Shown in pieces: positions 1 through 48,069 of a stretch of 48,069 nt of DNA. Origin of the DNA: Gillisia sp. Its GTDB lineage: Bacteria > Bacteroidota > Bacteroidia > Flavobacteriales > Flavobacteriaceae. Under the pieces are notes generated by a model. The model worked only from the letters and a program-made list of their open reading frames with translations. It did not search any database and was not told where the DNA came from. Where the stretch lies: positions 1-48,069 of the forward strand of contig JAGXIJ010000065.1 in assembly GCA_024635675.1 (NCBI GenBank), given 5' to 3'. Numbering within the stretch: the stretch's first letter is position 1; every line of letters starts with the position of its first letter. The translations under genes were made by a program, and so were the position numbers.

Positions 1-1
1 T

Positions 2-45
2 AAAAAGCAATCGCCTTTAGATAATTCTATAGCCGATTGCTTTTT
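2..45. terminator. Bidirectional rho-independent terminator-like hairpin
   Basis: AAAAAGCAATCG (2-13) pairs with CGATTGCTTTTT (34-45), with flanking A/T tracts. Confidence 0.7.
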
Positions 46-99
46 TTGTTATTTATTTAAGTGTGGATTTTAAAGTTCTATAGCTTCAGAGGAGCCAAA

Positions 100-1614
100 T
101 CATTTGGACATCTCCAGCAATTCTTCAACATAACACCTTTTATTGGAGAGTCTCGGGATCTTATGTTGTCCGCCTAATTTGTCATTTTTCTTCAGCCAAT
201 CATAAAACAACTTTTCACGAGCCTGATGTACTTTAGGCATATTAAGTGTCATATTATTGAAACGTTTGGCTTCGTAATCACTGTTCAATTGCTGTAAGGC
301 CAAATCTAGTTCAATAATAAACACATCTAGATTCTCGGGAGGAGTTTTAAACTCAATGATCCATTCATGAGCCCCTTTTTCTTTACCTTCCATAAAAATA
401 GGTGCTGCAGTATAATCTATGATCTGGCAACCGGTGATTTGAGATGCCTTTTTAAGGGCGTTGTCGGTATTTTCAATAATAAGCTCTTCCCCAAATACAT
501 TAATATGATGCTTAGTTCTTCCTGAAACTTTAATTCGGTACGGACTGATGGAGGTAAATCGCACGGTATCACCAATTTTATAACGCCACAAGCCCGCATT
601 GGTGGTAATAACCACTGCATAATTTACATCGGTTTGAACTTCGCTAAGCGGAATTATTCTCTGCTGGGTTGTGCCATAGGCATCCATTGGAATGAATTCA
701 TAAAAAACTCCATAATCCAGCATGAGTAATAATTCGTTGGAATTGTTGAGGTCCTGGCAAGCAAAAAATCCTTCTGAAGCATTATAGATCTCGTAGTATC
801 TAAAGGAATCCCTAGGCAGGATTTTCTTATACTGTTCAGCATAAGGTTCAAAATTCACGCCTCCATGAAAATAAACTTCCAGATTTTGCCAAACTTGAAA
901 TAAGTCTTCTTTTTTACTGGTTTCTAAGACATTGTTTAAAAGCACCAACATCCAGGAAGGAACTCCTGCAAGACTGGTTACTTTTTCCTTGATAGTTTCA
1001 TTTACAATAGCCTGCATCTTTATCTCCCAGTCGTTCATTAATGAAACTTCGTTACTAGGTGTGCTGCTAAATTCTGCCCAAAAAGGCATATTTTCTATGA
1101 GTATTGCGGAAAGGTCTCCATAAGAAGTACCATTATTTCTATAAATCTCCTTGCTTCCACCTAAACGCAAGCTCTTCCCGGTAAATAATTGAGATTGCGG
1201 ATTATTGTTTAGGTACATGCATAAAAGGTCTTTCCCAGCGGCATAATGACAGTCCTCCAAAGAATCATCGCTTACAGGAATAAATTTACTTTTAGCATTG
1301 GTTGTACCACTGGATTTTGCGAACCAATTAATAGGAGTAGGCCAAAATATGTTGGGCTCGCCTCTTCTACTTCGTTCTATAGCCGATTCATATTCCTCAT
1401 AAGAATGAATAGGTACTCGTTTAGCAAAAGATTCGTAATTGGTTATTTCAGAGAAGTTATATTTTTTTCCAATTTCAGTATGTTTGGCGGTGCTTATGAG
1501 TGACCTTAAAAGCTCTTGCTGAACTTCATTTGGATACTTCATAAACAACTCCATTTGATGGATGCGCTTCTTTAAAAACCAAGAGGCGATAGAGTTTACT
1601 AGTGGAATTGGCAT
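100..1614 (-). CDS. GH3 auxin-responsive promoter family protein (acyl-adenylate/amidosynthetase-like)
   Basis: 504 aa; motifs such as FAKSSGTTNAKSKFIPVS, YNASEGFFACQ and YKIGDTVRF are typical of bacterial GH3-family proteins. Confidence 0.85.
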   Translation of the reverse strand: MPIPLVNSIASWFLKKRIHQMELFMKYPNEVQQELLRSLISTAKHTEIGKKYNFSEITNYESFAKRVPIHSYEEYESAIERSRRGEPNIFWPTPINWFAKSSGTTNAKSKFIPVSDDSLEDCHYAAGKDLLCMYLNNNPQSQLFTGKSLRLGGSKEIYRNNGTSYGDLSAILIENMPFWAEFSSTPSNEVSLMNDWEIKMQAIVNETIKEKVTSLAGVPSWMLVLLNNVLETSKKEDLFQVWQNLEVYFHGGVNFEPYAEQYKKILPRDSFRYYEIYNASEGFFACQDLNNSNELLLMLDYGVFYEFIPMDAYGTTQQRIIPLSEVQTDVNYAVVITTNAGLWRYKIGDTVRFTSISPYRIKVSGRTKHHINVFGEELIIENTDNALKKASQITGCQIIDYTAAPIFMEGKEKGAHEWIIEFKTPPENLDVFIIELDLALQQLNSDYEAKRFNNMTLNMPKVHQAREKLFYDWLKKNDKLGGQHKIPRLSNKRCYVEELLEMSK

Positions 1615-1733
1615 TATTCTTTTATCTTTAAACCTGATTTAAAAACGCTTGGTAATATACAGTATATCCGATAAAATTAATACTAATCTATTAGCCTGCA
1701 ATATGCATTATCTATAAAATTAAACAAAATACT

Positions 1734-2528
1734 ATGAGATACGAGGGTGTTCTAACAAAAATGAAAACCGAACTGCAAAAAGAAGTAGAATATTACTTTG
1801 TATTTGAGTCTGATTTCCTGCATGTTAATCAGATTTTGAATAAACGGATCAGCATAAATTTTTTGAGATACCAATGTATGAATTGTGGATTGGAGAAAAA
1901 GGTTTTCGCTCAGGGGTTTTGTTACGATTGTTATACCTCCATCCCTCAAGCCGGAGACTGGATCATGAAACCGGAACTAAGTACGGCTCATTTAGATCAG
2001 GAAGATCGGGATCTGGAATATGAGAAACAAGTTCAGTTGAAGCCACATATTGTATATCTCGCAAATTCCAGTAATGTGAAAGTGGGAGTAACCAGAAAAA
2101 CACAAATTCCAACAAGGTGGATAGATCAGGGAGCACATGAGGCTATTGAGATTGTGGAGGTTCCAAATAGATATTTGGCAGGAATCACTGAGGTTGCTTT
2201 AAAAGCCTATGTTGCAGATAAAACGAACTGGCGAAAAATGCTAACTAATGATATTAAGGATCTTAATTTAGTAGAAGAACGTGAAAAGCTGAAACAATAT
2301 ATCCCGGAGGAGGCGATGCAATATTACTTGGCTAATAATACTGAAACAGAAATTCATTTCCCGGTGCTACAATATCCTAAGAAAGTAAAAAGCCTAAACC
2401 TAACTAAAGCACCTTTTTATGAAGGGGTCCTAAAAGGAATTAAGGGACAATATTTGTTGTTTGAAGATGGTACAGTGTTTAATGTGCGAAGTCATGAAGG
2501 TTTTGTGGTGGAATTGTCAATACTTTAG
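1734..2528 (+). CDS. DUF2797-type protein with zinc-ribbon-like Cys cluster and GIY-YIG-like segment
   Basis: 264 aa; CMNCGL...GFCYDCY followed by HIVYLANSSNVKVGVTRKTQIPTRWIDQGA. Confidence 0.7.
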   Translation: MRYEGVLTKMKTELQKEVEYYFVFESDFLHVNQILNKRISINFLRYQCMNCGLEKKVFAQGFCYDCYTSIPQAGDWIMKPELSTAHLDQEDRDLEYEKQVQLKPHIVYLANSSNVKVGVTRKTQIPTRWIDQGAHEAIEIVEVPNRYLAGITEVALKAYVADKTNWRKMLTNDIKDLNLVEEREKLKQYIPEEAMQYYLANNTETEIHFPVLQYPKKVKSLNLTKAPFYEGVLKGIKGQYLLFEDGTVFNVRSHEGFVVELSIL

Positions 2529-2551
2529 TCTTCGACAGGCTCAGACTGACA
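2526..2551. repeat. Direct repeat copy 1 (TAGTCTTCGACAGGCTCAGACTGACA)
   Basis: 26-nt exact match to 2623-2648. Confidence 0.9.
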
Positions 2552-2622
2552 GTATAATTGAAATTTTCGTCATTCTGTTCCGATAACCATTGGGATGTCG
2601 AAGTTTGGTTCTTCACTAAAAA

Positions 2623-2648
2623 TAGTCTTCGACAGGCTCAGACTGACA
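2623..2648. repeat. Direct repeat copy 2 (TAGTCTTCGACAGGCTCAGACTGACA)
   Basis: 26-nt exact match to 2526-2551. Confidence 0.9.
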
Positions 2649-2741
2649 TTCATATTTAATATAACCGTAGTTCTATTTCGATAGTTATTAGAATTGTTTC
2701 AGTATCTGTCCAATAAAAGCTATGAATAAATAAAATCATTG

Positions 2742-2802
2742 GCCACAAATACACGAATTATTCTTTTGAAAATTCTCAAGAAATTATTCGTGAATTTGTG
2801 GC
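2742..2802. repeat. Imperfect inverted repeat (about 21-bp arms) in a convergent intergenic region
   Basis: GCCACAAATACACGAATTATT (2742-2762) pairs with AATTATTCGTGAATTTGTGGC (2782-2802), two mismatches. Confidence 0.85.
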
Positions 2803-2893
2803 AATATTCAGAGAGTCAAAAAAAGCCGAATAATACATACATACATAGCTGATTTCAGAATCTATAAGAAGTAATAATAAGATATAATATTAT

Positions 2894-5572
2894 TTATTTC
2901 ACCTTCGTAGTATCTTCCTTCTTAGGTTTTTTCTTTAAAATATTTCCTAAAATATCCTTTGCGGCATCCTTTACCTGCTGTTGCTGCTGAGTTTTCACAG
3001 TATCTTTTGGAGTAAGAACCGGTGTCCCTATGGAATCTACCGTTTTTGGAGTTTGCTTGGTTTGTCCGGTAAGTATGTTTCCCAATGCATCTATTCCTTT
3101 ATTGGTAAGTTCCTTTTTTTGTTGTGCTATTATCTGTTGAGTAAGTCCGCTAACGGCTTGTTGCATATTTAAATTTATTTGAGGGCTTTGAAAATTTCCC
3201 TTTAGTCCAATTGGTAAAGCGACAGTCATGTTTTCAAGATCTTGTGCAGATAATTTAGAAAGTGTATTTCCAATTTCGCTACCCAACATTTTGGCAGGGA
3301 CATCCAGCGTTAGATTGTAATCCATAATATTGTCGAAACTATGATTTCCTGAAACTGTAACCTTGATTCCTTTTACATTGAAATCGAAAGGAGCTACAGC
3401 AACATTTCCATCGTTAAAGGTGAGTTTCCCTTTTAAATTATCAAGATTGATATCCTTGAAATTGATAAATTTTAATTTTTCATCGAGTGTGGCAAGGAGT
3501 GCCATTTTTTCGGGATTTACTTGTGCAGTTAGAATTTGTGCTAAAGCTTGTCCCGCAAGACTGGAAAGTTGTGGAGTGAAATCCTCATTAAGATTTCCTG
3601 AAAGATTTATTTGAGTTTGTAGTTTTCCTTGTAATGCTTTAGCGATAGGGGCAAGGTTTTGTAAAAGCTCTAATCCGTCAAAGGATTTAGAAATATCCAA
3701 AGCGTTTAATCCCATATCCATAGAGAAGGTTGGAACGCTCCCTTTAGTTGAAACATTTCCGCTTAGTCCAATAGAACCATCAAAAATATTTGCGGTCACA
3801 TTTTGAAGGGTTGCGGTTTCATCTTTAATGATCATGGTGCCCACCACATTTTTTAATGCTAGATTATCGTACAATACGGTATTTGCATTAAACACCAAGG
3901 TGGCATCCAAAAATGATGGAATTTTAATAGCTTCTTTTCCAGTAACTACGGTTTTAGGTTTTTCTACAAGAACTCCTTCTTTATCTGTTTTTTCAACAGT
4001 TTTAGTTTCTGCAATCATAAAGTCGTTTACTGAAAAGGTGTTGGATTTTACCTGAAAATTTCCTTTCAACTGTTGGTCTGTAATTAAGTATCCCATTAAA
4101 TTCTGAATAGATCCGGTGGCGTTGATATCTGTTTGCCCACTTGTTAGTATCATTTCAGAAACCTGCACATTTCCTTGGTTAAATTTAAAATTGGCCGAGG
4201 AGATTTTCACTTCATTTGGGATCTCAGGAGTTTTATAAACGAAATTCTTTATACTAGCCACCCCACTACTATTCACATTCTGATATTGTTCTTTCTCAAT
4301 AGAATTCATGTCGAAAGAAGTTTTTAGATCGGCGGTTAAAACACCATTTAGATCCTGTTGCATTTCCAAGGGATAGGCCTTTTCCAGATTGGCTAGATTT
4401 ATAGTTCCTTTTACAGCAAGATCTACCAACATATTTCCCGTAAGATTTTTAATTTTTCCATTTCCACTAAAGGTATCTTGATCTATTCTGAAACTCATTT
4501 TATTAATATCCAAAAAAGTGTCGTCTAAGAGACCTGTTTCGTTTATTACAGCAACGTCTATATGGATATTATCTACTCCCTTTGGTAGATTGGGATATTT
4601 AAAAGATGCATTGTTAGAGCTTATTTTAATGTCCATTTTAGGAACATAAGTGTCGTCTACGATTCCTTTTATTTCTCCGCTTACTGTAAAATCACCATTG
4701 GTATCTACATTTTCTATATTCTTAGCATAGATAGCAGGAATTACAGCCAAGAAGTTTTTAAAGGAGGAGGAAGGAGTCTTAAATGATAGATCTATTTCGT
4801 TGTTGTCTTCATTCACTTTTACATAACCATCAAAAGTTAAAGGCAACTGATTTAAAGTGGCTTTATTCTCTAAAAAGGTGTATTTCGTATTATCCAGATC
4901 CATCTGCAGCACCGCATCCAGAGCTAATTTGTTTTTGTTTAAATAATTGGTTCCGGCGTAATCCAAAGAGATTAAAGAAGTGGTCACTGTTTTTAATTCA
5001 GATTGGGCTAAAGAGAAATCTCCTGTACCTTGATGGTTAAGATTATCCAGAGATAAAGATATTTTGTTCCCCTCGTCTACATACTTAAGTTTGGAGTTAT
5101 TTATTTCGTAATGTTTTAGATCCAACTTAAAAGGATTTGAAGTCGAAGCTGTATCCACAATAGTAGAATCTATGATGGCAATGTCGTAATTATTATTCCC
5201 TAAAGAATCTATTTTAATATTTACAAAGGCATTATTCAGTATCAGTTCATCTATTTTTTTGGGTTGGTCACTTCCTTTAAATAATTCCTTGATAGACATC
5301 TCTAGTAATAATTCATCGGTAACTGCAAGGGTGTCACCTGCAAATGGTGCTTTATTAATTATGCTGAGGTTATTTAATACCAAGGTTGCTTGTGGAAAAC
5401 TCCTAAATAAGGTTAGATCCAGATCACTGAATTCTACGGTAGCATTTACATTTTTATTGATGGTTTTTTTAACCATGTCTTTTAACTGGGCCTCAAATAT
5501 AAAGGGAGCAGTGATTAGGAGTACGATGATCACCAACAGGGAAAATCCAATAATTTTAAATGCCTTTTTCAT
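2894..5572 (-). CDS. AsmA-like family protein (outer membrane/lipid homeostasis)
   Basis: 892 aa; N-terminal TM helix then AsmA-like repeats; Bacteroidetes AsmA-type C-terminus. Confidence 0.85.
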   Translation of the reverse strand: MKKAFKIIGFSLLVIIVLLITAPFIFEAQLKDMVKKTINKNVNATVEFSDLDLTLFRSFPQATLVLNNLSIINKAPFAGDTLAVTDELLLEMSIKELFKGSDQPKKIDELILNNAFVNIKIDSLGNNNYDIAIIDSTIVDTASTSNPFKLDLKHYEINNSKLKYVDEGNKISLSLDNLNHQGTGDFSLAQSELKTVTTSLISLDYAGTNYLNKNKLALDAVLQMDLDNTKYTFLENKATLNQLPLTFDGYVKVNEDNNEIDLSFKTPSSSFKNFLAVIPAIYAKNIENVDTNGDFTVSGEIKGIVDDTYVPKMDIKISSNNASFKYPNLPKGVDNIHIDVAVINETGLLDDTFLDINKMSFRIDQDTFSGNGKIKNLTGNMLVDLAVKGTINLANLEKAYPLEMQQDLNGVLTADLKTSFDMNSIEKEQYQNVNSSGVASIKNFVYKTPEIPNEVKISSANFKFNQGNVQVSEMILTSGQTDINATGSIQNLMGYLITDQQLKGNFQVKSNTFSVNDFMIAETKTVEKTDKEGVLVEKPKTVVTGKEAIKIPSFLDATLVFNANTVLYDNLALKNVVGTMIIKDETATLQNVTANIFDGSIGLSGNVSTKGSVPTFSMDMGLNALDISKSFDGLELLQNLAPIAKALQGKLQTQINLSGNLNEDFTPQLSSLAGQALAQILTAQVNPEKMALLATLDEKLKFINFKDINLDNLKGKLTFNDGNVAVAPFDFNVKGIKVTVSGNHSFDNIMDYNLTLDVPAKMLGSEIGNTLSKLSAQDLENMTVALPIGLKGNFQSPQINLNMQQAVSGLTQQIIAQQKKELTNKGIDALGNILTGQTKQTPKTVDSIGTPVLTPKDTVKTQQQQQVKDAAKDILGNILKKKPKKEDTTKVK

Positions 5573-5868
5573 ATTACTATATTAGTTTCCTCATTATGGA
5601 GGTATGGTTTCTTACTGAAAAATATTCATAAAATTTAAAACAATCTTTGAGCCAATTGGTTAATTTAATAGGAATTGTTACGTTTTTTATGAGTTAGTAT
5701 TAAAAAGCAAAGTTAAGAGTATGTAATTTCCTTTTACTTAATTTGTTGTGAAAATAATTATAGCCGTAAATGTCTAAAAGGATGCCTAATCATGCTGTAG
5801 CTGAAGATGTGTAGTGTAATTTTGAATCTGAATAATTTCTTTTCAGAAATATAACCGAACATAAAAAC

Positions 5869-6324
5869 ATGGGATATAATATCGTTTTAATAGAACCGGA
5901 AATTCCAATGAATACTGGTAACATTGGTAGATTGAGTTTAGCTTCCGGGTCTACCTTACATTTAGTGAAACCTTTTGGGTTTGAATTGGATGATAAAAGA
6001 GTAAAACGCGCCGGGTTGGATTATTGGAAACATATTTCTTTAAAGATCTATGAAAGCGTAGATGATTTTTTTCTTCAGAATAAGGATAAAAAAATGGCGT
6101 TTTTCTCTAGTCATGGGGAAAAGGAGTATTGGGAGCTGGAGTATACAGATGAGATGTTTCTCATTTTCGGAAAAGAATCGAAAGGATTGTCGCCGGAGAT
6201 TATTGAGAATCATCTGGACGATCTCTACAAGATCCCCATATTTAGCGAACATATTAGAAGCTTAAACCTTGCAAATGCCGTAAGTGTGGTGGTTTATGAA
6301 GGAATTAGAAAACTTAGAACCTAA
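5869..6324 (+). CDS. trmL: tRNA (cytidine(34)-2'-O)-methyltransferase, SPOUT family
   Basis: 151 aa; IVLIEPEIPMNTGNIGRLSLASGSTLHLVKPFGF and LIFGKESKGLSPEI...LNLANAVSVVVYE motifs. Confidence 0.92.
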   Translation: MGYNIVLIEPEIPMNTGNIGRLSLASGSTLHLVKPFGFELDDKRVKRAGLDYWKHISLKIYESVDDFFLQNKDKKMAFFSSHGEKEYWELEYTDEMFLIFGKESKGLSPEIIENHLDDLYKIPIFSEHIRSLNLANAVSVVVYEGIRKLRT

Positions 6325-6334
6325 ATTCCTATTT

Positions 6335-7093
6335 CTAAACTTCAGGATCTTTGTTGGAGGGTAATTTATTTTTATATAAAGCCTCTTCCGGAAATGGAAA
6401 TACGATCGTAGAATTTTTCTCGGCCGCAATATTAGATAAAGTCTGGTAAAGTCTTAATTTAATGGCAGATGGAGATTGATCAATCAATTTCCCTGCTTCT
6501 AAAAGTTTCCCGGCTGCCTGCTCTTCTGCCAAAGCAAGAATTATTTGTGATCTTCTGGATCGCTCTGCTTCGGCCTGACCTGCCATCATCCGTTTCATGT
6601 TTTCAGGTAATTGAATGTCTTTAATCTTCATCCCTATTATTTCAATTCCCCATTCCCGAGTCTCTTCTTCTACAATGGTTTTAATATTTTTTCCCATTTC
6701 CTCCCGTTTAGATAAAATAGTATCTAGTTCTACCTTTCCGCAGACATCTCTTAAGGCAGCTTGAGACAATTGGGTGATCGCATAATTGTACTCCTCTACT
6801 TGTAAAACAGCTTTTTCTGGATCGTTAATTCTAAAGAAAACTACTCCGTCTATACTACAAGGCACATTATCCTCTGTCATTACTTCTTGGGATAAAATAT
6901 TAATGGTAATAACCCGAATATCTACCACCTGAATGGTTTCTACCAATGGAATAATCCATTTAAACCCAGGTGTCAGGATATTTACATACTTTCCGAATCT
7001 GAATTTTAAAGCCCTTTTATATTCAAAAATAATACGGATCCCACTTAAAATAAAAAGGAAGAATAGAACTGCGAAAAAGATGGATGGTGCCAT
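6335..7093 (-). CDS. SPFH/band 7 domain protein (slipin family)
   Basis: 252 aa; N-terminal TM, YKRALKFRFGKYVNILTPGFKWIIPLVE, QLPENMKRMMAGQAEAERSRRSQII. Confidence 0.9.
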   Translation of the reverse strand: MAPSIFFAVLFFLFILSGIRIIFEYKRALKFRFGKYVNILTPGFKWIIPLVETIQVVDIRVITINILSQEVMTEDNVPCSIDGVVFFRINDPEKAVLQVEEYNYAITQLSQAALRDVCGKVELDTILSKREEMGKNIKTIVEEETREWGIEIIGMKIKDIQLPENMKRMMAGQAEAERSRRSQIILALAEEQAAGKLLEAGKLIDQSPSAIKLRLYQTLSNIAAEKNSTIVFPFPEEALYKNKLPSNKDPEV

Positions 7094-7440
7094 AATTCAA
7101 GATTTAGGTTAACATTATAACTCTAATCTATTAAAGCAGGTTTTAACGAAAATCTTCATTTTAGATTTTCTAAATTAATAATGTCGACTTTTTGAGATAT
7201 AATCAACATCCACTCTTATTAAAACCGGGTGGGGAATATAAAAGATTCTTATAAATTTAAGGATTATTAGGTGAGAATACAAGGTGAATATAATTTGATT
7301 CTATAATTTTTTGGAATATTAAATATAGAATCCTTTTCTCATATTCAGAATATTAAAATGTGATAGTAATTAAAAGCACATTTTTATTCCCTCTCTCCAA
7401 TAAAGTTAAGTCTATGTTGATTTGTTTTACTTAATTTGCC

Positions 7441-7485
7441 ATGAAAATAATAACTCCCTTTTTAAAACCTCATACTTACGTTTGA
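7441..7485 (+). other. Possible 14-aa leader ORF (MKIITPFLKPHTYV*) overlapping the downstream TTG start
   Basis: ATG...GTT TGA; its TGA (7483-7485) overlaps the in-frame TTG (7482-7484) of the HPPK-dNK gene. Confidence 0.3.
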
Positions 7486-8618
7486 ATTCTCCAAGATCAT
7501 ATTATATCGCGTTGGGTAGCAATGATGGTAATAGAATGCAATTATTGCAGCAGGCGGTACAAATTATTTATATCGAAATAGGAGATATTCAGGCAATTTC
7601 CAAAGTATATGAAACTCCAGCGTGGGGGTTTGAAGGAAATGCATTTTTAAATGCTTGTATAACTGTTTCTTCCAGATTGTCTGCTGAAGAGATTTTGCAG
7701 CAATTATTAGCTATAGAAAATGAATTAGGGAGGTTAAGAACGAATACTGAAGGATACCAGAATAGAACGATAGATTTGGATATTATCCTTTCTGAAGATC
7801 TGGTAATAGATTCCGATTCTTTAAAGATTCCTCATCCCGAAATGCAAAAAAGGAAATTTGTGTTATTTCCTTTATCCGATATTGCTGCCAAGCAAATTCA
7901 TCCTCTTCTAAAAACTTCAATTTTGGAGTTGAAGAAACAATTAAAAGATGATTCTGCCATTGAACTTTATCCTGGAAACTTAAGTTCACCAGCCAGGAAA
8001 TATAGCTTTGTGAATTACAATTATATTGCGATAGAAGGAAATATTGGAGCCGGGAAAACAAGTTTGTCTACTATGATCTCGCAAGATTTTAATGCGAAAT
8101 TAATCTTAGAACGTTTCAAGGATAATCCGTTTTTGCCTAAATTTTATGAAGACAAGAACCGGTATGCGTTCCCTCTGGAAATGTCGTTTTTAGCCGATAG
8201 GTATCAGCAACTTTCAGATGATCTTGCTCAATACGATCTTTTCACAGACTTTATTGTTTCAGATTACGATGTCTTCAAATCCTTGATCTTTGCAAAGATC
8301 ACGCTACAGGAAGATGAGTATTCTTTATACGAGAAGCTCTTCAGAATAATGTACAAGGAGCTAATTAAGCCCGATCTTTATATTTATTTGTATCAAAATA
8401 CAGAGAGATTACTGGAGAATATTAAAAATAGAGGTCGTGATTACGAACAGAATATTCAGCCGGAATATTTAATAGAGATCAATAAAAGCTATTTATCGTT
8501 TATAAAATCCCAAACCAATATTAAGGTAAAGATCATAGATATTTCGGAGCTGGATTTTGTGAACAACCGTAAAGATTATTTTTATATTCTGGATAAAATT
8601 GAGGATAGCTTAAATTAA
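7482..8618 (+). CDS. folK: Bifunctional HPPK (FolK) / deoxynucleoside kinase fusion
   Basis: The track ORF starts at a TTG at 7422, but conserved sequence begins at NSPRSYYIALGSNDGNR, so TTG 7482 is preferred. HPPK motif QNRTIDLDII; dNK P-loop IEGNIGAGKTSL. Confidence 0.88.
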   Translation: MNSPRSYYIALGSNDGNRMQLLQQAVQIIYIEIGDIQAISKVYETPAWGFEGNAFLNACITVSSRLSAEEILQQLLAIENELGRLRTNTEGYQNRTIDLDIILSEDLVIDSDSLKIPHPEMQKRKFVLFPLSDIAAKQIHPLLKTSILELKKQLKDDSAIELYPGNLSSPARKYSFVNYNYIAIEGNIGAGKTSLSTMISQDFNAKLILERFKDNPFLPKFYEDKNRYAFPLEMSFLADRYQQLSDDLAQYDLFTDFIVSDYDVFKSLIFAKITLQEDEYSLYEKLFRIMYKELIKPDLYIYLYQNTERLLENIKNRGRDYEQNIQPEYLIEINKSYLSFIKSQTNIKVKIIDISELDFVNNRKDYFYILDKIEDSLN

Positions 8619-8620
8619 TC

Positions 8621-9166
8621 TTATCCTTTCGTGTTAATCTTACTGAAAAGATCCCACAAAACCACACCGGTACTAACAGCTATATTTAAAGAATGCTTGC
8701 TGCCCAGTTGCGGAATTTCTATGATTCCATCACTTGCCGATACTACTTCTTGCTGCACTCCTTTCACTTCATTCCCAAAAACTACCGCGTAAGTTTTATC
8801 ATATTCAGGAGTAAAATCATTTAGCATGATGGCACCTTCCGCCTGTTCGATGGCCAAAACTTCAACTTTTTCAGCCTGCAGTTTTTTTATTAAAGGAATG
8901 GTGTCCTCAACATACTCCCAGTCCACTGTTTCTGTTGCGCCTAAAGCCGTCTTTTGAATGTCTTTATGGGGAGGAGTAGCCGTTATGCCGCACAAGTATA
9001 CCTTTTTAATTAAAAAGGCATCAGCAGTTCTAAAAACAGAACCAATATTATTTAAACTTCTAATATTATCCAGAATTACGATCAAAGGAGTTTTAGTAGC
9101 TTCTTTAAATTCTGAAATAGATTTTCTGTCTAACTCGCTATTTTTTAATTTTCTGTTTCCGGACAT
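8621..9166 (-). CDS. TrmH/SpoU-family RNA methyltransferase
   Basis: 181 aa; VILDNIRSLNNIGSVFRTADAF, VVFGNEVKGV, HSLNIAVSTGVVLWDLF. Confidence 0.9.
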   Translation of the reverse strand: MSGNRKLKNSELDRKSISEFKEATKTPLIVILDNIRSLNNIGSVFRTADAFLIKKVYLCGITATPPHKDIQKTALGATETVDWEYVEDTIPLIKKLQAEKVEVLAIEQAEGAIMLNDFTPEYDKTYAVVFGNEVKGVQQEVVSASDGIIEIPQLGSKHSLNIAVSTGVVLWDLFSKINTKG

Positions 9167-9288
9167 GCGGCAAAAATATGAATTTGACAGGAGTTATTGG
9201 TGATCTATCCTTTTATTCCAAATGAGAAATTTCTTTATAATCTAATCTTTCCTAAGTAACTTGCTTCCCTATTTAAAAATCATTATAA

Positions 9289-11118
9289 GTGCGGCCTCAA
9301 AAATCAATAAAACCAAAGAAAATAAAATTCAGAGAAAGTTTCGCTTCGCTAAAATTTGTGCCTCGTTTCTTTAAAGAAATAAGGAAAGTAAATCCACTTT
9401 TGTTTTATGCCAATGTGGTAAGCAGGGTGATAAATGCAATACTTCCTGTGGTTTTATTGTGGATAGGTAAGATAATTGTAGATGAGGTAGTGCTCCAGAT
9501 AGCGGCAGAAACTAAGGACTATGAACGACTTTGGTTATTTGTGGGAATTGAGTTTGGGTTAGCGATACTTTCAGATCTTTTATCTAGAGCAATCGCACTT
9601 ACCGATTCCCTCTTAGGGGATCAATATTCCATAGATACTTCAGTAAGGATCATTAAAAAAACTTCAGAAATTAATCTGGATCAGTTAGAAGATTCAGAAT
9701 TCTACGATAAGTTAGAACGAGCCCGGCAGCAAACCACCGGAAGGGTAGGGTTAATGTCTAATATTTTAACTCAAGGTCAGGATATAATTGTAATTATCTC
9801 TTTAATGGCAGGAGTAGTTGTTTTTGAACCATGGCTGATTATCCTATTAATTGTCTCTATAGTTCCAACCATCATCAACGAAATAAAATTTAGTGGGACC
9901 AGTTATTCCTTAGCTAGAAGCTGGACTCAGGAACGTAGAGAATTGGACTATTTAAGATATGTAGGTGCCAGTGATGTTACTGCCAAGGAGGTGAAATTAT
10001 TTGGACTCTCAGATTATTTGGCGAATAGATTTAAAAACCTCTCCAACATATATTACAAGGAAAGCAAGCAACTCGCTAAACAACGTGCAGCCTGGGGTTC
10101 ATTTTTTAATGTGATAGGAACCGGGGCGTACTATGGAGCTTATGTTCTCATAGTTTTTAGAACTGTGGTTGGAGTGTTTACTTTAGGTGATCTAACCTTT
10201 CTTTCGGGATCCTTCAATAGATTACAAACGAAGTTGCAGGGGTTCTTTACACGATTTACCATAATTACAGAAAGTGCACTGTATCTGCAAGATTATTTTG
10301 AATTTTTGGATCTTAAATTTGATAAATCGGAAGAGGTAGCTGGCTTGTCTTTACCGGAAACGATTAAAAATGGATTCACTTTTAAAAATGTTGGTTTTAA
10401 ATATCCCAAATCTGAACGTTGGGTAATTCGAAATGTAAATTTTGAACTGAAGGCAGGTGAAAAACTGGCATTTGTAGGAGAAAATGGAGCAGGAAAAACA
10501 ACCCTTATTAAGCTCTTGCTACAATTTTATGAGCCAACCGAAGGAGAGATCTTGCTGGATGGCGTGCCAATAAAGAAATACAATCAGCTTCAATATCAGC
10601 AATATTTCGGGGTAATCTTTCAGGACTTTGTGAAATTCGAATTAACGCTGCGTGAAAATATTGCAATGGGTGAAATTGACGAAATTGGAAATCAGCCCAG
10701 AATAGACAATGCTGCAAACAAAAGTCTCGCTAATCAGGTTGTTGTAGAATTACCGGGAGGTTACGATCAGCAATTAGGGAAACGATTTAAGAACGGAAAA
10801 GATCTTTCCGGTGGGCAGTGGCAAAAGATAGCTATAGCGAGAGCATATATGAAAGATGCAGAAGTATTGGTGTTGGATGAGCCAACTTCAGCATTAGATG
10901 CAAGGGCAGAGACAGAGGCCTTTGATAGATTTATAAAATTAACTGAAGGAAAAACTGCAGTGATCATCTCTCACAGATTTAGCACAGTGCGAATTGCAGA
11001 TCGTATAATGGTGCTAAAGGATGGTACCGTTCTGGAAATAGGAACACATGAGGAATTAATGGAGAACAATAAATTATATACTGAGTTATTCAATCTTCAA
11101 GCTGCAGGATATCAATAA
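9289..11118 (+). CDS. ABC transporter, fused permease/ATP-binding
   Basis: 609 aa, GTG start; Walker A GENGAGKTTL, signature LSGGQWQ, Walker B VLVLDEPTSALD, preceded by a TM domain. Confidence 0.93.
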   Translation: MRPQKSIKPKKIKFRESFASLKFVPRFFKEIRKVNPLLFYANVVSRVINAILPVVLLWIGKIIVDEVVLQIAAETKDYERLWLFVGIEFGLAILSDLLSRAIALTDSLLGDQYSIDTSVRIIKKTSEINLDQLEDSEFYDKLERARQQTTGRVGLMSNILTQGQDIIVIISLMAGVVVFEPWLIILLIVSIVPTIINEIKFSGTSYSLARSWTQERRELDYLRYVGASDVTAKEVKLFGLSDYLANRFKNLSNIYYKESKQLAKQRAAWGSFFNVIGTGAYYGAYVLIVFRTVVGVFTLGDLTFLSGSFNRLQTKLQGFFTRFTIITESALYLQDYFEFLDLKFDKSEEVAGLSLPETIKNGFTFKNVGFKYPKSERWVIRNVNFELKAGEKLAFVGENGAGKTTLIKLLLQFYEPTEGEILLDGVPIKKYNQLQYQQYFGVIFQDFVKFELTLRENIAMGEIDEIGNQPRIDNAANKSLANQVVVELPGGYDQQLGKRFKNGKDLSGGQWQKIAIARAYMKDAEVLVLDEPTSALDARAETEAFDRFIKLTEGKTAVIISHRFSTVRIADRIMVLKDGTVLEIGTHEELMENNKLYTELFNLQAAGYQ

Positions 11119-11253
11119 ATGAGTTCAAAGAATATTGAATATTTCTTGCTTTAAATAGTCGGTTAAACCCGACTATAGGTTGCTATATTGCGTAATTTTA
11201 ACTGTATTTCTCTCCCCATTATTTGTTTTGTTGAATGCTAATTTCTTACTGCT

Positions 11254-11700
11254 ATGAAAACCGCACTTCATTTCAAATTTCCTGCCATTTTATTTGGATT
11301 CTTTATTTTATTACAAAGCTGCACTGTGTATCATTCAACGTCTACAGATATTGGTCATGCAGTACAATCTCAAAATAAAGTGAAGGTTAAAACCAACTCT
11401 AAGGAAAGCTATAAATTCAAGAAAATAATAGAGAAGGATAATTTGTATTATGGAATTGCAAAGGCAAATTCGAATCCCGTTATGAATTATTCGGGTAAAG
11501 AGAAAGTAGAATTGTATTCCAAAAACTTAAATTCTTACCCAATAGAGCTTCAGAATATTAAAGAAATATACACTAAGAATAGAGAGTTGTCGACTATTTT
11601 ATCTATCGGTATTCCAGTTGTGATTGTTACAACGGCTATAATTGTTATAGCTCAATCCTTAGACTGGAGCTTTGGGACTGATAGTTTTACAGGATATTGA
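11254..11700 (+). CDS. Putative lipoprotein, unknown function
   Basis: 148 aa; signal peptide with lipobox LLQSC and a C-terminal hydrophobic helix. Confidence 0.65.
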   Translation: MKTALHFKFPAILFGFFILLQSCTVYHSTSTDIGHAVQSQNKVKVKTNSKESYKFKKIIEKDNLYYGIAKANSNPVMNYSGKEKVELYSKNLNSYPIELQNIKEIYTKNRELSTILSIGIPVVIVTTAIIVIAQSLDWSFGTDSFTGY

Positions 11701-12056
11701 TCTTTTCCTAGAATTGGTCTGGTTAATTGAACTGAAGGATAATTTATTCAACCTTATAAATAAACAAACCTATCTATTGAGTTTTCATTAGATTTTATTC
11801 GGTCCAAAAGATGGAATGTTAAAATATTTTAATAAATAATATTTTAATTAACACATTTTTAATAACTTAGAGAATCTTATTTAACAAATAGGATTTTTAT
11901 TTTTTTACTCCCCACTAACATATCCCAAAGAATTGTTCCGACTTTAATCGGAATATAGCCCCATATTTTAGTTTTAAATATTAGCACTGATTCTTGAATA
12001 TTAAATTCTGGATCGGGATTTTATTATAATTAATTAACTAACTAAAACCAAGGATT

Positions 12057-12821
12057 ATGAAAACAATTAAATTACTAGCGCTACTTATGTGCTGTTCTAT
12101 GTTCACATTTAACGTGCAATCTCAGGAAGAATCCAGATATCAGAAATATCTAATTCATATGGACCCTGTAAAGCCATCCATGCAAGCCGAATATGAAAAG
12201 ACAGCAGCAAAATTCGTAAAAATGTGCAAGGATAATAATTATGCTCACGATTGGATGACCCTTACCACAGAGAATAATGAATATCATTATATCTCTACTA
12301 TGAATAATTTTGCCGAGCTCGATAAAAACCCAATGGCCTCACTTAGAGAGAAAGTTGGAGCAGAAGAGTTTGGTGAAGTGTTTAAAGACTTTGATAAATG
12401 TTATGATAAGCACACAGACTATGTATTGTCACTGGATAAGGAGCTCAGTTATATGCCCGACGGTATGAAAACAATGATTGAAGGTGAGAATTATAGGGAA
12501 AACACCAAGTATTATTTTGCTCCTGCCGATATGGCTAAAGCCGTAGACGTAGCTAAAGCTTTCAAGAAATTTTATTCAGACAATAATATGGGGATGCATT
12601 ATAGATTATATAATAGCGGATTTGGAACAGATAGCACCTATTTTTTGGTTGCTGTAGCTGCAAAAGATGCCATGGATATGGAACGGAAAAGTGCAGAAGT
12701 CAGAAAAGCGATGGGGCCTAAAGGGGCGGAGCTTTTTGGTAACCTAAATAAAATATTATTAAAAACCGAAACGATACGAGGATGGATGAGACCAGATCTT
12801 TCCTATGTAGCATCTAAATAG
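12057..12821 (+). CDS. Secreted hypothetical protein
   Basis: 254 aa; signal peptide MKTIKLLALLMCCSMFTFNVQSQ; conserved-looking C-terminus GWMRPDLS. Confidence 0.7.
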   Translation: MKTIKLLALLMCCSMFTFNVQSQEESRYQKYLIHMDPVKPSMQAEYEKTAAKFVKMCKDNNYAHDWMTLTTENNEYHYISTMNNFAELDKNPMASLREKVGAEEFGEVFKDFDKCYDKHTDYVLSLDKELSYMPDGMKTMIEGENYRENTKYYFAPADMAKAVDVAKAFKKFYSDNNMGMHYRLYNSGFGTDSTYFLVAVAAKDAMDMERKSAEVRKAMGPKGAELFGNLNKILLKTETIRGWMRPDLSYVASK

Positions 12822-12888
12822 ATCTTGATACTATATAATTCACTTCGGATCTTTTTTAATAGCCTACATAACCCTATAATATAATATT

Positions 12889-13653
12889 ATGAAAAATATT
12901 TTTTACTGGATATTGCTAATTCCATTTTTAGCAATATCTCAAAATAGCAGTGAGTATTTGGTATTCGAAAATGCTTTATTATCTCCTAAGTTGGACAAGA
13001 TTTCTCAATTCGAATCTGGACTTGCATCACACAACAAGACATATCACAAAGAAGGTCCTTTTGGAGCCAGAGTGTATTGGATAGGAAATGGACCTGATAC
13101 AGGAAAGTATATGTGGGTAATGGGGCCACTACCTTGGAGTGGGTTCGATACAAGACCAGAAAAAGAAGGGCATGATGAAGATTGGAACTCTAATGTATTG
13201 CAATATATGATGCCGGAAACAGATCAGATCTACTGGAAATACGAGGTTGGGCTTTCTAATTTCCCAAAGGATTTTACTGTAAATAAAATGCTGGTTGATA
13301 TTTATGATGTAAAGCCATTTCAAGGCGCAAAGGCAATGGCCTTGCTAGAAAAGATAAAAAAGGTGATGAAAGATAAATTTCCTACTGAGACCTATGGCGT
13401 TTACACCAACGAAATGCCAAGCACCAAAGATGGAAAAGATATCGCATTTATTTCCTTTTTCGAGAAATCGGCATGGATGGGGGATGACTGGCAGTTTGCC
13501 GATAAATATAATGAAGTTCATGGCGCAGGTAGTTTTGGTACCTTTCTTAAAGACTGGGAAAATGCCACTCAAGGGAAACATTCCGAACTTTGGCATTTTA
13601 GACCGGAACTTAGTGGGTTAACCGGGGAAGTTAAAGTAGCGGAGCGACAATAA
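12889..13653 (+). CDS. Secreted hypothetical protein
   Basis: 254 aa; signal peptide MKNIFYWILLIPFLAISQ; C-terminus WHFRPELS echoes the upstream gene. Confidence 0.7.
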   Translation: MKNIFYWILLIPFLAISQNSSEYLVFENALLSPKLDKISQFESGLASHNKTYHKEGPFGARVYWIGNGPDTGKYMWVMGPLPWSGFDTRPEKEGHDEDWNSNVLQYMMPETDQIYWKYEVGLSNFPKDFTVNKMLVDIYDVKPFQGAKAMALLEKIKKVMKDKFPTETYGVYTNEMPSTKDGKDIAFISFFEKSAWMGDDWQFADKYNEVHGAGSFGTFLKDWENATQGKHSELWHFRPELSGLTGEVKVAERQ

Positions 13654-13675
13654 AAATAGTTTGTTCTTAGCCAGT

Positions 13676-13713
13676 AAAACCTCCAGCTTCATGTAAATGA
13701 AATTGGAGGTTTT
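13676..13713 (+). terminator. Rho-independent terminator-like hairpin
   Basis: AAAACCTCCA / TGGAGGTTTT stem followed by a T-rich stretch. Confidence 0.75.
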
Positions 13714-13879
13714 AATTTGTATGCACTTTAAAATCTTTATCTAATTTATTCTAAATGCAATTTATTGCTGAAATTAATCCTGAAAAGGATTTGTGAATAA
13801 TTAAGGATAAAACCGACTCGATAAATTTCTAATAGCCTTTGGGATTGAGTATTTTAGCAAGAATTAAAATTTTATTCTT

Positions 13880-16513
13880 TTGGCAGCAAAAAAACCTAAG
13901 CAAATGACCCCCTTAATGAAACAATATAACTCCATTAAGGTGAAATACCCTGATGCGTTGTTATTGTTCAGAATAGGGGATTTTTATGAGACTTTTGGGG
14001 AAGACGCCATTAGAACTTCCAGAATACTGAACATTGTACTTACAAAAAGAGGTAACGGATCTGAAACAGAGACAGCCTTAGCAGGATTTCCGCATCATGC
14101 CTTGAATACGTATTTGCCTAAACTGGTTAAAGCAGGATTGCGAGTTGCTATTTGCGATCAGTTAGAAGATCCTAAGCTCACCAAAACCATTGTAAAACGT
14201 GGGGTTACAGAGTTGGTTACTCCAGGAGTGGCAATGAATGATGAGGTATTGAATAGTAAAGCCAATAACTTTTTATGTGCTATTCATTATGGTAAGAAAA
14301 ATATGGGAGTTTCTTTTCTGGATGTTTCTACCGGAGAGTTTTTAACAGCACAAGGCACCCCGGAATATATAGATAAACTACTACAGAATTTTGGTCCCAG
14401 TGAAGTACTTATTCAAAAGAACTACAAAAAGGAATTCACTAAAATCTTTGGCGATAGTTTCCATTGTTTTTATCTGGAAGATTGGGTTTTTAAATTAGAC
14501 TATGCCTACGATTCCTTAAATGAGCATTTTAATACTAAATCCTTAAAAGGATTCGGAGTAGATCATTTAGAGGAAGGGATTATCTCGGCAGGAGCAATCT
14601 TATATTATTTAAGCGAAACCCAGCATCATAAACTTCAGCATATTGCTTCCATAAACAGGATCGCCGAAGAAGAATATGTTTGGATGGATCGGTTTACCAT
14701 TCGGAATTTGGAGTTATATAATTCCAATGCGCAAAATGCGGTCACGTTATTGGATATTATAGATAAGACTATATCCCCAATGGGAGGTAGAATGATGAAA
14801 CGATGGCTAGCCCTTCCGCTTAAGAATGCCGAAAAGATTAAAAGCAGGCATCAGGTAGTTAGTTATTTTATTCAGAATAAAGCAGAACTGGAGAGTCTTC
14901 AGAAACATATAAAGAGAATAAGTGATCTGGAGCGTTTAATTTCCAAAGTGGCAACTGGGAAAATTTGCCCACGGGAGGTGATCCACCTTAATAGCTCTTT
15001 AGAAGCCATCTTGCCAATTAAAAAATTGGCTATGAATTGCAAGGAGGAAGCCTTGAAGGTACTGGGAGATAAATTGCAAAGTTGTGAGGTGTTACGCGAA
15101 AAAATAGGGGAAATGCTTCATGAGGATGCTCCTGTGAATATTGTAAAAGGGAACACGATTGCAAAAGGTTTCCATAAAGAATTGGATGACCTGCGCAATC
15201 TTGCTTTTTCTGGAAAAGATTACCTGAATGGGATGTTGGAACGGGAAAGTAAAGCCACAGGAATTACCTCTTTGAAGATTGGGAGTAACAATGTATATGG
15301 GTATTATATAGAAGTAAGGAATTCTCATAAAGATAAAGTCCCGGAAGAATGGACCCGTAAGCAAACCTTGGTGAATGCCGAGCGTTATATTACAGAGGAG
15401 CTGAAGGAATATGAGGGTAAGATCCTTGGAGCTGAAGAGAAAATATTGCATTTGGAGCAAGAACTTTTCTCAGGTTTGGTAGAATGGTTGAGTGATTACA
15501 TAAAGCCGGTACAACAGAACGCACGTTTAATAGGTCAATTAGATTGTTTGTCTTCTTTTGCACAACAGGCAATATCCGAGAACTATAATAAACCAGAGAT
15601 AGACGACTCTACTGAATTGGAGATTAAAAATGGTAGGCACCCGGTTATAGAAAAGCAATTGCCACATGGGGAACATTATGTAACTAACGATGTGTTTCTT
15701 GACAGGGAAACACAACAGGTCATCATGATCACCGGGCCTAACATGAGTGGGAAATCGGCTATTTTAAGACAAACAGCGCTTATTGTTCTCTTAGCTCAAA
15801 TGGGAAGTTTTGTGCCTGCAGAGGCCGCTAGAATAGGTTTGGTAGATAAAATTTTTACCAGAGTAGGAGCGAGCGACAATATCTCTATGGGGGAATCTAC
15901 CTTTATGGTTGAAATGAATGAGACAGCGAGTATTCTTAATAATCTTTCTGAACGCAGTTTAGTGTTATTGGATGAAATTGGGAGAGGAACCAGTACTTAT
16001 GATGGGATTTCTATTGCCTGGGCCATTACAGAATACCTACATGAACATCCTACTCACGCCAAAACTCTATTTGCAACTCATTATCATGAATTAAATGAAA
16101 TGGGAGATACCTTCGCTCGTATTAAGAATTATAATGTTTCTGTAAAAGAATTAAAGGATACGGTATTATTTCTTCGGAAGCTTGTTCCGGGAGGGAGCGC
16201 CCATAGTTTTGGGATCCATGTGGCCAAGATGGCCGGAATGCCACAGCAAGTTATTAGCAAGGCGAATAAAATTCTAAAAAAATTAGAAAAATCACATAAA
16301 ATGGAAGATTCTGGTGCTATTTTAAAAAGTTCTGCAGAACAAGAAATGCAGTTAAGCTTTTTTAATTTGGACGATCCGTTGCTTCAAGATTTAAAACAAG
16401 AGTTGTTGCATATTGATATTGATACACTTACGCCAATAGAAGCATTAATGAAGCTTAATGAGATAAAGCGAATGTTGGCGGGCAAGCAAAAAGCAAACCT
16501 CGATGCACATTAA
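13880..16513 (+). CDS. mutS: DNA mismatch repair protein MutS
   Basis: 877 aa, TTG start; [34 protein letters not shown], Walker [24 protein letters not shown]. Confidence 0.97.
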
Positions 16514-16530
16514 ATATTGTAAAAAATCCT

Positions 16531-16559
16531 TTGGTATTATAAGAATTGTTTTAAATTTG
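16531..16559 (+). promoter_or_regulatory. Bacteroidetes-type promoter for the tRNA operon
   Basis: TTG (16531-16533), 18-nt spacer, TAAATTTG (16552-16559), matching TTG/TAnnTTTG. Confidence 0.65.
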
Positions 16560-16615
16560 CAACCGCAATAAGGAATTATTGCAGCTCCGGGAAACCGGAA
16601 ATGTTCTTACGAATC

Positions 16616-16688
16616 GCGAAAATAGCTCAGCTGGTAGAGCGCCACCTTGCCAAGGTGGAGGTCGCGGGTTCGAATCCCGTTTTTCGCT
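16616..16688 (+). tRNA. tRNA-Gly (GCC)
   Basis: Acceptor GCGAAAA/TTTTCGC; anticodon stem-loop CCACCTTGCCAAGGTGG; T-loop GGTTCGAATCC. Confidence 0.95.
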
Positions 16689-16692
16689 CTGA
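16678..16692 (+). repeat. Direct repeat copy 1 at the tRNA-Gly 3' end (CGTTTTTCGCTCTGA)
   Basis: 15-nt exact match to 16739-16753. Confidence 0.85.
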
Positions 16693-16738
16693 AAGGCGAA
16701 ACATTTGAAGTTTGCGGGATTCCCCGACGCTTCGGGGC

Positions 16739-16753
16739 CGTTTTTCGCTCTGA
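16739..16753 (+). repeat. Direct repeat copy 2 (CGTTTTTCGCTCTGA)
   Basis: 15-nt exact match to 16678-16692, 61 bp downstream. Confidence 0.85.
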
Positions 16754-16789
16754 CAGTGCGAAGAAATCGCTTTTATAATAAAAATCCAC

Positions 16790-16875
16790 GCTCGGATGGT
16801 GGAATTGGTAGACACGTTGGACTTAAAATCCAATGATCAGCAACGGTCGTGCGGGTTCAAGTCCCGCTCCGAGTA
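16790..16875 (+). tRNA. tRNA-Leu (UAA)
   Basis: Acceptor GCTCGGA/TCCGAGT; anticodon stem-loop TTGGACTTAAAATCCAA; long variable arm; GGGTTCAAGTCCC T-arm. Confidence 0.95.
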
Positions 16876-16878
16876 CAA

Positions 16879-16915
16879 AAACCCTCTTTATCTTATTGAT
16901 TTAGAGGGTTTTTTA
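16879..16915 (+). terminator. Rho-independent terminator after the tRNA operon
   Basis: AACCCTCT...AGAGGGTT stem followed by TTTTTAG. Confidence 0.75.
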
Positions 16916-17214
16916 GTTTTTGAGGATTAGTATAGTTCTTTTTAAATATGGATTATCTAGGAATTCAAAATTGTAATTTTTCTTATTTTAATTGCTAAAC
17001 CCTTACTAATACGGGTTTATTTATGTTTTAATTAATAAGATAAGGGTGAGTTTATTCGTCCTTTGTAGGTGTAGGAATAAGGAAAAACCACCTTTAATCG
17101 ATTATTTTTACACAAAACAGAATTTTATTCGAAAATAATTACATATATTTATAAAACCCCTGTGCCCCGAGTCGTTAAATAACCCCCACGGTATTTAACT
17201 AATTTCGACACAAA

Positions 17215-17244
17215 TTGGGTTTAATATATGGGTATTTACTTTTG
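17215..17244 (+). promoter_or_regulatory. Candidate Bacteroidetes promoter
   Basis: TTG (17215-17217), 19-nt spacer, TACTTTTG (17237-17244). Confidence 0.45.
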
Positions 17245-17595
17245 TAGGTACCTATTATTATTTCATGACATTTCAAATTCTCTGCTTTATTTCTTTATCT
17301 CCCAAAACTGCTATTTTATTTTTTAGCGACAATAAGCTAAAGTATGTAGGTGTTCATTGATGAGATTATATTTATTAAATAGAATTAAATCTAAATATTT
17401 TGCTTTATGTCTTTTTAACCTGATGGAATAAAGAACTTACCTATCAATTCAATTGACTTTTAGGACACTTTTTTTTGGGGGATATACAGACCTGTATTTT
17501 AGTTCTTATTTTAAATATTATGTAAAATGCTATAAAATAGTTTAAGAATTGGAGAAAATATATTTCACTATATTTAATTATAATATAATTTCACT

Positions 17596-18315
17596 ATGAA
17601 ATATTTCGTGTTAATATTTACCTGCATTTCTTTATCTGCATTTAGTCAAGTTGGAGAAAAGGTTTTTTTTGCAGATTCTCCTCAATCTGATGTACGTGGA
17701 AGTCTGTTTTTATCGGAGTTGCAAAAAAAAGTAAATAACAACTTCTCTCTTGAAGATTTGGAAGGTAGCCCTTACCTATATGATAATTTTGTTTTAGGAG
17801 AGGTGAGCATAAATAATAAAGTTGATGGGATTTATCCTTTGCGCTTAAATGTGTATAGCGACATTTTTGAAATTAAAACTGATGAGACAACAATCAAAGA
17901 AATTCGTCAATTACATTATGTTGAAGTAAAGCTCCAAAACAAACTTTATAGGCTAGTTTCATATTTAAATAATGATAAGGTAATTTCCAGAGGTTATTTT
18001 GAAGTTCTAGAAGAAGGAAAGAATGTGATTCTTTTAAAGAAATACGAAAAAATATTTGAACCAGGGGTAAAAGCTAAAACTAGTTTTTATATAGATAAAA
18101 AACCACAAATTAAAAATGAAGTTAGTTATTATTTGAGTTTTGAAAACAGTTCTAATGTGCCAATTAAAATTAATAAACTGTCTTCTAAAGAAATATTAAA
18201 AGCTTTTCCAGAAGATAGATATCAAATACTGAAATCCTATATTAAAGACAAAAAATTGAATTTAAAGGATATAAATGGTATCAAAAAAGTAATCCGATAT
18301 TACAATAGTTTATAA
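17596..18315 (+). CDS. Secreted hypothetical protein
   Basis: 239 aa; signal peptide MKYFVLIFTCISLSAFSQ; no recognised domain. Confidence 0.7.
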   Translation: MKYFVLIFTCISLSAFSQVGEKVFFADSPQSDVRGSLFLSELQKKVNNNFSLEDLEGSPYLYDNFVLGEVSINNKVDGIYPLRLNVYSDIFEIKTDETTIKEIRQLHYVEVKLQNKLYRLVSYLNNDKVISRGYFEVLEEGKNVILLKKYEKIFEPGVKAKTSFYIDKKPQIKNEVSYYLSFENSSNVPIKINKLSSKEILKAFPEDRYQILKSYIKDKKLNLKDINGIKKVIRYYNSL

Positions 18316-18334
18316 GTGTGGCTCAACTAGATGG

Positions 18335-18370
18335 AATAACAAAAACCGCCTTTGGGCGGTTTTTGTTATT
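18335..18370. terminator. Bidirectional terminator between convergent genes
   Basis: Perfect 16-bp stem AATAACAAAAACCGCC / GGCGGTTTTTGTTATT, TTTG loop. Confidence 0.88.
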
Positions 18371-18382
18371 GAGCTAATGATC

Positions 18383-18628
18383 TTAGTTTAGATCATCTGT
18401 AGCTTCTTCCCCGTTCACATCATCTGTATTGTGAATTTCCTCGTCTACTTCCTTAACGACTTTTTTTGCGCCTTTTTCAATCTTTTCCCCTGCCTTTTTT
18501 GCATTCGTTTCAATGTCTTCACCTATAGATTCCAGAGCATCCTCAGTTTTCTCTTGAGTTGTTTCTCTGCAAGAATACACGGTTGTTGCCATAGTGGCAA
18601 GCATTAAGAATAAAAATAATTTTCTCAT
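18383..18628 (-). CDS. Small acidic lipoprotein (SCRETT family)
   Basis: 81 aa from MRKLFLFLMLATMATTVYSCRETT. The track's start at 18670 would read through the upstream gene's terminator, so 18628 is preferred. Confidence 0.75.
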   Translation of the reverse strand: MRKLFLFLMLATMATTVYSCRETTQEKTEDALESIGEDIETNAKKAGEKIEKGAKKVVKEVDEEIHNTDDVNGEEATDDLN

Positions 18629-18653
18629 AATATTGGATTTAAATGGTTTAACT

Positions 18654-18684
18654 AAAAAAAGCCATCTCAATAAATTAAGATGGC
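18654..18684 (-). terminator. Terminator between the two SCRETT lipoprotein genes
   Basis: GCCATCT (18661-18667) / AGATGGC (18678-18684); on the minus strand followed by a run of T. Confidence 0.65.
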
Positions 18685-18709
18685 CTTAGAATTATGAAGG
18701 TAAAAAAGA

Positions 18710-18943
18710 CTACATGTCGTCGTCTCCGTTTACATCGTCAGTTCCGTTTACTTCTTCTTTAGCTTCAGTTTCAACGCTTTCAGCAGCTGCTTCAACTTCG
18801 TCTCCAGCTTCTTCAGCTGCATCTTCCATGTCCTCACCCATTGCTTCTACAGCATCTTCTGTTTTTTCTTCAGTAGTTTCTCTACAAGAGTAGATAGATA
18901 AAGAGAATACTGCAGCTAATAATAATAAAGATAATTTTTTCAT
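18710..18943 (-). CDS. Small acidic lipoprotein (SCRETT family), paralog of the adjacent gene
   Basis: 77 aa; MKKLSLLLLAAVFSLSIYSCRETTEEKTEDAVEAMGEDMEDAAEEAGDEVEAAAESV... Confidence 0.78.
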   Translation of the reverse strand: MKKLSLLLLAAVFSLSIYSCRETTEEKTEDAVEAMGEDMEDAAEEAGDEVEAAAESVETEAKEEVNGTDDVNGDDDM

Positions 18944-19351
18944 TGTAAATATGTTTAATTAGTTGAACAGCAAATTTAAACTAATTTTTAAATTTGCCAA
19001 GTACTCTTTTCAGTTAAATATTTCCAATTTTTTTTAGGAATATGTGGTAGATGTAATTCTATGTTTACCCTTTATTTTATAGGGGTGTTTGCAAAATATT
19101 TTTACAACAGTGTTTTGAATTAGCTTGGCAGTGACCATAAATACTGGTGTTATATGAAGGCTAATATTTGTTAGGTAAAAAACCTAAACGTATATTTCTG
19201 GTTCTTTATAAGTTGTAGAAGTGGCCAAAATTTCGATTTAAATGGTGAATAATTCACTGTTTATTGGAATAATGGATTTTAAAGTTGCTTAAAATTATGG
19301 GCAAAACGTTAAAAAATGGTTGTATAGCAGCAATATAGATCTCATCTTTAG

Positions 19352-19483
19352 CTAGTTAAAATCTTTAAAAAAGCCTTTCTTCGGCGTTATTCTTTGTGTT
19401 CTTAAAGGTTGCTTAATTTTTATTTCTTTAATACCAGATGTACTGGAGTAATGCCATCTCAATTTCATTCGTTTAAAAGACAT
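19352..19483 (-). CDS. Possible 43-aa basic microprotein downstream of the dnaE-like gene
   Basis: MSFKRMKLRWHYSSTSGIKEIKIKQPLRTQRITPKKGFFKDFN*; starts 8 nt after the dnaE-like stop; not in the ORF track. Confidence 0.35.
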   Translation of the reverse strand: MSFKRMKLRWHYSSTSGIKEIKIKQPLRTQRITPKKGFFKDFN

Positions 19484-19491
19484 AATTATTC

Positions 19492-22400
19492 TTATAGATT
19501 TATGTTTACTTCCTTTTTCTCTTCCAAACTTTTCATTTTTTCTATTCTGTGTCCTGTTGCCAGATTATTTTCAGCATACCGCGGATCTGTGATATAAGCT
19601 TCCTTTCGCATTTTGCTTATTTCAATACTTAAAAAATCAAATTCCTCTGACACATTTCCATACATGGCATAGATTCCCAGTCCTCTAGAACTGAATTTTT
19701 CCGCAATAGGAGGGAAGAGAATAGTGTCAAAAAAATGACCTTCTCTGTCTAAAAAAGTGCCAAAACTCATAGGTTTTCCTTTTGCAGTCTTAGTGTTCTT
19801 AACTGTTACCAAATATCCGTAGATGAGAATATTTTTGTTTAAAAAATGTGCTAAGTCTTTTTGGCCATAGTTTGTTTTAGGCTGTTCTTGCAGTAATTCA
19901 AAATGACTGCAAAGTGGATATCCTAATAATTCTATCTGCTCAAATGCTTCTTCCAGGCAAGTGGTGTGCAAGGCGGGAAGGGTGTAATTCTTGGGCTTCG
20001 GAATAAATAAAGGCAACTGATTAGCCTTTTTAGGTGCTTTGCTTAACTTAAAATGTGCTTCCCAGAGTAATTTATACTTATCTATCCCCGTAAACCGAAA
20101 TGCATTAATTCTTATAAGAATACTTAATTGGTCTATGCTAATGGCAACCCGATTTATAAAATCGTCTAAAGACTTGAATTTGCCATTGAAGTTTCTGTTT
20201 TCAATAATACGTTGTGCTACTCGTGATTCCAGCTCTTTTAAATTTCCAAATCCTAAATAAATAGAGGTGCCTTTTATCGTGTTGTGGTAATCTCCTTCAT
20301 TAATACAAGGAGGTTCTACGGTGCCACCCATCATTTTGGCTTCATGCACATAAAGCTCCGGAGAATAGAAACCACCCCCATTATTAAGGGTTGCCACCAT
20401 ATACTCTAAGGGGAAATAGGTTTTTAGAAATAAACTCTGATAGCTTTCTACTGCATAACTTGCAGAATGACCTTTTGCAAAGGCATATCCCGCAAAGCTT
20501 TTTATTTGATCCCAGACTTCCAAAACCACCTTTTCTTCGATCCCTTTCTCATGGCAGTTGGAGATGAACTTTTCTTCCACTCGTTGAAATTCTTCTCGGG
20601 ATCGATACTTTCCGCTCATTCCGCGCCGCAAGACATCTGCTTCAGCAAGACTTAATCCGGCAAAATAATGGGCCACCTTAATTACATCTTCTTGATACAC
20701 CATGATGCCATAGGTATCGGGCATTATTTTCACCAGTTCTGGATGTGCATTTTCCCGACGTTCTGGGTATCTATGACGAAGAATGTACTCTCGCATCATT
20801 CCGCTCTTTGCCACCCCCGGACGAATAATAGAACTGGCAGCTACCAAGCCCAAATAAGTGTCTGTTTGTAATTTTTTAAGCAACATCCGCATTGCCGGAG
20901 ATTCTACATAAAAGCAGCCTATGCATGCGGCCTCTCTTATTAGATTGTTTATTTTAGGATCTTCTTTAAAGGTCTTCACATCGTGAATATCAAATGGAGC
21001 TGCTTCCGGCTGGTTCTTAGCAATGATATCTAAAGAATCCCTGATTTTCCCTAATCCGCGTTGCGCTAGAATATCGAATTTATAAAGCCCAACATCTTCT
21101 GCAATTACCATATCGAACTGTACGGTAGGAAATCCTTTTGGAGGAAGGTCTAAGGCAGAGAAAGCAGTAAGAGGTTTATTGGAGATGAGTATTCCCCCGG
21201 CATGAATACTTCGGTAATTAGGCATGCCTTGGATAAGCTCTCCGTATTTAATCACTATTTTATGAATATCATCCTGCTCGTTCTTGGGAAGACCACCTTT
21301 ACATAGTTTATCTATATCTTCTTTTGGAAGCCCAAATACTTTTCCTAATTCCCGGATAACGGCTCTGTATTGAAAGGTATTGTAAGTAGCAAGCAATGCA
21401 GTATGAGTGAATTCTTCAAAAATGAATCTGGTGATGTCTTCTCGATCGTTCCAGGAAAAATCTATATCGAAATCTGGTGGACTGGTGCGAAATTCATTTA
21501 TAAAGCGCTCAAAATAGAGATCTAATTCTATGGGGTCTACCTCGGTGATCTGAAGTAAATATGCTACAATACTATTTGCGCCACTGCCTCGCCCTACATA
21601 AAAATATCCCTGTGCTCGGGCATATTCGCAAATACGCCAGTTGATAAGGAAATAGGAAATAAAATTCATTTCCTTGATCACCTTTAACTCAGTAAGCATT
21701 CGTTTTAAAACATTGTCTTTGGCGTTTGGGTAGCGAATAAGAAGCCCCCTTTCGCAAAGTTCCTTTAGAAACCGTTCATCCTCGGCAGAACTTTTTCCAA
21801 AGACTTGTTGGTTTTGTGGTTTTCTGTTTTTGGAAAAATCGAAATTTATAGAGCAAGCTGCAAGTAGGTCTTCGGTATTCTTTAGAATGAAAGGGAAATC
21901 CTCTAAATGCTCTTTTAAGTTTTCAAGAGGACTCATTTGTTCATCTCTATCCGCTTGGTCTTCCGGGGAAAGTTTGCTTAAAAGGGTGTTAGCATTTATG
22001 GCGCGCAACAATCTATGCGCATTAAAATCGCGTTTATTTCTAAATGTAACCGATTGTAGTACCACTAGTTTGGTGGTTAGTGCTTTCAATTTTGAAAACT
22101 TTAATTTTCTTAATTCAGCAATACTTACCCCTATGAATTCATTTGATTCAAATTCAGTTATTTCTGAAGCTAGTATTTTTTCAAAAGGATAAATAACAAA
22201 AGCATTTTCAAATGGAGGGGCTTTATCTGGAATGGCTAGTTTTTGCTGAAGATGTTTAGAAAGGAAATTGTTTAGTTCCTGAAAACCTTCATTGTTCTTT
22301 GCGATGCCTACAAATTGTTGCTGTGCTCCATTTCTAAAATCTATCCCCAAAACAGGATTTATATTATAATCTGAAGCCATTCTCACAAAATTGAGGGAGG

Positions 22401-22527
22401 CCGAAGTATTATTTATGTCTGTAAGCACCAGTTTTTGGACATTATTTTCCCGGGCAAGTTCCAGAAGTTCTATTTCTGAAAAAGTCCCAAAGCGCATGCT
22501 GTAATATGTGTGGTTGTTTAAGTACAA
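19492..22527 (-). CDS. dnaE: DNA polymerase III alpha subunit-like / error-prone DnaE
   Basis: 1011 aa; GRGSGANSIVAYLL, PDFDIDFSWNDRE catalytic aspartates, N-terminal degenerate PHP; operonic with dinB. Confidence 0.88.
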   Translation of the reverse strand: MYLNNHTYYSMRFGTFSEIELLELARENNVQKLVLTDINNTSASLNFVRMASDYNINPVLGIDFRNGAQQQFVGIAKNNEGFQELNNFLSKHLQQKLAIPDKAPPFENAFVIYPFEKILASEITEFESNEFIGVSIAELRKLKFSKLKALTTKLVVLQSVTFRNKRDFNAHRLLRAINANTLLSKLSPEDQADRDEQMSPLENLKEHLEDFPFILKNTEDLLAACSINFDFSKNRKPQNQQVFGKSSAEDERFLKELCERGLLIRYPNAKDNVLKRMLTELKVIKEMNFISYFLINWRICEYARAQGYFYVGRGSGANSIVAYLLQITEVDPIELDLYFERFINEFRTSPPDFDIDFSWNDREDITRFIFEEFTHTALLATYNTFQYRAVIRELGKVFGLPKEDIDKLCKGGLPKNEQDDIHKIVIKYGELIQGMPNYRSIHAGGILISNKPLTAFSALDLPPKGFPTVQFDMVIAEDVGLYKFDILAQRGLGKIRDSLDIIAKNQPEAAPFDIHDVKTFKEDPKINNLIREAACIGCFYVESPAMRMLLKKLQTDTYLGLVAASSIIRPGVAKSGMMREYILRHRYPERRENAHPELVKIMPDTYGIMVYQEDVIKVAHYFAGLSLAEADVLRRGMSGKYRSREEFQRVEEKFISNCHEKGIEEKVVLEVWDQIKSFAGYAFAKGHSASYAVESYQSLFLKTYFPLEYMVATLNNGGGFYSPELYVHEAKMMGGTVEPPCINEGDYHNTIKGTSIYLGFGNLKELESRVAQRIIENRNFNGKFKSLDDFINRVAISIDQLSILIRINAFRFTGIDKYKLLWEAHFKLSKAPKKANQLPLFIPKPKNYTLPALHTTCLEEAFEQIELLGYPLCSHFELLQEQPKTNYGQKDLAHFLNKNILIYGYLVTVKNTKTAKGKPMSFGTFLDREGHFFDTILFPPIAEKFSSRGLGIYAMYGNVSEEFDFLSIEISKMRKEAYITDPRYAENNLATGHRIEKMKSLEEKKEVNINL

Positions 22528-22599
22528 TTTTGGTTCTCTGTTTTAATAAATGCTGTGTGCTCTTAGATGTTTTTTATTCTCCCCATAAGCTTCGAAAGG

Positions 22600-23814
22600 T
22601 TATTGCTTTCTATGTGCCAACACTACTGGGGGTTCTCCATTAAAAGGATTGGTCATTCTGCCGATGGTTTTAGCTCCTAAAGAAGCCGCTCTTAATACAC
22701 TTCTGTCTCCATATTTATTTCTAATGTTGTCCATGGCGTTATATAAATGCAGCACCTCTTCGTTATCATCGAACAAATTGATCTGATAATTTCCTCCGGC
22801 TAAATGACTAAAGCGTATCCCAATGAGCCTAACCAATAACCTGCGGTTGTATAATTTTTTGAATAAGTCTTGAAGCTTAGGAAGTAAAATATGATCGGCA
22901 CTGGTGTAGGGAATCTTGAGCTGTTTGGTGTAGGTGTTAAAATCTGAATATCTTATTTTCACTGCGATACAGGAGGTAAGTTTATCGCCACGCCGTAACT
23001 GATACGCAAGATTTTCTGTCATAGCGGTTAAGATGCTGGACAATCTGTTTACATCTATAGTATCTCGGTCGAAGGTGCGTTCGGTGGAGATAGATTTTCT
23101 TTCAGAATAGGGGATAATGGGAGTGTTGTCTATTCCTTGTGCCCGATGCCAGATAGTAGTACCGTTGGCGCCCAATACTTTTTGGATCATTTCCAGTGGC
23201 ATTTCTTGTATTGTTTTTATATGTCTAACGCCTAAATTGCGCAGCGTTTGATAGGTTTTGTCCCCTACCATCGGTATTTTTTTTACTGAAAGGGGTGCTA
23301 AAAACTCTTTTTCAAATCCGGAATCTATTTTTAGTTGATTGTTGGGTTTCGCTTCATTAGTTGCCACTTTAGACACGATCTTATTTACAGAAAGTCCGAA
23401 TGAAATAGGCAATCCTGTTTCCCGAATAATTTTTTTACGCAACTCGGTAGCATATTTATAACAGCCAAAAAAGCGATCCATTCCGGTAAGATCTGCATAG
23501 AATTCATCGATACTTGATTTTTCAAAAAGCGGGACCTCTGCTCTTATTATATCGGTTACATCTTTAGAATGTTTGCTGTAAGTACTGGCATCTCCTCTTA
23601 TAATAGTGGCTTCCGGGCATAATTGTCGGGCTAGTTTCATAGACATTCCCGAATGCACCCCGAAAGCTCTGGTCTCATAACTACATGCCGCAACCACTCC
23701 GCGATCACTAGTGCCGCCAACTAATAAAGGCCGGTTTTGTAATCGAGAATCTATTTTCCTTTCTACAGAAACATAGAAAGTATCTAGATCCAGATGTAAG
23801 ACTGTTTTTGCCAT
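22600..23814 (-). CDS. dinB: DNA polymerase IV (Y-family)
   Basis: 404 aa; VLHLDLDTFYVSVERK, ACSYETRAFGVHSGM, SSIDEFYADLTG. Confidence 0.95.
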   Translation of the reverse strand: MAKTVLHLDLDTFYVSVERKIDSRLQNRPLLVGGTSDRGVVAACSYETRAFGVHSGMSMKLARQLCPEATIIRGDASTYSKHSKDVTDIIRAEVPLFEKSSIDEFYADLTGMDRFFGCYKYATELRKKIIRETGLPISFGLSVNKIVSKVATNEAKPNNQLKIDSGFEKEFLAPLSVKKIPMVGDKTYQTLRNLGVRHIKTIQEMPLEMIQKVLGANGTTIWHRAQGIDNTPIIPYSERKSISTERTFDRDTIDVNRLSSILTAMTENLAYQLRRGDKLTSCIAVKIRYSDFNTYTKQLKIPYTSADHILLPKLQDLFKKLYNRRLLVRLIGIRFSHLAGGNYQINLFDDNEEVLHLYNAMDNIRNKYGDRSVLRAASLGAKTIGRMTNPFNGEPPVVLAHRKQ

Positions 23815-23850
23815 TTTATATCCTATTCCGTTTTAAATTTGGAATCATTA

Positions 23851-23858
23851 CAAAATTA
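23851..23858 (-). promoter_or_regulatory. Candidate -7 element (TAATTTTG) of the dinB-dnaE operon
   Basis: Minus-strand TAnnTTTG match about 37 nt upstream of the dinB start, abutting the 23859-23871 palindrome. Confidence 0.4.
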
Positions 23859-23871
23859 TGGAATTATTCCA
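23859..23871. promoter_or_regulatory. Operator candidate O1 TGGAATTATTCCA
   Basis: Palindrome GGAATTATTCC in the divergent S24-repressor/dinB region. Confidence 0.6.
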
Positions 23872-23877
23872 TTTAAA

Positions 23878-23890
23878 CGGAATAATTCCA
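23878..23890. promoter_or_regulatory. Operator candidate O2 CGGAATAATTCCA
   Basis: GGAATAATTCC, the reverse complement of the O1 core; centres 19 bp apart. Confidence 0.6.
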
Positions 23891-23899
23891 ATATAAAAA

Positions 23900-24700
23900 A
23901 TGGACTTATTCCAAAAAATGTTATATTTGGATATGGGAACAGATGTAACACTTGAAATTAAGCGATTTAAGGAAATTCGCGACGATCATAATTATACGCA
24001 AAGTGAATTTGCAGAATTGCTTGGGATTAAAAATTCTACAGCTGATATTGAACGCGGTCGCACAAAATTATCTGGTAAGATTGTCTCCGAATTATTACGC
24101 CAATTTGGAGTGAATCCCCTTTGGCTATTTGGAGAAAGCTCCCAAAAAATCTTACAAATCAATAAAGGAGATGTGAGCCCAAAAGTTATTACCGTAAATA
24201 GTGGAGAGGAAGAAAATATCATTTTAGTAAATCAAAAGGCTGCGGCCGGATATCCTCATAATGTTCAGGATGTAGAATGGTACCAGCAATTACCTGCTTT
24301 TGATATTCCCTTACCCGAATATAGAAATGCTTCGTATCGCGGATTCCAGGTAGAAGGAGATAGTATGATGCCTAACTTACGTCCAGGGGAATGGGTTCTA
24401 GGAAAGGGAATTCCAAGTATAAATGAGATAAGCAGCAATAAGATCTATGTGGTTGTATTATACGATTCTGTTCTTGTAAAGAAGATCAAGAAACTGGACG
24501 ATCCTTTTAAAGTGGTACTTATTTCTATTAATGAAGAATATGCACCGGTAGAAGTCAAAATAAGCGATATTCAGGAATTATGGCAGGTAAATAGCAAGCT
24601 TACTTTTAGCATAGATGCCACCTCAGAAAGTGGACTATTAAGACAATTGCAAGAATCTATGGAAGAATTGAAGAGCGAGTTCAAAAGTTTTAAAAGCTAA
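23900..24700 (+). CDS. XRE-HTH / S24 peptidase LexA/CI-like repressor
   Basis: HTH FKEIRDDHNYTQSEFAELLGI; cleavage site KAAAGYP; Ser in GDSMMPNL; Lys in YDSVLVKKI. The real start may be 23933. Confidence 0.88.
   Translation: MDLFQKMLYLDMGTDVTLEIKRFKEIRDDHNYTQSEFAELLGIKNSTADIERGRTKLSGKIVSELLRQFGVNPLWLFGESSQKILQINKGDVSPKVITVNSGEEENIILVNQKAAAGYPHNVQDVEWYQQLPAFDIPLPEYRNASYRGFQVEGDSMMPNLRPGEWVLGKGIPSINEISSNKIYVVVLYDSVLVKKIKKLDDPFKVVLISINEEYAPVEVKISDIQELWQVNSKLTFSIDATSESGLLRQLQESMEELKSEFKSFKS
23901..23913. promoter_or_regulatory. Operator candidate O3 TGGACTTATTCCA (imperfect)
   Basis: Matches O1 except one position; 23 bp centre-to-centre from O2. Confidence 0.45.
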
Positions 24701-24733
24701 AAAAAATCCATCTTGGTTGGAGATGGATTTTTT
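24701..24733. terminator. Bidirectional terminator
   Basis: Perfect 13-bp stem AAAAAATCCATCT / AGATGGATTTTTT. Confidence 0.85.
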
Positions 24734-24756
24734 AATATTTTAATTCATTTTTAATG

Positions 24757-24876
24757 CTAATCTACAGCATCTTCAACATCATCTGCTACTTTCTCTATAC
24801 CAGATTTTTCTCGGCAAGAGGTTAACACAATACTAGAAGTAAAGGTTAACGCTAATAAAAAAATTATTTTTTTCAT
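24757..24876 (-). CDS. 39-aa mini-lipoprotein (SCRE family)
   Basis: MKKIIFLLALTFTSSIVLTSCREKSGIEKVADDVEDAVD*; below the track length cut-off; SCRE lipobox as in its neighbours. Confidence 0.7.
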   Translation of the reverse strand: MKKIIFLLALTFTSSIVLTSCREKSGIEKVADDVEDAVD

Positions 24877-24974
24877 AATTTAAGAATTATTGGTTGTTTT
24901 AAATACCTAGCTTTCACTAATAGTAGTATTCATTTAATTGCTTGAGATGTCGATATATTTCTTAAAACAATAAA

Positions 24975-25256
24975 TTACATATCGTCTGTTCCTTCGATTT
25001 CAGCTTCTACTTCGTTACCAGCTTTTTTTACAGCATCCCCGGTTTTATGAGCAGCTTTATTAACAGCATCTCCAACATCATCTGCAGCTTCTTCTAGGTC
25101 ATCACCTACATCGTCCATATCATCGTTCATGTCATCCATATCGTCCATATCATCACTCATTTCCATATCATCACTTTCCTTTTTTGTATCTCTACATGAA
25201 GTGAAGAATGCAGTAAGCGTAAACGCTGTTGCTAATACTAAAATTGATTTTTTCAT
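24975..25256 (-). CDS. Small acidic lipoprotein (SCRDT family) with DDM repeats
   Basis: 93 aa; FFTSCRDTKKESDDMEMSDDMDDMDDMNDDMDDVGDDLEEAADDVGDAV. Confidence 0.75.
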   Translation of the reverse strand: MKKSILVLATAFTLTAFFTSCRDTKKESDDMEMSDDMDDMDDMNDDMDDVGDDLEEAADDVGDAVNKAAHKTGDAVKKAGNEVEAEIEGTDDM

Positions 25257-25374
25257 AAGTTTAAAATTTATAGTTATTGGTTTGTTTGATAATCGTGACT
25301 AATTAACAGTCAATTCTTTATAAATATATATAAAAAAGGATAAAATCTTTAAAATTTATAAAAATATGAGATAA

Positions 25375-25611
25375 TTAATTATCGTCCCCTATTTTATCAA
25401 TTTCCTGATCTATCTCCTTATTTACTTCTTTATCAACTTTTTCTGCTGTTCGTTCAAGGATTCCTTTGCGCTCCTCTACAGGTTCCGCTTTTTCGGATTC
25501 AACTCTAACTTCTTTTACTATAACCGTTTCTTTTTCGGCTGTGTCTCTACAAGAAATAAGTGTGGTTGCTCCCGTTAAAATTAAGGCCGTTAAATAAATT
25601 ACTCGTTTCAT
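25375..25611 (-). CDS. Small charged lipoprotein (SCRDT family)
   Basis: MKRVIYLTALILTGATTLISCRDTAEKETVIVKEV...; start moved from 25623 to the Met before the signal peptide. Confidence 0.72.
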   Translation of the reverse strand: MKRVIYLTALILTGATTLISCRDTAEKETVIVKEVRVESEKAEPVEERKGILERTAEKVDKEVNKEIDQEIDKIGDDN

Positions 25612-25725
25612 ATTAATTTGCATTTCAATTTAGATATCGAAATTACTACTTAATTAAATGGAGTGTTTATGTTTTTAGAATATTTTAGCAAAAAAAGGAC
25701 CTTGAAACCAAAATGGTAGATGATT

Positions 25726-26976
25726 TTAGCAATTTTTAACAAAATTAGCTTTCAAATAATTATTTACCATCTCTGTGGCGCCTACATTATGTTGAATGTA
25801 TTGTCCTGAAATTTGCCCTGTCTTCGATCTGAATTCTGAGTCGTTAACTAGTTTGTTAAGAATGGAGATTAGTTCAGTTCCAGATTTTACGGCAATTAAG
25901 CCTTTAAGATTTTCCAGTATAATAGCCTCTGGAAATTTTTCGAAATTAGTGCCCGTTATAATTGGAATCCCAAATGTTGCGGGTTCCAGTATATTATGAA
26001 GTCCAGTGGTCCCTACTGCCCCACCAACGTAGGCGATGTCTGCATAACTGTAGATCTTGGTCAATAAACCTATGGTATCTATAATCATCACCTTAGAATC
26101 TGCTAATTGTTTCCCCTCTTTTTCTGAAAAGAGAACAGAGGGAATTGAAATGCTATTTTGAAAATTCCTGATCCTATCCTGATCTATGGTATGAGGGGCA
26201 ATAATGATCTTAACGTCCAGATTGTTTTGTACTATGAAATCCTTCAATAATGATTCGTCTTCAGGCCAGGTGCTTCCTGCTACAATACACAATTTATTAT
26301 CTATAAACTCTTCAATAAAATCTAACTGGTTGTTTTGTTGAACCTGGTTACTAACTCTATCGAATCTTGTATCACCACTTACTGTTACATTCTTGAATCC
26401 TATGGAATTCAGTAATACTTTGGATTTTTCATTCTGAACAAAAAAATGATTAAAAGCTTCTAATGGTTTCTTATACCAATCGTTTTTAGATCTAAAAAAG
26501 AGCTGATCCTTTCTAAATCCACCAGAAATTAAAATTGAATTAATTTTTCTCCCTTTGAGTTCATTTAGAAAATTTGGCCAGAATTCATATTTCACGAAGA
26601 TCGCAAGCTCAGGGTGAATTAGATCTAAAAAGGATTTTGCATTCTTAATTGTGTCCAATGGCAAATAAACAACGACATCTGCTAATGGAGAATTTTTTTT
26701 AATCTCGTAACCCGAAGGGGAATAGAAACTCACTACAATTTTATAGGAAGGAAATAACGCTCTCACTTTTTCCATTACTGGGACACCCTGCTCATATTCT
26801 CCAAGGGAAGCCATATGAAACCAAATAACCCGATCGCTATCCTTAATTGCATCTTTTAGTAATGGAAGAGTGTTCTTTCTTCCATCTACGAAAAGTTTCA
26901 TTTTATGACTGAATATTGTGGAGACAGGCAACAATTTTTCAACTAACCAGATCGATATATTATAAAGTGTTTGCAA
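25726..26976 (-). CDS. waaA: 3-deoxy-D-manno-octulosonic acid (Kdo) transferase
   Basis: 416 aa; WFHMASLGEYEQGVPVMEKV, AGSTWPEDESLL, YVGGAVGTTGLHNILEPATFGIPIITG. Confidence 0.92.
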   Translation of the reverse strand: MQTLYNISIWLVEKLLPVSTIFSHKMKLFVDGRKNTLPLLKDAIKDSDRVIWFHMASLGEYEQGVPVMEKVRALFPSYKIVVSFYSPSGYEIKKNSPLADVVVYLPLDTIKNAKSFLDLIHPELAIFVKYEFWPNFLNELKGRKINSILISGGFRKDQLFFRSKNDWYKKPLEAFNHFFVQNEKSKVLLNSIGFKNVTVSGDTRFDRVSNQVQQNNQLDFIEEFIDNKLCIVAGSTWPEDESLLKDFIVQNNLDVKIIIAPHTIDQDRIRNFQNSISIPSVLFSEKEGKQLADSKVMIIDTIGLLTKIYSYADIAYVGGAVGTTGLHNILEPATFGIPIITGTNFEKFPEAIILENLKGLIAVKSGTELISILNKLVNDSEFRSKTGQISGQYIQHNVGATEMVNNYLKANFVKNC

Positions 26977-27074
26977 GCTGTTTTTATTTGATTGCTAAAA
27001 TACCTCTTTCCTAAAAATAGCATTGGTGATAGGGTCGATATTTTGTATTTTCGTTGAATTACAAGAAGAAACAG

Positions 27075-28208
27075 ATGAAAAAGATACAAATGGTTGACCT
27101 ACAGGGTCAATACGGCTCTATAAAAGATCAAATTAACGATTCCCTACAAGAAATAATGAATACTTCGGCATTTATAAATGGTCCGGAAGTTCAAAACTTT
27201 CAAAAAGAACTAGAAGAATACTTAGGGGTGAAGCATGTAATTCCTTGTGCAAATGGAACAGATGCCCTTCAAATTGCGATGATGGGACTAGGTTTAAAGC
27301 CAGGAGACGAAGTGATCACCGCAGACTTTACATTCGCTGCCACTGTGGAGGTGATAGCATTGTTGCAATTAACTCCGGTTTTAGTAGATGTAGATCCGGA
27401 GACTTTCAATATAGATCCTGAGGCCATTAAAGAAGCAATAACACCTCGAACCAAGGCGATAGTCCCGGTTCATCTTTTTGGTCAAACAGCCAATATGGAC
27501 GCTATTATGGAAATTGCCAAAGCCCATAATTTATTTGTGATCGAGGATAACGCCCAGGCTATTGGTGCCGATTTCCACTCTAAAGAAGGAAAAACCATTA
27601 AAACCGGAACCATTGGAGATGTTGGTTCTACTTCATTTTTCCCTTCTAAAAATTTAGGATGTTATGGGGATGGCGGTGCTATTTTCACCAATGATGATGA
27701 TCTGGCTCATACTCTTAGAGGAATTGTGAATCATGGAATGTACGAGCGATACCACCATGATGTTGTGGGTGTGAATTCCAGATTGGATAGTTTTCAAGCA
27801 GCAGTGCTTAGGGCTAAATTGCCCAAACTGGATATATATAATGAAGCACGAAAAGCGGCAGCTATAAGATATGACGAAGCCCTTGGAGGTCATGATCATA
27901 TAATAATTCCACATAGATCCGGTGATTGTGACACCCATGTTTTTCATCAATACACCTTAAAAATCACCAATGGGAAGCGTGACGAATTGGTAAAACATTT
28001 AAATGAACAAGGAATTCCTTGTGGAGTGTATTACCCAATTCCGTTGCACAATCAAAAAGCATATAAAGATGCGAGATATAATGAAGCGGATTTTCCGGTT
28101 ACCAATCAATTGATAAAAGAAGTGATCTCATTACCAATGCATACCGAGTTGGATAACGATCAAATAGATCATATAACCAAGACTATCATTGAATTTGTAA
28201 ATAATTAA
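27075..28208 (+). CDS. DegT/DnrJ/EryC1/StrS family aminotransferase
   Basis: MVDLQGQYGSIKDQI, ANGTDALQIAMMGLGLKPGDEVI, STSFFPSKNLGCYGDGGAIFTND; start from ATG 27075 (MKKIQMVDL). Confidence 0.93.
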   Translation: MKKIQMVDLQGQYGSIKDQINDSLQEIMNTSAFINGPEVQNFQKELEEYLGVKHVIPCANGTDALQIAMMGLGLKPGDEVITADFTFAATVEVIALLQLTPVLVDVDPETFNIDPEAIKEAITPRTKAIVPVHLFGQTANMDAIMEIAKAHNLFVIEDNAQAIGADFHSKEGKTIKTGTIGDVGSTSFFPSKNLGCYGDGGAIFTNDDDLAHTLRGIVNHGMYERYHHDVVGVNSRLDSFQAAVLRAKLPKLDIYNEARKAAAIRYDEALGGHDHIIIPHRSGDCDTHVFHQYTLKITNGKRDELVKHLNEQGIPCGVYYPIPLHNQKAYKDARYNEADFPVTNQLIKEVISLPMHTELDNDQIDHITKTIIEFVNN

Positions 28209-28218
28209 AAACCTTTCT

Positions 28219-29499
28219 ATGAAAAAATTATTACCAATAATTTGCGGGCTTATATTCGCTTCAACAGTAAATGCTCAGGATATTTATATCCAAAGCGGAA
28301 AATTAGTAGACACTAAGAATGGGAAAGTGCTGTCTGAAAAAACAATTATTGTTTCCGGAGATAGAATTAAAAGTGTTGAAGACGGATTTGTTCAGCCTAA
28401 AAATGAAGGTGATAGTTTAATAGATCTTCGGGAGATGACTGTTCTTCCTGGTTTAACAGATATGCATGTGCATATTGAAGAGGAATCTAATCCTGGTGCA
28501 TATTTAGAGCCCTTTACTTTAAATGAGGCAGATCGTGCATTTAATTCCTTAAGCTTTGCAAAAGTAACTCTCATGGCTGGATTCACAAGCGTTAGAGATC
28601 TTGGTGGAAGCGGAGTGAACATTGCTTTAAGAAATGCTATAAATAATGGAAAGGTAGTTGGCCCAAGAATATTTACGGCAGGAAAATCTCTTGCTACAAC
28701 TGGGGGGCATGCAGATCCTACCAATGGTTTTAACGATAATTTAGTTGGAGATCCGGGACCAAAAGAAGGAGTAGTGAATGGGCCGGAAGAAGCAAAGAAA
28801 GCGGTAAGACAACGGTATAAAAATGGAGCCGACCTTATTAAGATCACAGCAACCGGAGGAGTTTTAAGTGTTGCAAAATCAAGTTCTAATCCTCAATTTT
28901 CCATTGAAGAAATAAAAGCTATTACAGAAACAGCAAAAGACTACGGATTTCATGTAGCGGCGCATGCACATGGGGACGAAGGAATGCAACGCGCAGTGAA
29001 AGGCGGGGTTAAGACCATTGAACATGGAACTTTAATGAGTGAGCAAACTATGGATCTTATGAAAGAATTTGGGACCTATTTGGTGCCAACCATTACTGCG
29101 GGAAAGGAAGTGACAGAAAAAGCAAAAATTAAAGACTATTACCCTGAGATTATCGTGGCTAAAGCTTTAGAAATTGGACCAAAAATTCAAAATACTTTCA
29201 GCAAAGCATACAAAAGGGGAGTGCCAATTGCATTTGGAACAGATGCAGGTGTGTTTCCTCATGGACAAAATGGAAAAGAATTCGGGTTTATGGTTGAAGC
29301 AGGAATGCCAGCGATGGCAGCCATTCAAAGTGCAACCATTACTCCGGCTAAAATATTAAACATGGAAACCGAATCTGGGCAACTTGCTTCAGGATTTTAT
29401 GCAGATATTATTGCAGTAAAAGAAGATCCAACCAAAAATATTAAAACCTTAGAAGATGTGAGATTTGTAATGAAAGACGGTAAGGTTTATAAAAACTGA
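28219..29499 (+). CDS. Secreted amidohydrolase family protein
   Basis: 426 aa; signal peptide; TVLPGLTDMHVHIEEE, HVAAHAHGDEGMQRAV, IAFGTDAGVFPHGQN. Confidence 0.9.
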   Translation: MKKLLPIICGLIFASTVNAQDIYIQSGKLVDTKNGKVLSEKTIIVSGDRIKSVEDGFVQPKNEGDSLIDLREMTVLPGLTDMHVHIEEESNPGAYLEPFTLNEADRAFNSLSFAKVTLMAGFTSVRDLGGSGVNIALRNAINNGKVVGPRIFTAGKSLATTGGHADPTNGFNDNLVGDPGPKEGVVNGPEEAKKAVRQRYKNGADLIKITATGGVLSVAKSSSNPQFSIEEIKAITETAKDYGFHVAAHAHGDEGMQRAVKGGVKTIEHGTLMSEQTMDLMKEFGTYLVPTITAGKEVTEKAKIKDYYPEIIVAKALEIGPKIQNTFSKAYKRGVPIAFGTDAGVFPHGQNGKEFGFMVEAGMPAMAAIQSATITPAKILNMETESGQLASGFYADIIAVKEDPTKNIKTLEDVRFVMKDGKVYKN

Positions 29500-29521
29500 G
29501 CAACTATTTTTGATAGAAAGA

Positions 29522-29554
29522 AAAAAAGCCATGATCTTAGATTATGGCTTTTTT
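29522..29554. terminator. Bidirectional terminator between convergent genes
   Basis: AAAAAAGCCAT / ATGGCTTTTTT stem. Confidence 0.8.
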
Positions 29555-29572
29555 GTGAATTTTATAGAGATA

Positions 29573-30454
29573 TTATACTTCTGCAGAGCTTGTATTAGCA
29601 GCTCTATCTATTTTCTTTACTAATCCTTGTAGAACTTTACCGGGACCAACTTCAATAAATTCGGTAGCGCCATCTGCTATCATATTTCTAACAGAATGTG
29701 CCCATTTAACAGGGGCAGTTAATTGAAACACCAGATTCTTTTTAATCTCCTCTGGATTAGTCACAGCGAATGTGCTTACATTTTGATATATGGGGCAGCT
29801 TGGAGTGCTAAAGGTAGTTGCTTCAATAGCTTCAGCCAATTCTTTTCTTGCAGGTTCCATTAACGGAGAGTGAAATGCTCCACCAACAGGTAAGATCAAT
29901 GCACGTTTTGCTCCTCTTTCTTTTAATGTTTCACAAGCTTTTTCTACTGCCGCCAAATCTCCGGAAATAACCAATTGCCCGGGACAATTATAGTTTGCTG
30001 CTACTACGATTCCATCAATTTCAGCACATATAGCTTCCACTAATTCGTCTTCCATACCTAGTACGGCTGCCATGGTAGAAGGCTCAAGTTCACAAGCGTG
30101 TTGCATTGCCAAGGCCCGTTTGTATACTAATTTTAATGCCGCTTCAAATTCCAATGTTTTATTGGCAACTAAAGCAGATATTTCCCCAAGAGAGTGTCCT
30201 GCCACCATATCTGGCTTAAAGGAATCTCCCATCATTTTACTCATGATCACAGAATGTAAAAATATTGCAGGCTGAGTCACTTTTGTTTGTTTAAGATCTT
30301 CCGCAGAGCCCTGAAACATGATATCTGTAATGGAAAAACCCAGTATTTCATTGGCTCTTTCAAAAAGTTTTTTTGCTTCTGGATATTTCTCATAAAGATC
30401 TAAACCCATTCCTGTAAACTGTGCTCCCTGACCGGGAAATATATATGCTTTCAT
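29573..30454 (-). CDS. fabD: Malonyl-CoA:ACP transacylase
   Basis: 293 aa; FPGQGAQFTGMG, VAGHSLGEISAL, PVGGAFHSPLM. Confidence 0.95.
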   Translation of the reverse strand: MKAYIFPGQGAQFTGMGLDLYEKYPEAKKLFERANEILGFSITDIMFQGSAEDLKQTKVTQPAIFLHSVIMSKMMGDSFKPDMVAGHSLGEISALVANKTLEFEAALKLVYKRALAMQHACELEPSTMAAVLGMEDELVEAICAEIDGIVVAANYNCPGQLVISGDLAAVEKACETLKERGAKRALILPVGGAFHSPLMEPARKELAEAIEATTFSTPSCPIYQNVSTFAVTNPEEIKKNLVFQLTAPVKWAHSVRNMIADGATEFIEVGPGKVLQGLVKKIDRAANTSSAEV

Positions 30455-30492
30455 ATTTTCATTTTAGTATGGCTAAAATAGAAATAAAAAAA

Positions 30493-30523
30493 AAGACCTC
30501 ATAACTTATATGTTAGAGGTCTT
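30493..30523 (-). terminator. Terminator after the PPOX-fold gene
   Basis: AAGACCTCATAAC / GTTAGAGGTCTT, minus-strand poly-T. Confidence 0.7.
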
Positions 30524-30543
30524 CTTGAATGTGATTCCTTGTA

Positions 30544-31044
30544 TTACAGACTTAATTTTCCCTTTTCGCCAACATCTGCTTTCTCTCCAGTAATTGTTGC
30601 CATTCCCATTTTTAATAAAGCTATATATTTATTTTGCTTTGTGTCCCAATAATAAGCCTCATTTGGTGAGAATTTTATTGCTGAAATGTTTGGGTCGTTT
30701 TTATCTTCAAACCATGCATCGTCAGTCTTACTGTAAAGATCATGAATAATGTCTTTATCTAAATGTATTGACGCCGAACCATAAATACTGATAAATTCCA
30801 TGTCGGAGTTATCACTATATAAAAGTTGCGTCTTTGAATCTTTTGAAATATTAGCATTATGCTCGCTATTTTTCCCGCTCAAAAACCAAATATTCCCAGC
30901 CTCATCAACTTTTTTAGTAGACATAGGGATCGCGTTAATAGGTTGGGTATCCAGATCGGTTAGCATCATACAAAAATCGATATCTTCCACCAATTTTCTC
31001 ATTTTCTTTAGTGCTTCGGTATTTCTTAAATTTTCTGTGCTCAT
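30544..31044 (-). CDS. Pyridoxamine 5'-phosphate oxidase-fold / general stress protein 26-like
   Basis: 166 aa; CMMLTDLDTQPINAIPMSTKKVDEAGNIWFLSG. Confidence 0.85.
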   Translation of the reverse strand: MSTENLRNTEALKKMRKLVEDIDFCMMLTDLDTQPINAIPMSTKKVDEAGNIWFLSGKNSEHNANISKDSKTQLLYSDNSDMEFISIYGSASIHLDKDIIHDLYSKTDDAWFEDKNDPNISAIKFSPNEAYYWDTKQNKYIALLKMGMATITGEKADVGEKGKLSL

Positions 31045-31225
31045 AATATTTTTATAAGCAAGATACCAAGCAATTGAAACCTATTGAATTAAGGAATAGC
31101 CAATTATTGATCTAGTTCTGTTAAGAATTGTGAAAATAATATGTGTATTGAATATTATTTAGAAATATTAATTTGAATCTTACTTGTGAAGTGAAGAATA
31201 TAAAAAGCATTTGTTTTCGCGCTAT

Positions 31226-31708
31226 TTATCGACGAACATAAGTGAGATAGGTAAATGAGAACTTGTGTTTTTCATCTTTTTCATGAAATTCCTCTTTCTC
31301 GACAACCCAAATATTTTCATCGATCTCGGGAAAATAGGTGTCGGCATCAAACTTTCCATGAACTCTTGTAAGTTCAATTTTATCGGCAACATTCATTGCC
31401 AATTTATATATTTCACCGCCTCCTATAATAAAAGGTTGGTGATCACCTTTGCTAAAATCTACAGCACGTTCTAGTGAGTGGACAGTTACAATTCCCTCTT
31501 TTTTGAAATTATCTTTTCTGGTAATTACCACATGAGTTCTGTCTGGCAGTGGTTGTGGAAAAGTATCAAAAGTCTTTCGACCCATGATAATATGATGTCC
31601 AATAGTCAAGTTTTTAAATCTTTTGAAGTCATCTGGAAGATGCCAGACCAAACCACAATCTTTCCCTAGTTCATTATTCTCTCCGGCAGCTGCAATAATT
31701 GTTAGCAT
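31226..31708 (-). CDS. folA: Dihydrofolate reductase
   Basis: 160 aa; IIAAAGENNELGKDCGLVWHLPDDFKRFKNLTIGHHIIMGRKTFD, FIIGGGEIYKLA. Confidence 0.95.
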   Translation of the reverse strand: MLTIIAAAGENNELGKDCGLVWHLPDDFKRFKNLTIGHHIIMGRKTFDTFPQPLPDRTHVVITRKDNFKKEGIVTVHSLERAVDFSKGDHQPFIIGGGEIYKLAMNVADKIELTRVHGKFDADTYFPEIDENIWVVEKEEFHEKDEKHKFSFTYLTYVRR

Positions 31709-31712
31709 AATA

Positions 31713-32198
31713 TCAATAGTTTTTAGAAGGAGTGTTTGGGTCTATAAATTTAGGGTCTGGATTTTCTGAAATAATGGGTTTAACAGGCTCTTTTGGTAAT
31801 GGATAATCTCTGTCTACTATTTGTTGAAGCTCAGCAATTCGTTCCTTTTGTTTTTTCACTAACTTTTCTAATTGCTTTTGTTCCCATTCTTTTCCCATAA
31901 AACTATTTGTAACCCAAACATTTATTACATGGATAAAGAAAAAGAAGGCCCATAATAATACTGCCCAAACAAACCAATTGTACCCTAAAATAGTATAGTC
32001 TTCCCGGTAGCCAATCACCACATTAACAACTATCAACAAAACCGAGCCAACTAAAAAGATCACGAAATGTTGAAATAATCTTTTTTTCTGGTGTGCTCTT
32101 GCCCGTGCATTTTCAAATAACTGGCGCTGATCTGCCTCTAGTTTAGAAGTGTTTTTCTTTTTAGAAAACATATTAAAAGGTACTTTAGTGTCTACCAA
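31713..32198 (-). CDS. 2TM domain-containing membrane protein
   Basis: 161 aa; two TM helices after an ARARAHQKKRLFQHF region typical of 2TM proteins. Confidence 0.75.
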   Translation of the reverse strand: MVDTKVPFNMFSKKKNTSKLEADQRQLFENARARAHQKKRLFQHFVIFLVGSVLLIVVNVVIGYREDYTILGYNWFVWAVLLWAFFFFIHVINVWVTNSFMGKEWEQKQLEKLVKKQKERIAELQQIVDRDYPLPKEPVKPIISENPDPKFIDPNTPSKNY

Positions 32199-32233
32199 AT
32201 TTACAGATTTTTTGGTCTAATGTTAAAACGCTT

Positions 32234-33322
32234 ATGAAGAATTTAAGAAAAGCCTTTCCTGTCCTACGCCAATACGTGTATTTGAACAATGCCTCTAGTG
32301 GATTACTCTCTGAAAAAGTCTTTGAATACCGTCAAGATCATGATCTGGATATGCTTATTTCTGGAAGTATTTTCAGGGATAAACAAGGGGAGATTCTGGA
32401 GGAAGTGCGAGAGACCGTTGGAGAGTTTTTTAATTGCGCTCCAAATAGAGTAGGGTTAATCCATAATTTTTCCAGTGGATTCAATACGCTTTTAGAGGGT
32501 ATAGATAAGTCAAGTAAAATATTGTTGTTAAAGGAGGATTACCCTTCTATAAATTGGGCAGTCAATTCCAGAGAGTTTAAGGTTAGTTATGCTCAAATAG
32601 ATGAAAATCTGGAGAAAAATATTGAAGAGGCCCTTGAACAAAATCGACCAGATCTTTTTTGTTTCAGTATTGTTCAATATGAAAACGGGATAAGAGTAAC
32701 CACTTCTTTCTTGCGAGAAATGAAGGAAAAGTTTCCTGAAACCCTTTTTGTGGCAGACGGGACTCAATATATTGGCACCGAAAAATTCGATTTTGATTCC
32801 TCGAAAATAGATGTAGTGATTGCTAGTTGCTATAAATGGATGAATGCGGGTTACGGAAATGCTATTATGTTGTTTCAGGAGGATGTGCCTAAAAAGATAG
32901 ATCCAAAAAGTGTTGGTTTCAACTCTCTGCAGGGAAAGTATAAAGCCCATAAAGGGAATTTTTTAGGAAAATTTGAGCCAGGTCATCAGGATACCTTAAG
33001 TTTTGGAAGTATAATGGCGGCAATAAAATTTATAAATTCGGTTGGAATAGATCTTATTGAGGAGCGTATTAACCTGTTGTCCAAAAAGGCGAAACAAGAA
33101 TTTGAAAAACTTGGATTGTTGGAAGAAGCTGTAGTGAAAAGAACTCAGCATTCCTCTATTTTTAATATTGGGGGAAGTGATGAGCTCCTTCAATTCTTGA
33201 ATAGTAAAAACATTATATGTTCCTTGAAAAACCCCGGTGTGCGGGTGAGTTTCCATTATTTTAATACTGAAGAAGAAATTGATTTTTTGGTAACTGTATT
33301 AAAGGAATATCTTAAAAAGTAA
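32234..33322 (+). CDS. Class V aminotransferase-like PLP enzyme
   Basis: 362 aa; VYLNNASSGLLS, FVADGTQYIGTEKF, SCYKWMNAGYGNAIM (PLP Lys). Confidence 0.85.
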   Translation: MKNLRKAFPVLRQYVYLNNASSGLLSEKVFEYRQDHDLDMLISGSIFRDKQGEILEEVRETVGEFFNCAPNRVGLIHNFSSGFNTLLEGIDKSSKILLLKEDYPSINWAVNSREFKVSYAQIDENLEKNIEEALEQNRPDLFCFSIVQYENGIRVTTSFLREMKEKFPETLFVADGTQYIGTEKFDFDSSKIDVVIASCYKWMNAGYGNAIMLFQEDVPKKIDPKSVGFNSLQGKYKAHKGNFLGKFEPGHQDTLSFGSIMAAIKFINSVGIDLIEERINLLSKKAKQEFEKLGLLEEAVVKRTQHSSIFNIGGSDELLQFLNSKNIICSLKNPGVRVSFHYFNTEEEIDFLVTVLKEYLKK

Positions 33323-33604
33323 TTATTCGGTAACCTTTATCTCTTTCCAGAAAGCCACATAATTTTCTATTGGTTTGGCAGCATGACTCGCTTGCGGATA
33401 ATACCATGCGGAGTCTTTATTTGTTTCCCCATCAACTTCCACGTTGTAGTATGATGCTTCTCCTTTCCAAACGCATCTTGTTGCAGTGTCACTTGGTTTG
33501 AAATATTCCGATTTTATAGATTCTTGTGGAAAATAATGATTGTTTTCTACCACTTTTGTGTCGTTACTTTCTGCAACTATTGTGTTGTTCCAAATAGCTT
33601 TCAT
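33323..33604 (-). CDS. DUF427 domain protein
   Basis: 93 aa; MKAIWNNTIVAESNDTKVVENNHYFPQESI...WKGEASYYNVEVDG...AWYYPQ. Confidence 0.88.
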   Translation of the reverse strand: MKAIWNNTIVAESNDTKVVENNHYFPQESIKSEYFKPSDTATRCVWKGEASYYNVEVDGETNKDSAWYYPQASHAAKPIENYVAFWKEIKVTE

Positions 33605-33644
33605 ATTTAATAACTTTAATTTTAAATAGCATTATATAATAAAA

Positions 33645-34613
33645 TCACTTTTTTCTGAAGATGTAATTCTTGTAATAATCCTTTTCATCGGTAAAGGAAT
33701 TAATGACTTTTAGATCTGCCTGGCTTGCTAGCCATTCCACAACTGTATCATCGTATTTCTGGGAAATTTCGGTATGTATGCTTTCCCAAGCGTCAAAATT
33801 TACCGTAAGATCTAAATTCTTAATAGTTACCGTTTGCTTTTCCTTACTAACCAAAAAACTCTTCGCAGTACCTGTTTCAGGATTATAGGTTTCCCAGTGA
33901 ATAAAGGAATCGAGGTCGAAATTTCCGTCCATTTCGATGTTTATCCTTTCTAAAACATTCTTATTGAAGGCAGCTGTGACACCTGTAGGATCATTGTAGG
34001 CATCTAAAATAGTTTGAGGATTCTTCTTCTGATCGAAGCCCATAAATAGCATATCGTCGGGACTCATAGCTTCCTGGATTTGTCTCAGGAAATTTATTGC
34101 ATCTTTATGAAGCAGGTTTCCAATATTAGACCCTAAAACCAGAATCACTTTTTTCCTGGTGTTATAATCGGCTAAACGCTCTAATGTTTTGAAATATGTG
34201 CCTTGTTGTGGTTTAACAGAAACTGAAGGCAGCTCTTTTTTAAGCGATTCCTGTAATTTGTCCAATGCATTCTGGCTAATATCTACAGGTAAATAATCGA
34301 AATTTATCTTCTTATCTGCTAGATATCGTAATAATAATTTTGTCTTTTTTCCATCTCCGGCTCCAAGTTCAATTAGGTCGAAACCATTCGCTCCCGCAAA
34401 CGCATCAGCAATCTCTTGAGTGTTGGTTTTAAATATGTTATACTCGCAATTTGTGAGATAATATTCCGGTAGGTTCATTATCTCCTGAAACAACTTATCT
34501 CCTTTCTTATCGTAAAAATATTTAGATGATAAATGTTTCGGGTAGCTGGTTAAGCCAGTATAAACATCTTCCTCGAAAGCAGAAGTAAAGCGCGTATTTG
34601 TATTATTTTTCAT
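33645..34613 (-). CDS. egtD: L-histidine N-alpha-methyltransferase
   Basis: 322 aa; SSKYFYDKKGDKLFQEIMNLPEYYLTNCEYNI, DLIELGAGDGKKT, VLGSNIGNL. Confidence 0.93.
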   Translation of the reverse strand: MKNNTNTRFTSAFEEDVYTGLTSYPKHLSSKYFYDKKGDKLFQEIMNLPEYYLTNCEYNIFKTNTQEIADAFAGANGFDLIELGAGDGKKTKLLLRYLADKKINFDYLPVDISQNALDKLQESLKKELPSVSVKPQQGTYFKTLERLADYNTRKKVILVLGSNIGNLLHKDAINFLRQIQEAMSPDDMLFMGFDQKKNPQTILDAYNDPTGVTAAFNKNVLERINIEMDGNFDLDSFIHWETYNPETGTAKSFLVSKEKQTVTIKNLDLTVNFDAWESIHTEISQKYDDTVVEWLASQADLKVINSFTDEKDYYKNYIFRKK

Positions 34614-34628
34614 GTACTAAAAGTCGAA

Positions 34629-35795
34629 TTATTTGGCCAATCTTACACCGGTAAATTGCCATCTTAAATGTGGGTGAAAAAAGTTTCTATAGGTAGCTCT
34701 CGTATGATTTGTAGCAGTAGCCACAGAGCCTCCCCGAAGCACCTTTTGATTCACCATAAATTTTCCGTTGTATTCCCCTAAAGCACCATCTGCTTTTTTA
34801 TAATCAGGATACGGACTGTATGCACTTTCTGTCCATTCCCAGCGATTTCCCCAATCAAATTTTTCTTGAGCTATTTCCCATTCAAATTCTGTTGGCAATC
34901 GCATTTCTTTCCATTGGGCAAAGGCGAAAGCTTCATAATATGAAATGTGCGTTAACGGAGCTTCAAGATCTAATTCGTGTAATCCACTTAAAGAATATTG
35001 ATGCCATTTACCATCTAGATTATGCCAATAAGAAGGAGCTGTAATCTTTTCTGAATTTACCCAATCCCAAGCTTCGGCATGCCATAAAAGTACATCTTTA
35101 TAACCTCCGGCTTTTATGAAATCTAAAAACTCTCCATTGGTAACTAATTTATTGGAGATCTGGTAATTATTTAAATATACCTTATGCCGACCTATCTCAT
35201 TATCATAAAAGAAAGAATCTCCTTTATGTCCAATTTCATAAATGCCTTCCGGGATTGATAACCATTCTTGTTGAAATTTCTGAACCTGATTTTCTTCAAA
35301 ATTATCCTGATAAACAGGTAATAGCGGATTGTTACCTAAGATATATTTTATATCTGTTAGCAATAATTCCTGATGCTGTTTTTCATGATGACAGCCTATT
35401 TCCAATACATTCGAAATTTCGTCTGAAAACTCATTAGGTTGGTTGAAAAGATCCAAAATCGCATTTGTGACATAAGTGCGATACTTATAGATCCATGCGA
35501 CGGTAGGACGGGATAAATTCCCTCTATCGGTTCTCACCACTTTCTCCCCAACACTTTCATAATAACTATTAAAGACAAAGGCCGAGTTTTCATCAAATAA
35601 TTGATAATCCTTCTGATATTTTTTCAGCACAAACTCTTCGAAGAACCAAGTGGTATGCCCTAAATGCCATTTAGGAGGAGAAACATCTGCAATAGGTTGT
35701 ACCACATAATCCTCAATTTCCAAGGGGGCACAAATATTTTCGGTTTGGGCCCTTGTTTCAGTAAAAAGGAGGAATAAATTATCTTTTGAGATCAT
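34629..35795 (-). CDS. egtB: Ergothioneine biosynthesis protein EgtB (sulfoxide synthase)
   Basis: 388 aa; PPKWHLGHTTWFFEEF, GCHHEKQHQELLLTDIKY iron-binding His, FGE-type C-terminus WEWTESAYSPYPDYK. Confidence 0.93.
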   Translation of the reverse strand: MISKDNLFLLFTETRAQTENICAPLEIEDYVVQPIADVSPPKWHLGHTTWFFEEFVLKKYQKDYQLFDENSAFVFNSYYESVGEKVVRTDRGNLSRPTVAWIYKYRTYVTNAILDLFNQPNEFSDEISNVLEIGCHHEKQHQELLLTDIKYILGNNPLLPVYQDNFEENQVQKFQQEWLSIPEGIYEIGHKGDSFFYDNEIGRHKVYLNNYQISNKLVTNGEFLDFIKAGGYKDVLLWHAEAWDWVNSEKITAPSYWHNLDGKWHQYSLSGLHELDLEAPLTHISYYEAFAFAQWKEMRLPTEFEWEIAQEKFDWGNRWEWTESAYSPYPDYKKADGALGEYNGKFMVNQKVLRGGSVATATNHTRATYRNFFHPHLRWQFTGVRLAK

Positions 35796-35802
35796 AGATT
35801 AG

Positions 35803-35823
35803 ATGGTAACATAAGGTTACCAT
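35803..35823. promoter_or_regulatory. Palindromic operator candidate upstream of egtB
   Basis: ATGGTAAC-ATAAG-GTTACCAT, perfect 8-bp arms; minus-strand -7-like TAACTTTG at 35825-35832. Confidence 0.5.
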
Positions 35824-35899
35824 CCAAAGTTACAATTTTTTAGGAGCGAGTAAAATCTATGCGAGTTAATGCAAAGTTAAAGTAAGGTTTAGCGGGAAT

Positions 35900-36316
35900 T
35901 TAAAAATTGAAAGGCATCTTATATTTTACCTCGATTTTTTTCCCACCTCTGTGTCCTGGCTTCATTTCCGGGAATAATTTCGTGATGCGTATAGCCTCCT
36001 GATTAATCAGTTTTTCTGGACCTTCTGCAGATACTTTGGCCACTTTTCCCTGTTCATCAATATAGAAAGTAATCACCGATCTTCCTCTAACGATCTTTCC
36101 ATTAGAATCTTTCGGGTATTTAAAATTCGCTTTGATGTGTTTGGCAAGTTGCTTATTAAAACAATCATCATCAGATAGCTCGCTTTTTTCACAACCGGGC
36201 CATACGGGTCCAATCTCTTTCATGGTGATGGTATTCCCTTTTACGGTAACTCCTTCCTGGGCTTGAGAGCTAGCTGTAATAATAAAGAAAGCGGCAATAA
36301 AAAGTAAATTTTTCAT
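35900..36316 (-). CDS. Secreted protein with TonB C-terminal-like domain
   Basis: Signal peptide MKNLLFIAAFFIITASSQAQ; ANFKYPKDSNGKIVRGRSVITFYIDEQGKVAKVSAEGPEKLINQEAIRITKLFP. Confidence 0.72.
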   Translation of the reverse strand: MKNLLFIAAFFIITASSQAQEGVTVKGNTITMKEIGPVWPGCEKSELSDDDCFNKQLAKHIKANFKYPKDSNGKIVRGRSVITFYIDEQGKVAKVSAEGPEKLINQEAIRITKLFPEMKPGHRGGKKIEVKYKMPFNF

Positions 36317-36375
36317 AAGTAGGTAATTTTTTAATTTCGAGGAATACCTCATAATACTAAACCCTAATCAAGGAG

Positions 36376-37200
36376 TTAAACCGCAACTTTTCCTTTTATG
36401 TGAGGATGCGGATCATAATTTTCAAGACTGAAATCTTCAAACTTGAAGTTAAAAATATCTGTCACTTCAGGATTAATCTTAATTTGAGGTAAGGCCCTTA
36501 GATCCCTGCTTAATTGAAGTTCCAGCTGCTCGATATGATTGTTATAAATATGAGCATCGCCAAAGGTATGAATAAAATCCCCGGCTTCGTAACCACATAC
36601 TTGTGCCACCATCATGGTGAATAGGGCATAGGAGGCAATGTTAAATGGCACTCCCAGAAAAATATCGGCACTACGCTGATAAAGTTGACAAGATAATTTT
36701 CCATCGGCCACATAAAATTGAAAAAATGCGTGACATGGAGGTAGCGCTGCTTTCCCGTTTGCAACATTTTCTGAAAATGATTTTGAAGTATCAGGTAATA
36801 CAGACGGGTTCCATGCCGAAACCAACATTCTACGGCTATTTGGGTTGTTCTTTAAAGTAACTATTATTTCTTTGATCTGGTCTGTATCTTCGCTATTCCA
36901 GTTTCTCCATTGATGTCCATATACAGGTCCCAGATCTCCATTCTCATCGGCCCAGCTATTCCAAATACGCACTCCATTTTCTTGAAGGTAATCTATATTA
37001 GTGTCTCCATTTAAGAACCAAAGAAGTTCATAAATAATAGATTTTAGATGAAGCTTTTTGGTAGTTACCATTGGAAATCCTTTACTTAGGTCGAACCGCA
37101 TTTGGTAGCCAAACACGCTTTTTGTGCCTGTACCGGTTCTGTCTCCTTTTTGAGTCCCGTTCTCCAAAACGTGTTTTACAAGTTCATGGTATTGTTTCAT
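36376..37200 (-). CDS. thyA: Thymidylate synthase
   Basis: 274 aa; [61 protein letters not shown]. Confidence 0.97.
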
Positions 37201-37310
37201 GCTAATGTCTTTCTGAAATACTATTATATATATTTTCTAAAAATAAGAAAACAGGTAAAATTAACTGCTTAAATCCCTAAGAGTTTTCAACTTTGTTTCA
37301 ACGATATTTA

Positions 37311-38294
37311 TCAATCCTCCAAATCTTCCAAATCCTCCACCGCACATCGATCTGCATGATGAGCATTTCGTTCTCCCATTGGTTTCTCTAGGCCAATAGT
37401 AGTATCATATCTGGTTTGATGTTCCATTTCAGAATTTATTTCGGCACCCATTAGTACAATAAATGCAGTTAAAAAGAGCCAGAGCATTAAAATAGCCACT
37501 GCGGCAAAACTTCCGTAGAGATCATCATAGCTGCCAAAATTGCTCACGTACCAGGAAAATAACATAGAGCCTGCAAGCCAAACTAAGGATCCCAGCAGTG
37601 CACCCCAACTTACCCAACGTAATCTGGGACTACGACGATTGGGAGCGAATTTATAAACCATACTTAGGGTTAGCACTAGAATTATCCCCAGCAAAACCCA
37701 ACGAAACCAAGTAAGAATATGTTCTATTTGAGGAGTAAGGCCAATATTTTTAATGAGTAACGGAAAAAAGATCACGATCAATAAACTTATAAGTCCAATC
37801 ACAACGCCACCTAATGTAAAGAGCAGGGTCAGTAGATTTTTTTTGATTATACCCCGAGTATCTATTTCATCATAAGCAATATTCACTCCCATAAAAAGGG
37901 CGTTCGTGCCTTTGTTTGCACTCCAAATACTTACCAATACACTTATCGCCAGTCCCCAGCCAATTTCCTTTTTAGACTTAGCAATTACCGGCTCCAAAAA
38001 TTCTTTGATCATCCCAAACGCCTGTTCTGGTAAAATGAGACTTAATTTGGAGATTTGCTCCCGGATTTGATCCGGTTCCAGCACTAAACTATACACAGAA
38101 ATTGTCGCAATGATAGTGGGAAAAACTGCCAAGAAGAAATAGAATGCTACACCTGCGGCCACAATCTGAACATTATCGGCTTTCATTTCGTGGAAAGTTC
38201 GCTTGCCGATATCTATCCATCCTGCCAAAGGAATCTGGTGAGGCCATTGGGCATCTTCACCACGATATTTTCTTGTTTTTTGTGATTGGTTCAT
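37311..38294 (-). CDS. YihY/virulence factor BrkB family membrane protein
   Basis: 327 aa; multi-TM; GVAFYFFLAVFPTIIATISVYSL and YGSFAAVAILMLWLFLTAFIVLMGAEINSE. Confidence 0.9.
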   Translation of the reverse strand: MNQSQKTRKYRGEDAQWPHQIPLAGWIDIGKRTFHEMKADNVQIVAAGVAFYFFLAVFPTIIATISVYSLVLEPDQIREQISKLSLILPEQAFGMIKEFLEPVIAKSKKEIGWGLAISVLVSIWSANKGTNALFMGVNIAYDEIDTRGIIKKNLLTLLFTLGGVVIGLISLLIVIFFPLLIKNIGLTPQIEHILTWFRWVLLGIILVLTLSMVYKFAPNRRSPRLRWVSWGALLGSLVWLAGSMLFSWYVSNFGSYDDLYGSFAAVAILMLWLFLTAFIVLMGAEINSEMEHQTRYDTTIGLEKPMGERNAHHADRCAVEDLEDLED

Positions 38295-38537
38295 TCTAAT
38301 AGGGTGACTATTTCAGTAGTAAACAATAGCTTAAACATTGAATTGCCCAATTTAGAATTAATCAATTAGTTTATATGGTTGATTTTAAAAAGATTGATAA
38401 GGTAAGTTTCCTTTGACCTTTATTTTTTACAGATTTTGTGAGAGTGAATAATTTTCTCGAGAACAGGTTCAAGACTTTTTCTTCTGAAAGATTAAGTTTT
38501 GTATTAAAATCTTTAATTAGATTTTTTAATTAAGATG

Positions 38538-40247
38538 TTACCCGATGATCATCCCGGCAATAGTTGCCGATAAAAGTGATGCAATGGTTCCACCTAATAA
38601 AGCCTTCATTCCAAATTCTGAAAGCACCTTTCGTTGTCCTGGGGCTAAGGAACCAATTCCTCCAATTTGTATTCCAATGGAAGCAAAATTCGCAAACCCA
38701 CAAAGCATATAAGTAGCCATGATAACCGATTTTTCATAGTTCAAACTTAACGCATTCATAGGATTTTTTAGATCTGCCAGTTGGATATAGCCAACAAATT
38801 CACTTGCTGCAAGCTTAATTCCTAGGAGTTGTCCCATAAGCATCATGTCCTCTTTTGCAACTCCAATAAGCCACATTAAGGGAGCAAATACAGTTCCCAG
38901 AATAGATTCTAAAGAGAATTTATCATAAGGAGTATAATCTGCCATCAGGAGATTTAAGCTGGTTATTCCTCCTATCCATCCTAATAAATAGTTGATCATT
39001 GCAATAAATGCAATAAAAACCAATAACATAGCTGCAACATTAGCGGCAAGTTTTAAACCTTCTGTAGTTCCATTGGCGATAGCATCTAAAATATTGGATC
39101 CTATTTTTTCTGAAGAAACTTCCACATTTGTGTTAATAGCTTCTATTTGCGGATATAATATCTTAGAAATAACGATCGCTCCCGGAGCTGCCATTACAGA
39201 GGCAGCTAAAAGATGCGTCGCAAAATGTAATCTCAGTTCAGGATCATCACCTCCAAGAAATCCTATATATGCAGCAAGTACACCACCTGCAACGGTGGCC
39301 ATCCCACCAATCATAACCAGCAGCATTTCAGAACGATTCATACGTTCCAAATAAGCTTTGATCATTAATGGAGCTTCTGTTTGCCCTAAAAATATATTTC
39401 CAGCAACACTTAAACTTTCAGCTCCAGAAATTCCCATGATCTTGGTTAGAACCTTAGCCATTCCTTTTACAACAATTTGGATAATTCCAAGGTAAAACAA
39501 AACAGAAGTCAATGCCGAAAAGAAAATAATAGTAGGGAGTACCTGAAATAAGAATATGAATCCGAAACTTTCTACATTCATCATTCCGCCTAATAAAAAC
39601 TCACTTCCAGCTCTTGTAAAGTCAAGGATTAAAACAAAAATCCCCCCAACGAATTCGAATATGTTTTTTACAAATGTAATTTTTAGAACTCCAATAGCGA
39701 GTAATAATTGTGCTCCTAAACCAATAAGAACGGTCTTCCAGTTAATAGATCTTCTGCTGCTACTAAATAGGAAAGCAATTAGTAGTAAGGAAACCATTCC
39801 TAAAACACCTCTGGAAACGCTGTTGAAAGAGATCCCGGCGCTAGGAATCATCTGTTTATTTGTGCTAACAGGGAGCACCTCCTCTATAGATAAAGGGGTT
39901 TCCTGAAAAGTATAAGTATTTGAGTTATCTGATAATTGAAGAGATCCTTCAGTTAATTCAGCAATTCTAAAATTCTTTATAGAATCTCCGGCAGGTTGAT
40001 TAAAGAAAAATACCAAAAGATTGTTTTGGTACAAATAATCTCCCTGTGCTTTTAATGTCTCATCTTTCTCTGAATTGATGGTAAATCGGCCATCTTCGAG
40101 GATCAAATTATCGTTAGAAGCAAATCCGGAAAGAGTTTGAGTGGTATCTTTTGCAGACTGGAAAGTCCAGGATTTTGAAATTGTTTGAGAATGTGCGGTA
40201 ATAATTCCGAATAAAATAAAGAACAGGCAACACCAGTATTTCTTCAT
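38538..40247 (-). CDS. nupC: NupC-type Na+/nucleoside cotransporter with secreted N-terminal domain
   Basis: 569 aa; signal peptide, about 120-aa soluble domain, then CNT motifs GQTEAPLMIKAYLERMNRSEML and CGFANFASIGIQIGG. Confidence 0.9.
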   Translation of the reverse strand: MKKYWCCLFFILFGIITAHSQTISKSWTFQSAKDTTQTLSGFASNDNLILEDGRFTINSEKDETLKAQGDYLYQNNLLVFFFNQPAGDSIKNFRIAELTEGSLQLSDNSNTYTFQETPLSIEEVLPVSTNKQMIPSAGISFNSVSRGVLGMVSLLLIAFLFSSSRRSINWKTVLIGLGAQLLLAIGVLKITFVKNIFEFVGGIFVLILDFTRAGSEFLLGGMMNVESFGFIFLFQVLPTIIFFSALTSVLFYLGIIQIVVKGMAKVLTKIMGISGAESLSVAGNIFLGQTEAPLMIKAYLERMNRSEMLLVMIGGMATVAGGVLAAYIGFLGGDDPELRLHFATHLLAASVMAAPGAIVISKILYPQIEAINTNVEVSSEKIGSNILDAIANGTTEGLKLAANVAAMLLVFIAFIAMINYLLGWIGGITSLNLLMADYTPYDKFSLESILGTVFAPLMWLIGVAKEDMMLMGQLLGIKLAASEFVGYIQLADLKNPMNALSLNYEKSVIMATYMLCGFANFASIGIQIGGIGSLAPGQRKVLSEFGMKALLGGTIASLLSATIAGMIIG

Positions 40248-40257
40248 AAATAACTAC

Positions 40258-40872
40258 TTATTTTCTTTTTGAAATCTCGTCTCTAATTCTGGCTGCCTTT
40301 TCATAATCCTCATTCTTAACTGCTTGTGCGAGTAGATCTTCAAGTTCTGACAGGGACATTTTTTTATAATCCACGCCTTCAGGTTCAATATTTTCGGCAA
40401 GTATATCATCTACTTCCGATATTTCTTTTGCGGTAGATGGGGTTAATGATCCAGATTCACCTTTTAAGAAAATACCTGCTTTATCCAGAATATTTTTATA
40501 GGTAAAAATAGGAGCATCAAACCGTAAAGCCAAGGCGATAGCATCGCTGGTACGTGCATCTATCACCTCTTCTATATTATCCCTTTCGCAAACAAGACTG
40601 GAATAAAATACTCCATCCACTAATTTATGTATTATCACTTGTTTAATGTTGATCGCATAACGGTCGCAAAAATTCTTGAATAGATCGTGGGTGAGAGGTC
40701 GTGGAGGTTTAATTTCCTTTTCTAGCGCTATGGCTATAGACTGTGCCTCAAAGGCTCCAATAACGATGGGGAGTTTTCTGTCCCCGTCTACTTCACTTAG
40801 AATAAGTGCGTAGGCGCCGTTTTGGGTTTGACTATAAGATATTCCTTTTATATTAAGGCGAATTAAACTCAT
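40258..40872 (-). CDS. Bifunctional nuclease (DUF151) with UvrB/UvrC C-terminal motif
   Basis: 204 aa; YALILSEVDGDRKLPIVIGAFEAQSIAIAL, DARTSDAIALALRF, C-terminal DLLAQAVKNEDYEKAARIRDEI. Confidence 0.92.
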   Translation of the reverse strand: MSLIRLNIKGISYSQTQNGAYALILSEVDGDRKLPIVIGAFEAQSIAIALEKEIKPPRPLTHDLFKNFCDRYAINIKQVIIHKLVDGVFYSSLVCERDNIEEVIDARTSDAIALALRFDAPIFTYKNILDKAGIFLKGESGSLTPSTAKEISEVDDILAENIEPEGVDYKKMSLSELEDLLAQAVKNEDYEKAARIRDEISKRK

Positions 40873-40885
40873 ATACCAATAATTG

Positions 40886-40936
40886 AAAAAGGCTTTCTAA
40901 ATAAGGACACAATACCAGATTTAGAAAGCCCTTTTA
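40886..40936 (-). terminator. Terminator-like hairpin after etfA
   Basis: GGCTTTCTAAAT / ATTTAGAAAGCC, minus-strand T-rich tail. Confidence 0.65.
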
Positions 40937-40956
40937 ATGCTCGCAAGTTAAAAAAA

Positions 40957-41925
40957 TTATGCGTTTTTAGCTTTAAATTCCTTTAGTTTTTCATTTAGTT
41001 TCGGAACAATATCAAAGGCATCACCAACTACTCCATAATCTGCAGCTTTAAAAAATGGTGCTTCAGGATCATTATTGATAACAACTTTCACTTTTGAAGA
41101 GTTAATACCTGCTAAATGTTGGATAGCACCGGAAATTCCAATTGCTATATATAAATTGGCGGCAACAGGTTTTCCTGTTTGCCCAACGTGCTCACTATGA
41201 GGTCTCCAGCCCATATCGCTCACTGGCTTAGAACATGCTGTTGCTGCTCCTAATGTTTCGGCAAGATCCTCGATCATTCCCCAGTTCTCAGGACCCTTAA
41301 GTCCTCTTCCTCCAGAAACAACAATTTCTGCATCTGCAATTGTCACCTTATCTTTTGCTTTATCTACATTGATAACATTAACAGAAAAATCTTCTTCCGA
41401 TAAATTTGGAGAAAAATCTTCAGCAGTCGCAGCACCTTGAGATTCTTTTACGCCAAAAGCGTTTTTGGAAACACCTATAATCTTAATGTCGGTATCTATT
41501 TTGGTGAAATTGAAAGCTTTATTAGTAAAGGCAGTCCTTTTAACTACGAAAGGGCTGGCTCCTTCTGGGATAGCAACAACATTAGAAGCGTATCCTGCAT
41601 TTAAATGTACAGCCAAAAGAGGTGCGAGATATTTGCTGTTCGCACTCTGGCTAACAACTACAACCTTAGTTCCTTCTTTCTCTGCCGCTTGCTTTAAAGC
41701 ATCAGCATAAGCTTCGGCATTGAAATTCTTTAATTTTGAATTATTTATTTTCAAAACTTTGTCTACTCCATAAGTAGCAAGTTCTGAAACATCTTCAGTA
41801 TTAAATGTAACTCCTGTAACAGTAGTTCCAAGCATTTGTGCAACTTCTTTAGCATAAGAAGCTACTTCCAGGGATGCTGTTTTAAATTTTCCTTCTTCTG
41901 ATTCTATATAAACTAAAACTGACAT
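40957..41925 (-). CDS. etfA: Electron transfer flavoprotein alpha subunit
   Basis: 322 aa; VVSGGRGLKGPENW, HSEHVGQTGKPVAANLYIAIGISGAIQHLAG, VINNDPEAPFFKAADYGVVGD. Confidence 0.96.
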   Translation of the reverse strand: MSVLVYIESEEGKFKTASLEVASYAKEVAQMLGTTVTGVTFNTEDVSELATYGVDKVLKINNSKLKNFNAEAYADALKQAAEKEGTKVVVVSQSANSKYLAPLLAVHLNAGYASNVVAIPEGASPFVVKRTAFTNKAFNFTKIDTDIKIIGVSKNAFGVKESQGAATAEDFSPNLSEEDFSVNVINVDKAKDKVTIADAEIVVSGGRGLKGPENWGMIEDLAETLGAATACSKPVSDMGWRPHSEHVGQTGKPVAANLYIAIGISGAIQHLAGINSSKVKVVINNDPEAPFFKAADYGVVGDAFDIVPKLNEKLKEFKAKNA

Positions 41926-42000
41926 GTTTTTTATTTTTATTTGTTGTGGATATTTAATTTTTTACGTCATTTCGGCTTTTTTGAAGCCTTCAATAAGTAA

Positions 42001-42747
42001 TTAGATCACTTTTGCTTCTTTATGAAGTAACTGGATCAATTCGTCTAAGTTATCTGGATCCACTAATTTAACGGCTCCTTTAGGAGCTGGTTTTTCAAAT
42101 TTCTCAGCTTCTGTATGTACAGTAACATCTACCGGTTCTACAACATTTAATGGCTTCTTTCTGGCCATCATGATCCCTCTCATATTAGGGATTTTAAGAT
42201 CGCTTTCTTCTACTAATCCTTTTTGTCCTCCAATAACCAATGGTAATTTTGCAGAAACGGTTTCTTTTCCACCATCGATTTCTCTAATAGCTTTTGCCTC
42301 ATTTCCGTCAACTTCAAGTCCAATACAAGTATTTACAAAATTAGCTTCTAATAAAGCAGCAAGCATTCCGGGAACCATTCCTCCATTATAATCTATAGAT
42401 TCACGTCCGGCAATAATAAGATCATAGCCTCCTTCCTTTGCAACATTTGCAAGTTGCTTGGCAACCTGAAAACCATCTGTTGCAGGAGTATTTACTCTAA
42501 TTGCACTATCTGCACCAATTGCCAATGCCTTTCTTAAGGTAGGCTCAGTTTCTGGACCCCCAACATTTATTACATCTACAGAAGCTCCTTGTTTTTCTTT
42601 GAACCACATAGCACGGGTAAGACCAAATTCGTCATTCGGATTTATTACGAACTGCACTCCATTGGTGTCAAATTGGGTATTGTTGTCTGTAAAGTTAATC
42701 TTGGACGTAGTGTCCGGTACGTGGCTTATACACACTAATATTTTCAT
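42001..42747 (-). CDS. etfB: Electron transfer flavoprotein beta subunit
   Basis: 248 aa; KILVCISHVPDTTSKINF, INPNDEFGLTRAMWFKE, AGRESIDYNGGMVPGMLAALL. Confidence 0.96.
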   Translation of the reverse strand: MKILVCISHVPDTTSKINFTDNNTQFDTNGVQFVINPNDEFGLTRAMWFKEKQGASVDVINVGGPETEPTLRKALAIGADSAIRVNTPATDGFQVAKQLANVAKEGGYDLIIAGRESIDYNGGMVPGMLAALLEANFVNTCIGLEVDGNEAKAIREIDGGKETVSAKLPLVIGGQKGLVEESDLKIPNMRGIMMARKKPLNVVEPVDVTVHTEAEKFEKPAPKGAVKLVDPDNLDELIQLLHKEAKVI

Positions 42748-42808
42748 TTATATTGTCTTTTTAAAAGTTTTTTTTCGTAATCACGAAGATAGGCAAATTT
42801 ATAGAAAT

Positions 42809-42830
42809 TTTACTATGCATGCATAGTAAA
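42809..42830. promoter_or_regulatory. 22-bp perfect palindrome in the etfB/pdhB divergent region
   Basis: TTTACTATGCATGCATAGTAAA; minus-strand TAAATTTG (42794-42801) lies just downstream toward etfB. Confidence 0.6.
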
Positions 42831-42919
42831 TATTTTATCCCGAAGATGCACTATAAACTTTTGTGAATTACTATTTTTGTTTTTTTTAAGCGATACATTT
42901 AACAGCATAGATAATTAGA

Positions 42920-43897
42920 ATGAAAACAATTCAATTCAGAGAAGCAATTCAGCAGGCCATGAGCGAAGAAATGCGCTTAGATGATACTATTTACCTAATG
43001 GGTGAAGAAGTGGCAGAATATAATGGTGCTTATAAAGCGTCTAAAGGGATGTTAGATGAATTTGGTCCGGACCGTGTGATAGACACCCCGATCTCTGAAC
43101 TTGGTTTCACCGGAATTGGAATTGGAAGTGCTATGAATGGAAATAGACCTATTATAGAGTTTATGACCTTCAACTTTGCCCTTGTAGGAATAGATCAAAT
43201 CATCAACAACGCAGCAAAAATGCGCCAGATGAGTGGTGGACAATTCAATATTCCAATCGTATTTAGAGGGCCAACAGGCTCTGCAGGGCAATTGGGAGCT
43301 ACCCACTCTCAAGCTTTTGAAAGCTGGTTTGCAAACTGTCCAGGCTTAAAAGTTGTTGTACCTTCCAATCCTTACGATGCAAAAGGATTATTAAAAGCGG
43401 CAATTCGTGATGATGATCCTGTGATCTTTATGGAAAGTGAGCAGATGTATGGCGATAAAGGGGAAGTGCCGGAAGAAGATTATGTAATTCCAATTGGAGT
43501 AGCAGATATTAAGAGAGAAGGAACAGACGTTACTATCGTATCTTTTGGAAAGATCATCAAGGAAGCTTATAAAGCAGCAGATGAACTGGAAAAAGATGGG
43601 ATTTCTTGTGAAATTATTGATTTGCGTACCGTAAGACCTTTGGATTACGAGACAGTATTAAAATCGGTTAAAAAAACAAATAGATTAGTGATATTGGAAG
43701 AAGCATGGCCATTTGGAAATGTTGCTACAGAGCTCACTTATCAAGTTCAGGAAAAAGCCTTTGACTACTTAGATGCCCCTATAATAAAGATCAATACCGC
43801 AGATACTCCGGCTCCTTATTCTCCGGAATTATTAAAAAACTGGTTACCAAACAGTGAAGATGTTGTTAAAGCTGTAAGAAAGGTGCTTTACAAGTAA
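42920..43897 (+). CDS. pdhB: Pyruvate dehydrogenase E1 component, beta subunit
   Basis: 325 aa; MGEEVAEYNGAYKASKGMLDEFGPDRVIDTPISELGFTGIGIGSAMNG. Confidence 0.95.
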   Translation: MKTIQFREAIQQAMSEEMRLDDTIYLMGEEVAEYNGAYKASKGMLDEFGPDRVIDTPISELGFTGIGIGSAMNGNRPIIEFMTFNFALVGIDQIINNAAKMRQMSGGQFNIPIVFRGPTGSAGQLGATHSQAFESWFANCPGLKVVVPSNPYDAKGLLKAAIRDDDPVIFMESEQMYGDKGEVPEEDYVIPIGVADIKREGTDVTIVSFGKIIKEAYKAADELEKDGISCEIIDLRTVRPLDYETVLKSVKKTNRLVILEEAWPFGNVATELTYQVQEKAFDYLDAPIIKINTADTPAPYSPELLKNWLPNSEDVVKAVRKVLYK

Positions 43898-43919
43898 TCT
43901 TATAAACATATCTTTGCCG

Positions 43920-43948
43920 CTCCATCTTAATAGATGGAGTTTTTTTTT
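43920..43948 (+). terminator. Rho-independent terminator after pdhB
   Basis: CTCCATCT-TAAT-AGATGGAG followed by 9 T. Confidence 0.88.
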
Positions 43949-43956
43949 GCCTAAAT

Positions 43957-46446
43957 ATGAAAAATACCCTTTTATTTGCCTGCCTTGTTATTAGCGTTTT
44001 TCAAGCCTGGTCGCAAACTAGAATTAGTGGAACGCTTGTAGATGAGACAGATACTCCAATTCCCTTTGCAAATGTTATTTTTTTAAGTACTTCTGAAGGA
44101 ATTACAACTACAGAAAATGGTTCTTTTTATTTAACATCCAATAAGGACCAGCCAACTGTAGAATTCTCCTTTGTAGGATATCAAACTAAAATATTACCTC
44201 TTGAAAAAGGAGATAATCTCAATTTAAAGGTTGTTTTAAAGGAAATGACTGAGTCTTTAGGGGAAGTAATGATCTATCAAGGAAAAACTTCCAAAAAAAA
44301 TAATCCTGCATTGGACATTCTTCGGAAGATCTGGGAAAACAAAAGACAGAATGGAGTAAAGAAATTCGATCAATACGAATACCGTAAATACGAAAAACTG
44401 GAATTCGACCTTAATAAGATAGATAGCACTTTAATTAATAGTCGAATTTTTAATGGGATGGAATTCATATTTAAAGATTTGGATACTAACCGAATTACCG
44501 GAAAAACCTATTTACCGGTTTTTTTAAATGAAGCGGTTTCCAAAGTTTATGGCGATAAAAAATCTGGAAAGATTAAAGAAGATCTGTTAGGAAATAAGAA
44601 TTCAGGATTTAGCAACAATCAACTTTTAATTTCTACCGTAAAAGATATTTATTCTGAAATAGATATTTACGAGAACTACCTTAAGTTTTTCGATAAGAGT
44701 TTTATAAGTCCGCTTTCCACCACCGGTATTAACAATTATAATTATGTGTTAGCAGATAGTTCCTTTGTTGGAGATAAATGGTGTTATAAGATTAATTATT
44801 ACCCAAGAAGAAAAAATGAGTTAACCTTTAAGGGAGATTTCTGGGTAAACGATACTACTTGGGCTGTAAAGAAAATAAATCTTGAAATGGCCGAAGATGC
44901 CAATATAAACTGGGTAAAAGGAGTTTATATAGAACAGGATTTCGATGTTTTAAATGATTCTATTTTCTTAATTACCAGAGATTTTTTTCAAGTAGACTTT
45001 TCTCTTCGAGACAAAGAAAATGCGCGAGGAATTTACGGAAAAAGAACGGTGCTTTACGACGATTATAAGTTCAATATTAAAAAACCTTTGCAATTTTATG
45101 AGCAACGGGTGATAGAATTTAAGCAGGAAGTATATAATAGAGACGATGAGTTTTGGAAGAAGAATCGCTTAGAAGAATTAAACGGTGACGAGCGAGGGGT
45201 TTATAAAATGCTGGATACTTTGCAAAATGTAAAAGCATTTAAACGATTGTATAATTTAACCACCACCTTATCTTCAGGGTACATAGAATTCAACGGGTTC
45301 GATTACGGGCCGGTTTACGCCACCTTAGGTTTTAATGATGTAGAAGGATTTAGATTAAGAGGAGGTGGAAGAACTTATTTCAGCGAAAACGATCCATGGA
45401 GAATAGAAGGCTATGGCGCTTATGGATTTAAGGACAAGAAATTTAAATATGGCATTGCAGGAAAAGTATTGCTGGACAAAAAAATGAGAATTATTGCAAC
45501 GGCTGGAAACAGGCGAGATATCGAGCAATTAGGAACCAGCCTCACCAATACCACCGATGTGCTTGGACGAAGTCTGGCTTCTTCATCTCTTATTAATGTT
45601 GGAGATAACGATAAATTGAGTTCCATTAACCTTTCGGTAGTAAGTCTAGAAATTGAACCCATTAAGAATTTTACCTTTAGATTGGCTAGATCTTACAGGA
45701 TCTTAAAACCAGCCTCGCCAACATTTAGTTTAGATTTTTATGCAGATGAAGCGCTTACTCAAATAGATTCAGAAATTAATCAGACGGAAATATCTACAAT
45801 TTTCACCTACACCCCGGGAAGAGAAACCACCGGGTTTGGAGTGGATAGAAATATTATAAATGGAGGAGATTTTCCAACGTTTTTTTTAAATTACAGTTTG
45901 GGAGTTAAGGATGTTTTTGAAAGTGATTTTAATTATAAAAAGCTCCAATTTTTTTACAATCAGCCGTTATTAGTTGGTGGTTTTGGAAAAGCCAATGTAA
46001 GCATAGAAGCAGGAAAAACCTTTGGAGAAGTCCCACTTGGGTTATTAAGTGTAGTACCTGGAAATCAGACTTATTTTGCCCTTTACAATACTTTTCCGCT
46101 ACTTAATTTCTACGAATTTGTTACAGATACTTATTTAGCTGTTCACGTTGAGCACAACTTCAACGGAAGATTGTTTTCTAGAATTCCTGTACTACGCGAC
46201 CTTAACTTAAGGGAGATTGTGGGGGTTCGAGGAGTTTATGGAGAAATATCTGAAGCAAATAAAAATATAGATGCTTCCGGATTGCCGTTAATAGCACCGG
46301 ATTCTGAACCTTATTGGGAGTATAGTGTTGGGATTGGAAACATCTTTAAATTCCTTAGAATAGACGCCCATTTTAGAGGAAATTATTTTGATAATCCGGA
46401 TGCCAGAAGCTTTGGAGTAACAGCTTCCTTCGGATTTCATTTTTAA
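43957..46446 (+). CDS. DUF5686 / carboxypeptidase-like regulatory domain outer-membrane protein
   Basis: 829 aa; signal peptide, ISGTLVDETDTPIPFANVIFLSTSEGITTTENGSFYL, C-terminal beta-barrel ending in aromatic F. Confidence 0.88.
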   Translation: MKNTLLFACLVISVFQAWSQTRISGTLVDETDTPIPFANVIFLSTSEGITTTENGSFYLTSNKDQPTVEFSFVGYQTKILPLEKGDNLNLKVVLKEMTESLGEVMIYQGKTSKKNNPALDILRKIWENKRQNGVKKFDQYEYRKYEKLEFDLNKIDSTLINSRIFNGMEFIFKDLDTNRITGKTYLPVFLNEAVSKVYGDKKSGKIKEDLLGNKNSGFSNNQLLISTVKDIYSEIDIYENYLKFFDKSFISPLSTTGINNYNYVLADSSFVGDKWCYKINYYPRRKNELTFKGDFWVNDTTWAVKKINLEMAEDANINWVKGVYIEQDFDVLNDSIFLITRDFFQVDFSLRDKENARGIYGKRTVLYDDYKFNIKKPLQFYEQRVIEFKQEVYNRDDEFWKKNRLEELNGDERGVYKMLDTLQNVKAFKRLYNLTTTLSSGYIEFNGFDYGPVYATLGFNDVEGFRLRGGGRTYFSENDPWRIEGYGAYGFKDKKFKYGIAGKVLLDKKMRIIATAGNRRDIEQLGTSLTNTTDVLGRSLASSSLINVGDNDKLSSINLSVVSLEIEPIKNFTFRLARSYRILKPASPTFSLDFYADEALTQIDSEINQTEISTIFTYTPGRETTGFGVDRNIINGGDFPTFFLNYSLGVKDVFESDFNYKKLQFFYNQPLLVGGFGKANVSIEAGKTFGEVPLGLLSVVPGNQTYFALYNTFPLLNFYEFVTDTYLAVHVEHNFNGRLFSRIPVLRDLNLREIVGVRGVYGEISEANKNIDASGLPLIAPDSEPYWEYSVGIGNIFKFLRIDAHFRGNYFDNPDARSFGVTASFGFHF

Positions 46447-46471
46447 CACCCACTATAAGAGGATAAATTAC

Positions 46472-46479
46472 TATATTTG
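46472..46479 (+). promoter_or_regulatory. Candidate -7 element TATATTTG upstream of ppa
   Basis: Exact TAnnTTTG 34 nt upstream of ATG 46513. Confidence 0.45.
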
Positions 46480-46512
46480 CCGCCTGAAAAATTTGAATAA
46501 AAAAGATAGAAA

Positions 46513-47025
46513 ATGTCAGAGACTTTTGATGTATTGATAGAGATCCCAAAGGGGAGTAGAAACAAATATGAGTATGATTTTGAATTAAAGAAAGTTCGTT
46601 ACGATCGAATGATCTTTTCTTCGATGATGTACCCAGCAGATTACGGATTTATTCCCAACACACTTGCGTTGGACAGTGATCCTTTAGATGTATTGGTATT
46701 GGTAGCAGAGCCTACTTTTCCTGGAATTGTAATGGAAGTTAAGCCAATTGGAGTGTTCCACATGGCCGATGAAAAAGGACCGGATGAAAAAATTATTTGT
46801 GTTCCTGTTTCCGATCCAATTTGGAATAGGCTTAATGATTTATCGGATGTGAATGGTCACTTGCTTAAAGAGATCGAGCATTTCTTTAAAGTTTATAAAG
46901 ATCTTGAGAAAAAGAAAGTTGATGTTGGCGGATGGGGAGATGCAGATGAAGCTAAAGAAATCATCAAGCAATGTATCGAACGATATAAGAATTATGAAGG
47001 GGATAAAGAGAGATTCGGGATATAA
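46513..47025 (+). CDS. ppa: Inorganic pyrophosphatase (family I, soluble)
   Basis: 170 aa; IEIPKGSRNKYEYDFELKKVRYDR, YPADYGFIPNTLALDSDPLDVLVL. Confidence 0.96.
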   Translation: MSETFDVLIEIPKGSRNKYEYDFELKKVRYDRMIFSSMMYPADYGFIPNTLALDSDPLDVLVLVAEPTFPGIVMEVKPIGVFHMADEKGPDEKIICVPVSDPIWNRLNDLSDVNGHLLKEIEHFFKVYKDLEKKKVDVGGWGDADEAKEIIKQCIERYKNYEGDKERFGI

Positions 47026-47056
47026 GCGAATATTTTCTTATAAATAGTGAATAATT

Positions 47057-47090
47057 AAAAGCAATAACTCTAAAAAGTTATTGCTTTTTT
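47057..47090 (+). terminator. Rho-independent terminator after ppa
   Basis: AAAAGCAATAACT / AGTTATTGCTTTT followed by T tract. Confidence 0.85.
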
Positions 47091-47144
47091 ATTTATCATT
47101 GATTTTGCTACATTAGCGGCATTAACTAAAATTTAACTATCTCT

Positions 47145-48069
47145 ATGGAATCAATGATTATCTATGCTCCAATTATTCTAGCTTTAATTGGCCTTATTTA
47201 TATGTGGGTTAAAAGATCCTGGGTTTTAAAACAGGATGCCGGTGACGGAAAGATGAAAGAAATTTCAGATCATATCTATGAAGGCGCCCTTGCCTTTTTG
47301 AATGCCGAATATAAACTTCTAGCTATTTTTGTATTAATTGTAAGTGTTGCCCTTGCCGTAGTTTCCTTTGTGGTTCCTACAACTCACTGGTTAATAGTAA
47401 TCGCTTTTATTTTTGGAGCCTTTTTCTCTGCTCTGGCAGGAAATATGGGGATGAAAATAGCCACAAAAACAAATGTTAGAACTACACAAGCTGCAAAAAC
47501 TAGTTTGCCAAATGCCTTAGGAGTTTCTTTTGGCGGTGGTACCGTGATGGGTCTTGGAGTTGCAGGACTTGCAGTTTTAGGTTTAACATCTTTCTTTATA
47601 TTATTCTTCAATTACTTTATGGGAGGTGTTTGGACCTCCACCTCAGATATGACGATTGTATTGGAAACACTAGCAGGATTCTCTCTTGGAGCTGAATCTA
47701 TTGCCTTGTTTGCGCGTGTAGGTGGTGGAATTTATACCAAAGCAGCAGATGTTGGGGCCGATCTTGTTGGAAAAGTCGAAGCAGGAATTCCTGAAGATGA
47801 TCCTCGAAACCCTGCAACGATCGCAGATAATGTTGGAGACAACGTAGGTGATGTTGCCGGGATGGGAGCCGATCTTTTTGGTTCTTACGTTGCAACAGTA
47901 TTAGCTGCCATGGTTCTTGGTAATTATGTGATCAAGGATATGGGCGGAAGTATAGATGATGTTTTTGGCGGAATTGGCCCAGTTTTATTACCAATGGCTA
48001 TTGCCGGTGCAGGGATAATTATCTCCATGATTGGTACCATGTTAGTTAAAATAAGTAGTAACAACGCCA
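47145..48069 (+). CDS. hppA: Membrane-bound (H+/Na+-translocating) pyrophosphatase, 3' truncated by window end
   Basis: MESMIIYAPIILALIGLIYMWVKRSW..., ARVGGGIYTKAADVGADLVGKVEAGIPEDDPRNPATIADNVGDNVGDVAGMGADLFGSY; open through window end, not in the ORF track. Confidence 0.96.
   Translation, partial: MESMIIYAPIILALIGLIYMWVKRSWVLKQDAGDGKMKEISDHIYEGALAFLNAEYKLLAIFVLIVSVALAVVSFVVPTTHWLIVIAFIFGAFFSALAGNMGMKIATKTNVRTTQAAKTSLPNALGVSFGGGTVMGLGVAGLAVLGLTSFFILFFNYFMGGVWTSTSDMTIVLETLAGFSLGAESIALFARVGGGIYTKAADVGADLVGKVEAGIPEDDPRNPATIADNVGDNVGDVAGMGADLFGSYVATVLAAMVLGNYVIKDMGGSIDDVFGGIGPVLLPMAIAGAGIIISMIGTMLVKISSNNA

Follow-up and report, generated by a model that had tools for sequence, protein, structure and literature searches.

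The window, a stretch of 48,069 nucleotides from Gillisia sp., is contig C113 of a genome estimated to be 66% complete. It contains a repressor gene (23933-24700, plus strand) for a non-canonical LexA of 255 aa, recognized by profile matches to HTH_3 and Peptidase_S24, and the nearest relatives of this repressor are found in Gillisia. The divergent target gene dinB (22600-23814, minus strand) encodes a Y-family DNA polymerase IV of 404 aa. A dnaE-type gene with a TTG start (19492-22527, minus strand) lies 72 bp behind dinB and encodes an error-prone polymerase III alpha subunit of 1011 aa; it is probably the second gene of a dinB operon. The two polymerase genes also adjoin each other in the loci L009, L011 and L013. 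For the repressor, the ORF listing preferred an alternative ATG at 23900 which falls inside operator O3 (see below), and the alignment of orthologues supports 23933 as the start instead. After the repressor gene, 24975-25623 on the minus strand encodes two predicted lipoproteins that are small, acidic and repetitive (MKKSILVLATAFTLTAFFTSCRDT... and an 82-aa relative). Similar proteins occur near the repressor in L080 and L083.

Promoter numbering was derived from the flavobacterial -7 box TAnnTTTG, which sits at -12 to -5 (PMC9723704). The predicted -7 box of dinB, TAATTTTG (23852-23859, minus strand), is retained by ten Gillisia dinB promoters; L012, in which dinB does not adjoin the repressor gene, has lost it. 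The box predicts a dinB start site at about 23847 and a 33-nt leader. A clear -33 TTG was not found in the dinB promoter. The predicted -7 box of the repressor gene, TATATTTG (23922-23929, plus strand), ends 3 bases before the ATG and predicts a start site at about 23934, at the ATG, and therefore a leaderless or nearly leaderless repressor mRNA. In 55 of 102 orthologues a strict TAnnTTTG follows the last operator at the corresponding distance, and a -33 TTG is often supplied by the left half of O3 (64/102 loci).

The repressor protein and its class

Both domains of the window repressor scored over the Pfam cut-offs (HTH_3, PF01381, E=1.2e-9; Peptidase_S24, E=7.9e-12), and the profile search detected HTH_3 in place of the LexA winged-helix domain PF01726, which was not found in this protein. 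The AlphaFold model shows a helical N-terminal domain without a wing, at a mean pLDDT of 59 and with confident prediction for approximately residues 10-40 only. The protein has an Ala105-Gly106 cleavage site and a Ser144/Lys183 dyad; the Ala-Gly, Ser and Lys residues are kept in all 99 of the 102 orthologues that have letters at these positions.

According to Sanchez-Osuna et al. 2021 (PMC8565304), S24 proteins with a CI-like HTH run the SOS response of Bacteroidetes, and the class that recognizes GGA-N5-TCC occurs mainly in Flavobacteriaceae, many of which carry both this and a CTAA-N5-TTAG class. The 'non-canonical LexA' of Salegentibacter agarivorans DSM 23515 was described there as giving specific EMSA shifts on GGA-N5-TCC; changing either half-site or the spacer length abolished binding, changes inside the spacer were tolerated, and the repressor bound its own promoter. 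Its targets were induced by mitomycin C as measured by RT-qPCR (PMC8565304). The window repressor is 72% identical over its full length to the orthologue of that strain (locus L024, presumed to match accession WP_075324850.1), and the HTH recognition region is the same in both, from TQSEFAELL through RTKLSGK. GGA-N5-TCC sites are present in the repressor's own promoter and upstream of dinB. Judged by their sequences, the window protein and its operators are another case of the published GGA-N5-TCC class.

Operators between the repressor gene and dinB

The intergenic region contains palindromes that have GGA-N5-TCC as their essential core. Running from dinB to the repressor, these were named O0 (weak), O1, O2 and O3. 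O1 (TGGAATTATTCCA, 23859-23871, core 23860-23870) is directly upstream of the dinB -7 box, O2 (CGGAATAATTCCA, 23878-23890, core 23879-23889) is common to the dinB and repressor promoters, and O3 (TGGACTTATTCCA, 23901-23913, core 23902-23912) lies on the repressor promoter side. Their core starts are 19 and then 23 bp apart. The sequences, coordinates and spacings that an earlier note on this DNA had given for these three sites were exact, and its -7 candidate for dinB does abut an operator, overlapping the T at 23859 of the first 13-mer. That note missed the weak fourth slot, O0 (GGAATCATTAC, or GTAATGATTCC on the minus strand; 23841-23851), which has one mismatch to GGA-N5-TCC and, at a distance of exactly 19 bp from O1, covers the site where dinB transcription is predicted to start. 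Its remark that no other GGAATnATTCC copy was noticed in the window by eye agrees with our count of two exact GGAATNATTCC copies, the third palindrome being one base off. The operator is palindromic as it proposed, but TGGAATnATTCCA is too strict a description, the recognized core being GGA-N5-TCC; O3 (GGACTTATTCC) fits this motif despite its C because spacer changes are tolerated.

Of 1000 windows resampled from a Markov model that preserved the dinucleotide make-up, 1 had three exact GGA-N5-TCC sites in a span of 54 bp; in 200 such windows, four GGAATNATTCC-type sites, each with no more than one mismatch, never fell within 72 bp. Over the whole window GGA-N5-TCC was counted 14 times against 8.5 expected, which is a mild enrichment only, as 10 of 100 shuffles reached 14. 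The operator signal resides in clustering and conservation, rather than in motif count. With the predicted start sites, O3 would cover approximately -32 to -22 and O2 -55 to -45 of the repressor promoter, while in the dinB promoter O2 is predicted at about -42/-32, O1 at -23/-13 and O0 at -4/+7.

Conservation and modular arrangement of the operators

The orthologue set comprised 102 upstream regions with a protein identity of at least 44%, from which L021 was excluded since it is at a contig edge; the spacing and density count took in L021 too, and its two artefactual sites change nothing. At least one exact GGA-N5-TCC was found in every one of the 102 regions, at 7.6 per kb compared to 0.15 per kb in flanking DNA; as the relatives are non-independent, such counts express conservation and not separate events. 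This conservation, together with the binding of the motif and of its own promoter by the Salegentibacter orthologue (PMC8565304), supports the earlier proposal that the sites are operators of the adjacent S24 repressor and serve autoregulation. Neighboring sites were spaced by 18-20 bp in 35 cases, 21-23 bp in 68, 30-32 bp in 12 and 40-43 bp in 13, with few others; the spacing in Salegentibacter is 30 bp, not 23.

The divergent gene at orthologous loci often belongs to another published SOS-regulon class, these being rSAM_link_UDG (TIGR03916), the TIGR03915 DNA-repair protein and dinB; in L121 it is an apparent SOS-associated peptidase, recognized from its MCGR start only. Of the 45 loci with a divergent SOS gene, 41 have a pair of sites 18-20 bp apart, compared with 10 of the 57 other loci (Fisher P = 3e-14, relatedness not taken into account). 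Six of these ten exceptions do have a divergent SOS gene: in five Aquimarina loci the same repair genes follow a small endonuclease-like gene, and L010 matches by identity a genome in which dinB is adjacent (L153). In the Aquimarina loci (L074, L077, L079, L083 and L084) the endonuclease-like gene, coding for 125-142 aa, is the first of the divergent SOS operon and is followed by the rSAM_link_UDG gene, which is truncated or broken in L083. This small gene is a possible new member of the regulon.

Loci where the repressor and dinB have separated show how the sites are divided. The repressors of one Gillisia clade (L005-L008, L041) are apart from dinB and keep the O2-O3 pair only. In four congeners (L145-L148) dinB is located away from the repressor. 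Its promoter retains O1 and O2 along with the weak O0, but at the O3 slot GGAATAAGTCC has degenerated into variants like CAAAATCTTCC. The control of dinB by these sites, as suggested earlier, is thus supported by their staying with dinB where it does not adjoin the repressor. We infer that the repressor-side clade and the dinB-side congeners represent the same lineage. Since each side keeps its own operators after separation, O2-O3 (21-23 bp) can be assigned as the repressor module and O0-O1-O2 (18-20 bp) as the module of the divergent operon, and by its sequence the window array is a fusion of both with O2 in common. This array grammar provides a testable assignment of operator to promoter.

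More distant dinB copies of the window type also have, immediately ahead of the ATG, two sites spaced by 19 bp. In 11 loci of a second dinB paralogue (33% identical), no GGA-N5-TCC sites were found. A second dinB copy, 61-64% identical to that of the window, is present in L230, L159 and L160 and has two operators of its own at a spacing of 19 bp; the L230 copy is divergent from a dnaE gene, and there one operator pair may control both.

Sites elsewhere in the genome

Loose single-site scans, dominated by chance, gave 68 matches to GGAWWWWWTCC against 47 for the reversed control and 30 against 20 for WGGAWWWWWTCCW, and most of these candidates were not near SOS genes. Requiring pairs 18-23 bp apart removed most of the noise, with 4 pairs in the own genome and none for the control. 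In each of the 16 genus genomes searched, such pairs outnumbered those of the reversed control pattern, and the commonest spacing was 19 bp by a hand count among the matches listed. The family-level pair search, with spacings of 14-33 bp, was a rough check by eye only. In this genome the pairs mark the window and a GIY-YIG/DnaQ-type exonuclease gene. In congeners, pairs are located upstream of a PA0069-family radical SAM gene and of a UvrC-like gene. The GIY-YIG exonuclease and the PA0069-family radical SAM protein are published regulon classes according to PMC8565304. The recA locus of this genome has no exact site, in agreement with the report there that recA is uninduced in S. agarivorans.

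A further GGA-N5-TCC pair 19 bp apart occurs at L240 (G000:C121:1255-1284); it may be due to chance, as the cores are not A+T rich throughout. In three loci of distant S24 repressors of about 30% identity (L126, L127 and L128), the opposite strand carries a dnaE-type gene whose start is 50-66 bp away; these repressors perhaps belong to the other Bacteroidetes LexA class. This genome also encodes a second S24/HTH protein (L215; G000:C103, ~28310-29066) that has Ala-Gly and Ser/Lys residues, with no GGA-N5-TCC or CTAA-N5-TTAG upstream of its gene.

A proposed bidirectional SOS switch and its alternatives

We propose, with a probability of about 0.93, that the locus is a bidirectional SOS switch in which an S24/CI-type non-canonical LexA acts on GGA-N5-TCC operators common to its own gene and the divergent dinB-dnaE operon. 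Dimers of the repressor would bind the operators, O2 and O3 shutting the repressor's own promoter while O2, O1 and weakly O0 tile the dinB-dnaE core promoter from about -42 to +7. Upon DNA damage, RecA filaments would trigger self-cleavage of the repressor at Ala105-Gly106, and the emptied operators would allow expression of both dinB-dnaE and the repressor. The present analysis contributes the sequence, the conservation, the site geometry, the catalytic residues and the link of O1/O2 to the divergent gene. For the Salegentibacter orthologue, PMC8565304 demonstrated binding, a dependence on both half-sites, and induction by mitomycin. Self-cleavage in this strain, the start sites and the cooperative filling of sites spaced 18-23 bp apart are what we infer from these data.

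Cooperative binding is plausible; the 19- and 23-bp spacings are not whole helical turns and cooperativity is therefore not guaranteed. It is quite conceivable, at somewhat less than even odds, that the sites are real repressor operators that are each bound independently, their spacings resulting from promoter geometry alone. This would fit the fixed distance of O3 from the -7 box and the frequent supply of the -33 TTG by its left half, the retention by each promoter of its own sites only, and the 30-bp rather than 23-bp spacing in Salegentibacter. However, the same 18-19-bp pair is found at unrelated promoters, those of the PA0069-family radical SAM, GIY-YIG exonuclease, UvrC-like and dinB genes, although these pairs lie at differing distances from the start codon.

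Within the proposed switch, O0 resembles a sub-optimal operator that has been conserved where transcription of the divergent gene starts. Among 36 recognizable three-site arrays, the slot 19 bp beyond O1 was perfect in 3, deviated at one base in 29 and at more than one in 4, while control offsets had at most one mismatch in 0 of 180 cases. In Gillisia dinB promoters the slot reads GTA-N5-TCC in 10 out of 10, and in other genera the mismatch is of the same kind in the opposite half. Because a dyad substitution abolished binding in the published EMSA (PMC8565304), O0 may not be bound alone. A tentative and rather doubtful extension is a modular four-slot array with a deliberately weak start-site operator of the divergent repair operon that fills only cooperatively. 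If true, the repair operon would be released earlier or more gradedly than the repressor gene, and the slot could accommodate one repair operon in exchange for another. Whether the conserved weak site sets the order of mutagenic repair and repressor resynthesis after damage is testable too. Equally doubtful is the reading of O0 as no operator at all, with the conserved GTA-N5-TCC reflecting start-site or leader sequence of the divergent gene: O0 overlaps or abuts the dinB -7 box, and the single dyad substitution that stopped binding in vitro would be in line with this, but the slot is perfect in three Altibacter-type loci, the mismatch is in the left half in some genera and in the right half in others, and in every case the site retains its other half and lies exactly 19 bp from O1.

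Control of the locus by a different regulator, either the CTAA-N5-TTAG Bacteroidetes LexA class or the second S24 protein (G000:C103:28557), is very improbable. Both classes coexist in many Flavobacteriaceae (PMC8565304) and a second S24 protein is present in this genome, but its gene has no GGA-N5-TCC site upstream, and the protein adjacent to the array is the orthologue of the tested GGA-class regulator. CTAA-N5-TTAG was not found near the locus, and control through this motif was rejected. The palindromes could be chance AT-rich repeats or RNA hairpins without a regulatory role with negligible probability only. GGA-N5-TCC is short, with 14 copies in the window against 8.5 expected, but its clustering and the published binding by the orthologue (PMC8565304) argue against this, and conservation in 102/102 loci rules it out.

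Comparison with known systems

The locus resembles the canonical LexA/SOS box system in having an autoregulated, damage-cleaved repressor of error-prone polymerases, and differs from it in the motif and in the use of HTH_3 instead of the LexA winged helix. The lambda CI repressor combines an all-helical HTH with an S24 domain, as does the window repressor, and its three-operator right region serves two divergent promoters. The window array is similar in that several operators with short gaps serve two divergent promoters, one of which is the repressor's own. Unlike in lambda, all promoters here appear repressed, and host genes for DNA repair take the divergent position; any positive autoregulation or cooperativity of the window array is hypothetical. 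This comparison is based on general knowledge and on the structural models of PMC8565304.

The closest system is the GGA-N5-TCC non-canonical LexA of S. agarivorans (PMC8565304), with which the window shares the protein family, the motif and autoregulation. The target classes are also the same: dinB-dnaE, SplB-type radical SAM, the COG4277/COG1573 DNA-repair operon, GIY-YIG exonuclease and SOS-associated peptidase. The regulator, its motif and its regulon were thus already published in 2021 (PMC8565304), and our results are a raw-sequence confirmation of a recently discovered SOS system. The array spacing, the weak O0 and the two-module organization were not found in the main text of that paper, the supplements of which might list the array spacing. 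In Gillisia, unlike in S. agarivorans, the dinB-dnaE operon is divergent from the repressor with common operators, which places the mutagenic polymerases directly against their repressor in this genus. To the known system, the present analysis adds a weak fourth site and an array of two modules that have split in evolution.
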